Shown piece after piece: positions 1-45,117 of a stretch of 45,117 nucleotides of DNA (within the stretch, counting starts at the first letter, position 1; each line of letters starts with the position of its first letter). The notes below the pieces were generated by a model, which worked only from the letters and a program-made list of their open reading frames with translations, did no database searches and was not told the DNA's origin. A program made the position numbers and the translations under genes. This DNA comes from Candidatus Doudnabacteria bacterium (GTDB lineage: Bacteria > Patescibacteriota > Doudnabacteria > UBA920): contig JAEUSF010000008.1 of NCBI GenBank assembly GCA_016788665.1, positions 1 to 45,117 on the forward strand. The letters are read 5' to 3'.

Positions 1-763
1 AACAAAGCTACCAGAAGCATAAGAATATGTAGGATAGTTAGCTATGGTAGCAAAGACAGAGGAAGCATAAGAGAAGTTAACATAGGTAGAACTGCCGTAA
101 GCAAAAGTAGGATAGCTAAGCAAGCTAGCCTGAGTAGCATAGGTAGAACTGGCGTAAGTAAAGGAAGGGAAAGTAGAAGAGGCATAAGAGAAAGGTACGT
201 AAGTGGTAGCAGCAGAAGCAGAGGTTAAGTAACCAGCTGCAGCATGGTTACCCCAAGAGTAGGCTGTATCCCACAAAGTGGAAGAAGCATTAACTATGTT
301 GTAGGCAGTGTTCCAGTTGGTAGTAGAAGCAGTCAGAGGGATAATGTAACCAGCGGTAACGGTAGGAGTAAAGGTTAAAGTAGAACCAGAACCGGTAATG
401 GTCAAGCCAATACCAGTGGCTGTGCCACTAGAGAAAGTATAGGCAGTGGAAGAAAGACCGTTAATGGTAGTCGTAGCAAAGTAAGAAGACAAAGTATTAC
501 CGCTCCAAGATACATTGCTACCGGCAGTAATTCTGGAAGATGGTGTGTTGTAGAAACTACTCCATTCGGTAGTAGAAGCGGTCAAAGGTATGTTGTAGCC
601 TGCTTGCAAAGACAAAGTGTTAGAAGAAACTTGCAAAGGAGCAGTTACAGAAGTAATACGGTAAGTATACGCTGTGTCCCAGTTGGTGGAAGAAGCGTTA
701 ACTATGTTTCTGGCTGTTGCCCACTCTGTGGTAGAAGCAGTCAGAGGGATAATATAGCCGGCT
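1..763 (-). repeat. Internal repeats coding tail-fibre-like units
   Basis: Within the large surface gene, three near-identical coding blocks for AGY(I/N)IPLTASTT(E/N)W lie near 761-721, 603-562 and 355-314. Two blocks for NIVNASST(N/L)WDTAY lie near 711-670 and 300-259. Below about 190 the coding changes to short YASST(Y/F)-type units that continue to the window edge. The repeats are in frame and are visible at both DNA and protein level. Confidence 0.8.
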
Positions 764-2424
764 TGGAGAGAAATACTCCAAGTGTGTGTAGCGCCTGAAG
801 AAGTAATAGTTTGCACCAAACCATTTGCTAAGGTGTTGGTAGCAAAAGTTTGAGAAGTTGCAGTAAGTCCATTTAGTGAAATTAGTGTATTTAAACTGCT
901 GGTAGAAATCGCAGACACTCTGCCTTTAGCATCAACAGTTAAAATTACCGCCTGACTTGAAGAACCATAAGTACCTGCAGTTACACCTGTATTGGACAAT
1001 GTAACGTTTCCACCAACAGCTAAAGCCACATCGCCTGAAAAACTTACAAATCTAGGCTCCCCTAAAGCATTAATTTGAAGCACTTGTCCAGCAGAACCAG
1101 TAGCCACACCAAGAGCAGACGTTCCGTTTCCTACCAAAATCGAATTTAACGTCACGTCTGAAAGGCCAGTACCACCGCTGATCACAGGTAAAGTTCCAGT
1201 TACATCACCCGAAGCAAGACTTATTGCAGAAGAAGAAAGAACTCCGTAAGAATTACTCTTAACAATTCCGGTAGACAATGACGCCAGCTGAATGCTTCCA
1301 AAAACCGTAAGTTTGTTTCCTGGAGTTGTGGTACCTATACCCACATTTCCAGAGCTATTAACAAACAAAGCAGAAGTAGACGAAGCGGAAACCGAAAACG
1401 GATTTATAACCGAACCATTCTGCGAAGCAACTGAAAATAAAGTCCCGGTACCAGTGTTATTTAAAGTATCTTTAACAGCAAATAAGGTAGAAGCCCCTGT
1501 AGAATTTCCCCATATAAGATTTGTGGTATAGCTACCCATGTTTAAAGAACTGCTGCTAGTCGGGTCAATTATTGAAGACCAAGCAGTGCTTCCCCCGCCA
1601 GCTCCACAACCTGCGTCAGTCGTATTACACAAAACTTTTGTTACGCCGTTTTCAACAACTTTAAATTTGTTTGATGTCGAATTATAAAAAACAGAACCAT
1701 CCGCAAGTCCTACCGGATCACTATTGTAACTACCAACAGTAAAGCTGCCGGCAATGGTCATTTGGCCAGAAGAATTAATTCGGTTGGACGAAGAATAAAA
1801 TCTTATGTCCCCAGTAGAAGCACCACCCTGAAAAATTAATGCGTTTGTTCCGGTCGCATTTACCTGGGGATTGGCTCCTCCTAAAATTAAATTTCCATTT
1901 GTTAAAACAGGTATCTGATTTAAAGAAGCGCTTTGTGAAGGAGTATATCCTGCCAAAGTGTTTGCGTTAACAGCAAACCCACTGGAAGTAATTTGCTGCC
2001 TTGGAGCAAGAGTTTCAAAAGTTACGTTGTCGGACGAAACTTCAACTTGCAAATAAACAGTGTCGTTATCATTGAAGTTAAAATTTAGAGTATCGGGATA
2101 CCCATTAGCAGTATCTCCAATCTTAGCATTAAATACTCCATCCGAAACACTTAAAGCCGACACACCAGGCGAACCTGCCGGCCACAACTTAGTACCACTA
2201 CCTGGAGTAGGGTTATCCCAAATAGAAAACTTAAAATAGTAATTAGTTCCAGCACCACCAAGCAAATTACCAGAAGCATCAGTAAGCCTTCCTTGATAAC
2301 TAACTATGCTTGGCGCTCCAGTTGCAGCCCTAGTACCTTCCAAAGAAAGCACAAACGCAAAAACAACTAACGCAACTGTCAGGAAAATTGGAAATATTAA
2401 TAATTTGAATTTGTTAATTTGCAC
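1..2424 (-). CDS. Large repetitive cell-surface protein, N-terminal part (partial, runs off left edge)
   Basis: The minus-strand frame is open without a stop from 2424 to base 1, giving 808 codons with no C-terminus. The start is taken as GTG at 2424, because the frame is closed by a stop at 2443-2445 and has no ATG between; there is no clear Shine-Dalgarno. Residues about 6-28 form a hydrophobic export or anchor segment. Residues about 37-140 resemble an N-terminal domain common in exported Patescibacteria proteins (SIVSYQGRLTDASGN). Around residue 360 is the motif NVGIGTTTPGNKLTV, typical of phage tail-fibre and S74-chaperone-type proteins. Residues about 550-808 are low-complexity repeats including three copies of AGY(I/N)IPLTASTT(E/N)W, a WGNHAAAGYL motif, and YASST(Y/F) units. 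Ser, Thr, Ala and Asn dominate. Probably an adhesin or stalk-like fibre. A C-terminal intramolecular chaperone would be expected but lies outside the window. Confidence 0.85.
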   Translation of the reverse strand, partial: MQINKFKLLIFPIFLTVALVVFAFVLSLEGTRAATGAPSIVSYQGRLTDASGNLLGGAGTNYYFKFSIWDNPTPGSGTKLWPAGSPGVSALSVSDGVFNAKIGDTANGYPDTLNFNFNDNDTVYLQVEVSSDNVTFETLAPRQQITSSGFAVNANTLAGYTPSQSASLNQIPVLTNGNLILGGANPQVNATGTNALIFQGGASTGDIRFYSSSNRINSSGQMTIAGSFTVGSYNSDPVGLADGSVFYNSTSNKFKVVENGVTKVLCNTTDAGCGAGGGSTAWSSIIDPTSSSSLNMGSYTTNLIWGNSTGASTLFAVKDTLNNTGTGTLFSVASQNGSVINPFSVSASSTSALFVNSSGNVGIGTTTPGNKLTVFGSIQLASLSTGIVKSNSYGVLSSSAISLASGDVTGTLPVISGGTGLSDVTLNSILVGNGTSALGVATGSAGQVLQINALGEPRFVSFSGDVALAVGGNVTLSNTGVTAGTYGSSSQAVILTVDAKGRVSAISTSSLNTLISLNGLTATSQTFATNTLANGLVQTITSSGATHTWSISLQAGYIIPLTASTTEWATARNIVNASSTNWDTAYTYRITSVTAPLQVSSNTLSLQAGYNIPLTASTTEWSSFYNTPSSRITAGSNVSWSGNTLSSYFATTTINGLSSTAYTFSSGTATGIGLTITGSGSTLTFTPTVTAGYIIPLTASTTNWNTAYNIVNASSTLWDTAYSWGNHAAAGYLTSASAATTYVPFSYASSTFPSFTYASSTYATQASLLSYPTFAYGSSTYVNFSYASSVFATIANYPTYSYASGSFV

Positions 2425-2602
2425 CGGAATAAAGAATTTTATTTATAACAGCTTTTGTAAACCTTCTATCACCCCTTCGGCCTATTCGCACAGCAGAAAT
2501 AAACCCCTCCCTTTCCCAATTCCGGAGGGTATTTGCATGAACATTAAGTATTTTTGACACCTGCTTTAAAGTTAATAAGCCAGGAAATTTACTCTTAGAC
2601 AT
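2414..2602 (-). CDS. Small MerR/excisionase-like helix-turn-helix protein
   Basis: A 62-residue protein made up almost entirely of one winged helix-turn-helix of the MerR/HTH_17 type. The pattern LLTLKQVSKILNVHANTLRNW (residues about 10-30) is the usual helix-turn-helix, followed by the wing GFISAVRIGRRGDRRF and a final helix. It probably binds DNA as a small regulator. Its 3' end overlaps the start of the large surface-protein gene by 11 bp on the same strand, so the two are probably co-transcribed and possibly translationally coupled. A good promoter and a paired GTTAAC site lie just upstream, which suggests autoregulation and control of the surface gene. There is no effector or partner domain. 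Confidence 0.8.
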   Translation of the reverse strand: MSKSKFPGLLTLKQVSKILNVHANTLRNWEREGFISAVRIGRRGDRRFTKAVINKILYSGAN

Positions 2603-2646
2603 TCGACAAAATATGAATTTTTATTTTGAAATTTTAGTTTCCACAA

Positions 2647-2662
2647 GTTAACAAAAGTTAAC
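2647..2662. promoter_or_regulatory. Paired GTTAAC palindromes, operator-like
   Basis: Two palindromic GTTAAC sites (2647-2652 and 2657-2662) sit inside the direct repeat AAGTTAACA, exactly 10 bp apart, so on the same face of the helix. They lie in the leader just downstream of the promoter of the helix-turn-helix gene. Binding by that protein is inference. Confidence 0.4.
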
Positions 2663-2676
2663 AGAAATCTGTATTA

Positions 2677-2706
2677 ATTATAACGAAATTTAACACGCAG
2701 GGTCAA
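2677..2706 (-). promoter_or_regulatory. Sigma70-type promoter of the HTH/surface-protein operon
   Basis: On the minus strand TTGACC (2706-2701) is followed by an 18-nt spacer and a perfect TATAAT (2682-2677). Transcription would start near 2670, leaving a leader of about 68 nt before the helix-turn-helix gene. Confidence 0.6.
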
Positions 2707-3289
2707 AGAAAGATAAGCATTTTTTTCAAGAAATTTTATACAATTCTCAACAGCTTTTATGCAAAAAATGTTTTCAGAAACAATCAAGGCATTTAGCAGA
2801 TCAATTAAATTATTCAACAAAATAGAATCCATATACTCTTTAAAAGTAACGAAAACATCATTTATAAAATACAATAAGAAATAATCAAATATTTTGGCTG
2901 TTGAACATAGCATGAAACTAAGTAAATATATTGTTTTATAAAGTTTAACAAGAACTTTTATTTCAAAGGGATTTTTAGATTTTTTTTATCCACACAAATA
3001 ATTCTAAAAATATACAAATATTTTCAAGTAAATACTTTTTCTTAGCTCCCCCGTCTAAAGTTTTTAATGAATTTACAGATGTTAAAAACCAGCACCAAGT
3101 CGCCACAACTTGTTATTTCGACTAAACCAAAAACAGCACAACTAAAAAAAACTCCCCCCATTGTTTACAACCACCGGCTACAAACTGTCACTAACTTAGT
3201 CTAAGCAGTTTGGTTATAAGATAAAAAACCCAAATACTTTTACACACGTGCGGTAAATCTTATGGGCTCAAAAAAATTTTGACATTTTA

Positions 3290-3314
3290 AAACCCCATTT
3301 TTTAAATAGGGTTT
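3290..3314 (-). terminator. Possible terminator of holA
   Basis: Arms AAACCC (3290-3295) and GGGTTT (3309-3314) pair, followed by a C-A mismatch and four more pairs (ATTT/AAAT) around a TTT loop. On the minus strand the hairpin lies about 75 bases after the holA stop and is followed by A/T-rich sequence with a T run. The U tract is not immediate, so the call is tentative. Confidence 0.4.
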
Positions 3315-3387
3315 GTAAATTAATGTTAGCAGTCTTACGCCACACACTCACAACAGAATATTTAAGCTTTCGCTACCTGACAAACTT

Positions 3388-4365
3388 TTATATTACTTGG
3401 CTCAGTATAAGATCCAAAATCAATCGTGCCGAAACTTGGCTAGTCTTAATCTCTTCGTCCATAGCTGCAAGCTTGTTTAAAGTACTATCTATTTTTTTCA
3501 GGTTAAACCGCTGAGCGTTTTTTTTAACAACAAACAATCTTCCAGGCTTCCAGCCTAAAAAATCTAAAATTTTATCGTCATTTAAATTTTGAAGCAGTAG
3601 TTCCTGCACAATAAAAATACTTCTAAACTGTTCGGACAACAGTGCGTTCAAGTGTATAACGGATGATTTTTCGTCCGAAGAGGATTTTTCTTGTAAGAAA
3701 GAATTTATTTTTTGATATGCCAATTTTATATTCTTTTCACCAATGCTGTTTATTATGTCCATTACGTCTGTTTCAGCTGCTTCACTAACCAAACTTTTAA
3801 CATCCGTTTCGGAAATTTGCGAACCCTTTGCGAAACCAATTAGCTTGTCTATTTCAGAGTTAACCGACCACATAGAATAACATTCTTCAACCGCAATAAC
3901 CTTGCCACCCACTTTCACCTCCCTGGCACTGTCCCTACCCAAGCGTTTTGCAAGTTCTTCTACGGCCTGGTCTGAAATAAAACCACCTCTTTCTTTTACC
4001 ATTCCAACAATTGCTTGGTTTAGCTCAAGCCCGTGAGGCAATATAAAATTATTTACCTTTACCAGACTGTTTTTCAACAAATCCTTATTTTCCTTTTTTC
4101 GCTTATCCAACGATACGACATTTAGTAAAATAATGTTTTTTGCAGAAATCAATTTTTCCAAATTTCTGTCTTCCAAAAATTCAGCAGGAAATTCTTCAAA
4201 AACAAATACCCTGTTTTTTAAAAACAAGTCAGTTTCTAACAACTTACTTATTTGCGGCATTTCATCTTCGCTCATGTACGACAAAACGGCATTCTTTTCC
4301 TTAGCTAAAGAATGTATAGCTAAATGCTTCCTATATGTATCTGTGCCCAAAAATAAATACAGCAT
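3388..4365 (-). CDS. holA: DNA polymerase III delta subunit
   Basis: Clamp-loader delta subunit, which opens the beta sliding clamp during replication. The frame is open from 4419, but ATG at 4365 is preferred: it gives the family-like start MLYLFLGTDTYRK, AAGAG lies just upstream, and a promoter -35 (4414-4419) coincides with the upstream ATG. From 4365 the protein is 325 residues, about the family length. The N-terminal part has the degenerate Rossmann/AAA-like fold of HolA, and the C-terminal half is helical with the usual region around FRSIFIVQELL and LGWKPGRLFVVKKNAQRF. Sequence conservation in this family is low, so the call rests on overall layout and length. It stands alone, divergent from tRNA-Lys. 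Confidence 0.8.
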   Translation of the reverse strand: MLYLFLGTDTYRKHLAIHSLAKEKNAVLSYMSEDEMPQISKLLETDLFLKNRVFVFEEFPAEFLEDRNLEKLISAKNIILLNVVSLDKRKKENKDLLKNSLVKVNNFILPHGLELNQAIVGMVKERGGFISDQAVEELAKRLGRDSAREVKVGGKVIAVEECYSMWSVNSEIDKLIGFAKGSQISETDVKSLVSEAAETDVMDIINSIGEKNIKLAYQKINSFLQEKSSSDEKSSVIHLNALLSEQFRSIFIVQELLLQNLNDDKILDFLGWKPGRLFVVKKNAQRFNLKKIDSTLNKLAAMDEEIKTSQVSARLILDLILSQVI

Positions 4366-4371
4366 CGGCTC

Positions 4372-4400
4372 TTGAATTAATTGTTCAATTAGTATAAAAT
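4372..4400 (+). promoter_or_regulatory. tRNA-Lys promoter
   Basis: TTGAAT (4372-4377), a 17-nt spacer and TAAAAT (4395-4400), about 30 bases before the mature tRNA-Lys. The elements interleave with those of the holA promoter on the other strand. Confidence 0.5.
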
Positions 4401-4419
4401 ACCAGAGAAACTGTTGCAA
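4391..4419 (-). promoter_or_regulatory. holA promoter
   Basis: On the minus strand TTGCAA (4419-4414), a 17-nt spacer and TATACT (4396-4391). The predicted start near 4384 gives a leader of about 20 nt to ATG 4365. It overlaps the oppositely directed tRNA-Lys promoter. Confidence 0.55.
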
Positions 4420-4430
4420 TAAAACAAAAT

Positions 4431-4506
4431 GGGTCGGTAGCTCAGTTGGTAGAGCAGCGGACTCTTAATCCGCTTGTCGTGGGTTCGATCCCCACCCGAC
4501 CCACCA
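4431..4506 (+). tRNA. tRNA-Lys(CTT)
   Basis: Complete cloverleaf: acceptor GGGTCGG/CCGACCC, D-arm GCTC-AGTTGGTAGA-GC, anticodon stem GCGGA/TCCGC with loop CTCTTAA (anticodon CTT, lysine codon AAG), T-arm GTGGG/CCCAC with TTCGATC. The CCA end is encoded (4504-4506). A terminator hairpin follows at once. Confidence 0.95.
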
Positions 4507-4534
4507 AAAAAGACTGGAAAACCCAGTCTTTTTT
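4506..4534 (+). terminator. Intrinsic terminator after tRNA-Lys, probably bidirectional
   Basis: A near-perfect stem AAAAAAGACTGG/CCAGTCTTTTTT closes a short AAAAC loop and ends in six Ts. The A run on the 5' side makes a U tract on the other strand too, so it can also serve the convergent tRNA-Arg transcript. Confidence 0.8.
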
Positions 4535-4566
4535 ATATATAACAAAACTGATTTTCAGAAATTATC

Positions 4567-4643
4567 TGGTGACTCCGGTAGGAGTCGAACCTACTACCTC
4601 CTGGTTCGAAGCCAGGCGCTCTATCCAAATGAGCTACGGAGTC
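4567..4643 (-). tRNA. tRNA-Arg(TCG)
   Basis: The minus strand gives acceptor GACTCCG/CGGAGTC, D-stem GCTC/GAGC, anticodon stem CCTGG/CCAGG with loop CTTCGAA (anticodon TCG, arginine codon CGA), a T-arm with TTCGACT, and an encoded CCA (4569-4567). Convergent with tRNA-Lys. Confidence 0.95.
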
Positions 4644-4657
4644 AGACAATGATATAG

Positions 4658-4686
4658 ATTATAGCTAAATTACAAACTCATGTCTA
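4658..4686 (-). promoter_or_regulatory. tRNA-Arg promoter
   Basis: On the minus strand TAGACA (4686-4681), a 17-nt spacer and a perfect TATAAT (4663-4658), 15 bases before the mature tRNA. Five of six -35 bases match TTGACA. Confidence 0.65.
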
Positions 4687-4716
4687 TACGACCCCAAACA
4701 CAGCCAAACATGCAGC

Positions 4717-5013
4717 TTATTTGCTTTTAAACGGGTTTGCCGGCACTTCCGCTTTAGCTTCAAATTCTTTGGCTTCAGATAAACGTTTTAAATTATTTTC
4801 GTAATCTATAAAATTTACACGAACTTTCTGAACTGTCCTGCTCGGCGGCTGCTGCTTATTAGAATCTAAAACCTGGTCAAATGACTGCTTTACAACGAAA
4901 AATTCAAATCCTATTAAAACCACTAAGGCTAAATAAGAAAAAATAATGAGATTATTTTTTAAAGCCAGAACTGTACTGCTGAAATTTTTAAACTTAATTG
5001 AAAGATTTGTCAT
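4717..5013 (-). CDS. Small single-pass membrane protein downstream of pilO
   Basis: 98 residues, with a basic N-terminus, one transmembrane segment at about residues 23-42 (LIIFSYLALVVLIGFEFFVV) and an external tail containing a short hydrophilic helix. No family is recognised. It is the last gene of the pilus operon, 7 nt after pilO, so an inner-membrane pilus-platform accessory role is plausible. In Gram-negative systems pilP occupies this place, but no lipobox or PilP-like domain is visible. Confidence 0.65.
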   Translation of the reverse strand: MTNLSIKFKNFSSTVLALKNNLIIFSYLALVVLIGFEFFVVKQSFDQVLDSNKQQPPSRTVQKVRVNFIDYENNLKRLSEAKEFEAKAEVPANPFKSK

Positions 5014-5020
5014 ATAAAAA

Positions 5021-5575
5021 TTAATTTCTCCTCAAATAGAAACTGGCACTCAAAGAAAGATTCACACTGTCCCCTTCCCCAACACTAAGCGAGATTCCAC
5101 TTATGGAACTGACAAATGGCAAATTTTCTAAAGTATTTACCAATCTAACTATATTTTCATAAGGGCCCGAGGCAGCAACAGAGTACGGCACGGAAACAAT
5201 ATCGCTTTGTGCGGAAGCCTTAATACCAGTTTTAGAAGTTCCACTCACCCCGTTTACTGACAAACGAACACCCAAAGTTTCCTGTAAAGATTCAAGCACT
5301 CTCAACTCTTCAACCAACGTAATGTCACGGCTAAAAAATTCCTCCGGCTGTAGAGTTTCGTTTTGCAATCGCTCTAAATCTTTCTGAGCCTGAGTAAAAC
5401 TATTTTTTTCCTCAACCAATGCAGCAAGCTCTTTTTTTGATTCCTGTATATTAAAAACCGTCTTTTGGTTGCTGGCAGCCAAAAAACCAAACCCGTACAT
5501 AACCATACCCACGGACACAAAAACCCAGCCAAGGGAAGCAAATATAATTTTTTGTTTTGCAGAAGTTTTTTTCAT
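5021..5575 (-). CDS. pilO: Type IV pilus inner-membrane protein PilO
   Basis: 184 residues: a short cytoplasmic N-terminus, one membrane segment (about residues 10-33), a coiled-coil stretch (about 40-80, rich in K, E and Q) and a C-terminal ferredoxin-like domain, in which VPYSVAASGPYENIVRLVNTLE is the typical PilO helix-strand region. PilO pairs with PilN to link the cytoplasmic PilM ring to the pilus machinery. It lies between pilN and the small membrane gene, in conserved pilMNO order. Sequence identity in this family is generally low; the call rests on topology and order. Confidence 0.82.
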   Translation of the reverse strand: MKKTSAKQKIIFASLGWVFVSVGMVMYGFGFLAASNQKTVFNIQESKKELAALVEEKNSFTQAQKDLERLQNETLQPEEFFSRDITLVEELRVLESLQETLGVRLSVNGVSGTSKTGIKASAQSDIVSVPYSVAASGPYENIVRLVNTLENLPFVSSISGISLSVGEGDSVNLSLSASFYLRRN

Positions 5576-5591
5576 TTTTCAGAATTTTGTT

Positions 5592-6140
5592 CTACTTAAC
5601 TAATTCATCGGAAATTAGAAAATTAAAATGAAAATCGTTTTCAATGGGCTTAGCAACATTCTCTAAAGGATAATCTATATCTTTAAAGTCTTTACTGTTC
5701 TTAATGTTATTATAAAGTTCAATCACGTCTTCTCTACGAGGAGCGTACCCCTGTATTCTAACCGATTTATTTTTTAAGTCTAAATTTAAAGAACTTATAC
5801 CAACCTCTGGGGGTGGCAATTTAGCAAAAGACTCCAATGCTCTGGACCATTTTGGCACGTAAGATAAATTTTTATAATCGGATATGTAGTTATTAATAGC
5901 AGAAATCTTCTTTTTTACCTGCTCATTCTCCCCTTTACTTACCTGATTTTTCAAATTTTGAATTTCTGCTGCTATGCTCGTAGCCCTCTCTTCCAAATAT
6001 ATTTTAACCGCTAACTGCGCACCCAACACCAATACAAAGCTTGCAACGGTCATCCACAAGACCAAAACCAGGCCTCCGAACATACGTTCGTACCCAAGCT
6101 CTTCTTGTCTTACTTTAGGGAGCAAATTAATTATTCTCAT
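5592..6140 (-). CDS. pilN: Type IV pilus assembly protein PilN
   Basis: 182 residues. The N-terminus MRIINLLPKVRQEELGYER contains the conserved INLLP motif that docks PilN into PilM. It is followed by a transmembrane segment (about residues 22-46), a coiled coil (about 50-75) and a periplasm-like alpha/beta domain with VRIQGYAPRREDVIELYNNI. It starts 1 nt after the pilM stop, so the two are very likely co-translated. The INLLP motif makes this the surest of the small pilus proteins. Confidence 0.9.
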   Translation of the reverse strand: MRIINLLPKVRQEELGYERMFGGLVLVLWMTVASFVLVLGAQLAVKIYLEERATSIAAEIQNLKNQVSKGENEQVKKKISAINNYISDYKNLSYVPKWSRALESFAKLPPPEVGISSLNLDLKNKSVRIQGYAPRREDVIELYNNIKNSKDFKDIDYPLENVAKPIENDFHFNFLISDELVK

Positions 6141-6141
6141 A

Positions 6142-7254
6142 TTATTTATTCTCTATATTCCTCAAAGCCAGTCCAATTGCTGTTGCCCAGCTCGAAGATT
6201 CAATCCCGCTTAAGGCAGAACTTTTAAGGCTTTCAATATTTTTCCAAGGATCTCCAATTTCAACTTTAATATTCCCTTCCTGCCCAAATTCTGCCTGCAT
6301 AGCTTCTGGTAATCCCTTTAACTTTGCTCCTCCTCCGGCCAAAATAACCTTTTCAACCGGTCTTTCAGAGCGTTCAGAATGAAATTTGAGAACATTTTTA
6401 ATTTCGGCAGTTAGGTTATTTAAAACAGGCATTAAAGCAATTTTTACATTAGGATATTCCGTCGTATTACTTAATCCAACTTTCTTTTTTATTTCCTCAC
6501 CCTTAACCGAAGAAACACCTAAGGACCTAGAAAGCCCATCAGTAAAAGCTCCCCCAGCTATGGGGACTGTCGAAGAAAATTGCAAACCTCCACTTTCCAC
6601 CATAACCAAATTACTTCTGTTAGCATCAATGTCTACTATTAAAGAAGTTTCAGTTGAATTCCACGCAATCAAACTTCGGCAAAGACTTTGGGATTCTGCT
6701 TCTAACGCGGAAGCGGTCAGACCACCGGTATCTAAAGCTTCCAAGTATTTATCTACATACTCTCTAGGAGTGGCAATTATTAAAATATTCTGCTTATCAC
6801 CGGCTTCATTTATTTTTTGCCAGTCCAAGTAAACCTGCTCAACAGGCATTGGAATAAAGCTTTCAGCTTCGTACGGCACCGCCGCTTCAGCCTCAGCATC
6901 AGACATTTTAGGAATTTGAATAACCCTTAAAAAAGACTTGGACTCAGGCAGAGAAACATTTATATAATGTGTATCAAACCTTCCAAACTGTGGCTTGTCT
7001 AGAGCCTGCTTAAGACAGAAGTTAAAAGTTTTGGTATCCACAATACTGTCATTTAAAATTGCCCCCCTTGGCAAGGGTGTCCTGGCAAAGGCCTTTAAAA
7101 TATAGCTCTTGCCTTCGGACTTAACTTCTACCAATTTTAAGCTACCAGAGCTAACATCAAGCCCTATTATGGATTTAGGTTTAGAAAAATTTAACACTTT
7201 GTTTAAAAGAATTATATAATTGATAAAAATTACATACAGAGACCGTGTTTCCAA
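6142..7254 (-). CDS. pilM: Type IV pilus assembly ATPase-like protein PilM
   Basis: Actin-fold cytoplasmic protein that binds the N-terminus of PilN. The phosphate-1 motif is IIGLDVSSGSLKLVEV (residues 29-44), the phosphate-2 region is LIVDIDANRSNLVMV, and the adenosine motif is ILAGGGAKLKGLPEAM. The frame runs from ATG 7254 (370 residues), but the first 19 residues are unlike the family, and GTG at 7197, giving VLNFSKPKSIIGLD, would match the usual PilM N-terminus. The start is therefore uncertain. It lies 15 nt after pilC in the operon. Confidence 0.9.
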   Translation of the reverse strand: METRSLYVIFINYIILLNKVLNFSKPKSIIGLDVSSGSLKLVEVKSEGKSYILKAFARTPLPRGAILNDSIVDTKTFNFCLKQALDKPQFGRFDTHYINVSLPESKSFLRVIQIPKMSDAEAEAAVPYEAESFIPMPVEQVYLDWQKINEAGDKQNILIIATPREYVDKYLEALDTGGLTASALEAESQSLCRSLIAWNSTETSLIVDIDANRSNLVMVESGGLQFSSTVPIAGGAFTDGLSRSLGVSSVKGEEIKKKVGLSNTTEYPNVKIALMPVLNNLTAEIKNVLKFHSERSERPVEKVILAGGGAKLKGLPEAMQAEFGQEGNIKVEIGDPWKNIESLKSSALSGIESSSWATAIGLALRNIENK

Positions 7255-7269
7255 ATAACATTTTTATCA

Positions 7270-8478
7270 CTACTTAATATTTTGACTTATGTTATATATA
7301 GGCATTATAAGTGCCATGGCAAGCACACCCACAACTCCACCAATCACCAAAAGTAACAAAGGTTCAATAATAGAAGACAGGTTCCGCAAAGTATTATCGA
7401 CATCATCTTCATAATGCTCCGCTAATTGGTTAAGCATGTCCTCCACTGTTCCGCTCTCTTCTCCGACCTGAAGCATTTGAACCACTAAAACCGGAAAAAG
7501 ATTTGGGGATTGCGACAGTGTATCGGTTAAATTTTTTCCAACCTTTACCTGCTCCGCAGCTTCCGCAGTAATTTCCTTATAGGCCACATTACCCAAAGAT
7601 TCCGAAGTCACCTCAAGCGCCTGAACCATGTTAATACTACTTTTTAACAATGAACTTAAAATTCTCGAAAATCTGGCCAAATTTATTTTTCTCACAATGT
7701 CACCTATGACTAAGGTATGAAGCAATCCAAAATCAAACAATTTTTCTCCCAGACTGGTTCTTAAAAACGAAACAACTCCGGCAATAACAGCTATTAACCC
7801 ACCGATTACCACCACAGCATGTCCCGACATAAAATCTGCAAACTTAACAATAACTCGGGTGGCAAAAGGCAGTTCAGTACTAAAATCCTTAAACACCGAA
7901 GTTAGTTTTGGCAAAACAAAAATCGACATAGCAACACCAATAATAAGCATTGCGCCTACTATAACTGAAGGGTAAATCATTGCGCCCTTTGTCTTGCTTT
8001 TTAAATCCGCCTCGCGCTTAAGCTGTATGGTCAAATATTCCAAACTCTTTTCAAGGCTGCCCGACATTTCTCCCACTTTAACCATGCTTAAGAAAATATT
8101 TGAAAATACACCGGAATGCATGGCTAGAGCGTCTGACAAATATTTACCCGACTGAACCTGTCCACAAACGTCTGAAAGAATACTTTTAAATCTTAAATTT
8201 TTTGTTTGTTTAGTTAGGATTTGCAAAGCTTTAGGCAAGGAAATGCCGGCTTTATACATTATTTGCAAATTCTCTACAAAACCCAGCTTTTCATCTAAAG
8301 AAATAGTTGAAAATTTCCTCAACAGATCGAAGACATTTTTTTCATCCTTTTCTTTTATCTCAACTGGTATAAGCCCCTGCTCCTTAAGCATATGCCCGGC
8401 AACGCTTAAACTGGCTGCTTTTATAGTAGCCCTCTCCCGCCTGCCATCTTTTGTTAAAGCTTCGTATGTATATTCCAT
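7270..8478 (-). CDS. pilC: Type IV pilus / type II secretion platform protein PilC
   Basis: 402 residues, the usual length. An N-terminal cytoplasmic region (MEYTYEALTKDGRRERATI) is followed by two T2SSF repeats (about residues 65-190 and 270-395), each ending in membrane segments. Family hallmarks are GISLPKALQIL, VKVGEMSGSLEKSLEYL and, in the second copy, LQVGEESGTVEDMLNQLAE. It forms the inner-membrane platform turned by PilB. It lies 59 nt after pilB, with a tandem repeat in the gap. Confidence 0.93.
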   Translation of the reverse strand: MEYTYEALTKDGRRERATIKAASLSVAGHMLKEQGLIPVEIKEKDEKNVFDLLRKFSTISLDEKLGFVENLQIMYKAGISLPKALQILTKQTKNLRFKSILSDVCGQVQSGKYLSDALAMHSGVFSNIFLSMVKVGEMSGSLEKSLEYLTIQLKREADLKSKTKGAMIYPSVIVGAMLIIGVAMSIFVLPKLTSVFKDFSTELPFATRVIVKFADFMSGHAVVVIGGLIAVIAGVVSFLRTSLGEKLFDFGLLHTLVIGDIVRKINLARFSRILSSLLKSSINMVQALEVTSESLGNVAYKEITAEAAEQVKVGKNLTDTLSQSPNLFPVLVVQMLQVGEESGTVEDMLNQLAEHYEDDVDNTLRNLSSIIEPLLLLVIGGVVGVLAMALIMPIYNISQNIK

Positions 8479-8482
8479 AGCT

Positions 8483-8516
8483 ACTAAAGTACGAAAGTTA
8501 CTAAAACACGAAAGTT
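8483..8516. repeat. Tandem 17-bp repeat between pilB and pilC
   Basis: Two direct copies, actaaagtacgaaagtt (8483-8499) and actaaaacacgaaagtt (8500-8516), differ at two bases. They fill most of the gap before the pilC ATG. Confidence 0.75.
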
Positions 8517-8537
8517 CATTTAGTATTTTCGAACCAA

Positions 8538-10295
8538 TTACTCTTTCGACACCCTTAAAATTTCATCAACGCTTGTAATACCCTTAATAGCCTTTATAAA
8601 TCCATCTTCCCACATAAGCACCATACCATTTTTTTCCGCTTGCTCTTGAATTTCTTGGGCGCTTTTATGCTGCATAATCATATCTCCTATTTCAGGCGTT
8701 ACCTCCAATATCTCATGAATACCCATACGTCCTTTATAACCGGAGTTATTGCATTTATCACAACCCTTGCCTTTAAAAAATACCAAGTCTTTGAAATTTT
8801 TAGTTTTAGCTGGCACAACTCCTTCTTTAAGCAAAACCGGCATTAGTTTTTCTAAATGGAAAAGCTTTGACAGACTTTCGTAAGTTGCATCATCAATTTC
8901 CATTTGAGTTTTACAATCTTTACAAATAACCCTAACCAAACGTTGCGCCAACACAGCATTTACTGTCGAAGCAATCAAATACGCCTCGACACCTATATCC
9001 AAAAGCCTAGGCAATGCGCCCGCTGCAGTGTTCGTATGCAAAGTAGAAAAAACTACGTGCCCTGTCATAGCGGCATGCACAGCTTCTTCGGCAGTTTCCT
9101 TGTCACGAACCTCTCCTATCATAATAATGTTAGGATCTTGCCTTAAAAGAGCACGAAGACCTATGGCAAAAGTCAGGCCTATTTTAGGACTAACCTGCAT
9201 TTGGTTTGTACCAGTAATTCTATACTCTACCGGATCCTCAATTGTCGAAATGTTCACATTTTTGGTGTTAAGCATCGACAGTACAGTATACAAAGTGGTA
9301 GATTTTCCGCTTCCAGTAGGTCCGGTTATAAGCAACATCCCGTGAGGCTTTTTTATATTTCGGCTAATCATGTCGTAGGCCGACTTTTCAAAACCTAAGT
9401 CTTCTAAACTCTGTGCTTTTGCAGACTCGTCCAAAAGACGAATAACTACCTTTTCACCATCAAAAATAGGTATGGTTGAAACACGCAAAGAAAATTTATA
9501 ACCCTCTTTATCTATTTTAAACCTGCCGTCCTGAGGCAACCGATGCTCGTCTATTTTTAAGTTTGCCAAAACCTTTACCCTCGCGACAATCGCAGCCTGT
9601 ATAACTTTAGGCAAAGTCATAACATCATGCAAAACCCCGTCTATACGATACCTTACAGTAACAGCGCTTTCTTGAGGTTCAATATGAATATCCGAGGCCT
9701 TTTCAAATACCGCATATTCTAAGAGCGTGTCAACCACCCGGATAACCGGTATCTCTTCAGCCATTTTCTTTAAACTATCGTCCGCACTCTCCCCTTCGGC
9801 TTTTGCTCCTTCAGTAACAGATTTTCCTTCCGGGGTAAACAAGTGCTTAATTTCCTTTTCCAAAGACGAATGGTATCTGGAAAGCCCGGCATCTAAAGAG
9901 GTTTTTCCAACCAAAAAAGTCTGAATTTTAAGTCCTGTTTTTTTCTGAATAAAGTCCCGGGTCTGTATATCCTCGGGATCCATCATAGCAAGACTTAAAT
10001 TCTCCTTTGTTTTAGCAAAACTTATTACCTTGTGCCTATGAGCAATTGGTTCAGGTACTAAATTCAGCACGTCCTGAGGGATTTGCAGATTTCTGAGGTC
10101 AACAATTTCTATACCCAAAATTTCAGACTTTAATTTAAGCAAATCATCCTCAGAAATAACCTTTTTTTCCAACAAAAAATCTTCCCACGTTGAAGAGGTT
10201 TTTAAAGCCAGCTTTTCTTTCTCCAAAACTTTGATTTTGTCGTCAGAAAGAAGTTTTTTTTGCTTCAGAGCAGTATTGAGTTGCTTAACATCCAT
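8538..10295 (-). CDS. pilB: Type IV pilus extension ATPase PilB
   Basis: Hexameric GspE/PilB-family ATPase driving pilus polymerisation. 585 residues: an N-terminal MshEN-like domain (about residues 1-150), a linker, and a C-terminal ATPase. Walker A is GPTGSGKS (325-332), the Walker B region is IIMIGEVRD (390-398), with Asp- and His-box residues TIEDPVEY (351-358) and HAAMTGHVVFSTLHT (407-421). A zinc-binding tetracysteine is present (C458, C461, C512, C515), which argues for PilB rather than the retraction ATPase PilT. First gene of the pilus operon. Confidence 0.95.
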   Translation of the reverse strand: MDVKQLNTALKQKKLLSDDKIKVLEKEKLALKTSSTWEDFLLEKKVISEDDLLKLKSEILGIEIVDLRNLQIPQDVLNLVPEPIAHRHKVISFAKTKENLSLAMMDPEDIQTRDFIQKKTGLKIQTFLVGKTSLDAGLSRYHSSLEKEIKHLFTPEGKSVTEGAKAEGESADDSLKKMAEEIPVIRVVDTLLEYAVFEKASDIHIEPQESAVTVRYRIDGVLHDVMTLPKVIQAAIVARVKVLANLKIDEHRLPQDGRFKIDKEGYKFSLRVSTIPIFDGEKVVIRLLDESAKAQSLEDLGFEKSAYDMISRNIKKPHGMLLITGPTGSGKSTTLYTVLSMLNTKNVNISTIEDPVEYRITGTNQMQVSPKIGLTFAIGLRALLRQDPNIIMIGEVRDKETAEEAVHAAMTGHVVFSTLHTNTAAGALPRLLDIGVEAYLIASTVNAVLAQRLVRVICKDCKTQMEIDDATYESLSKLFHLEKLMPVLLKEGVVPAKTKNFKDLVFFKGKGCDKCNNSGYKGRMGIHEILEVTPEIGDMIMQHKSAQEIQEQAEKNGMVLMWEDGFIKAIKGITSVDEILRVSKE

Positions 10296-10362
10296 TTTGT
10301 ATTTGTTTCAAGTCGCTTAAATAAGCTAAAAATTTTATTTTATTTTGACACAAATTTTATTT

Positions 10363-10371
10363 ATTATAGCA
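10363..10371 (-). promoter_or_regulatory. Extended -10 promoter of the pilus operon
   Basis: The minus strand carries TGCTATAAT, a perfect -10 (10368-10363) with the extended TG, in the 140-bp gap upstream of pilB. No good -35 is seen at 17 bp, as is usual for extended -10 promoters. Confidence 0.55.
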
Positions 10372-10435
10372 CATTACTTTGTGAATACAAAAAAATCCCT
10401 TATCGTACACTCTTTAAAATCTATAATTAAAAATT

Positions 10436-11740
10436 TTAACGACCCTGCCAGGTAAAAATGTAATATACGGTCTTTAAAATAATTTCCAAATCAAATAAAA
10501 GACCCCTGTGCTTTATATAATACAAATCATACTGAAGCTTAAGCCTAGTTTCCTCTTCGCTTCCCGCATATATATTGTTTATTTGTGCCCAACCGGTTAT
10601 GCCCGGCTTTACCAAATGCCTTTCGTCATAAAAAGGTATTTGTTTTCTTAAGTCTTCCACAATATTTGGCTGCTCAGGACGCGGCCCTACCAGGCTCATA
10701 TTTCCAATTAATAAATTAAAAAATTGAGGCCATTCGTCAATACGGCTCTTGCGAAGGAACTTACCAAACGAAGTAACCCGAGAATCATTCACGCTCGTCC
10801 AGGTGTCGGTTTTTGTTCCCGCCCTCATAGTTCTATACTTATATACTTTAAAGATTTTTCCGTGCTTTCCAACCCTTTCCTGTACAAATAAAATACTACC
10901 GGGAGAAGTTAGCTTGGTTAAAAGGGCCACAATCGGAAAACTCAACAAAAACAAAGCGGAACCGACAAAGCCAAAAAATATGTCTAACAAACGCTTAATA
11001 AAATTATAAAAGCGCTTTTCTTGGTAATTTATGTTTTCCAGAAACCAAAGCTCGTTAATTTCGTTCAAATACACACGCCTGAGCAAGTTCTCATAAAAAT
11101 TTCTATAATTATAGAAAGCTGCGCCGTTTTTTCTTAGTGTATAAAATTTTTGTAAAATCTCTGGATGACTATGCAAATTATCTGGCAAAACTACCCCGGC
11201 GTTATAGTCTAAACGCTGGCTATCCAAATTGTTTAAATTTAAATGCCCCAGCACCTTAAAACCCAAAAACTTATGGCTTTCTATCTCCTTTTCCAAGTCC
11301 TTAAGCTCATTGTCAAACGAAAATAAATACAAACCTTCCACAAGCCTGTTCTTTAAAATATATTTTATAATTAAATGCCACAAAAGCAAAAAAACGAAGC
11401 TTACCCCGACCGTAATAAGCAAAAATCTTCTTGGAGTCAATATCAAATCTGGCTGAAAATAAAAATAAATGATGGAGATAAGCAAATTAACCATCATGGC
11501 CACGGACAATTTAAGCACCAATCCGCTAAACCTCCTAAACGAATTTGCGTCAAATAAGCCATGCATGAAAAAGACAAGCATCCAAACCAAAAACAAGTAA
11601 CCAAAAACCTGAAAATGCGACTGCCAGTAACTTTCAGTAAGACCTTCCGGATAGCGCAAAATTATTGCGAAATACAAACTAAAAAACAATAAAGCCAAAT
11701 CCGGTATAACGACAAACCACAAACTAAAAGATTTTTTCAT
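10436..11740 (-). CDS. Polyprenyl-phosphate sugar-1-phosphate transferase (WcaJ/WbaP family)
   Basis: Initiates glycan assembly by moving a sugar-1-phosphate onto a lipid carrier at the membrane. 434 residues: four N-terminal membrane segments (within about 1-130), a central nucleotide-binding-like domain, another hydrophobic segment near 245-270, and the C-terminal bacterial sugar-transferase domain. The conserved blocks are KRLLDIFFG, FVQERVGKHGKIFKVYKYRTMR, SRIDEWPQFFNLLIGNMSLVGPRPE and GITGWAQIN. The start overlaps the end of the upstream glycosyltransferase gene by 17 nt. Sugar specificity cannot be read from sequence. Confidence 0.93.
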   Translation of the reverse strand: MKKSFSLWFVVIPDLALLFFSLYFAIILRYPEGLTESYWQSHFQVFGYLFLVWMLVFFMHGLFDANSFRRFSGLVLKLSVAMMVNLLISIIYFYFQPDLILTPRRFLLITVGVSFVFLLLWHLIIKYILKNRLVEGLYLFSFDNELKDLEKEIESHKFLGFKVLGHLNLNNLDSQRLDYNAGVVLPDNLHSHPEILQKFYTLRKNGAAFYNYRNFYENLLRRVYLNEINELWFLENINYQEKRFYNFIKRLLDIFFGFVGSALFLLSFPIVALLTKLTSPGSILFVQERVGKHGKIFKVYKYRTMRAGTKTDTWTSVNDSRVTSFGKFLRKSRIDEWPQFFNLLIGNMSLVGPRPEQPNIVEDLRKQIPFYDERHLVKPGITGWAQINNIYAGSEEETRLKLQYDLYYIKHRGLLFDLEIILKTVYYIFTWQGR

Positions 11741-12476
11741 AAAGCGTTCTCAACTTTAAAATTAGAGCTGCAAAAAAATAAAACGGGTAATCGTGCTTAT
11801 GCCTAAAAATAAGCTTTTGCTGCTTTTCATAGAATTTTAACAGCTTTTCCTTATTATAAACGGGTTTTCTATATGACGTAAAGACCTCTTGGAAATTACG
11901 CATTTTGCCTACTTTTCCTAAGCGAAGCCATAAGTCATAGTCTTCTGCAAGATCAATTTCGTCTTGTTCAAACCCGCCCACATCTAAAGCCTCCTGCCTT
12001 CTAAACATGACCGTAGAGGTGAAAAAGTTATTCCTATAAAGCATTGAATTACGTATCTCTATATCACCCTCTGTCCTCATTCTTAACTCATAATTCCTAC
12101 TTCCCAATTCTGTCTTTATACCTCCGCCTGCTAATACAACTTCTGGATATTTATCCAAATATTCCACCTGCTTTAAAAGCTTATCTTTATCTATCCATTC
12201 GTCATCATCATCTAAAATGGCAATGTAATCGCCACTTGAATACATCAAAGCTTCTTGCCTGCTAAGAGTTATGCCTACTGAAACTTTATGATTAATTATT
12301 TTATTTGGAATTTGGAATTTGATATTTGATATTTCTTCTAATGTCCCATCAGTTGACCCATCGTTAATCACAATCAGCTCGACATCTTTAAAAGACTGCT
12401 TTGAAACTGAATCAAGGCATTTCTTTAAAAGATCCTTCCTGTTTCTAGTCAAAATATTTACAGAAACCTTAGCCAT
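11724..12476 (-). CDS. Family 2 glycosyltransferase
   Basis: GT-A fold inverting glycosyltransferase, 250 residues. The N-terminal nucleotide-binding region VSVNILTRNRKDLLKKCLDSV is followed by VINDGSTDGT (36-45) and the metal-binding DDDDE (89-93). The C-terminal acceptor region includes DVGGFEQDEIDLAEDYDLWLRLG with the ED catalytic pair. Two segments, about residues 50-58 and 121-136, are encoded by degenerate A/T-rich repeat tracts and may be late in-frame insertions (see repeats). Confidence 0.92.
   Translation of the reverse strand: MAKVSVNILTRNRKDLLKKCLDSVSKQSFKDVELIVINDGSTDGTLEEISNIKFQIPNKIINHKVSVGITLSRQEALMYSSGDYIAILDDDDEWIDKDKLLKQVEYLDKYPEVVLAGGGIKTELGSRNYELRMRTEGDIEIRNSMLYRNNFFTSTVMFRRQEALDVGGFEQDEIDLAEDYDLWLRLGKVGKMRNFQEVFTSYRKPVYNKEKLLKFYEKQQKLIFRHKHDYPFYFFAALILKLRTLYEKIF
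12069..12116 (-). repeat. Degenerate repeat tract inside a glycosyltransferase gene
   Basis: Read on the minus strand this is a run of GAATTGGGAAGTAGGAATT-like units that keeps the reading frame, coding about residues 121-136 (KTELGSRNYELRMRTE). A similar unit (TAATTCCTACTT on the plus strand) occurs in the intergenic tract near 36565. Confidence 0.5.
12300..12329 (-). repeat. Second degenerate tract in the same gene
   Basis: On the minus strand the sequence is built of AAATATCAAATTCC-type units repeated in frame, coding SNIKFQIPN at residues 50-58, in a loop region where GT2 proteins vary in length. Confidence 0.5.
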
Positions 12477-12515
12477 GTTAGATATTAATCTTTAAATCTT
12501 TTTATTTTTCCAGTT

Positions 12516-13310
12516 TTAAACCTTTAGCTCCGCCAAGTAATTTGTAGTCATAAAAACTTCATCAAGTTCAGAATATTTACTAATTTCCTGTAAGCCGTTT
12601 TTCAAGATTCTATAAATTTTATAGTTTGGACTTAAAAGCAAATAAAAATCTTTAAAAAACACTCTCGCATCAATATCCGTTCCCCCAAATTCAAACTGCA
12701 CAAACCGAATCTTTTTTTGTAAGAGTAAATCACCAGAACCTCTTAAAATATTGAACTCATAGCCTTCCACGTCCAATTTTAAAAAATAGATTGAATCCAC
12801 ACCTACTTCCCTGCAGAAACTACTTAAAGTACTAAGCCTTATTTTTTCCTGAGGTTTTAACTTCACACCCGCGTGCTCCAGGTTTCTTTCATATAGAGAA
12901 CCCAAACCCGACCCCTCGCTTTCTGCAAACAAAGTCATCTCGCCTTCTTTTTCACCTAATGCAAGATTATGGATTTTGACTCTTTTCTTCTCAAATCTCT
13001 GTATTAAAAAATTTGCCAAACTTTTTGAAGGTTCAAACGCATGCACAAAGACCTGTTTTTGCTTAGACAACCTAAGCCAACTCTCTGTATAATCTCCCTT
13101 ATTAGCTCCAACATCAAAAACCGTAAGATTCGAACTAGTATTTTTTTCTAATGCATAGTTAATTACCCATTCTTCCCCGCTTTCCGCAGGCAAGGTTCCC
13201 CCTCCAAAATTCATACCTCTTAAAGCTAAAATATGTAAAAGACGAAAAAACGCCTGACCCTCAGTTCTGCCTAAAAAGTTACCAATAATTTTTTTAAAAA
13301 AACTTTTCAT
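12516..13310 (-). CDS. FkbM-family SAM-dependent methyltransferase
   Basis: 264 residues. SAM-binding motif I is TVFDVGANKGDYTESW (about residues 63-78); the FkbM signature follows with FLKLDVEGYEFNILRG. This family methylates hydroxyl groups, often on sugars in capsule or S-layer glycan loci. The setting between glycosyltransferases fits O-methylation of a surface glycan. One of two FkbM genes here; the other starts at 17109. Confidence 0.9.
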   Translation of the reverse strand: MKSFFKKIIGNFLGRTEGQAFFRLLHILALRGMNFGGGTLPAESGEEWVINYALEKNTSSNLTVFDVGANKGDYTESWLRLSKQKQVFVHAFEPSKSLANFLIQRFEKKRVKIHNLALGEKEGEMTLFAESEGSGLGSLYERNLEHAGVKLKPQEKIRLSTLSSFCREVGVDSIYFLKLDVEGYEFNILRGSGDLLLQKKIRFVQFEFGGTDIDARVFFKDFYLLLSPNYKIYRILKNGLQEISKYSELDEVFMTTNYLAELKV

Positions 13311-13337
13311 AATTTCAGAGTTTATTTAGTGCCCTAA

Positions 13338-14087
13338 TCAACGAAAATTCTGCGGCTTTTCAAATACAAACATACCACAAGAATACCTTGCTTCTTTATA
13401 TTCATTTAAGTTAGCATTTTCTATAAACCGTCCTTGGTCATTAACTGCAGAAAACTCCTTTAAATTTAAGCCTTTAAAATATTCTAAAATAATATCCGGG
13501 TCATGTACCCTGTGAGCGTTAAAATATACAGCCGTCTTCCCCACTGGTAAAGCAAAATACAATTTGCCTCCAGGTTTTAAAATTCTCAAAAGTTCCTGAC
13601 AAGCTTTTTGTGTACCCAGTACATCCAGCGGGTCGCCATACCGCCCAAGTCCAATATGCTCTGCCACATGAAGACACGAGAGAGATTCTACCGAGCCATC
13701 TTGAAAAGGCATTTTTAAAATACTACCCTCCAAACATTCAAAATTGTCAAAATCTGTATGGATTGGCCTTATGTCTACAAACTTCAAATTAGTAACCGTA
13801 GAAGCCATAGACAAAAACCTTATTGAGGAACCAACATCTACATGTTCTTTCGGGCCCGCTTGCTGCAGCTGCTTAAATGCCCACCTATCCATATAAACAT
13901 AATGCTTGTCGAATGTATGACTACTAGGGTCTTTGTCAAAAATTTGTGGAAAATAGTAAAAACTCAGTTTTTGACCTGACTTACCAAGCAACTTTTTATA
14001 TAGAAATAAATCCTTAAGATACCAAAAAAAACCAAAAAATAAATTTTTGAATGTGCGTAATATTTTCTTTACAATTTTATTTAGCAT
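13338..14087 (-). CDS. DUF268-like methyltransferase-fold protein
   Basis: 249 residues. The arrangement KEHVDVGSSIRFLSM, then FVDIRPI, then LSCLHVAEHIGLGRYGDPLD, then LKPGGKLYFALPVG and FNAHRVHDP, matches the DUF268 family, which has a class I SAM-methyltransferase layout and is found in glycan loci. The exact reaction is not known. It overlaps the upstream glycosyltransferase gene by 11 nt. Confidence 0.82.
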   Translation of the reverse strand: MLNKIVKKILRTFKNLFFGFFWYLKDLFLYKKLLGKSGQKLSFYYFPQIFDKDPSSHTFDKHYVYMDRWAFKQLQQAGPKEHVDVGSSIRFLSMASTVTNLKFVDIRPIHTDFDNFECLEGSILKMPFQDGSVESLSCLHVAEHIGLGRYGDPLDVLGTQKACQELLRILKPGGKLYFALPVGKTAVYFNAHRVHDPDIILEYFKGLNLKEFSAVNDQGRFIENANLNEYKEARYSCGMFVFEKPQNFR

Positions 14088-14985
14088 TTAAAATATTTAA
14101 AAATTTTTGGGCAGAGATTTTATTGGTAAAGTTTCTTAAAGAATAATCTCGTGGAGAAAAATTTGAATAATTTTGCAAGAATTCCCCAAGCACTATCGTA
14201 AACTCATTTGAGTTTTTAAAAAATAATCCGCACGAGGGGTCTAAGTATGGGGCGGATATTTTGTCACTTTCGTAGCTCATACCTTTATATTCAAACCTGC
14301 CGCCATTCCAAACCAGTGTCGGCACCCCGGCCATCCACGCTTCATGGAGAGCTAAGCCCTGGCTCTCGCTCTTGCTTATATAAACCAAGGCTTTAGTACC
14401 CCGAAGTGTTTTAAAAAAATCCTCATGCGAATACTTACCATAATGTAACACCGAATAATTTTTACCCGTACTTCCAAGCACTTCCCGAACTTCGTTTAAC
14501 AAACTTTCGGGCCCACTTTTGTATAGTACTGTAAACTGCCCATCCGGTTTAACCAACCGGCCTCTGTCTTCCACACCAGCAGCCCAAACTTCAATTTTGC
14601 TTTGCAAATTAGGACACTCTCTTTCATAAAACTCTTTTACCCACTGGCTTGGGACAACTATTTTGTCTATTTCTTCACGGCAAATAATTTCAGAGTAATC
14701 TTTTGGACTAACCACCAAATTAGGGCCTGCGACTATTTTGTTTATTTGACCTTTTCGCTTTCTGCCTATTGCCCACTCTAAAGTTTTTAGCCCGCTTAAC
14801 ACACAAGCTAGTTCTAAGCTACGGGCGAAACTATCAACTTTAAAATCCACCCCGAGCTCGAACAATCCTGTCTCTAGGCTATTTTGAACTGCCTTTGGAC
14901 CCCTATGACTTCTTCCCATTGCACTTTTGACCAGATTTTTTAACCAGGGCAAAAAAAACAAATTTTCAGTAAATAAATTAACCAT
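14077..14985 (-). CDS. Glycosyltransferase, GT-B type (GT4-like)
   Basis: 302 residues, short for a GT-B enzyme. The C-terminal half shows the UDP/GDP-sugar-binding pattern: VLYKSGPESLL, a phosphate-loop-like region, ALVYISKSESQGLALHEAW with the EX7E-type glutamates, and MAGVPTLVWNGG. The N-terminal domain is reduced. It lies 1 nt after the next glycosyltransferase gene, so the two are probably translated together. Confidence 0.75.
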   Translation of the reverse strand: MVNLFTENLFFLPWLKNLVKSAMGRSHRGPKAVQNSLETGLFELGVDFKVDSFARSLELACVLSGLKTLEWAIGRKRKGQINKIVAGPNLVVSPKDYSEIICREEIDKIVVPSQWVKEFYERECPNLQSKIEVWAAGVEDRGRLVKPDGQFTVLYKSGPESLLNEVREVLGSTGKNYSVLHYGKYSHEDFFKTLRGTKALVYISKSESQGLALHEAWMAGVPTLVWNGGRFEYKGMSYESDKISAPYLDPSCGLFFKNSNEFTIVLGEFLQNYSNFSPRDYSLRNFTNKISAQKFLNILNAK

Positions 14986-14986
14986 G

Positions 14987-16216
14987 TTATAAACTTTTTT
15001 TCATCATTTTTTCAAAATCTTCAATATGGTGGCGAATATGAAAATTGTTTTGCGCGAATTCCCTAGCCTTCTCACCCATAACTTTAAGTTTTTCTCTATC
15101 TTGAACAAAAATTTCCATATATCTTTCATAAGTGTCTACGTCATCAGTGTCAGCCACCATACTAAACTCCGGGCTTAAATATTCCAAATGAGCGTTCCAT
15201 ATAACTGATTTATGAGAAATAATGGGCTTGCCACAAAACATTGCCTCAGCAATATTTAAGCCAAAGCTCTCTCCGTCTTTTCTAAAGTGAGCCAAAACAT
15301 CCATGGCCTCATAAAAGCCCCACATTTTATTCTCTTCCCCGCTGGGCTCCGTAAAATGCACATTCGGAATTCTTTCATCTGTAACTATTTTTTCCAAGCT
15401 CTTTGAAGGCGAAATTATTAAATAGTGTACGTTAGGATATTTTTTTACTACTCTTTGAAACGCGCGTATTCCAATAGGGTCAAATATACCTTCACTGGAA
15501 CGTCCTATACGGCCAAACACCAAATCATTTTCCGGTATACCCAACGAAGTCCTTAATTTTTGGCCATAGACCTTAGAGTTAACAACCGGGCCTTCAGAAG
15601 GCACCCACATAACTTTTATTTTTGCCTCATCCACTTTGCCTTTAAGTTTTTTAGCCACTTCCTTGGAAATACAAATATGATATTGTAAATTTTTTTGCAA
15701 ATTTACTTCACCAAAAACGTTTATAAAAATAATTGGAATATTTAACACCGAAGCGAACGGAAACTCAGGCCCCCCTGCTCCTGCTGTAACCAACAGATCA
15801 ATATTAAAATCTTTTATAACTTTGAAAATATTTGGACTCATACCCTGTACAAAATACGGCTGCACTGACTCCCGATTTTTATATTCAAACCGGATAGGAA
15901 AAACCTGACCGTCTAGCAAATACTGTAAACGTGAAGTAAAGTCATAAACTCCGGAATTCTCAATAGCTTTATCGGCATACATAAAATACACGTCATACTC
16001 GGCTTTATTTAAATTCTTGGCTAAAACCTGTAAGAATTTATCAGTTCCGCTATAACCCAAACCCATAATATTATAGAACAATATACGCTTTTTATATTTT
16101 ACAGGTGCATTAAAAAGCCCTTTTAAAAAGCTTACGCTCCTGACATAAGCTTCTCTTAACTTCCAGTATGGCTTCACATACTTTTTTAAATATTGATTTA
16201 TAGACTGAAATTTCAT
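14987..16216 (-). CDS. Family 4 glycosyltransferase
   Basis: 409 residues, two Rossmann domains. The N-terminal acceptor domain begins ILFYNIMGLGYSGTDKFLQ; the donor domain has VFGRIGRSSEGIFDPIGI, NVHYLIISPSK and the EX7E motif in ESFGLNIAEAMFCGKPIIS. A retaining enzyme using a nucleotide sugar at the cytoplasmic side. It lies 5 nt after the upstream FkbM gene. Confidence 0.9.
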   Translation of the reverse strand: MKFQSINQYLKKYVKPYWKLREAYVRSVSFLKGLFNAPVKYKKRILFYNIMGLGYSGTDKFLQVLAKNLNKAEYDVYFMYADKAIENSGVYDFTSRLQYLLDGQVFPIRFEYKNRESVQPYFVQGMSPNIFKVIKDFNIDLLVTAGAGGPEFPFASVLNIPIIFINVFGEVNLQKNLQYHICISKEVAKKLKGKVDEAKIKVMWVPSEGPVVNSKVYGQKLRTSLGIPENDLVFGRIGRSSEGIFDPIGIRAFQRVVKKYPNVHYLIISPSKSLEKIVTDERIPNVHFTEPSGEENKMWGFYEAMDVLAHFRKDGESFGLNIAEAMFCGKPIISHKSVIWNAHLEYLSPEFSMVADTDDVDTYERYMEIFVQDREKLKVMGEKAREFAQNNFHIRHHIEDFEKMMKKSL

Positions 16217-16221
16217 TCGAG

Positions 16222-17109
16222 TTAAAATATTGACTGTATTGCCCGAAGCTGACTTTCGGGAACAAATAAAAACATAAATACACCTTGTCTGTTAAAATTT
16301 TTATCTACACGACTTAGCTCTTTTCTTTCATATACAAACGGTACATAGCCAAACCTTTCAAAAAAAGAAAAGGTTTTTTCAAAATCACTATTTATAAAAT
16401 TTCGTCCAAGATTATTCAGAGAGCGGGCAATTTCCACATATAAAACAGGCTTAAATTTACTTATAGTCTCTTCCGCTCCTATAAGAACCTCAAACTCAAA
16501 TCCTTCGACATCTATTTTTATAAAATTCGGAACCAAATCTGCCTGAGTATTTATATAATCGTCCAACTTTTTAACAACCACTTTTCGTTTATTATTCACA
16601 TTCAAACCCAAAAATCTAGGGTTTAAACTAGAGCCGGTACCAGCCAAGGTAATTTCTGCCTCACCATTTTTGGAACCCAGAGCAAAATTGTTAACACTAA
16701 CCAAACTATCCAGGCTATTTATCCTTGAAGTTTCGCGCAAAGACTCGCAAAATTCCCGCAGAGGCTCAAAGGAATAAGTTCGAATTTTACCCTTTCCCAA
16801 AAAAGCAGCCAAAATTCCATAATAGCCACTATTTGCCCCTATGTCGTAAAAATTAACACGCTGTCCACTACCCAACCAACTTTCTAAAATCTTTTTTACC
16901 AACTCAGTTTCATTTTTCTCCAGCACACCGTTATGTAAAATCCCATACGCCAAATCATGCGTATCGGTTATGTCACCTACATACCAAAAACCCTGCTCGG
17001 TTTTTACCGCGGTTTTGTTTTGTAAGTGTCTCGTACCCGGCACATATACAATTTTTTTGCCCAACGCCCTCTCCAGCCAGCCTAATATCAGTCTTGCGAT
17101 TTTATGCAT
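16222..17109 (-). CDS. FkbM-family SAM-dependent methyltransferase (second copy)
   Basis: 295 residues. SAM motif I is NFYDIGANSGYYGILA and the family signature is PNFIKIDVEGFEFEVLIG. An extra N-terminal region of about 95 residues precedes the methyltransferase core. It has the same predicted chemistry as the gene at 12516-13310 but is clearly diverged, so the two may methylate different positions or sugars. Confidence 0.9.
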   Translation of the reverse strand: MHKIARLILGWLERALGKKIVYVPGTRHLQNKTAVKTEQGFWYVGDITDTHDLAYGILHNGVLEKNETELVKKILESWLGSGQRVNFYDIGANSGYYGILAAFLGKGKIRTYSFEPLREFCESLRETSRINSLDSLVSVNNFALGSKNGEAEITLAGTGSSLNPRFLGLNVNNKRKVVVKKLDDYINTQADLVPNFIKIDVEGFEFEVLIGAEETISKFKPVLYVEIARSLNNLGRNFINSDFEKTFSFFERFGYVPFVYERKELSRVDKNFNRQGVFMFLFVPESQLRAIQSIF

Positions 17110-17171
17110 TTATTCAAAATCAATATACTAAATCGTACAATAAAGCCACGTTATTAGCAAATTTAAAAAAC

Positions 17172-18209
17172 CTACATATCCTGAATCTTTAAAGCCGTCG
17201 CTTTTAGCAATATCCCTTTACCCACTGGAGTAAAATGCGAGTCACTCGGATAATACAACAACTCCTGTGGGTGCTGGTTTTTATATTCCAAAAACAGGTT
17301 ATAAACATCTACGCTATTTACGCCCTTACTTTCAAGTGAACTATGGAGATTTGTAGAAAATCCGTCATAAACAAAATTTTTGTCGGCAACGCTCCCATAC
17401 ACAGCAAACTTACTAGGCATATTTATATACAAAAGCTTTATATTATAATTTTTTTCTAACCATTCGGAAAGTGCTAAAATTTGTTTAGCCATTTCTTCTA
17501 TTTCATTGTCGGTTTTATTATTCTTATGAAAATTAACTTCTTCAAAATAAAATGCCATACCACTTTTTTCATCTAGCGCCCCCACCCTGGCATCTATTTC
17601 GTTTAAGAAATCATATTCCCAGTTCTTCGATTTTTGTCTCAAGGAATTAGCTAGCTTATTCCTTCTAACAAAATATTCAACGTCTCCATTCTCATATAAC
17701 AATTTGTTTACTTTATCTATAAGTTTTGGTTCTCTGAAAATGCTGTTTAAATAGTTTCGAGCCCTCTTTTGAGAACGCCAATCGACACTCTCCAAAATTA
17801 AAACTTTACTTTTGCCCGTTTGAATTTTTTCCTTTTGAAGGAAAATTAACGGATTCGCCACGTTTATATAGTCATCCGATTGCTGGACTATATTGTAGAC
17901 AGGAGTCTTAATTTTTTCCTCAAGAAGATTGGCAAAATTTTCGGAAGCCAAAGTAGACTGGAAGAACGAGTCACCCAACGTAAAAATCTTTGCTTCTTCT
18001 ATCTTTGTATCTTCAATAGAATTTTTAACGGGTATGTAGCCCTTTAAACTGTCTATTTCTGCCATGTCATACATGTCGCCATTCGTAAAACCGCTTCCAG
18101 AGTTGCTTTGCAAAAAATACCTGCCCAAAAAGTGCAGTTTACCAAAAACTAAAACGGCAAAAGCCAAGAAACATACAAAGAAATAAAAAAATAAATTAAG
18201 CTTTTTCAT
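17172..18209 (-). CDS. AlgX/AlgJ-like SGNH-type O-acetyltransferase partner
   Basis: 345 residues: an N-terminal membrane anchor (about residues 5-25) and an extracytoplasmic SGNH-like domain. The nucleophile block is TLGDSFF (G79, D80, S81) and the C-terminal catalytic pair is in SDSHFTPVGKG (D323, H325). In alginate and related systems such proteins transfer acetyl groups supplied by an MBOAT protein. The MBOAT gene ends within this start codon region (one shared base), so they form a pair. Confidence 0.82.
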   Translation of the reverse strand: MKKLNLFFYFFVCFLAFAVLVFGKLHFLGRYFLQSNSGSGFTNGDMYDMAEIDSLKGYIPVKNSIEDTKIEEAKIFTLGDSFFQSTLASENFANLLEEKIKTPVYNIVQQSDDYINVANPLIFLQKEKIQTGKSKVLILESVDWRSQKRARNYLNSIFREPKLIDKVNKLLYENGDVEYFVRRNKLANSLRQKSKNWEYDFLNEIDARVGALDEKSGMAFYFEEVNFHKNNKTDNEIEEMAKQILALSEWLEKNYNIKLLYINMPSKFAVYGSVADKNFVYDGFSTNLHSSLESKGVNSVDVYNLFLEYKNQHPQELLYYPSDSHFTPVGKGILLKATALKIQDM

Positions 18210-19630
18210 TAGAACTGAAAATAAATAAATTGCTGGTTTTGAAAGCTACCAAAAAATAAAATAAATAATACGGCTAGCACAAGCGCTGGTATCAATACCT
18301 TGCGTTCTAAAATTTTCGTTTTAATATTACCCCATTCAACCAACTCCACAACAGCTAAACCGACGCCAATAAATGCTAATTTATTTAGGTTAGTTAAGAT
18401 CCACGCCCCACCAACACTTCCCCAGCCTGAGCCCAAATGAGAAAAAATGTAACCCGCGTCAGACAAGTTTTCTACTCTAAAAAATACCCAAGCAATATTG
18501 ATTAATATAAAAACTGTAAGCCATTGAAAAAAACTTCTGAAAAACTCTCGCTTCCCAAAAAATATTTCTCCCCACTTACTTCTAATATTTCTGGTTAAGT
18601 TACCAAAAACCAAATACACTCCATTTAAAAGGCCCCATATAACATAAGTCCAGTTAGCGCCGTGCCACAAGCCGCTCAAGAAAAACACAAACAGCAAGTT
18701 TAGACTTGCTCGAAAAACCCCAACCCTATTACCTCCCAAAGGTACATATACATAATCCTTAAACCAAGTCGAGAGCGAAATATGCCAACGCCGCCAAAAA
18801 TCCCGAACTGACAATGCAGCATAAGGCCGCTCGAAATTTTTCATAAGCTCAAAGCCCAACACCCTTGCCGAGCCTCTAGCTATGTCAGTATAGGCGCTAA
18901 AATCATAATAAATTTGAAAAGCAAATAAAAACGTAGCACCAACAAACTCGGGACCCGAATAATTTCTTACATTTCCGTACACAGTATTCACCCAGGGAGC
19001 CAAACGGTCTGCGACCACCATTTTTTTAAACAATCCCCAAACTATTAACCTCATTCCGCTGTTTATACGCTCCAAATCCGGCTCGTACTTTTTATAGAAT
19101 TGATGCAGTAAATTTTGCGGCCTCTCAATCGGACCAGCCACTAACTGAGGGAAAAACATAACATATAAAGCATAGACCAAAAAATTCTTTTCCGGTTTTT
19201 GATTATTTCTATACACTTCTATTGTATAGCTCATGGCCTGAAAAGTATGAAACGAAAGCCCCACCGGAAGCAATATGTCGAGCAAGCTTCCTCTGCTGCT
19301 TATATGCAGAAAGCCAAACAACTCGTTTATGCTACTAGTAAAAAAATTGTAGTATTTGAAAAAAACCAAGATCCCTAAGTTCGCAACCAAACTCACAACC
19401 AGCCACATTTTGCGTTTCTTTGCGTTTTCAGTACCTCCTATTGCCAAGCCAGCAAAATAGTCCACCACTATAGTAAAAAACAAAATCAGAACATACACCG
19501 GCCTAAAGACCATGTAAAAGTAACAGCTACACAACAGCAGCCACAAAACCCTATAGCGTTGGACCAAAACAAAATAAACAAAAACCGCCAGAGGAAAAAA
19601 TACAAAATACTCTATGGAATTAAACAACAT
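18209..19630 (-). CDS. MBOAT-family O-acyltransferase (AlgI/DltB-like)
   Basis: 473 residues, polytopic. It contains the family blocks LPVGLSFHTFQAMSYTIEVY, FPQLVAGPIERP, FQIYYDFSAYTDIARG, FWRRWHISLSTWFKDYVYVP and FLSGLWHGANWTYVIWG with the conserved active-site histidine. It moves acyl groups across the membrane for transfer to an exported glycan by the neighbouring SGNH protein. It lies 1 nt after the upstream glycosyltransferase. Confidence 0.94.
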   Translation of the reverse strand: MLFNSIEYFVFFPLAVFVYFVLVQRYRVLWLLLCSCYFYMVFRPVYVLILFFTIVVDYFAGLAIGGTENAKKRKMWLVVSLVANLGILVFFKYYNFFTSSINELFGFLHISSRGSLLDILLPVGLSFHTFQAMSYTIEVYRNNQKPEKNFLVYALYVMFFPQLVAGPIERPQNLLHQFYKKYEPDLERINSGMRLIVWGLFKKMVVADRLAPWVNTVYGNVRNYSGPEFVGATFLFAFQIYYDFSAYTDIARGSARVLGFELMKNFERPYAALSVRDFWRRWHISLSTWFKDYVYVPLGGNRVGVFRASLNLLFVFFLSGLWHGANWTYVIWGLLNGVYLVFGNLTRNIRSKWGEIFFGKREFFRSFFQWLTVFILINIAWVFFRVENLSDAGYIFSHLGSGWGSVGGAWILTNLNKLAFIGVGLAVVELVEWGNIKTKILERKVLIPALVLAVLFILFFGSFQNQQFIYFQF

Positions 19631-19631
19631 A

Positions 19632-20654
19632 TTATTTTTTACCTAGCAGAACATCTGCCACCCCACCCTGGTCAAGAAGTGTTTGTAAATATTTATAGTA
19701 CAGCCTGTCATACCAACTCTGAGGACATGCAATATTAGTTTCAATAATTCCCTTTTCGCCTTTTTCCTGAGCCACCAGTCTTTTTTCTTCCCAATTTGTA
19801 TCCCATATATTCAAACGCTTAAAATAACTGGGGCCAAAAGTTTTAAAAAACCTCAAGACTTCTGCGTCATACCAATAAAATTTATCTTTTATAATTTCTT
19901 GTGTAACCTTAACATTATTAACCTCATAAAGCCCTACCCACTCCTTAGGTACTTGTTTTACAACAATTCCTTCACTACTTTTCCTATAAAACCACCTGTA
20001 TTTGCGATTTAAGATATAAGGATGAACTTTAGAGCCCATAGTTTTTTCCAAAGCCAAATAATAAGCATGCTTTGCCATCATTCTATCCCATTCGGCGAAC
20101 GCGTAATGGAGCACCCTAACATCTTTAAAAATAACAGCGTTTGCTGCAGCGGTTTCAGGCACTCTTGAAGAATGCATATGCACGTCATCAAACTGTAATT
20201 TCCTATTGTCTCTATATGCAAAATGTTTAAAACTATTTGACCACTCCGGTAGGCTGTCATACCTATAATCTTTAGCATTTTTCCAAAGCATTATCCATTG
20301 AAACATAGCAGACATACCAGGCTGTATTTTTTCTTCCAAATCTGTCCTAATTTTCGGATCCAAGATTTCTGAACTTAAAATTTCGTCGCTATCCAAACCA
20401 AAAATTAAGTTTTGTCCATCCCACTGCCTTACCGTTTCCAAAAGTACCTTTCTTCTATAAGACTCATTAAAAGCCTTAGGCTCAAATGAAACCACGGTAA
20501 CTTTTGGAAATTTTTTACAAATTTCCTGAGTTCCGTCCCAGGAATTTTCGTCTGCGACTATAATATGGTCCGCCCATAAAGAAGCCGAAGCCAAAACCCT
20601 TTCTATAATCCAGGCGTCATTTCTAGTTGGCAAACATACAAAAGTCTTGCTCAT
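19632..20654 (-). CDS. Family 2 glycosyltransferase
   Basis: GT-A fold. The frame is open from 20690, but ATG 20654 (MSKTFVCLPTRND) matches the usual N-terminus, so 340 residues are proposed. Motifs are IIVADENSWDGT, the metal-binding GLDSDEIL, and a C-terminal region with several Trp-rich segments. Similar to the RfaF-independent glycosyl transferases that act on core sugars, but the acceptor is unknown. First gene after the hairpin at 20753, so probably the head of the downstream half of the locus. Confidence 0.85.
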   Translation of the reverse strand: MSKTFVCLPTRNDAWIIERVLASASLWADHIIVADENSWDGTQEICKKFPKVTVVSFEPKAFNESYRRKVLLETVRQWDGQNLIFGLDSDEILSSEILDPKIRTDLEEKIQPGMSAMFQWIMLWKNAKDYRYDSLPEWSNSFKHFAYRDNRKLQFDDVHMHSSRVPETAAANAVIFKDVRVLHYAFAEWDRMMAKHAYYLALEKTMGSKVHPYILNRKYRWFYRKSSEGIVVKQVPKEWVGLYEVNNVKVTQEIIKDKFYWYDAEVLRFFKTFGPSYFKRLNIWDTNWEEKRLVAQEKGEKGIIETNIACPQSWYDRLYYKYLQTLLDQGGVADVLLGKK

Positions 20655-20752
20655 AAACATAAGTATACATGAAAAACACCCCATTTCCAAAGGAAAAATC
20701 TTGGCCCAAGCACATCAAGCAGAGCTGGCATTAACATAATTTGAAACATGTC

Positions 20753-20799
20753 AATGATGGGAGTCTTCCAGAAGACTCCCATCATTAACCCATCATTAA
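20753..20799. repeat. Long perfect inverted repeat with an 11-bp tandem repeat
   Basis: Arms AATGATGGGAGTCTTC (20753-20768) and GAAGACTCCCATCATT (20771-20786) are exactly complementary with a two-base centre. The right arm runs into two copies of cccatcattaa (20778-20788, 20789-20799). No T run follows on either strand, so it is not a standard intrinsic terminator. It lies in the only large gap of the glycan operon (20691-20828). Confidence 0.8.
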
Positions 20800-20828
20800 C
20801 TGGTCAGCTTTGTTAGAAATATAAACCC

Positions 20829-21698
20829 TCAGATCAGCTTCTCTTGGCTTATGGAACTTTTGTTTTCGCTATACCAGGCATACAAATCTGCTAGTGATTT
20901 ATCTATTGTAGTAAACTCCACACGCCCTAACTCGCCTAACAGGCGGCTGTTATTACAAGTATATTCATTAGCCCACCCAGGTTTTAAAATTTTTATTTCC
21001 ACATTTTGCTTAGAAAGTTTTATTATCTTTTCTGCAATTTCAGTAAGCTTCAAGCTTTCTGAACTGGCGACATTATAAAATTTTTCTCGAGGTGAGTTTA
21101 AAATAAAATGTTCAACAATTTTAACCAAGTCCTCAACATAAATAAAACTCATAACCTGGTCTTGGAAAATTTTAATTGGTAAACCTAAAACCGCACGGCA
21201 AATTGCATTGCTAATAAACCTATTTTCATAGTCATCATACTTTCCATATATACCAAACATCCTTAAGTTGACAATTTTTTGGCTTTCTTCTATAAAATGT
21301 GAGCATAAAAACTTAGAAAGCCCGTAATCCCCTTCCGGCAAATGCTCGCTTGCATAGCTTTCGTTTATACTGGACAGAGACTGCCTCTTGTCGAACTCGG
21401 CACCGCTACCAAAAAAAATCATGCGCTTAAACCTATGTTCCTGCTTTTTTATGTTTAAAAACATTCTTAAGTTATTACCAACGATTTGGGGTAAATTATC
21501 TGTTCTTCTAGTCGCCCCCACATTGGCCAAGTGCACAACAATATCCACAGCATGCTGTTTAAAATAATTTTCTACAGCCAGCTCGTTTAAAAAATCCAAC
21601 TCGTTTTGAGAAGGACACAGCAAAGAATACCTGCCTTCTAAATACTCCACTAAATTTTGCCCAACAAAACCGGCCGCTCCGGTTATAAGAATTGTCAT
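20829..21698 (-). CDS. NAD-dependent epimerase/dehydratase (extended SDR)
   Basis: 289 residues. The nucleotide-binding motif is ITGAAGFVGQNL (G7, G10, G13) and the catalytic YxxxK is in DYGLSKFLC. Acts on a nucleotide sugar; probably a deoxysugar or epimerisation step. It lies at the end of the first half of the glycan operon, just before the inverted repeat. Confidence 0.9.
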   Translation of the reverse strand: MTILITGAAGFVGQNLVEYLEGRYSLLCPSQNELDFLNELAVENYFKQHAVDIVVHLANVGATRRTDNLPQIVGNNLRMFLNIKKQEHRFKRMIFFGSGAEFDKRQSLSSINESYASEHLPEGDYGLSKFLCSHFIEESQKIVNLRMFGIYGKYDDYENRFISNAICRAVLGLPIKIFQDQVMSFIYVEDLVKIVEHFILNSPREKFYNVASSESLKLTEIAEKIIKLSKQNVEIKILKPGWANEYTCNNSRLLGELGRVEFTTIDKSLADLYAWYSENKSSISQEKLI

Positions 21699-21718
21699 AA
21701 AGTGAAAATAGTGGTTAG

Positions 21719-23347
21719 TTAGTTAGTAAGAGGAAGACGAAAAACTTTAAAAATATTATGTGTAAACTCAGTTTTAACAGGATTTATTTTCTCTCTCCTC
21801 AACTGTCTTAACTCCCCGTCTTTCCATTCAAAACTGTAAAAATCTTTATTTTGAAAACACGTATTAAAATAAAATGGCGAAGAATTAAGACAAACTCGAT
21901 CCTCCTCATATACCACTTTTTGCACATAAGCACTCGTTACACCCCTAACCCCGCTGTCATACATTTTGGGAAGCAAATTTCTTAAATCGCCGGAGGCTTC
22001 AAACAAGCCCACAGGCCTGCCCAAAACCCGTTCAGGGATTTGAACATACAGAAAAGAATTTTCGGGTGCACCTAAAACTACCGGATGCAAACTTTTCCAA
22101 AAACTACCCGCCTCGATTGTTGCATCAGCGTAGTCTTTCTGCACTTCAAATCGCATTAAACCGCATAAACCCAAAGTTACGCACATTATTATAAGCCAAA
22201 GCTTATGCAGCATAAAATACCGCGCCTGCAAATGCTCAAAAACTCCGGCGAAAAATACTGCTCCCCCCACGCTTGCCGCAAAATAATACCGACTGTCTAA
22301 ATTTAAAATGTTTATGCTCGGCACATAATAAAAACCGTAATACCGTCCGGCCACTATTAACATAAGACCAATCAATACAGCAAAAAGTGCTACACGCCTA
22401 TCTGACTTTTCATTTAAGTTATTTAATTCAATAACCTTTAAATACCTTAGAGAAACAAAAGCTAAAACAGAAGTTAAAACGCCTGCCCATATGTGCGAAG
22501 ATGAAAAGGCGTTATAAATTTTCCAAAATATTCCTGCAAAACCTATAACCAAAACAACCGCGAAGCTTTTTATAAATTGCGCTATGTATGCAAATAAATT
22601 AAAACTACCCAAAACAGAAACGGCCCGATTACCGCCAGTAATCCCCGTTACTTCTGCCCCCACCCTAGCAGCCACATATACAACCAAAATACCAAAAACT
22701 ATAAACAGCCATTTTTTCAAATTAGCCCACAAAGAATTTCTGGTTACATTTTCACCCACATTAGGTAGCATTGCCAAAAAGTAAATAAAAAATACGCCTT
22801 CATTCACTAAAATAGAAGCCAATAAAACGGCTAAACTTTTTTTATAACTCGACTGTTTAAATAATAAAACAGCCCAAAAGACCAATAGCAAAGCAACAGA
22901 GTAACTTAAAGTTACATGCCACAAATAAGCATTGTTTGTGGGATACAAAGCAAACAACAACGAACCAAAAAAAGCCGTCCTGACAGAAAGGCTTTTAGTT
23001 AAGATTTTAAACAGAAGAACGGCCAACCCCCAGTAAATAAAAAAGCTGACCAATACCACACCTAACATACCGCCGAGCCTAAATGCATAAAACCACAAAA
23101 TCGGCAAAACGGAATCTAGCATTCTAAAATTAGAAATTTCTCCACTGCCAAAATGCCACCAATCTTTTACTGCATCTCGAACATTATCCTCAAATAAAAA
23201 GGTTGCCGCACCCCAATCGTCACCATACAAACCTATCGAGCGAGCCTTCGCATACCCAGTAAAAAAAATAATTACTCCCAAAACCAAACACAGGCTTACG
23301 TTTAAATTGTCCTGAAAATAACTTCGTATATTCTTTATCATGACCAC
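21719..23347 (-). CDS. Polytopic membrane protein, GT-C-like
   Basis: 542 residues with about 11-12 membrane segments and a soluble C-terminal part of about 130 residues. The first loop after transmembrane segment 1 contains YGDDWG (D43, D44), placed like the catalytic acidic motif of GT-C glycosyltransferases that use lipid-linked donors. No family can be named with certainty. It starts at the stop of the upstream glycosyltransferase gene (shared base 23347). Confidence 0.7.
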   Translation of the reverse strand: MVMIKNIRSYFQDNLNVSLCLVLGVIIFFTGYAKARSIGLYGDDWGAATFLFEDNVRDAVKDWWHFGSGEISNFRMLDSVLPILWFYAFRLGGMLGVVLVSFFIYWGLAVLLFKILTKSLSVRTAFFGSLLFALYPTNNAYLWHVTLSYSVALLLVFWAVLLFKQSSYKKSLAVLLASILVNEGVFFIYFLAMLPNVGENVTRNSLWANLKKWLFIVFGILVVYVAARVGAEVTGITGGNRAVSVLGSFNLFAYIAQFIKSFAVVLVIGFAGIFWKIYNAFSSSHIWAGVLTSVLAFVSLRYLKVIELNNLNEKSDRRVALFAVLIGLMLIVAGRYYGFYYVPSINILNLDSRYYFAASVGGAVFFAGVFEHLQARYFMLHKLWLIIMCVTLGLCGLMRFEVQKDYADATIEAGSFWKSLHPVVLGAPENSFLYVQIPERVLGRPVGLFEASGDLRNLLPKMYDSGVRGVTSAYVQKVVYEEDRVCLNSSPFYFNTCFQNKDFYSFEWKDGELRQLRREKINPVKTEFTHNIFKVFRLPLTN

Positions 23348-24231
23348 TAAATCTTTAGCTTTATAAGCAACTTTTCAAAAAGACTCTGTTTATAGGGCCC
23401 GTTCACCAGATACTTTTCAAAATTACCTTTCTGATCTATATCTTTATGCAAATGTTTTCTTTCGGTTAAGAGGTCAATGCCTTTACTGTTAAAATCCTTT
23501 ACCACTACATCCATATCGCTGACCAGCATATTTTCCAAACCTTTATAGTCAGGTACAAATACTCCGTTTATCATTTTGCCGCCATGTTTTAAAAAGGTTT
23601 GGTTTTCCAAATGCAATATAGGCAAGCTGTCCATAACGAAAGACCCATAGCCATTTTTCCAACCTACATAGTTAGACACCACATCTTGAAAAGCGTGCTT
23701 AGTTTTAAGCCCAAACCCTTGCGGAAAAAACTTCTGCATGAACTCGCGGGAATACAAAATAGCGTTCCACTCAATCCACACTATGGGGCGAAAAGTACCG
23801 CCAACCCTCTTCTTCATGAATACCGGCACTGCTTGTTCTTTACCCTCAAAGTGATAACTCGTAGTCACAGAACCTACGTTGTACTTTTGACTAAGCTTCT
23901 CAAACAATACAGACATTTCATTTAAATAGTCCCTACCCTCATCCAAAATTATGTCGTTACATAAAAACCAGTAACCGTCGAAGCTTTTATCATCTTTTAC
24001 CAAATCCCACAAATATTGCACTCCCCCATTCATGCCAATATTCTTTTCCAATATATGAGTTGCATGCTTAGCGCGCTTAGAAACTTCAGAACCGTTATCC
24101 AGCAAAAAAAGTTTATGAGGAAATTTAATATTTCTTTCTATTTGCTCCGCCAACTTATCTGTCATTTCGGGCAAATTAAAGTTTAAAAGCAATATAGCAA
24201 CGTTTGTAATTTTGGTCTGTTTATTTTCCAT
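23347..24231 (-). CDS. Family 2-like glycosyltransferase
   Basis: 294 residues. The N-terminus VAILLLNFNLPEMTDKLAEQI and LFLLDNGSEVS resemble GT-A nucleotide binding; the metal-binding site is probably CNDIIL (N92, D93). A C-terminal region contains HAFQDVVSNYVGWKNGYG. Acceptor and donor unknown. It lies 6 nt after the GDPD-like gene. Confidence 0.78.
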   Translation of the reverse strand: MENKQTKITNVAILLLNFNLPEMTDKLAEQIERNIKFPHKLFLLDNGSEVSKRAKHATHILEKNIGMNGGVQYLWDLVKDDKSFDGYWFLCNDIILDEGRDYLNEMSVLFEKLSQKYNVGSVTTSYHFEGKEQAVPVFMKKRVGGTFRPIVWIEWNAILYSREFMQKFFPQGFGLKTKHAFQDVVSNYVGWKNGYGSFVMDSLPILHLENQTFLKHGGKMINGVFVPDYKGLENMLVSDMDVVVKDFNSKGIDLLTERKHLHKDIDQKGNFEKYLVNGPYKQSLFEKLLIKLKI

Positions 24232-24237
24232 AAAAAA

Positions 24238-24918
24238 TTAAATTCCTTGAATTAAAGTTTTCAAATCTTCTGCATAATCCGTGCAAATACCGTCTACCTC
24301 CCATGAAATAAAGTCTTCAAAACGCTGCATAGTTTGCTCATGAGTAAAGTTATGCAAATCGGGCGCAATACAATAAATTATTTTCCCTGCATCCTTTAAA
24401 CGGATCACATCCTCACGCTTAACCCACAAAGAATCAAACTCATCTAGCCAAATTATTTTGGAGTTGCTTATCTTTATTGCCCTGTCTACCGTCTCATTGT
24501 GGTCACTCACTCTCACCGCACACATTAAGGAAGCCTCGAGTGCACTAATTTTTTCTATATACGCATTAGGCTGAGCACCCAAAAATTCAATATCAAAATC
24601 AAACAGAAAACAATTTTCAACTACTCCGTTTGCTTTTAAAAAACTTACCAACTTTTCTTCATACCCAAGCTCCTTTATATTTAAGGCAATTTTGGCGCCT
24701 GAACTTTTCCATAATTTCACATGTTCTTTTGCATCATTCTCTGCTGTTAACGAAGCTTGCGGGTCATGCGAAATATAAAAATCACCGGAGGGCAAAAGAC
24801 GGATATCTGTTTCAAAAAAATTATAACCCAAAGCCAACGCTGCTTTTAGCTGGGTTAAAGTGTTTTCCTTTTCTTTACTTTTGCCAATTGTTAAATACCT
24901 ATGAGACAATATTTGCAT
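24238..24918 (-). CDS. GDPD-like phosphodiesterase domain protein
   Basis: 226 residues with the glycerophosphodiester phosphodiesterase pattern: H6-R7, E18-N19-T20, E36 and D38, and H51-D52 (general acid/base and metal ligands). The TIM barrel ends with DGICTDY, the usual last strand. These enzymes cleave phosphodiesters, releasing an alcohol and a phosphate monoester. It shares one base with the neighbouring nucleotidyltransferase gene, so a phosphodiester-linked or nucleotide-activated substituent of the glycan may be its substrate. Confidence 0.83.
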   Translation of the reverse strand: MQILSHRYLTIGKSKEKENTLTQLKAALALGYNFFETDIRLLPSGDFYISHDPQASLTAENDAKEHVKLWKSSGAKIALNIKELGYEEKLVSFLKANGVVENCFLFDFDIEFLGAQPNAYIEKISALEASLMCAVRVSDHNETVDRAIKISNSKIIWLDEFDSLWVKREDVIRLKDAGKIIYCIAPDLHNFTHEQTMQRFEDFISWEVDGICTDYAEDLKTLIQGI

Positions 24919-25661
24919 TAATTAAATTTCTCCTTGTAAAACTGAGTGCTTAAAAAATATTCCAGGTCTTCCGGCGTACCCCATGAATACATTTTATCAC
25001 TGGGGATTTCATAAACCTTAATTTTCTTATCCTCCAATATAAGCTGGTTATAAACTGGGCATACATAAAACTCATTATTAGTCCGAATGTCTTTCTTTAT
25101 CATGCTTTCTGCAGCATGCACAAAACTTTCCCCGGTTTTATAATAATACACCCCAACGGTAGCACTGTCGCTTATGGGATTTTTCTCGGCAGTTTCCAAA
25201 ACCAAACCCGAAGAACTTACTTTTGCAAACGAATATTTCGGATGGGTTGAACGAAAAGTCATAATAAAACCATCGGCGTCTTCTTCGCGTGCTTTAGTTA
25301 AAAACTGGTCAATGGAGGTGTCTATATACTGGTCAGAATTGGCAATTACCAATTCATCCTGGTTATTTATATATTCCTTGGCAAGCAAAACGCTACAAGC
25401 AGCCCCATGGGTTGGCGCGTTTAAAATAATAATTTTAGAATTAGGGGCTAAAAGGGAAAGCGTTGAACCTAACCGGAATTTTTCATAATGCTCACGGTTG
25501 CAAATAAAAATAAACCTATGTTCAACCTTAGGTGTTAAATTTTTTACCACCCACTCTACCATTGGTTTACCCTTTATTTCTATAAGAGGCTTGGGGAAGG
25601 TATACCCTTTTTCCAAAAACTTCTTTCCCGAGCCAGCCATAGGAACAACAATATTAAGCAT
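24918..25661 (-). CDS. Sugar/alcohol-phosphate nucleotidyltransferase
   Basis: 247 residues of the NTP_transferase (PF00483) kind. N-terminal signature VPMAGSGKKFLEKGY and FPKPLIEIKGKPMVEW, with the catalytic lysine expected at K24, and a metal-binding aspartate in IANSDQYID (D110). The second basic residue of the usual GxGTRF is a lysine. It makes a nucleotide-activated small molecule. One of four paralogues in the window. Confidence 0.85.
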   Translation of the reverse strand: MLNIVVPMAGSGKKFLEKGYTFPKPLIEIKGKPMVEWVVKNLTPKVEHRFIFICNREHYEKFRLGSTLSLLAPNSKIIILNAPTHGAACSVLLAKEYINNQDELVIANSDQYIDTSIDQFLTKAREEDADGFIMTFRSTHPKYSFAKVSSSGLVLETAEKNPISDSATVGVYYYKTGESFVHAAESMIKKDIRTNNEFYVCPVYNQLILEDKKIKVYEIPSDKMYSWGTPEDLEYFLSTQFYKEKFN

Positions 25662-25679
25662 ACAATAAAAATTTAATTT

Positions 25680-26501
25680 TTAAGGCTTATCTACTTTGCA
25701 ATTTTGCAAAAAATTCTCCAAATCAGCCGGCGTGCCTAAACCCCACACTTCGGGCAAAACCGCTGCCTGTAAAACCATACCTTTGTCTAAAAGTTTTTGA
25801 TACAAAGGAGCAATATAAAATTCCCCTTTCCCCGCTTCTCCAAAACGTTCGTTGTTAGCCATTACACTTTCAACTTCGTCCAAAAAATATTTAGCTTTAG
25901 AAAAATAATAAGCCCCAATGTTGGCATAAGCTCCTTTATTCATAAGTTCCGGATCCTTTTCGGCAACTTTTTCTATAACATTGCTCCCGGGCTTAGTCAA
26001 AGAATAGCTCCACTTGGCCACACCATCATTTACAGCTTCAAAAACCGGGATTATCCCCGCCGTTTCAGGACCTTTATTTAAAATTAAGTCCTCCAAAATT
26101 TTGCCATCAAAATAATGATCAGAATCAGAAAACAATACATCCTCATCCAAATTCATAAAACTTTTGGCCATATAAGCAGTTTCGGCAGCCCCACGAGTCA
26201 CCTCTTCAAGTTCGACTATATTTATTTTATCCCTATATATTTCTTTTAGTTTTTGCTCAAGCAAAAATTCTTGGTTATGTTTTTTTAAAATAACAAAAAC
26301 CAAATCCTGCATCGAAACTTTTAAAGACCCCTCAACCTTTTGTCCAGGATGCTCAACAAAAGGCAGCGACCCCGTCGCCCACCTAACCATAGGTAAGCCC
26401 TTCACATTTATAAGAGGTTTTGGTTTTTTATACTCCGGGTTTTGGTCAGAAAGTTTAGCAAACCTCGTACCCAAACCAGCCATTGGAATTATTACTTTCA
26501 T
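25680..26501 (-). CDS. Sugar/alcohol-phosphate nucleotidyltransferase
   Basis: 273 residues. The signature IIPMAGLGTRFAKLS is followed by KKPKPLINVKGLPMVRWA; the metal site is FSDSDHYFDG; the C-terminal strand is WGLGTPADLENFL. Compared with its neighbour it has a longer loop between the two halves of the nucleotide signature. It lies between a small cupin gene and the next nucleotidyltransferase. The actual substrate is not predictable. Confidence 0.86.
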   Translation of the reverse strand: MKVIIPMAGLGTRFAKLSDQNPEYKKPKPLINVKGLPMVRWATGSLPFVEHPGQKVEGSLKVSMQDLVFVILKKHNQEFLLEQKLKEIYRDKINIVELEEVTRGAAETAYMAKSFMNLDEDVLFSDSDHYFDGKILEDLILNKGPETAGIIPVFEAVNDGVAKWSYSLTKPGSNVIEKVAEKDPELMNKGAYANIGAYYFSKAKYFLDEVESVMANNERFGEAGKGEFYIAPLYQKLLDKGMVLQAAVLPEVWGLGTPADLENFLQNCKVDKP

Positions 26502-26524
26502 ATAATTTTAAAAAAAATAAATTT

Positions 26525-26845
26525 TTAAACTAAATATTTATCGCCTTTTGCAGACGGAGCTTTAACTACAACAGTCACACCTTCCTCCAAACATTCAAAA
26601 TCTGCAGGCTCATCCGGTGCTAAATACACAATATCGTCAGCACCAATTTCCTTACCGGCCATAATATATTTACCACTTACCACGGCGGTTATCTCCCAAG
26701 CCACCTTATGAACATGCTTTGCTTCTTTATCCCCCTTCATATACCTCTTGATAGAAACTTCAAAATCTTTTGTAGGCACAATTGTGGGAACGAAGTCGCC
26801 CACAAACCAACCTTTGGTAAAACCAGACAGCTTATGTATATCCAT
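26525..26845 (-). CDS. Small cupin-fold protein
   Basis: 106 residues with a single cupin barrel: KHVHKVAWEITAVVSGKYIMAG gives cupin motif 1 (with two histidines), and IVYLAPDEPADFECLEEG is motif 2. May bind a metal and a sugar or nucleotide-linked ligand, as isomerase or sensor. Between the HAD gene and a nucleotidyltransferase, all within about 25 nt of each other. Confidence 0.78.
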   Translation of the reverse strand: MDIHKLSGFTKGWFVGDFVPTIVPTKDFEVSIKRYMKGDKEAKHVHKVAWEITAVVSGKYIMAGKEIGADDIVYLAPDEPADFECLEEGVTVVVKAPSAKGDKYLV

Positions 26846-26856
26846 AAAATTACACT

Positions 26857-27480
26857 TTAATAAATATGAGATAAATGGTTCTTAAACAAATACATATTTA
26901 CGTCGTTAGCATTATCTACTACCAATACAGTAGCCCCCGAAGCTTTAGCGGCCATAACCCCATGCGGAGCATCTTCAACAATAATAGTTTCTTCAGGTTT
27001 AACGCCCAATTTTTCCATAGCCAACAAATAAATTTCCGGATCAGGCTTATTGTTTTTTACATCCTCGTTAGACAGAAGCAGATCGAAATAATGTTTAAGC
27101 ATTGCATTCTCGAGCATAACTTCCACAGTTTCCCTTATTGAATTTGAACACACCGCCAATTTTATTCCACCAGTCTTAAGCTGCCTCAGCATAAGCTGCT
27201 TTTCAAAAGAAGGCCTGGTTAAACTATGAAGCCTTCGTTTCGTATGCTTCTGCTTTAAACTTTGTATTAGCTCATGAAGTTCCACCGGAAAACCTTTTTC
27301 CAAACTTAATCTCCTAAGCTTATGAACTGTTGGCAAACCGTTATAATAGCTATCGTGTTCTTCTCGGGAAATTGAAAAACCAAAAACAGCTAAAGCTTCG
27401 TTTAAAGCTTCATAATGCCACTCCCGAGCGTCAACCAATACGCCATCTAAATCAAACAAAACTGCTTTAATTTGGGACAT
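26857..27480 (-). CDS. HAD-superfamily phosphatase/phosphomutase (beta-PGM-like)
   Basis: 207 residues. Motif I is FDLDGVLVD (nucleophile D10, acid/base D12), motif II is AVCSNS, motif III is the lysine in NNKPDPEIY, motif IV is IIVEDAPHG. The helical cap lies between motifs I and II (about 15-85). It acts on a small phosphorylated metabolite, perhaps preparing the substrate for the adjacent nucleotidyltransferases. First gene after an internal promoter. Confidence 0.9.
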   Translation of the reverse strand: MSQIKAVLFDLDGVLVDAREWHYEALNEALAVFGFSISREEHDSYYNGLPTVHKLRRLSLEKGFPVELHELIQSLKQKHTKRRLHSLTRPSFEKQLMLRQLKTGGIKLAVCSNSIRETVEVMLENAMLKHYFDLLLSNEDVKNNKPDPEIYLLAMEKLGVKPEETIIVEDAPHGVMAAKASGATVLVVDNANDVNMYLFKNHLSHIY

Positions 27481-27503
27481 ATGTAAAGTATAACCTTATC
27501 CGC

Positions 27504-27532
27504 ATTCTACTCCTATACCCAGCTAGGTTCAA
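27504..27532 (-). promoter_or_regulatory. Internal promoter ahead of the HAD-cupin-nucleotidyltransferase group
   Basis: On the minus strand TTGAAC (27532-27527), a 17-nt spacer and TAGAAT (27509-27504), in the 58-bp gap before the HAD gene. The elements match consensus at 4/6 and 5/6. Confidence 0.45.
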
Positions 27533-27538
27533 GTGAGT

Positions 27539-28561
27539 CTAATACTTAAACTCTTCCATCTTTTCCAAAGTCGCCTTCTTTAGCTCTTCCTTTTTTACCA
27601 AATTTTTGAAAATACGAATATTATAATAAGCATCCTGCTCCAAGTCGCCCATTTTATCCTTATGATCATACAGATCCTTAACGGTGTCCTCTACCAAAAA
27701 CTGGGGCTTGAAACCTAACACCTCTTCCGCTTTTGCCGTACTAATTTTATAATTTCTGGAATCTTGAAAAAATTTCGTTTCAAGTAAAATTTCCGGTTCA
27801 CCACAACTTTCCAAAACTTTTTTTACCGCTTCGGCAATTTCTTTTACCTGATAGTTTTTACTTGCTACATTAAATATTCCGCTAATTTGCTCAGGTGCTT
27901 CTACAGCCGAGACAAAACCTTTCACAACATCTCTAAGATCATAAATCGGTCTCCAGATATCGGGATTATTTATAATAATTTTATTATCAAGTAAAGCGCT
28001 TTTAAACATCGCATTTACAACCAAGTCCATACGCATACGTGGACTATATCCAGAAACTGTCCCTTGCCTCAAAGAAATTACCGAAAAGTTCTCACCCTGC
28101 ATTTGCATAACACCCGTTTCACCTTCAAGTTTAGAAATACCATACGGATATTCACAGTTAGCCGCCGCCAGCTCATCATAGGCTTGATTATGAGTAAACC
28201 CATAAACCGAACAAGATGATGCGCATATAAAACGTTTTACCCCGGCCCGCTTTGCTAAATAAGCCATATAACAAGGCAAAGCGGCGTTCAACATAAAATT
28301 TTTAGATGGACTATGTTCTGCCATCGGATCATTGGACAATCCTGCTAAAAAAATCACTTGATCAAACCCGCTAAAATCTGACTCCATACATTCAAACAAA
28401 TCTTTTTTTACAAGATTAACATGACTATCCAAATAATTTCCAAACCAACAAGTATCTATAACCGTCACCTCGTGTCCCAATTCCAAAAGCTTCGGCACCA
28501 ACATGGTACCAATATATCCCGCTCCTCCACCAACTAGTATTTTCTTTTTACTTGCTTGCAT
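27539..28561 (-). CDS. NAD-dependent epimerase/dehydratase (extended SDR)
   Basis: 340 residues. Nucleotide-binding GGGAGYIGTML, then CASSCSVYG with the catalytic Ser and YPYGISKLEGE with YxxxK. The substrate-binding C-terminal half includes RPIYDLRDVVKGF. Its length and layout suit a nucleotide-sugar epimerase or dehydratase. It overlaps the RmlD-like gene by 14 nt. Confidence 0.9.
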   Translation of the reverse strand: MQASKKKILVGGGAGYIGTMLVPKLLELGHEVTVIDTCWFGNYLDSHVNLVKKDLFECMESDFSGFDQVIFLAGLSNDPMAEHSPSKNFMLNAALPCYMAYLAKRAGVKRFICASSCSVYGFTHNQAYDELAAANCEYPYGISKLEGETGVMQMQGENFSVISLRQGTVSGYSPRMRMDLVVNAMFKSALLDNKIIINNPDIWRPIYDLRDVVKGFVSAVEAPEQISGIFNVASKNYQVKEIAEAVKKVLESCGEPEILLETKFFQDSRNYKISTAKAEEVLGFKPQFLVEDTVKDLYDHKDKMGDLEQDAYYNIRIFKNLVKKEELKKATLEKMEEFKY

Positions 28562-29285
28562 TTTTCTTCACCTTAAAAAGTTTGTTGTACCGGGAAGTAT
28601 TCAAAGAAGTATCACTCGGAACAGTAAAATCCACATCTTTTATAGAAACCTTGCCAATTTCCTTTTTTGCATCTAAAGACTTGGCATAAGCATAAACGCT
28701 TCTGCGCTTGTGACCCAAATGAATAACACCCTTTATTCCTGCTTCTACAACCCTTTTTATTTTCCCCGCAACAACTTCCACACTCTCCCGACTGGTAAAA
28801 TGGTCAACAAAGGCTTTGGGATAAGCAAAAACTTTAGGACCAAACGAAGTGCGAATTATTAAAAAGTCATTTAGCATCCGTACCGCACACTCACCTCCTA
28901 ATTTTGACCAAGCGTATTTGTTTACCGGGAAAACTTCGTCGTCCTCTTTATAGTTACCCCGTCTACCAGAAAACACGTAATCAGTACAAATATAAACCAT
29001 TTTTATTCCCAGCGTAAAACAAAGCTTAGCTAAATTTGCGGTGCCCACAACATTTGTTTCCAAAGCTTCCACAGGGTTTTTCTCTGCTATAGGCGGAGAA
29101 GTAAATGCTGCCGCATGTACTATAATTTCGGGCTTATGCTTCTTTAAATAACCCTGTATTTGTTTTAAATTCCTCACATCAAACTCAGACATGCTTGGGT
29201 ACAAGGCTTTAGGCCAAAGCTTTTTTATTTCACTGCCCAGAAGGCCCCCACCCCCGGTAAACAAAAGTTTGTTTTGTTGTATCAT
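28548..29285 (-). CDS. RmlD-like dTDP-4-dehydrorhamnose reductase family protein
   Basis: 245 residues, shorter than typical RmlD (about 290). It has FTGGGGLLGSEI, AAAFTSPPIAEKNP, ICTDYVFSG and NKYAWSKLGGE (YxxxK). A nucleotide-sugar 4-ketoreductase role is likely. The adjacent RmlC-like gene (4-nt overlap) supports a deoxysugar pathway; RmlA and RmlB of classical type are not obvious, though an epimerase/dehydratase lies next door. Confidence 0.82.
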   Translation of the reverse strand: MIQQNKLLFTGGGGLLGSEIKKLWPKALYPSMSEFDVRNLKQIQGYLKKHKPEIIVHAAAFTSPPIAEKNPVEALETNVVGTANLAKLCFTLGIKMVYICTDYVFSGRRGNYKEDDEVFPVNKYAWSKLGGECAVRMLNDFLIIRTSFGPKVFAYPKAFVDHFTSRESVEVVAGKIKRVVEAGIKGVIHLGHKRRSVYAYAKSLDAKKEIGKVSIKDVDFTVPSDTSLNTSRYNKLFKVKKNASK

Positions 29286-29899
29286 AAAAAGTTTTCAGAA
29301 CGAGGGTCCTTTTGCCAATCACCTATACTTAGACCCAACTTATCCTTGGCGCTAATTATAAAATTATTTTTTTCTCTCTGAAACTCATTGTAAATTTTTT
29401 CCTCACACAAAGACCAATCTATGTCTTCAGACAATGGGTGTATGCCCGCTTCATTACCAGGACTGTAGTCGCCAGTACACATATATTCAACCAACCCACC
29501 TTCGGGCAAATAAATACCGTGAGCAAACCCAGGCGGAACCCAAATCCATTCTCCATATTCATTTTCCAAGCTTCCAATTAACTCAGCGGCAACAATTTTA
29601 CCAAAAGTTTTTGAATTCTTACGAATATCTAAAGCAAGATCAATAAGTCGACAATTCAGTGGCCTTACCAATTTACCCATATAAGGACTCCATTGGAAAT
29701 GCAAACCCCTTAAAACTTTTGGCTTCGAATAACTTTCATTTGCCTGCAAAATTTCTGCACCAGAACCCAAAAACCCTGCCATATCGCTCTTACGGAAAGT
29801 TTCGGTAAAATAACCCCTCTCATCTTTAAAGCGGGCATATTTAAAAATTTTTACTTCCTCTATTTTAAGAGAGCGTGTTTCCAAAATTTTCATAATCAA
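29282..29899 (-). CDS. RmlC-like dTDP-4-dehydrorhamnose 3,5-epimerase family protein
   Basis: 205 residues. It carries DERGYFTETFR, VLRGLHFQ (active-site His), MGKLVRPLNCRLIDLALDIR and WVPPGFAHGIYL, the standard RmlC blocks of a dimeric cupin. Epimerises a 4-keto-6-deoxy nucleotide sugar. The gene overlaps both neighbours by 4 nt, tying it to the RmlD-like gene and the next glycosyltransferase. Confidence 0.88.
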   Translation of the reverse strand: MIMKILETRSLKIEEVKIFKYARFKDERGYFTETFRKSDMAGFLGSGAEILQANESYSKPKVLRGLHFQWSPYMGKLVRPLNCRLIDLALDIRKNSKTFGKIVAAELIGSLENEYGEWIWVPPGFAHGIYLPEGGLVEYMCTGDYSPGNEAGIHPLSEDIDWSLCEEKIYNEFQREKNNFIISAKDKLGLSIGDWQKDPRSENFL

Positions 29900-30708
29900 A
29901 ATTTAAAAGTCGAAATTTTACCCGAATCTTGAGCTGTATTTAATTCTGAAAAAGGATAATACACCGGGGTACCAAACTCCTGATTCAACTTACAATAAAC
30001 TTGCATAAAATGCACACTGCCAGGCAAAGCAGATTTTTGCGGCTGCCATTTTTTGTTAAAAAAATCCTCATTTTCTTTAGCAAACCTGTTATTGGCAAGT
30101 TTAAAATTTCCCTTCCAGCCTGGATCAGGATTCCCCGCTATAATATTTTTCACTCCCAAACAATATATATTATGCAAATGACTGTGAGGCATTTCAGTTT
30201 GCTTGTAATACAACGCCATACGCATGGCATAGTCCCCATCTTCCATACCGTTTCCAGCAAGCCTTTCATCAAACCAACCTATTTTTTTTACAGTTGATTT
30301 AGAAATGAAGAAATGACTCCAACTTCGGTTTACTGTGGCACTGTCAAACAAACCAACCTGAGCGTTGAAAAACCATTTAAACGGCCAGTATATCTCCAAG
30401 TCATCGTTGAGTATTAAAACTTTTTCGGCTTTCGAAACTAAAATTAGTTGATTCCAGCATCTAGCTAGCGGCTGGTGGCTTAAATGTGTAACCACGGCAT
30501 TAGCCTTTATGGTCTTCAAAAACTCCGTGGCTTTTTGCAGATATTCCTTTTGTAAACCTTCGTCGTAATAGCCGTTCAAAATATAATTTTTTTCTACTTT
30601 GGGAAAGACTTTCTCCAGCTGCTTTACCAAAGGCACAAAGTACGTGTCAAACCTTTTTATGTAAGTTACAACGCCTATTGAATATTTGTTTTGAAAAAAA
30701 TTATTCAT
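29896..30708 (-). CDS. Family 2-like glycosyltransferase
   Basis: 270 residues. N-terminal IGVVTYIKRFDTYFVPLVKQL, metal-binding region VLILNDDLEIYWP (D102, D103) and GWFDERLAGNGMEDGDYAMRM, which carries the ED catalytic motif of GT-A enzymes. Starts within the last bases of the flippase gene (8-nt overlap). Confidence 0.8.
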   Translation of the reverse strand: MNNFFQNKYSIGVVTYIKRFDTYFVPLVKQLEKVFPKVEKNYILNGYYDEGLQKEYLQKATEFLKTIKANAVVTHLSHQPLARCWNQLILVSKAEKVLILNDDLEIYWPFKWFFNAQVGLFDSATVNRSWSHFFISKSTVKKIGWFDERLAGNGMEDGDYAMRMALYYKQTEMPHSHLHNIYCLGVKNIIAGNPDPGWKGNFKLANNRFAKENEDFFNKKWQPQKSALPGSVHFMQVYCKLNQEFGTPVYYPFSELNTAQDSGKISTFKF

Positions 30709-32242
30709 GGGCCAAATTAAATTTAACCAAAATTTTCTTTATAAAACTTCGAATCAACTCTTCGTCTTCCGTATTATAAAAACCAAACAGTTTATAGATC
30801 AAAAGGTAAATAAGTATGCTTAATGGCCCCAAAATAACTAACGAAATCAGGCCGTTAACCAGAGGTATAATACCATACATTCCAAACAAAAAGAACGCTA
30901 AGCCCGTGGATATAATTTTAGCAAAAAGCTTTAAATAGAACCTGAATATACCAGATAACTTTAAAAACTTTTTCTCAACCCAATAAAACATAAAAAGCAA
31001 GGGTAAGGTAGCAAGAAAATACGCCCAAGCAGCGCCCAAAATTCCATACTTAGGCACCAAAATAAATAGCAAAACAACATTTAAGGCAGCTAAGCAGGTT
31101 GACCATTTCGCCAGAAACTTTACCTGACCCAAACCCAATATAAAATGATAAAGCGTGCCATATAAAGCCAAAATAAAGTAAGTAAAAGCTAAAACTACCA
31201 AACTAGAATTAGACTTGTCGGCAAAATCTTTATTTAACCAAAACAATAAAATTTTGTCGGAAAACAAAAGTATGCTCAAAGTTATTGCCGAAGCAAACAC
31301 CGCCAAATTGCGAATTATTCTTCTGTAAATGTCGCCCAACATTTCAGCCTTGCCTTCGGCTATAAGCGAACTACTCATAGGAAAAAATACGTTGCTCAAA
31401 CTGCCAACCACAAGCGCGGTTTTACTGGAAACAGAACCCGCAATCCCGTAATACGAAAGTTGGGCAGGCCCTAAAAAAGCAGGAATAAACAAGCGGTCAA
31501 ACTGCTGAAGAGCATTGTTTGTTATATTTGCCAAAGCAGCATATATTCCAAAACCGTAAACTTTTGAAAAAAACTTTTTTTCCAAAGAAAAACCCAGCTT
31601 AAAATCCGGCATTAAACGTTTTGCGAACCGCCTATATAACAACGAAACAATTATATAAATAATTAAGTTAGACAAAAATATTGCCTTAAGCTGAAAACCC
31701 TGCAACACCAAAACCAGCATGACTAAACTGGAGGCCGTCAGCTGAAACATATTAAGCTTGGTAATTATGTCATAACGCTGCAAGGCTTGCGGAATCAAAA
31801 CAAACACGGAATTTACAGAGCTCACAAAAAAAATAAGTCCGCTTAAAATAAAGACCGGCATAATATTTCTTACGGCATAGCCATCTATATGAAATATGTT
31901 TAAAAAGAATATACCCAAAACTCCGTATACTAAAAGACCAACTACCCCTATAACCAGATAATTGGTATTCGCAAAATTAAACAATTTCTGATTCTCTTCA
32001 CTTTCGCCTTTTGTATAATTTTCAGACACAAACTTAACCATTGCTGCCGTTAAACCCAAATCTAAAAGAGCTAAAAAGGCTGTTATGGTTCCTATTAACA
32101 AATATATACCGTAGTCTTCTGTACCCAGTCTTTTTACAACCACAGGGGTTATTAAAAGAGAAAAAATGATTGGCCAAGTAAAGCCAATCAAGCTGTAAGA
32201 AAGATTCTTTAAAAGTTTGTAACTAGTAGAATTAGTTTCCAT
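30701..32242 (-). CDS. Wzx-like polysaccharide flippase (MOP superfamily)
   Basis: 513 residues with about 13-14 membrane helices and no large soluble domain. Signature regions: LLITPVVVKRLGTEDYGIYLLIG near the N-terminus and LFIPAFLGPAQLSYYGIAGS in the middle, typical of PST/Wzx transporters. Translocates lipid-linked oligosaccharide across the membrane. It starts in an 11-nt overlap with the upstream methyltransferase gene. Confidence 0.92.
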   Translation of the reverse strand: METNSTSYKLLKNLSYSLIGFTWPIIFSLLITPVVVKRLGTEDYGIYLLIGTITAFLALLDLGLTAAMVKFVSENYTKGESEENQKLFNFANTNYLVIGVVGLLVYGVLGIFFLNIFHIDGYAVRNIMPVFILSGLIFFVSSVNSVFVLIPQALQRYDIITKLNMFQLTASSLVMLVLVLQGFQLKAIFLSNLIIYIIVSLLYRRFAKRLMPDFKLGFSLEKKFFSKVYGFGIYAALANITNNALQQFDRLFIPAFLGPAQLSYYGIAGSVSSKTALVVGSLSNVFFPMSSSLIAEGKAEMLGDIYRRIIRNLAVFASAITLSILLFSDKILLFWLNKDFADKSNSSLVVLAFTYFILALYGTLYHFILGLGQVKFLAKWSTCLAALNVVLLFILVPKYGILGAAWAYFLATLPLLFMFYWVEKKFLKLSGIFRFYLKLFAKIISTGLAFFLFGMYGIIPLVNGLISLVILGPLSILIYLLIYKLFGFYNTEDEELIRSFIKKILVKFNLAHE

Positions 32243-32975
32243 ATTTTTTCAAGATGGTAAAGCCCTGACAAACAGGTTCGTGTTGTATTACCCAGCCATT
32301 AACTACTTCAACAAAATTTTTATTTTCTTGGAATTTTTTTCCTACGTACTCTTCTATGGCTCTAATTACTCCCCGCTCGTTGTCCCAGCCTAAACCCCAA
32401 CTTCCGTCACGTCTTTTATACAGCTCCCTTAAATTGGTGTCATGAAAAATAACCGTAGCATTAGAACTCAAATATGGAAACCAAGCATTTATTTCCGCCA
32501 CTGTATGGTTATACTCATGGCTAGTGTCTATAAATAATAAATCTATTTGTGCCTCCCAGCCTTTTCCGGCCGCATACTCAGGGAATTCTTTTGCAAACTT
32601 TATGTCGTCACTTTGTACAAAATTCCACCTACTCCAATTTGAAACATCTCTGCAGTCATTCATATCCACGCTTAAAAGACTGGAGTTAGTAATTTGAGCC
32701 GCGCGCTCAAAAACAAAAGTACTTTCCCCGCCCCTGACTCCAAGCTCTACTATTAGTTTTGGTCTTGAAGCCAAAACTTGGGCAAACAAAGTCGGCAAAT
32801 GGTCGCAAATATCAGTCCTTAATTCACCTCTTTTTTGAACCTCGGCAAGAGGTCCAAACTCCGAAATGTATTTTTTTTGCTTACCCCTCAAGAGGTCCAA
32901 GAAAAAATTTCGGACATTGACTGCTTGATTAATAACCCTTCTTTTGACCCCGCGTTTAAATCTTTTGTATGTCAT
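32232..32975 (-). CDS. Class I SAM-dependent methyltransferase (CmcI/TylF-like)
   Basis: 247 residues. LIVELGVRGGESTFVFERA is SAM motif I, SLLSVDMND the acidic loop, and DLLFIDTSHEYNHTVAEINAW with IFHDTN the metal/DTSH region of Methyltransf_24-type sugar O-methyltransferases. First gene of the long minus-strand glycan operon, with a near-leaderless promoter just upstream. Confidence 0.85.
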   Translation of the reverse strand: MTYKRFKRGVKRRVINQAVNVRNFFLDLLRGKQKKYISEFGPLAEVQKRGELRTDICDHLPTLFAQVLASRPKLIVELGVRGGESTFVFERAAQITNSSLLSVDMNDCRDVSNWSRWNFVQSDDIKFAKEFPEYAAGKGWEAQIDLLFIDTSHEYNHTVAEINAWFPYLSSNATVIFHDTNLRELYKRRDGSWGLGWDNERGVIRAIEEYVGKKFQENKNFVEVVNGWVIQHEPVCQGFTILKKYGN

Positions 32976-32992
32976 ATAAATATTATGTAGAA

Positions 32993-33001
32993 ATTATAGC
33001 A
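32993..33001 (-). promoter_or_regulatory. Extended -10 promoter of the main glycan operon
   Basis: The minus strand carries TGCTATAAT (-10 at 32998-32993 with the TG element). The start of transcription would be near 32986, only about 10 nt before the ATG at 32975. The element is identical to that of the pilus operon. Confidence 0.6.
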
Positions 33002-33005
33002 TATT

Positions 33006-33011
33006 TATGAT
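33006..33011 (+). promoter_or_regulatory. -10 element of the rightward operon
   Basis: TATGAT on the plus strand, with the gtrA-like ATG 14 nt further on, so the leader would be under about 10 nt. It lies within a few bases of the divergent -10. Confidence 0.4.
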
Positions 33012-33025
33012 AACATGCAGACATT

Positions 33026-33433
33026 ATGCAAGAATTTATTTCGAAACAAAACTTAAAGGCATTTGCCAAATTCTGCCTGGTCGGTATATTAAGCACGCTA
33101 GTCAACTACTCAATTTTTTATGCACTTTTTAAAATTGCAGACTTCTATTATTTACTCGCAAGCTCTTTAGGATTTATATGCGGAATTTTTGTAAGCTATA
33201 TCCTTAACCGGAAATTTACCTTTAAATCCGAAAGTCAAAAAAGGCTAATAGAATTTTTTAAATACCTGCTGGTCTGCCTTGTTTCGCTCTGCTTTAGCCT
33301 TCTAACTTTAAACCTTATGGTAGAAAAAGCCCACCTCTCTCCTCTCTTGGGCAATCTTTTCGCCATTGGAGTTTCTACGGTTTTAAATTTTACCGGTGCG
33401 AGACTTATAGTTTTTAAAGCAAAATTACTATGA
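33026..33433 (+). CDS. GtrA-family membrane protein
   Basis: 135 residues with four membrane helices. FAKFCLVGILSTLVNYSIFYALF and GFICGIFVSYILNRKFTF are the family blocks. GtrA proteins help translocate polyprenyl-linked sugars or act as flippase accessory units. The gene overlaps the next by ATGA. Confidence 0.92.
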   Translation: MQEFISKQNLKAFAKFCLVGILSTLVNYSIFYALFKIADFYYLLASSLGFICGIFVSYILNRKFTFKSESQKRLIEFFKYLLVCLVSLCFSLLTLNLMVEKAHLSPLLGNLFAIGVSTVLNFTGARLIVFKAKLL

Positions 33434-34023
33434 CAATAATTGTCCACCGCGTAAATACAATAGAAAAACTTAAAACTATTCCGTCTGATTTTGGTGTTGA
33501 AATAGACGTACGCCACGACAACAGAACGGGGAGGCTATATTTAAACCATGACCCTGGTGACGGAAAAGACTTAGAAGAATATTTAAAAAACTTTCACCAT
33601 AGTTTTATTATCTTTAACATAAAAGAAGCCGGCATAGAACAGGCTTGCTTGAATTTAGCCACCACCTACAACCTACCCCCTACTAGCTTCTTCCTCCTTG
33701 ACGTTGAATTCCCCTACCTCTATAAAGCCTCCAGGCAAAAAGGCATAAAAAATATTGCCGTCAGGTACAGTGAAGCAGAGCCAATAGAAATGACTCTTAC
33801 TCAAAAAGGTTTTGTGGAATGGGTCTGGATAGATGTAAATACCAAACTCCCGCTTAATGCAAATATCGTGGAAGAACTTAAGGGCTTTAAAACCTGCCTG
33901 GTTTCGCCGGAATGTTGGGGCCGGCCGGAAGATATAAAAAAGTATACAGATGAAATGAAAAATTTAAATTTCACTCCCAATGCAGTCATGTGTGACTTTG
34001 AATATATAGAAGAATGGAAGTAA
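33430..34023 (+). CDS. Short GDPD-like protein
   Basis: 197 residues, a reduced GDPD fold: H6-R7, E24 and D26, H40-D41 are kept, but the ENT motif of the 24238-24918 homologue is missing. Later strands include FIIFNIKEAG and WVWIDVNTK. Translationally coupled to gtrA (ATGA). It is followed, beyond a G+C-rich insertion-like gene, by a nucleotidyltransferase, mirroring the other GDPD-like/nucleotidyltransferase pair. Confidence 0.75.
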   Translation: MTIIVHRVNTIEKLKTIPSDFGVEIDVRHDNRTGRLYLNHDPGDGKDLEEYLKNFHHSFIIFNIKEAGIEQACLNLATTYNLPPTSFFLLDVEFPYLYKASRQKGIKNIAVRYSEAEPIEMTLTQKGFVEWVWIDVNTKLPLNANIVEELKGFKTCLVSPECWGRPEDIKKYTDEMKNLNFTPNAVMCDFEYIEEWK

Positions 34024-34152
34024 ATAGGCTTTATGTAGAAACAAAATTTTTCGTACTAAATATAACAGATGCTACATATTAAGCAGCTTATCCAACCTCA
34101 CTAAAGCTCGTCGGATATGTCTCTACATATTTAAATAAAGTGAAAAATAAAA

Positions 34153-34187
34153 AAGCCCCGACATTAATTCGCCGGGGCTTGTTGCTT
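34153..34187 (-). terminator. Terminator of the 2H-phosphoesterase-like cassette, bidirectional
   Basis: An 8-bp stem AAGCCCCG (34153-34160)/CGGGGCTT (34173-34180) with a 12-nt loop. On the minus strand it is followed by TTTTATTTTT; on the plus strand a seven-T run (34185-34191) follows closely. Confidence 0.75.
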
Positions 34188-34210
34188 TTTTTACAAGCGT
34201 TCCTCCGTTT

Positions 34211-34849
34211 TTACTGCTCTAGGATCCAGACTGATCCCGCGGACAAGAGCTCCCATCCGTTACCGATGAACAGCTCGTCTATCTCCACACAGACAGAATG
34301 TTCGCGTACTGTCCCGGCCAGATCCTCAACCATTCCGCGCAACCGATCCTGATTAACCTCCTTTGAGGTGAGCCGCCCGACGGTGGAGTGGATCCAGTCG
34401 GGTACTTTCACCTGAACACCTTCCGGTAGCTGTGGCAAACACTGCTGGACCGTCTCCCTCCACACACTCATGAACGCTGGAGGCTGATCGTTGGTCAGCA
34501 GAAACTCTCCAGTCGGAGTGAGCAGGAAATTCCGGAAAACCATTTCCTCCCCAGGCGGTTTCAGCTGCAGACCCATAATCTGGGCCTTTATGTTATCTTC
34601 CAGAGCCTCGCCAGCCCCTTCGACAATCAACACGGTGGTATGAGCCGGGTAGTGAAACCCCGCCTCATACACGTGCCCCAGGTCACCCATGGCCGAACTA
34701 ATATAGTCCGGCAGGGTGTACGTTGCCGCCACAATCAGCTGGCGGCTGGAAACTTCCTGAACCCAGCCGCACACGTCTTCACGAACTTCAAGCTTTCCTT
34801 GCTCTAAGGCAGCAAGGCCAGCCTTGTATAGATTTTGGGACTTACCCAA
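34211..34849 (-). CDS. 2H-phosphoesterase-like protein (G+C-rich cassette A)
   Basis: 212 residues from TTG 34849, which sits nine bases after the Shine-Dalgarno AGGGAGG. Two HxT(V) motifs, HTTVLIV (H70-T72) and HSTVGRL (H154-T156), lie 84 residues apart, as in 2H phosphoesterases such as 2'-5' RNA ligase or cyclic-phosphodiesterase relatives. The fold is assigned from these motifs only; other parts are not recognised. Base composition is far more G+C-rich than the neighbouring genes, and the gene has its own promoter and terminator. It sits opposite in strand to both neighbours, between a GDPD-like gene and a nucleotidyltransferase. Confidence 0.7.
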   Translation of the reverse strand: MGKSQNLYKAGLAALEQGKLEVREDVCGWVQEVSSRQLIVAATYTLPDYISSAMGDLGHVYEAGFHYPAHTTVLIVEGAGEALEDNIKAQIMGLQLKPPGEEMVFRNFLLTPTGEFLLTNDQPPAFMSVWRETVQQCLPQLPEGVQVKVPDWIHSTVGRLTSKEVNQDRLRGMVEDLAGTVREHSVCVEIDELFIGNGWELLSAGSVWILEQ

Positions 34850-34854
34850 TCTTA

Positions 34855-34871
34855 CCGCCCTCCCTTGGCGG
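34855..34871 (-). promoter_or_regulatory. Shine-Dalgarno in a hairpin loop (cassette A)
   Basis: On the minus strand CCGCC (34871-34867) pairs with GGCGG (34859-34855) around the loop AAGGGAG, which holds most of the ribosome-binding site AAGGGAGG. The TTG start follows nine bases after the Shine-Dalgarno. Confidence 0.6.
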
Positions 34872-34878
34872 ACTCAAC

Positions 34879-34907
34879 ACTATACCATAAATCTTCGCCT
34901 TGTTCAA
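34879..34907 (-). promoter_or_regulatory. Promoter of cassette A
   Basis: On the minus strand TTGAAC (34907-34902), a 17-nt spacer ending in TGG, and TATAGT (34884-34879). Starting near 34872 gives a 22-nt leader made almost entirely of the Shine-Dalgarno hairpin. Confidence 0.7.
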
Positions 34908-34993
34908 GAGCTTATTTGTTGATAGAATAATTCAGAAATACTTAAAATAAAAATTCGGATCATTAGGATGGATTCGCAATTTCGCGTTGAGCT

Positions 34994-35749
34994 ATGCAAA
35001 TTATTATCCCTATGGCAGGCTTAGGAGAAAGATTTTCCCGTGAAGGTTACCAGATTCCCAAACCTTTACTAGAAATTCACGGTAAACCAGCCATAGAACA
35101 TATTGTTAACCTATTCCCAGGCGAACACGACTTCGTGTTCATTTGCAACGACAAACATTTAAAAGAAACCAATATAGAAAGCGTTTTAAAAAGCATTAAA
35201 CCTAATGCAAAAATTGTTTCTATAAACCAACATAAGCTAGGTCCTGTTAGCTCCCTGCTTTCGGCACAGGAGCACATAAAAGACGAGCCGACCATAGTTA
35301 CTTATTGCGATATTTATATCAAATGGAATTTTGAACATTTCCAAAACGAAATACAAAAGCACAACCACGACGCCTGCTTAGTCTGCTTTAAAGGTTTTCA
35401 CCCTCCTCTTACCAGAAGCGGTTTTTATGCCGGAGTTAAAGAAAAAGAAAACTTAATTGCAGAAGAAGTTAAAGAAAAACATTCCTATTCCGAAAATAAA
35501 ATGGATTCCTGGAGCAGCGCCGGGGTTTACTATTTTAAAAGCGGCTCAGTCTTAAAAAAATATCTTGCACAAATGCTGGAAAACGGTCATTCCACTAACA
35601 ACGAGTATTATGTAAGCACTGTGCACAACCTCATGATAAAAGACGGGCTTAAAAACGGCATATATCCTGTTGAGTATTTTATATCCTGGGGTAATCCTCA
35701 AGATTTGCGTGAATATTTATACTGGGCCAAACATTTTAAAAAGCAATAA
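34994..35749 (+). CDS. Sugar/alcohol-phosphate nucleotidyltransferase
   Basis: 251 residues. IIPMAGLGERFSREGYQIPKP contains the nucleotide signature, with LLEIHGKPAIEHI after it and TYCDIYIKW as the metal-binding aspartate region. It resembles the gene at 24918-25661 in length and layout. A weak TTGTTC-17-TAGAAT element lies about 65 nt upstream. Followed after 15 nt by another member of the same family. Confidence 0.85.
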   Translation: MQIIIPMAGLGERFSREGYQIPKPLLEIHGKPAIEHIVNLFPGEHDFVFICNDKHLKETNIESVLKSIKPNAKIVSINQHKLGPVSSLLSAQEHIKDEPTIVTYCDIYIKWNFEHFQNEIQKHNHDACLVCFKGFHPPLTRSGFYAGVKEKENLIAEEVKEKHSYSENKMDSWSSAGVYYFKSGSVLKKYLAQMLENGHSTNNEYYVSTVHNLMIKDGLKNGIYPVEYFISWGNPQDLREYLYWAKHFKKQ

Positions 35750-35764
35750 TTAATTCCTTTCCCC

Positions 35765-36532
35765 ATGAAAACTAACTTAGTACTCTTAGCTGGCCGAGGA
35801 AAACGTTTTTCCGACGCTGGATACAAATTACCCAAACCTTTAATAGAAGTTGACGGTGAACCCATGGTCATAGCCTCGGCACGCCACTTACCCCCGGCAG
35901 ACAAATTAGTCTTCGTGGTTTCCGGCACTTACGTAGAAAACCACGACATTTTAAATTTACTTAAAAAATATTTCCCCGAAAGTGAAATAGTTATTCAAAC
36001 TAGCCCGCTTCAAGGCCAAGCGCATAGCGCTCTCGAAGCCGAAAAAGTTATAAACCCAAAAAGCGAACTGACTATTTCCAGCTGCGACGCGGGGCTAATT
36101 TACGACGTAAAAAAATGGGAAGAAGCCATGAAGGACCAGTCTACAGACGCGCTTATTTGGTCTTTTAGAAACTATCCGCCTATGGAAACCAATCCTACCG
36201 CTTATGGCTGGATAAAACTAAACGAGCAAGGTTTAGTTGAAAAAGTGCAATACAAAGTCCCTCTTTCAGATAAACCCTTAAACGACCATGCAGTTTGTGC
36301 CTGGTTTTCTTACAAAACTGCCAAACTTTGTTTTGACAATGTAAAAGACATGATAGCTACTAACGCCAAAAGCGGCCCAGAATTCTCTTTAGACGAATGT
36401 ACCAACGTACTTGTAAAAAATGGTCTTAAGGTTAAACCCTTTGAAATAGAAGTGTTTAAATCTTGGGGTACACCAAACGAACTTAGGACTTACGAATATT
36501 GGCAGCGATACTTTAAAGAAATGCAGAATTAA
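35765..36532 (+). CDS. Nucleotidyltransferase-fold protein
   Basis: 255 residues. LLAGRGKRFSDAGYKLPKP and LIEVDGEPMVIAS form the signature; SSCDAGLIYD is the metal site region. It has a lysine where the classical enzyme has TRF. Paired with the preceding gene; the two are diverged from each other, so they may act on different substrates or one may be regulatory. Confidence 0.82.
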   Translation: MKTNLVLLAGRGKRFSDAGYKLPKPLIEVDGEPMVIASARHLPPADKLVFVVSGTYVENHDILNLLKKYFPESEIVIQTSPLQGQAHSALEAEKVINPKSELTISSCDAGLIYDVKKWEEAMKDQSTDALIWSFRNYPPMETNPTAYGWIKLNEQGLVEKVQYKVPLSDKPLNDHAVCAWFSYKTAKLCFDNVKDMIATNAKSGPEFSLDECTNVLVKNGLKVKPFEIEVFKSWGTPNELRTYEYWQRYFKEMQN

Positions 36533-36584
36533 GAAGTTAGAATTGTGAAGTCGTAGTTTGTTCTTCCTAATTCCTACTTAATTT
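36528..36584. repeat. Imperfect inverted, repeat-rich tract
   Basis: The 54-bp gap between two genes is a GAAGTTAGAATT-like run followed by its imperfect complement (CTTCCTAATTCCTACTTAATT), ending in TTTTT just before the ATG at 36587. It could form a hairpin that ends the upstream transcript, and shares units with the tract at 12069-12116. Confidence 0.5.
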
Positions 36585-36586
36585 TT

Positions 36587-38326
36587 ATGGTAAAACTTGC
36601 AAATATACTTGAGTTTATAAAAAAACAACCACTTTCAATACTTTTTTTTGTTGTTCTGACAACCAGTTTTTTCTGGCATTTAAGTTTTAGGAACCGACAC
36701 TTCCAAGAATGCGACTCTGCCGGTACCTACAACATGATTTACGACTTCCCAAAAAGCGCCTTGTCATATGCCGCTCTCACCTACCCGGAAGGAAACCTGC
36801 TTAAACCCGAAACCGTAAACAAAATTTTAGAAAACCCTACTGTAAAAAACCAAATTGAAAAATATTTTTCCCGCTACCCCAAAGAACAAATTTCAGAACG
36901 GCTTTCCAAACTAAATATCTTTGCCGTTTTACGTTTTGGCTACATACAAATAGTCTCCTCGCTTAACCTACCGCACCAATTGCTAGGTTTTTTTGCCGTG
37001 CCATTGGGCTCTACTTACTCAGCCGGACCCGGCCTTATGTATACACTCATTACCGGTTCAAACACTTCTTACGAATCTTTCATGTCGGGCGTGTTGTTCT
37101 TAAATATTTTGGTTTTTCACCTATCCGTACTTTTACTTTACTTTACCGCCAAGAAACTAAAATTATCTCCTCTTGCCGCAATTCTGCCTTGTCTGCTCAT
37201 GCTTTTTTCTATAAGCTTATATTCAACCGCTTTCCATACTGGCAGCACGCTATGGAACATAGCCAGTGGAATTTTGTTTTTATTTTTCGTTGCAAAATAT
37301 TGGAATACAGAAAAACAGTTTAAATATATTTCAATAATTTCTGCCATACTGGTTTTCTTTAACTACCTTATAGCTTTTTATTGGCTAGCTTTTGTACTCA
37401 TGTATGTCAGCAAAACCATAGCCGGTCAAACCTTAAAGCTTAAACCTGTTTTTAAAGCTCTATGGGGCGTAATAAAAAAACAAAAATTAGCAATCTTTGC
37501 ATTTTTTATATGTGGCACTATCTTTTTTCAGCCAGGACAGTCAGCCCGTGGAGCCACCAGTCTTAATACCTTGCCCTCGGACTTATACTATATTGTGCTT
37601 AATTTTTTTAGTTTTTTTAACCACACCCAAAGCACAATAATTCTAGAGTTCATTTTAGGTGCCTTTATAATTATTTTTGTAACCAAATATGTCTTTTCCA
37701 AAACTTCTGCCGAAAGAGAAAACCAAACAGCAGTAAAAAATGTTTTAAAATGGCTGTTTATAATTTTCTGGCTTCTAGTTTTTACTAAAGTTTTAAGCCT
37801 GGTTCCCACTCGCCATATTCTTTTTTTAAGCCCTCTATGGTTTTTAGGGCTCATGTTAGCCTTAGAAAAATATACCGCCCGCTTAAGGCTTTTTTACGCG
37901 CTTTTGATTGTTGTTATAATAAGCGCTTTCGGTTTTTTGGGTGTCTTACAAAGACAACTCTTTGTCAAAGACCTGACTGCGCAAATTTCTCTACCTAAAG
38001 ATATAGAAAATATTGGCGTATATGACTGTTCATTTAATTTAGTAAATAAAAATTGGCAAAACCCTGTTAAGATAGACTTTATAAACCCGAAAAATTTTGA
38101 AGTAGGCAAAACCTATTTATATTTAAGCCAGGTAGAAACCTTCGACACTGCCTTAGTCCAGTGGCAAAAAAACTACAACTTAGACTTAGAAATTCTAAAC
38201 CAAACCAACCAATTTAATTCAACTTTCTTTGTTGCATTTAACCCCAATCCAAAAAAGTTTTTATATAGCCGCCCCAATAGCCTTTTTGAAACTAAATTTA
38301 AGGTCATAAGTATTGCTCCAAAATAA
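36587..38326 (+). CDS. Polytopic membrane protein, GT-C-like
   Basis: 579 residues: transmembrane segment 1 at about residues 14-32, a loop with HFQECDSAGTY (acidic E, D at the place of the GT-C first-loop motif), about ten more membrane helices, and a soluble C-terminal part of about 110 residues. The family is not identifiable with certainty. It lies before the DPM1-like glycosyltransferase, which could supply a polyprenyl-phosphate sugar donor for a GT-C enzyme. Confidence 0.68.
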   Translation: MVKLANILEFIKKQPLSILFFVVLTTSFFWHLSFRNRHFQECDSAGTYNMIYDFPKSALSYAALTYPEGNLLKPETVNKILENPTVKNQIEKYFSRYPKEQISERLSKLNIFAVLRFGYIQIVSSLNLPHQLLGFFAVPLGSTYSAGPGLMYTLITGSNTSYESFMSGVLFLNILVFHLSVLLLYFTAKKLKLSPLAAILPCLLMLFSISLYSTAFHTGSTLWNIASGILFLFFVAKYWNTEKQFKYISIISAILVFFNYLIAFYWLAFVLMYVSKTIAGQTLKLKPVFKALWGVIKKQKLAIFAFFICGTIFFQPGQSARGATSLNTLPSDLYYIVLNFFSFFNHTQSTIILEFILGAFIIIFVTKYVFSKTSAERENQTAVKNVLKWLFIIFWLLVFTKVLSLVPTRHILFLSPLWFLGLMLALEKYTARLRLFYALLIVVIISAFGFLGVLQRQLFVKDLTAQISLPKDIENIGVYDCSFNLVNKNWQNPVKIDFINPKNFEVGKTYLYLSQVETFDTALVQWQKNYNLDLEILNQTNQFNSTFFVAFNPNPKKFLYSRPNSLFETKFKVISIAPK

Positions 38327-38359
38327 TCTTTCTGCCCTTCTATTTGTTACCCTACAGTT

Positions 38360-38403
38360 CTTACAACTTACAACTTGCTACTAACTGCAAGCTACTAACT
38401 AAT
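38360..38403 (+). repeat. Degenerate tandem tract in the intergenic region
   Basis: Contains cttacaacttacaactt and then two copies of gctactaact (38377-38386 and 38391-38400). It resembles, in opposite reading, the TAGTAGCTTGTAG-like run inside the next gene. Confidence 0.55.
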
Positions 38404-38430
38404 CCATTTTTCTATTTTTAATTTCCTTCA

Positions 38431-39147
38431 ATGTTTTCAATAATAGTACCGTTTTATAACGAGTCAAAAAATATAAAGCTTGTTTTGGAAGAATTTAAAA
38501 AATTTCAAGGCAAATACGACTTTGAGCTTATTTGTGTAAACGACGGCTCCAAAGACGACACGGAAACAGTTTTAAACGAACATAAAAACAGCGGTCACTA
38601 CCCTTTTATGGAATTTATTTCCTACTACCCTAATGGCGGCTACGGCAACGCCATTATGACCGGAGTCCGCACCGCTAAAGGCGAAGTTATTGCCTGGACT
38701 CATAGCGACATGCAAACTCCGGTTTCCGATGTCTTTAAAGCTTATGACTATTATTGTTCTCTAGCTACCTCCTACCCGCTACAAGCTACACGCTTTCTCA
38801 TAAAAGGATGGAGAGTAAATCGTACCCTTCAGCAAGTTATTTTAAGTTTTGGCATGGCTATAATAGCGAGTGTTATTCTAAGAAGAAAGCTTACCGAAAT
38901 AAACGCCCAGCCTAAACTTTTCCCCCGCTCTATGGTAGACTTGCTAAAAAATGCGCCAAAAGATTTTTCTTTAGACTTATATTTACTTTGTATTGCGCAA
39001 AACAACAACTATAAAATAAAAACCATAGACGTAAGTTTTAAAAACCGTATTCACGGAGAGTCTTCTTGGGCAAGTGATTGGAGAACCAAGCATAAAACTA
39101 TTTTAAGAAGTATAAAATATATTTGTAAACTAAGAAAAGAAGTATAA
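38431..39147 (+). CDS. DPM1-like family 2 glycosyltransferase
   Basis: 238 residues. FSIIVPFYNESKNIKLVLEEF, ICVNDGSKDDT (34-44), AWTHSDMQTP (88-97, metal and donor site) and GYGNAIMTGVRTAKGEVI mark a polyprenyl-phosphate glycosyltransferase of the dolichol-phosphate-mannose synthase type. A degenerate repeat tract encodes about residues 110-121 (SLATSYPLQATR), before KGWRVNR, which is normally reached directly in this family. Confidence 0.9.
   Translation: MFSIIVPFYNESKNIKLVLEEFKKFQGKYDFELICVNDGSKDDTETVLNEHKNSGHYPFMEFISYYPNGGYGNAIMTGVRTAKGEVIAWTHSDMQTPVSDVFKAYDYYCSLATSYPLQATRFLIKGWRVNRTLQQVILSFGMAIIASVILRRKLTEINAQPKLFPRSMVDLLKNAPKDFSLDLYLLCIAQNNNYKIKTIDVSFKNRIHGESSWASDWRTKHKTILRSIKYICKLRKEV
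38758..38793 (+). repeat. In-frame degenerate repeat tract in the DPM1-like gene
   Basis: The sequence ctagctacctcctacccgct and acaagctacacgctttctc repeats a CTAC/GCTA unit. It keeps the frame and codes residues about 110-121. The same kind of sequence occurs in the intergenic tract at 38360-38403. Confidence 0.5.
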
Positions 39148-39154
39148 AAAAATA

Positions 39155-39176
39155 GGCGGCGCACTTAAGCGTCGCC
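39155..39176 (-). terminator. Terminator of the metallo-beta-lactamase-fold gene
   Basis: Stem GGCGGCGC (39155-39162)/GCGTCGCC (39169-39176), one G-T pair, loop ACTTAA. On the minus strand it starts right after the stop codon and is followed by TATTTTTTT. The convergent glycosyltransferase gene ends 8 nt away on the other side. Confidence 0.8.
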
Positions 39177-39177
39177 T

Positions 39178-40041
39178 TTAAAGCACTAAAATTCCCTTAT
39201 CCCGGGCAAGATCCACTCGAAAATCGAATGTCCTTGCAAACCGCGCGGCCTCGGACAACCTTTCCATCATTTTGCGGTCCTCAGAGTCTGTGCGGTACGG
39301 GTGATGAAAAAGCGTCAGGTGTTTTACCCCGGCAGCTTCCGCCACCTGTACGACCACCTCGGGGCCCGAGTGAGGCCGCGGAGACGTTCTGTTGTAATAT
39401 TCCCGGTTCGTATATTCGCAGTCGGCGATCAGGAAATCGGCGCCCTGGCAGAGCTCCACCAGCTTTTCTTTGCTGGCGCCAAAGTCCACATCCGTGGCGT
39501 AAACCACGGTCGGGCCGCCCTTGAACGAAAGGCGTATGGAGTAAGACTCACCCGCCCCGTGCACAACCGGGACAAAGGTGGCGGTACAAACCCCGTCATA
39601 CCACACACTGCCAGTGTGCATAACCACCGTAATGTCCGGTGAAAGCTCCTCCTTAACCTTCGCCCAAGTTATGGGCCCAGGCGAAATCGGCTCCCGCATA
39701 AGCGCATGCAAAACATCGTCCACGGTCTGCCCCGCTATGCGGGGTCCAACGAGCCTCATCCTGCCAAAACTCTTGTCCCACAGCCCATCGCCCAAGAGCC
39801 AGAGACCGCAGATGTGGTCCAAGTGGTAGTGGCTAAAGAACACCCCACCAACCGGGTTCTTCGGCTTCCCGGCCGAACAAAAGCGGGTAAACCCGCTGCC
39901 AGCGTCGAGCAAATAACTCGTGCCGTTAAAAAATACCTCTACACACGGTGTGTCGTAACACACCCGCCCAACCGGACGGTCAAAGTTTCCTCCGGCCATG
40001 CCGCCAACCGTTCCCCAAAACTTTACAAAAAAATCAGACAT
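39178..40041 (-). CDS. Metallo-beta-lactamase-fold hydrolase (G+C-rich cassette B)
   Basis: 287 residues. Zinc-binding motif HYHLDH (H71, H73, D75, H76), a further histidine in VVHGAG, an aspartate in YATDVD and LFHHPYRTD near the C-terminus match the RNase Z/phosphodiesterase branch of the MBL fold. Substrate unknown; a phosphodiester or cyclic nucleotide is possible. Strongly G+C-rich, with promoter TTGAAA-17-TATAAT, Shine-Dalgarno AGGAGG five bases before ATG and a terminator right after the stop. No sign of coupling with the resident neighbours. Confidence 0.82.
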   Translation of the reverse strand: MSDFFVKFWGTVGGMAGGNFDRPVGRVCYDTPCVEVFFNGTSYLLDAGSGFTRFCSAGKPKNPVGGVFFSHYHLDHICGLWLLGDGLWDKSFGRMRLVGPRIAGQTVDDVLHALMREPISPGPITWAKVKEELSPDITVVMHTGSVWYDGVCTATFVPVVHGAGESYSIRLSFKGGPTVVYATDVDFGASKEKLVELCQGADFLIADCEYTNREYYNRTSPRPHSGPEVVVQVAEAAGVKHLTLFHHPYRTDSEDRKMMERLSEAARFARTFDFRVDLARDKGILVL

Positions 40042-40070
40042 CGCTACCTCCTCTCAAATTCGAACACAAC

Positions 40071-40099
40071 ATTATACCACCAAAGCCCTTGATTTTCAA
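40071..40099 (-). promoter_or_regulatory. Promoter of cassette B
   Basis: On the minus strand TTGAAA (40099-40094), a 17-nt spacer ending in TGG, and TATAAT (40076-40071). The stretch TGGTATAATGTTGTGTTCG resembles TGGTATAGTGTTGAGTCCG of cassette A. Confidence 0.75.
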
Positions 40100-40109
40100 G
40101 GGCTTTTTT
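40082..40109 (+). terminator. Terminator-like hairpin between divergent G+C-rich genes
   Basis: Perfect 11-bp stem AAAGCCCTTGA/TCAAGGGCTTT, TTT loop, then three more Ts (six in a row). It is oriented like a plus-strand intrinsic terminator, but lies between divergent genes and overlaps both -35 elements. It may block read-through, or be an operator or a joint between two cassettes. Confidence 0.7.
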
Positions 40110-40117
40110 GATAGTAT
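40089..40117 (+). promoter_or_regulatory. Probable promoter of cassette C
   Basis: TTGATT (40089-40094), 17-nt spacer, TAGTAT (40112-40117) preceded by TGA (extended -10). Each hexamer matches consensus at four of six. The -35 is inside the hairpin stem. Confidence 0.45.
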
Positions 40118-40122
40118 ATTTG

Positions 40123-40144
40123 GTCACGCCTAAAGGAGGGTGAC
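40123..40144 (+). promoter_or_regulatory. Shine-Dalgarno in a hairpin loop (cassette C)
   Basis: GTCAC (40123-40127) pairs with GTGAC (40140-40144) around a 12-nt loop containing AAGGAGG (40133-40139). The ATG follows eight bases after the Shine-Dalgarno. Confidence 0.6.
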
Positions 40145-40147
40145 ACA

Positions 40148-41053
40148 ATGGATTTACAATCACTTATCGAGGTGGTTATTGAACAAGTGCGCATCGGCGC
40201 ACTAACCATCGCCGAAATGGCCGGGTTACCCCTCGGCCTCACCTACAAGGCAGCCGAAAGTAACACCCCCGCCACTGCCATGGGCATGCGGGCCGCGGAA
40301 AGAATACGCGCCTACACCGAACAGCGGTGTGAGGAACTCGGACTTCCGTTCTTCGCCGTCAGCGAAGAAATCAAGAACTTCGGCGACCCGGCGGCGAAAT
40401 TGGTTTTTTACATCGACCCGGACGACGGGTCGAGCCGGATGCCCATTTGGCAGCAGGGCGACCTTCTGCCCGTGACCGGCTCCTGCGCTGTGGTTGATGG
40501 ACAAACCGTTGTCGCCGCGTACGGCGACCCGAGCCACAATGAAATCGTTTTGGCCATAAAAGGCCACGGTGCTTGGATATTGCCGCTGGACGGAAGCGGC
40601 ACACACAATACTTTCGTCACCCGCAAGCCTGCGCAGCCGCACGCCAAAAGTTGCATGTATGTGGACGCGCTCCAAAACGACGAGACGCGGATTGCTTTCT
40701 CCATCGTCATGCGCGAACTCGGCCGCTACTGCATGAACATGCGCACCGAGGCTTCCTGCCTCACACACCTAGGGCGCCTCATGCGCGGCCAGTGCGACCT
40801 GGTACTGGTTCATGCCATGTCCGGCTTCTGGGACATCGGCATCGCGCTCGGCTGCCAGGAGGTCGGCTGCAAAGTGACCGACATCAATGGCAACGACATT
40901 TCCAGTCCCGCCGGCTCGCCGCGCCGCGACGGCAGCTACCCGCTGCTGCTCGCAACAGCTCCCGGGCTGCCGCACGAAGAGATTCTGAAAAAAGTCCAAG
41001 AGGCTTATGGGTTCGACTACCCCGGCTTTCGGGGTAAGGACGAATACAAGTAA
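40148..41053 (+). CDS. Inositol monophosphatase-family protein (G+C-rich cassette C)
   Basis: 301 residues of the Li+-sensitive sugar phosphatase fold: metal-binding VSEE (E73, E74), IDPDDGSS (D90, D92, D93; the family has DPLDGT), and FWDIGIALGCQEVGCKVTDI (D229). It probably removes phosphate from inositol, fructose-1,6-bisphosphate or a similar metabolite. G+C is high (31 and 38 per 60 nt in two counted lines, against 20 of 60 in the next gene). Own promoter, strong Shine-Dalgarno and terminator. Divergent from the MBL-fold gene. Confidence 0.88.
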   Translation: MDLQSLIEVVIEQVRIGALTIAEMAGLPLGLTYKAAESNTPATAMGMRAAERIRAYTEQRCEELGLPFFAVSEEIKNFGDPAAKLVFYIDPDDGSSRMPIWQQGDLLPVTGSCAVVDGQTVVAAYGDPSHNEIVLAIKGHGAWILPLDGSGTHNTFVTRKPAQPHAKSCMYVDALQNDETRIAFSIVMRELGRYCMNMRTEASCLTHLGRLMRGQCDLVLVHAMSGFWDIGIALGCQEVGCKVTDINGNDISSPAGSPRRDGSYPLLLATAPGLPHEEILKKVQEAYGFDYPGFRGKDEYK

Positions 41054-41064
41054 GCGCATTTCAA

Positions 41065-41099
41065 AGCCCCGAGGTTTTAACTTCAGGGCTCTTTTATTT
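41065..41099 (+). terminator. Terminator of cassette C
   Basis: AGCCC (41065-41069) pairs with GGGCT (41086-41090); after a C-A mismatch GAGG pairs with CTTC, loop TTTTAA, then CTTTTATTT. It lies 12 nt after the stop. Confidence 0.75.
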
Positions 41100-41107
41100 G
41101 GTATAAT
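41099..41107 (+). promoter_or_regulatory. Extended -10 promoter of the rhamnose genes
   Basis: TGGTATAAT on the plus strand, with the ATG at 41117 only nine nt further on, so the transcript is nearly leaderless. The element directly follows the terminator of cassette C. Confidence 0.55.
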
Positions 41108-41116
41108 TACTCCATT

Positions 41117-42571
41117 ATGAACTATTTGGCATTTGACCTAGGGGCAGAAAGCGGGAGAGCTATTTTAGGCGTGGTTAGTAAAGACAGTATAGCCTTAAAA
41201 GAAATGCATCGCTTCCCTACCAAAACTGTCATTAAAAACAAACGGCTTTGCTGGGACACAGAAAATATTTTTTCAGAAATAAAAAATGCCCTAAAAAAAA
41301 TCGCCAAACAAAACATAAAACTTTCAGGTATAGGCGTTGACACCTGGGGTGTTGACTATGGCCTTGTAGATAAAAACGGAAAGCTTTTACACTTCCCTGT
41401 TTCCTACCGAGACGTAAGGACAGACGGAGCAATGGAAAAAGTATTTAAAATCTTGCCAAAAGAAAAAATTTACAAAATTACCGGCATACAATTTTTACCC
41501 TTCAATACTCTTTACCAGCTCTATGCAGAAAACAAAAGTCTTTTAAAAAAGGCTGACAAACTTTTGTTCATACCGGACTTAATAAACTTTTATTTGACTG
41601 GAAAAGTAATAACAGAAAAAACTATAGCTAGTACTTCTCAAGTTTTAAGCCACCAGGGCAAATTGTCAGAAGAAATTTTGAATGAGCTAAATTTACCTAA
41701 AAAAATAATGCCGGAGTTTTCAAATTCCATAGTAGGCAAACTGAAAAATCTGGACGAAGATATAAAATCTTTATCAGGCACACCAGTTTTTAGTATTGGC
41801 TCCCACGACACAGCTTCAGCTGTAGCCGCTGTACCAGTTATCAACAGAGACAATTGGGCATTTTTAAGTTCTGGTACCTGGTCTTTACTTGGAGCAGAAA
41901 CCCCAAAAGCAATAATTAATAAAAATACTTTAGAAAAAAACTTTACCAACGAAAAAGGCGTATTTAATACTAACCGCTTTTTAAAAAATATTGCCGGCCT
42001 TTGGTTACTGCAAAAGTGCAAAAAAGAATGGGAACAGCAAGGAAAAAAGTTTACTTACACAGAACTTACTCAAATGGCAAAAAGGGCGCCCAGCTTTAAA
42101 AGCCTAATACCCGTAAACCATAAAAGCTTTCTACATCCAAAAAGCATGACAAAAGCCATAGTGGAATTCTGTAAAAGAACTAAGCAGCCTGCTCCTTCGT
42201 CGCCTAGGGAATTTACATGCTGTATTTTGGAATCTTTAAGTTTAGAATATAAAAAAACTTTACTTGAGTTAGAAAGTCTTGTTGGCAAAAGAATTCAAAC
42301 CCTACATATTTTGGGCGGGGGCAGTCAAAACGAACTTTTAAACCAATTTGCCGCAAGTGCAACTGGCAAAGTGGTAAAAGCTGGACCGGTTGAAGCAACC
42401 GCACTTGGGAATATAATGGTTCAGGCAATTTTAAATGAACAAGTAAGAGATTTAAAATCTGCCCGCAAAATAATTGCAAAAAGTATAGAATTAAAAACCT
42501 ATAAACCACAAAACACTAAATTGTGGAGTAAGGCTTATATAAGGTATACTAAGCTAAATTATGAACTATAA
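41117..42571 (+). CDS. rhaB: Rhamnulokinase-like FGGY carbohydrate kinase
   Basis: 484 residues. The N-terminal phosphate motif is [13 protein letters not shown], with [15 protein letters not shown] and [10 protein letters not shown] as sugar-binding and family blocks, [12 protein letters not shown] the linking motif and [13 protein letters not shown] the adenosine motif. The AESGRA and TWGVDYGL forms are typical of L-rhamnulose kinase. It overlaps the isomerase gene by 11 nt, supporting a rhamnose role; no rhamnulose-1-phosphate aldolase gene is in the window. Confidence 0.88.
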
Positions 42572-43802
42572 AGAATCTTACAAAATCTTTTCCGAAGACT
42601 TGCACGCAAGGGGTCTTAATTTAGAGTTGGTAAAAAATAGGCTCAAAAAACAAAAAATAGAAACTCCTTCGTGGGGTTACGCAAACAGCGGGACTCGATT
42701 TGCCACCTTCCCCTACCCGGGAGCCGCGCGTACTTTAGAAGAAAAAATCGAAGACGCGGCCATGGTCCATAAACTTACCGGCATCGCCCCCTCCGTAGCT
42801 TTACACATACCTTGGGACAAAACTAGCGACTGGGAAAAAACAAAAACTTATGCGGAAAACTTAGGAGTTAGTATTGGTGCTATAAATCCTAATTTATTTC
42901 AGAATGAAACTTACAAATTCGGTTCGCTTGCAAATTCCAATGAAGGAATCAGAAAACAGGCTATTGAGCATGTAAAAGAATGTATAGAAATAATGAAAAA
43001 GACGGGTTCTAAAGACCTGTCTTTATGGCTAGCTGACGGCAGCAACTACGCAGGACAGGTTAACATGCAACAAAGAAAATTATTGCTTGAAGAATCACTA
43101 AACGAAATTTACAACTTTTTACCCGAAGATAAAAGACTCTTAATTGAGTACAAATTTTTTGAACCAGCCTTTTACCATACCGACCTACCCGATTGGGGCA
43201 CTGCTTATGCATTTAGTAAAAAATTAGGAGAAAAGGCAAAGGTTTTAGTCGACACAGGACACCATGCTCCTGGCACGAACATTGAACAAATTGTTGCATT
43301 TTTACTTACCGAAAATTCTTTGGGTGGTTTTCACTTTAACGCCCGAAAATACGCAGACGACGACCTTATAGTCGGCTCCGTAAACCCTTTTGAACTGTTT
43401 TTAATATTTATTGAACTAGTTATAGCTGAAAATTCAACTGGCATATCTAAGACCTGCGCAGATAACATAAGTTACATGATAGACCAGTCCCACAACATAG
43501 AACCCAAAATAGAAGCTATGGTTCAGTCTATTATTAACTGCCAGACCGCGTTTGCCAAAGCCCTACTAGTTGACTACAAGAGCTTACAAGAAAAACAAAA
43601 CACAGGCGATGTTTTAGGAGCCCACAGAGAACTAACCCTTGCCTTTGAAACCGACGTAAAACCTTTGCTCTATACTTTACGGGAAGAAATGAATTTAAAC
43701 CCTGACCCAATAAAGGCCTTACACGAAAACGACTACCAAAACAAAATCACTGCCGAAAGAGGCAGCGACACAAACCAATCAAGCGGATATCCTACAGCAT
43801 AG
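42561..43802 (+). CDS. rhaI: L-rhamnose isomerase-type sugar isomerase (RhaI)
   Basis: 413 residues, xylose-isomerase-like TIM barrel. The putative metal ligands are E196 (LIEYK), D231 and H234 ([16 protein letters not shown]), H258 (GGFHFN), D266 and D268. Their spacing (35, 3, 27, 8, 2) equals that remembered for the Pseudomonas stutzeri L-rhamnose isomerase. Converts L-rhamnose to L-rhamnulose, the substrate of the upstream kinase. The 3' end overlaps the opposite-strand gene by 11 bp. Confidence 0.9.
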
Positions 43803-44817
43803 CCTTAAGCTCGTTCATCATTCTTCTTTGCTTTTCAGCTGTTACATAATCTCCGCTTTGCTCCTTAATTTCTGGAATCACCGTTAATTTCTTGTGTCCA
43901 GAATGAAAACTTTTTAGAACTTGAAATATATTTTTTAAATTAATTACAGAATTATCCTCAAACCCCGCCCCGTCGCTTTGCCTGTTGCCTGAATTATAAT
44001 TACCGCACAAATGCACCTCCAAAACATTGGCGGTGCTTTTTTGTAGTTGCCATAAAACAGCCGCGTCCGTGCCTTCTGTTTTAGACCTCTTGGCAAATTC
44101 TCTTTCCTCGCTTACCTCTCCTCCCATAAAAACAGGAACCTCTACTTCTCCCAAATTAAACAATCCATAGCTACTATTCACACCACTTTCTTTAACTCCT
44201 GCATATGTTGCAGCGGAAATTGCCAAATGAGCTGTATCTACAACTCTGGGTAAATCTACAAAATCTTCACTCACTTTACCGCACGGGTACACCACTACTC
44301 CACCGCTATTTAAATCGGCCGGATACGTATTTTCTAAAAGTATAAACTCGTTTTTACCATCTAGCTTTTTTAGAAATTCTCTAACTTTGCCCAACACTTG
44401 GAACTTTTCAGGCAGGTTGTGCATAATTTCTGCGCTACCCCCACTTTGCTTCATAACTATAGCGCCCCCAACCAAATGCATAACAAGCCGCTCAAAATTA
44501 TTAAAGCGGTGACAAATTTCCGCCACGCGAAAAATATAGTCCTGGCTTCTTGCTTGAGTTAAGTCTGTGGGAGTTACAGAGTCAAGTTCGTAACCCACTT
44601 CCACATTGAATGTCGAAAACATGCCTGAAGTATACGAAAGAATGTTTGGCAAATTTTCCAAATCTTTTTCTCCACCTAAAAGCACCTCTACTTTTCCTAC
44701 ACCCCAAGTGGAGCGGTTATGAATTTGCTCCTTAACGGGTATAGCTTTAGCACATAATTCAATTTCTGCCGTACTAGTTTTAACTAGCGGCTCCGAGACT
44801 GCAGCATTTTGTTTCAT
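43792..44817 (-). CDS. TIM-barrel protein of the AP-endonuclease/xylose-isomerase-like fold
   Basis: 341 residues. [16 protein letters not shown] carries a metal-ligand-like glutamate, [11 protein letters not shown] an aspartate-histidine pair, [11 protein letters not shown] another histidine and [12 protein letters not shown] a last glutamate. The order fits sugar-phosphate isomerase/epimerase or endonuclease IV relatives, but no specific family is recognised. Its 3' end overlaps rhaI by 11 bp in convergent orientation. Confidence 0.68.
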
Positions 44818-44838
44818 TGGATTATTTTAACACAAAAT

Positions 44839-45117
44839 TTAAACTAAATGCTTATACTCTCCCTTATACAACACTTCATCTACCCTGTACCCCTTATCTT
44901 GTAAAAATTCCCTAGAAAAATTACTCTCGCGGCCACTTCTAAAACTAACCACAGAATTTTCCCACTTTTGTCGTTCGCTTCCGCCGGCAGAGAGCCCCCC
45001 ACCGTCTACTCGGAAAATACCCCCTAAGTTTTTAGCCTTTTTTACTTTCTCGATTGCTTTTACAGCCCTCACGCACCAATCAAAGTCACCGGCAATTTTG
45101 AACTGCTCGTCAAAAGG
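44839..45117 (-). CDS. Family 2 glycosyltransferase, C-terminal end (partial, runs off right edge)
   Basis: The minus-strand frame is open to the last base (93 codons). It begins PFDEQFKIAGDFDWCVRAV, which is the acceptor-side motif of GT-A family 2 enzymes (F-D-E-x-F..GD-x-D-W..R). A GTG inside this motif (45072) is not the real start. The short basic tail ends with GEYKHLV. The N-terminal nucleotide-binding half lies outside the window. Confidence 0.8.
   Translation of the reverse strand, partial: PFDEQFKIAGDFDWCVRAVKAIEKVKKAKNLGGIFRVDGGGLSAGGSERQKWENSVVSFRSGRESNFSREFLQDKGYRVDEVLYKGEYKHLV

Follow-up and report, generated by a model that had tools for sequence, protein, structure and literature searches.

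Two G+C-rich genes form a divergent pair beside glycan and rhamnose genes in the stretch of DNA analysed here (45,117 nucleotides of a Candidatus Doudnabacteria genome; hereafter, the window). A sequence-only reading took them, together with a third such gene nearby, for a recurrent class of imported phospho-metabolism genes rather than for the product of one chance transfer. The locus raises the question of whether such a class exists in this genome, where its members came from, and whether phosphate chemistry is what they have in common.

The divergent gene pair and its signals

The pair is flanked by a family-2 glycosyltransferase gene on the left (38431–39147) and by the rhamnulokinase and L-rhamnose isomerase genes, both of ordinary G+C, on the right (41117–43802). 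The reverse-strand gene (39178–40041; 287 aa) encodes an MBL-fold metallo-hydrolase and the forward-strand gene (40148–41053; 301 aa) a protein of the inositol-monophosphatase/FBPase family (hereafter, the IMPase-family protein). The open reading frames, the Pfam matches and the G+C contents (0.5625 and 0.595, respectively) bear out the initial description of both; with the main mode of the genome's ORFs at 0.389 (standard deviation 0.031), each gene lies more than five standard deviations above it. Third-position G+C is 0.66 in the MBL gene and 0.73 in the IMPase-family gene, the three codon positions of the latter having values of 0.62/0.44/0.73.

The MBL protein matches PF12706 (60.5 bits, cut-off 27) and PF00753 (28.5 bits, cut-off 22.7), and a metal motif of the HxHxDH type (HYHLDH) was seen by eye. 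It has the same fold and metal motif as the RNase Z, arylsulfatase and cyclic-nucleotide phosphodiesterase branches of the MBL-fold hydrolases and matches several branches weakly, but it falls far under all equivalog cut-offs (e.g., 51 vs. 293 bits for RNase Z). Its most probable function is that of a metal-dependent phosphodiesterase or hydrolase. The IMPase-family protein matches Inositol_P (PF00459) over its full length (37.9 bits, cut-off 27) and carries SEE, IDPDDGSS and WD metal-site motifs, also seen by eye; its single NCBIfam match reached 17 bits against a cut-off of 264, and a comparison with the PDB gave no relative at E ≤ 0.01. A metal-dependent sugar or nucleotide phosphatase is the most likely prediction.

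Both genes have the strong Shine-Dalgarno (SD) sites ascribed to them, AGGAGG-N5-ATG for the MBL gene (40039–40052, reverse strand) and AGGAGG-N8-ATG for the IMPase-family gene (40134–40150, forward strand). Terminators were likewise recovered at both outer ends, each with a predicted energy of −13.7 kcal/mol and a z-score near −3. That of the MBL gene (39155–39176, reverse strand; z = −2.97, none of 200 shuffles as stable) has an imperfect stem and a run of seven T, and that of the IMPase-family gene (41065–41099, forward strand; z = −2.91) is followed by a T-run; both contain mismatches and were therefore overlooked by a simple hairpin scan. The proposal that each gene has its own promoter held for the MBL gene, which is preceded by a sigma70-like TTGAAA-17-TATAAT (40071–40099, reverse strand; 11/12 matches, TG ahead of the second hexamer). 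It was not supported for the IMPase-family gene: the candidate is weak (TTTTCA-16-TATATT, 9/12), and promoter-like sites are no more common in the pair region than in shuffled sequences (10 vs. 11.2). A further hairpin, not mentioned in the sequence-only reading, was observed between the two genes (40081–40108, forward strand; perfect 11-bp stem with a T-tail, −16.5 kcal/mol, z = −5.33); it overlaps the promoter of the MBL gene and is oriented towards read-through on the forward strand.

The third solitary G+C-rich unit of the window, cassette A (34211–34849, reverse strand; 212 aa), has a terminator directly 3′ of the gene (−18.8 kcal/mol). Two HxT/S motifs, seen by eye alone, suggest a 2H phosphoesterase; the protein has no match in Pfam, NCBIfam or PDB, and its AlphaFold model, computed for the protein alone, is uninformative (pLDDT 34).

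A genome-wide class of solitary G+C-rich genes

Our analysis shows that both genes of the pair belong to a class of solitary accessory genes spread over the whole genome. The sample covered 0.81 Mb of the 1.06-Mb genome, with ORFs called mechanically and the start codon of each ORF, in both classes compared, taken as that with the best SD within 150 nt. Median ORF G+C is 0.395, and the distribution over 746 ORFs is bimodal, with a second mode at 0.513 that accounts for 12% by weight; two components were preferred over one by 225 BIC units.

We compared 76 ORFs with G+C of at least 0.475 with 643 ordinary ORFs below 0.445. The class is compositionally separate (fourfold-site G+C of 0.60 vs. 0.37 in ordinary genes), mostly monocistronic (35/76 have an upstream gene on the same strand, vs. 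493/643) and more often followed by a terminator (27/76 vs. 93/643), its terminators being the stronger ones; a T6-A-T tail ends 27 of the 49 G+C-rich units with SD of at least 5 and 22 of 232 ordinary transcription units. Its start site, AGGAGG, is nearly unused by ordinary genes (33/76 vs. 4/643, p = 1.8e-31), and its frequency in the G+C-rich units is 0.469, compared with 0.005 in shuffles of the same bases. Some of the 76 are spurious (SD below 5, antisense, or in structural RNA regions), so that this SD contrast is probably an underestimate.

The scan that the sequence-only reading had named as its decisive check, for terminators, AGGAGG and G+C more than two standard deviations above the mean, was thus positive: 98 ORFs in the 0.81 Mb exceed the main mode by that much (G+C > 0.451), and 43 of them also have SD of at least 5 and a terminator. 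Overall, the class comprises approximately 75 solitary, unrelated genes, about a tenth of the genome's genes, and the contrary expectation, that there would be no further units of this kind, is excluded.

As the assembly is at draft level, with 36 contigs, foreign contigs or chimeras from assembly or binning might be suspected. Yet the single-gene units lie within long contigs between ordinary genes in nine of the 12 contigs sampled, contamination is 0.54%, and independent assemblies contain the same class with other genes, and we regard such an artefact as extremely improbable.

Functions encoded by the class

In 67 G+C-rich proteins 34 Pfam families were matched, compared with 140 in 67 length-matched ordinary proteins, and most members match no known family. 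The families found are mixed: two MBL proteins, cupins, a methyltransferase, a subtilase, a PIG-L deacetylase, RRM, DksA, PurF, a PfkB kinase and PEP-CTERM proteins. Import restricted to phosphate metabolism, as first proposed, could appeal to the IMPase-family gene, the MBL gene, the possible 2H phosphoesterase, the PfkB kinase and PurF. These are, however, a minority beside the members without a family and the mixed remainder; the phospho-metabolism label is not supported, and a restriction of this kind is very improbable.

The PEP-CTERM domain scored above cut-off in one member of this genome (L018:949-1419) and in two members of G006, the closest well-assembled relative. Exosortase was not found in the four genomes searched, these two included, and PEP-CTERM members without exosortase point to foreign donors. 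PEP-CTERM-like tails were observed at L018:949-1419, L018:5883-6503 and L026:17097-17603 (two of these own genes by eye) and in G006 at L109:1389-2036 and L072:2257-2865.

Other loci were noted in passing. The second MBL-fold unit of the genome (L023:18690-19520; G+C-rich, with AGGAGG) is a distant relative of the window MBL gene and matches Apyc1 weakly. At L015:13661-19595, four G+C-rich genes with transmembrane and coiled-coil-like sequence and practically no family match stand in a row on one strand.

Variable content among related genomes

The content of the class largely differs between related genomes. In G006 (RecA 87% identical; 673 kb sampled), only five of the 76 G+C-rich ORFs have a homologue, compared with 383 of the 643 ordinary ORFs (p = 2.7e-20). 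At three sites that carry a unit in the present genome, G006 has the two flanking genes side by side, separated by 11, 72 and 115 bp, and one further site holds different G+C-rich genes in the two genomes. Members occupy variable sites, a point that the sequence-only reading had proposed to check. A composition and location common to orthologues across the lineage is excluded for most members, although for a few, homologues that are likewise G+C-rich occur elsewhere.

The MBL and IMPase-family proteins have no match in 60 relatives, nor in any other genome of a phylum sample that comprised 380 genomes from 313 genera. Since none of the other 97 genomes searched has the neighboring rhaB, the glycan/rhamnose area is itself accessory and the absence of the pair alone proves little; the empty sites described above belong to other members of the class.

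Weaker versions of the class, holding different genes, occur in related genomes. Genes with AGGAGG are richer in G+C than the rest by 0.08 in G006 and by 0.05 in G020, G007 and G038; G028 and G003 show barely any such excess and the distant G071 none, and in G064 (median G+C 0.638) these genes are poorer (0.576, five genes only). These values, although from small samples, fit a source pool with G+C of about 0.5–0.58 whatever the recipient. A histidine-phosphatase-like unit is common to G020 (L086:598-1323) and G006 (L115:12123-12779) and G+C-rich in each. Despite the RecA identity, the G+C of the present genome and of G006 (0.396 vs. 0.504) are about 0.11 apart, which is fast compositional drift inside one family.

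Origin of the class

The foreign composition, the absence from G006 and the empty sites make an imported origin likely, as the sequence-only reading had supposed. At the three codon positions the members have G+C of 0.58/0.43/0.60, compared with 0.53/0.38/0.59 in ordinary G006 genes of the same third-position G+C; at the second position the values are 0.434 and 0.376. All 11 relatives retrieved for the PurF member lie outside the phylum (best 50%), and the window MBL protein has distant relatives (approximately 30%) on rhizobial plasmids. Against an imported origin, no donor was identified for the pair: no close relative emerged from the genome, viral, plasmid and phage collections, exact-peptide scans of genome and viral collections gave no match, and neither did a tblastn search of the MBL protein against phages.

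A native, fast-evolving class was also considered, in which selection would keep high G+C and strong initiation in secreted or accessory genes whose homologues have diverged past recognition. It would account for a start and terminator dialect common to unrelated proteins, for host-like promoters, for one site holding different G+C-rich genes in different genomes, and for the tandem paralogues and few G+C-rich homologues shared across genomes, such as the G020 and G006 pair above. The fourfold-site contrast, the PEP-CTERM domains with no exosortase found, the relationship of PurF to other phyla and the adjacency of unit-flanking genes in G006 argue against it, as does EF-Tu, normally highly expressed, with G+C of merely 0.45. 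We therefore consider a native class unlikely. Nevertheless, two tandem paralogue pairs and the few G+C-rich homologues elsewhere show that part of the class evolves inside the lineage. The pairs are L037:6227-6739 with 6881-7402, of which one copy has G+C of 0.52 and the other 0.44, and L037:14595-15065 with 15135-15533.

The borders of the units are the strangest feature of the class. Outside the coding region, G+C drops almost to the host value within about 40 nt, both before the start codon and after the stop codon, and upstream DNA is host-like (0.343 vs. 0.312), whereas foreign genomes of similar third-position G+C have 0.42–0.64 (few compared). Only the transcribed part is thus foreign in composition, which is unexpected under plain insertion of foreign fragments. 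Either the promoters were always host DNA, or selection for AT-rich promoters was strong. Amelioration of imported promoters alone was rejected, as foreign composition persists at synonymous sites but not in the host-like upstream DNA. Ordinary G006 genes combine fourfold-site G+C of 0.71 with upstream G+C of 0.42, so part of the pattern could also be imitated by a donor that belongs to the lineage.

Route of entry

A dedicated mobile system carrying single genes as transcript-bounded cassettes would explain the uniform architecture around unrelated cargo, the G+C excess that stops near transcript ends and the common terminator tail. The genome, however, contains no integron integrase above cut-off (best 145 bits vs. 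265; control genomes likewise give sub-threshold matches throughout), its sole integrase-type match being a conserved Xer-like tyrosine recombinase, and a search of it for reverse transcriptase found none. Direct repeats flanking the units are no longer than at ordinary genes, and the 13-mers common to the flanks of at least three units are mostly terminator tails. A tRNA lies within 500 bp of 7/49 units and 46/641 ordinary genes, but of 0/16 units in G006; with this weak enrichment in one genome and none in relatives, integration at tRNA sites was rejected. Such a system appears improbable.

Repeated uptake of single genes, their integration between operons and their retention as insulated units is the explanation that we consider probable. 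The genes would have come singly or in small numbers from bacteria of higher G+C that do not belong to the lineage, would have settled between host operons in either orientation, and would have been retained as expression units independent of their neighbors. Most likely, free DNA would have been taken up and then integrated non-homologously; type IV pilus-like genes are present, making DNA uptake possible. It is unlikely that an undescribed process builds or moves transcript-sized single-gene cassettes into these genomes by setting a foreign coding sequence, with its strong ribosome site and its terminator, behind host-like promoters between operons; if true, every lineage would thereby acquire dozens of insulated genes of its own.

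Significance and comparison with known systems

The usual view of streamlined bacteria that probably depend on a host is that they acquire few genes singly. Here, a tenth of the ORFs stands out as a layer of solitary units, specific to the lineage and distinct in the start sites and terminators that they use. This layer can be read from composition and AGGAGG alone, which offers a simple test of gene gain in such genomes and a list of candidate accessory functions missed by homology searches.

Integron gene cassettes are many small, unrelated single genes, mostly of unknown kind, and the present class is similar in this respect; unlike them, its units are scattered rather than arrayed, have their own start and stop signals, occur in either orientation and are accompanied by no integrase above cut-off. 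Phage morons are single genes of deviant G+C with their own promoter and terminator, a layout that the present units resemble, but the latter do not lie within prophages as far as seen; viral contigs gave no match to the pair or to cassette A, and the class has few PHROG matches, most of them metabolic. Full-text literature searches, within incomplete coverage, uncovered no earlier description of a bimodal gene class marked by AGGAGG. A study of horizontal transfer in Patescibacteria (PMC12455944) inferred, by its method, about 1.0 received gene per sampled genome, mostly from other Patescibacteria but with donors in other phyla, and islands of 2.7–45 kb. Both data sets concern single-gene gain by ultra-small bacteria; by comparison, the present genome holds about 75 solitary ORFs in 0.81 Mb, mostly without visible relatives and united by a common expression dialect.
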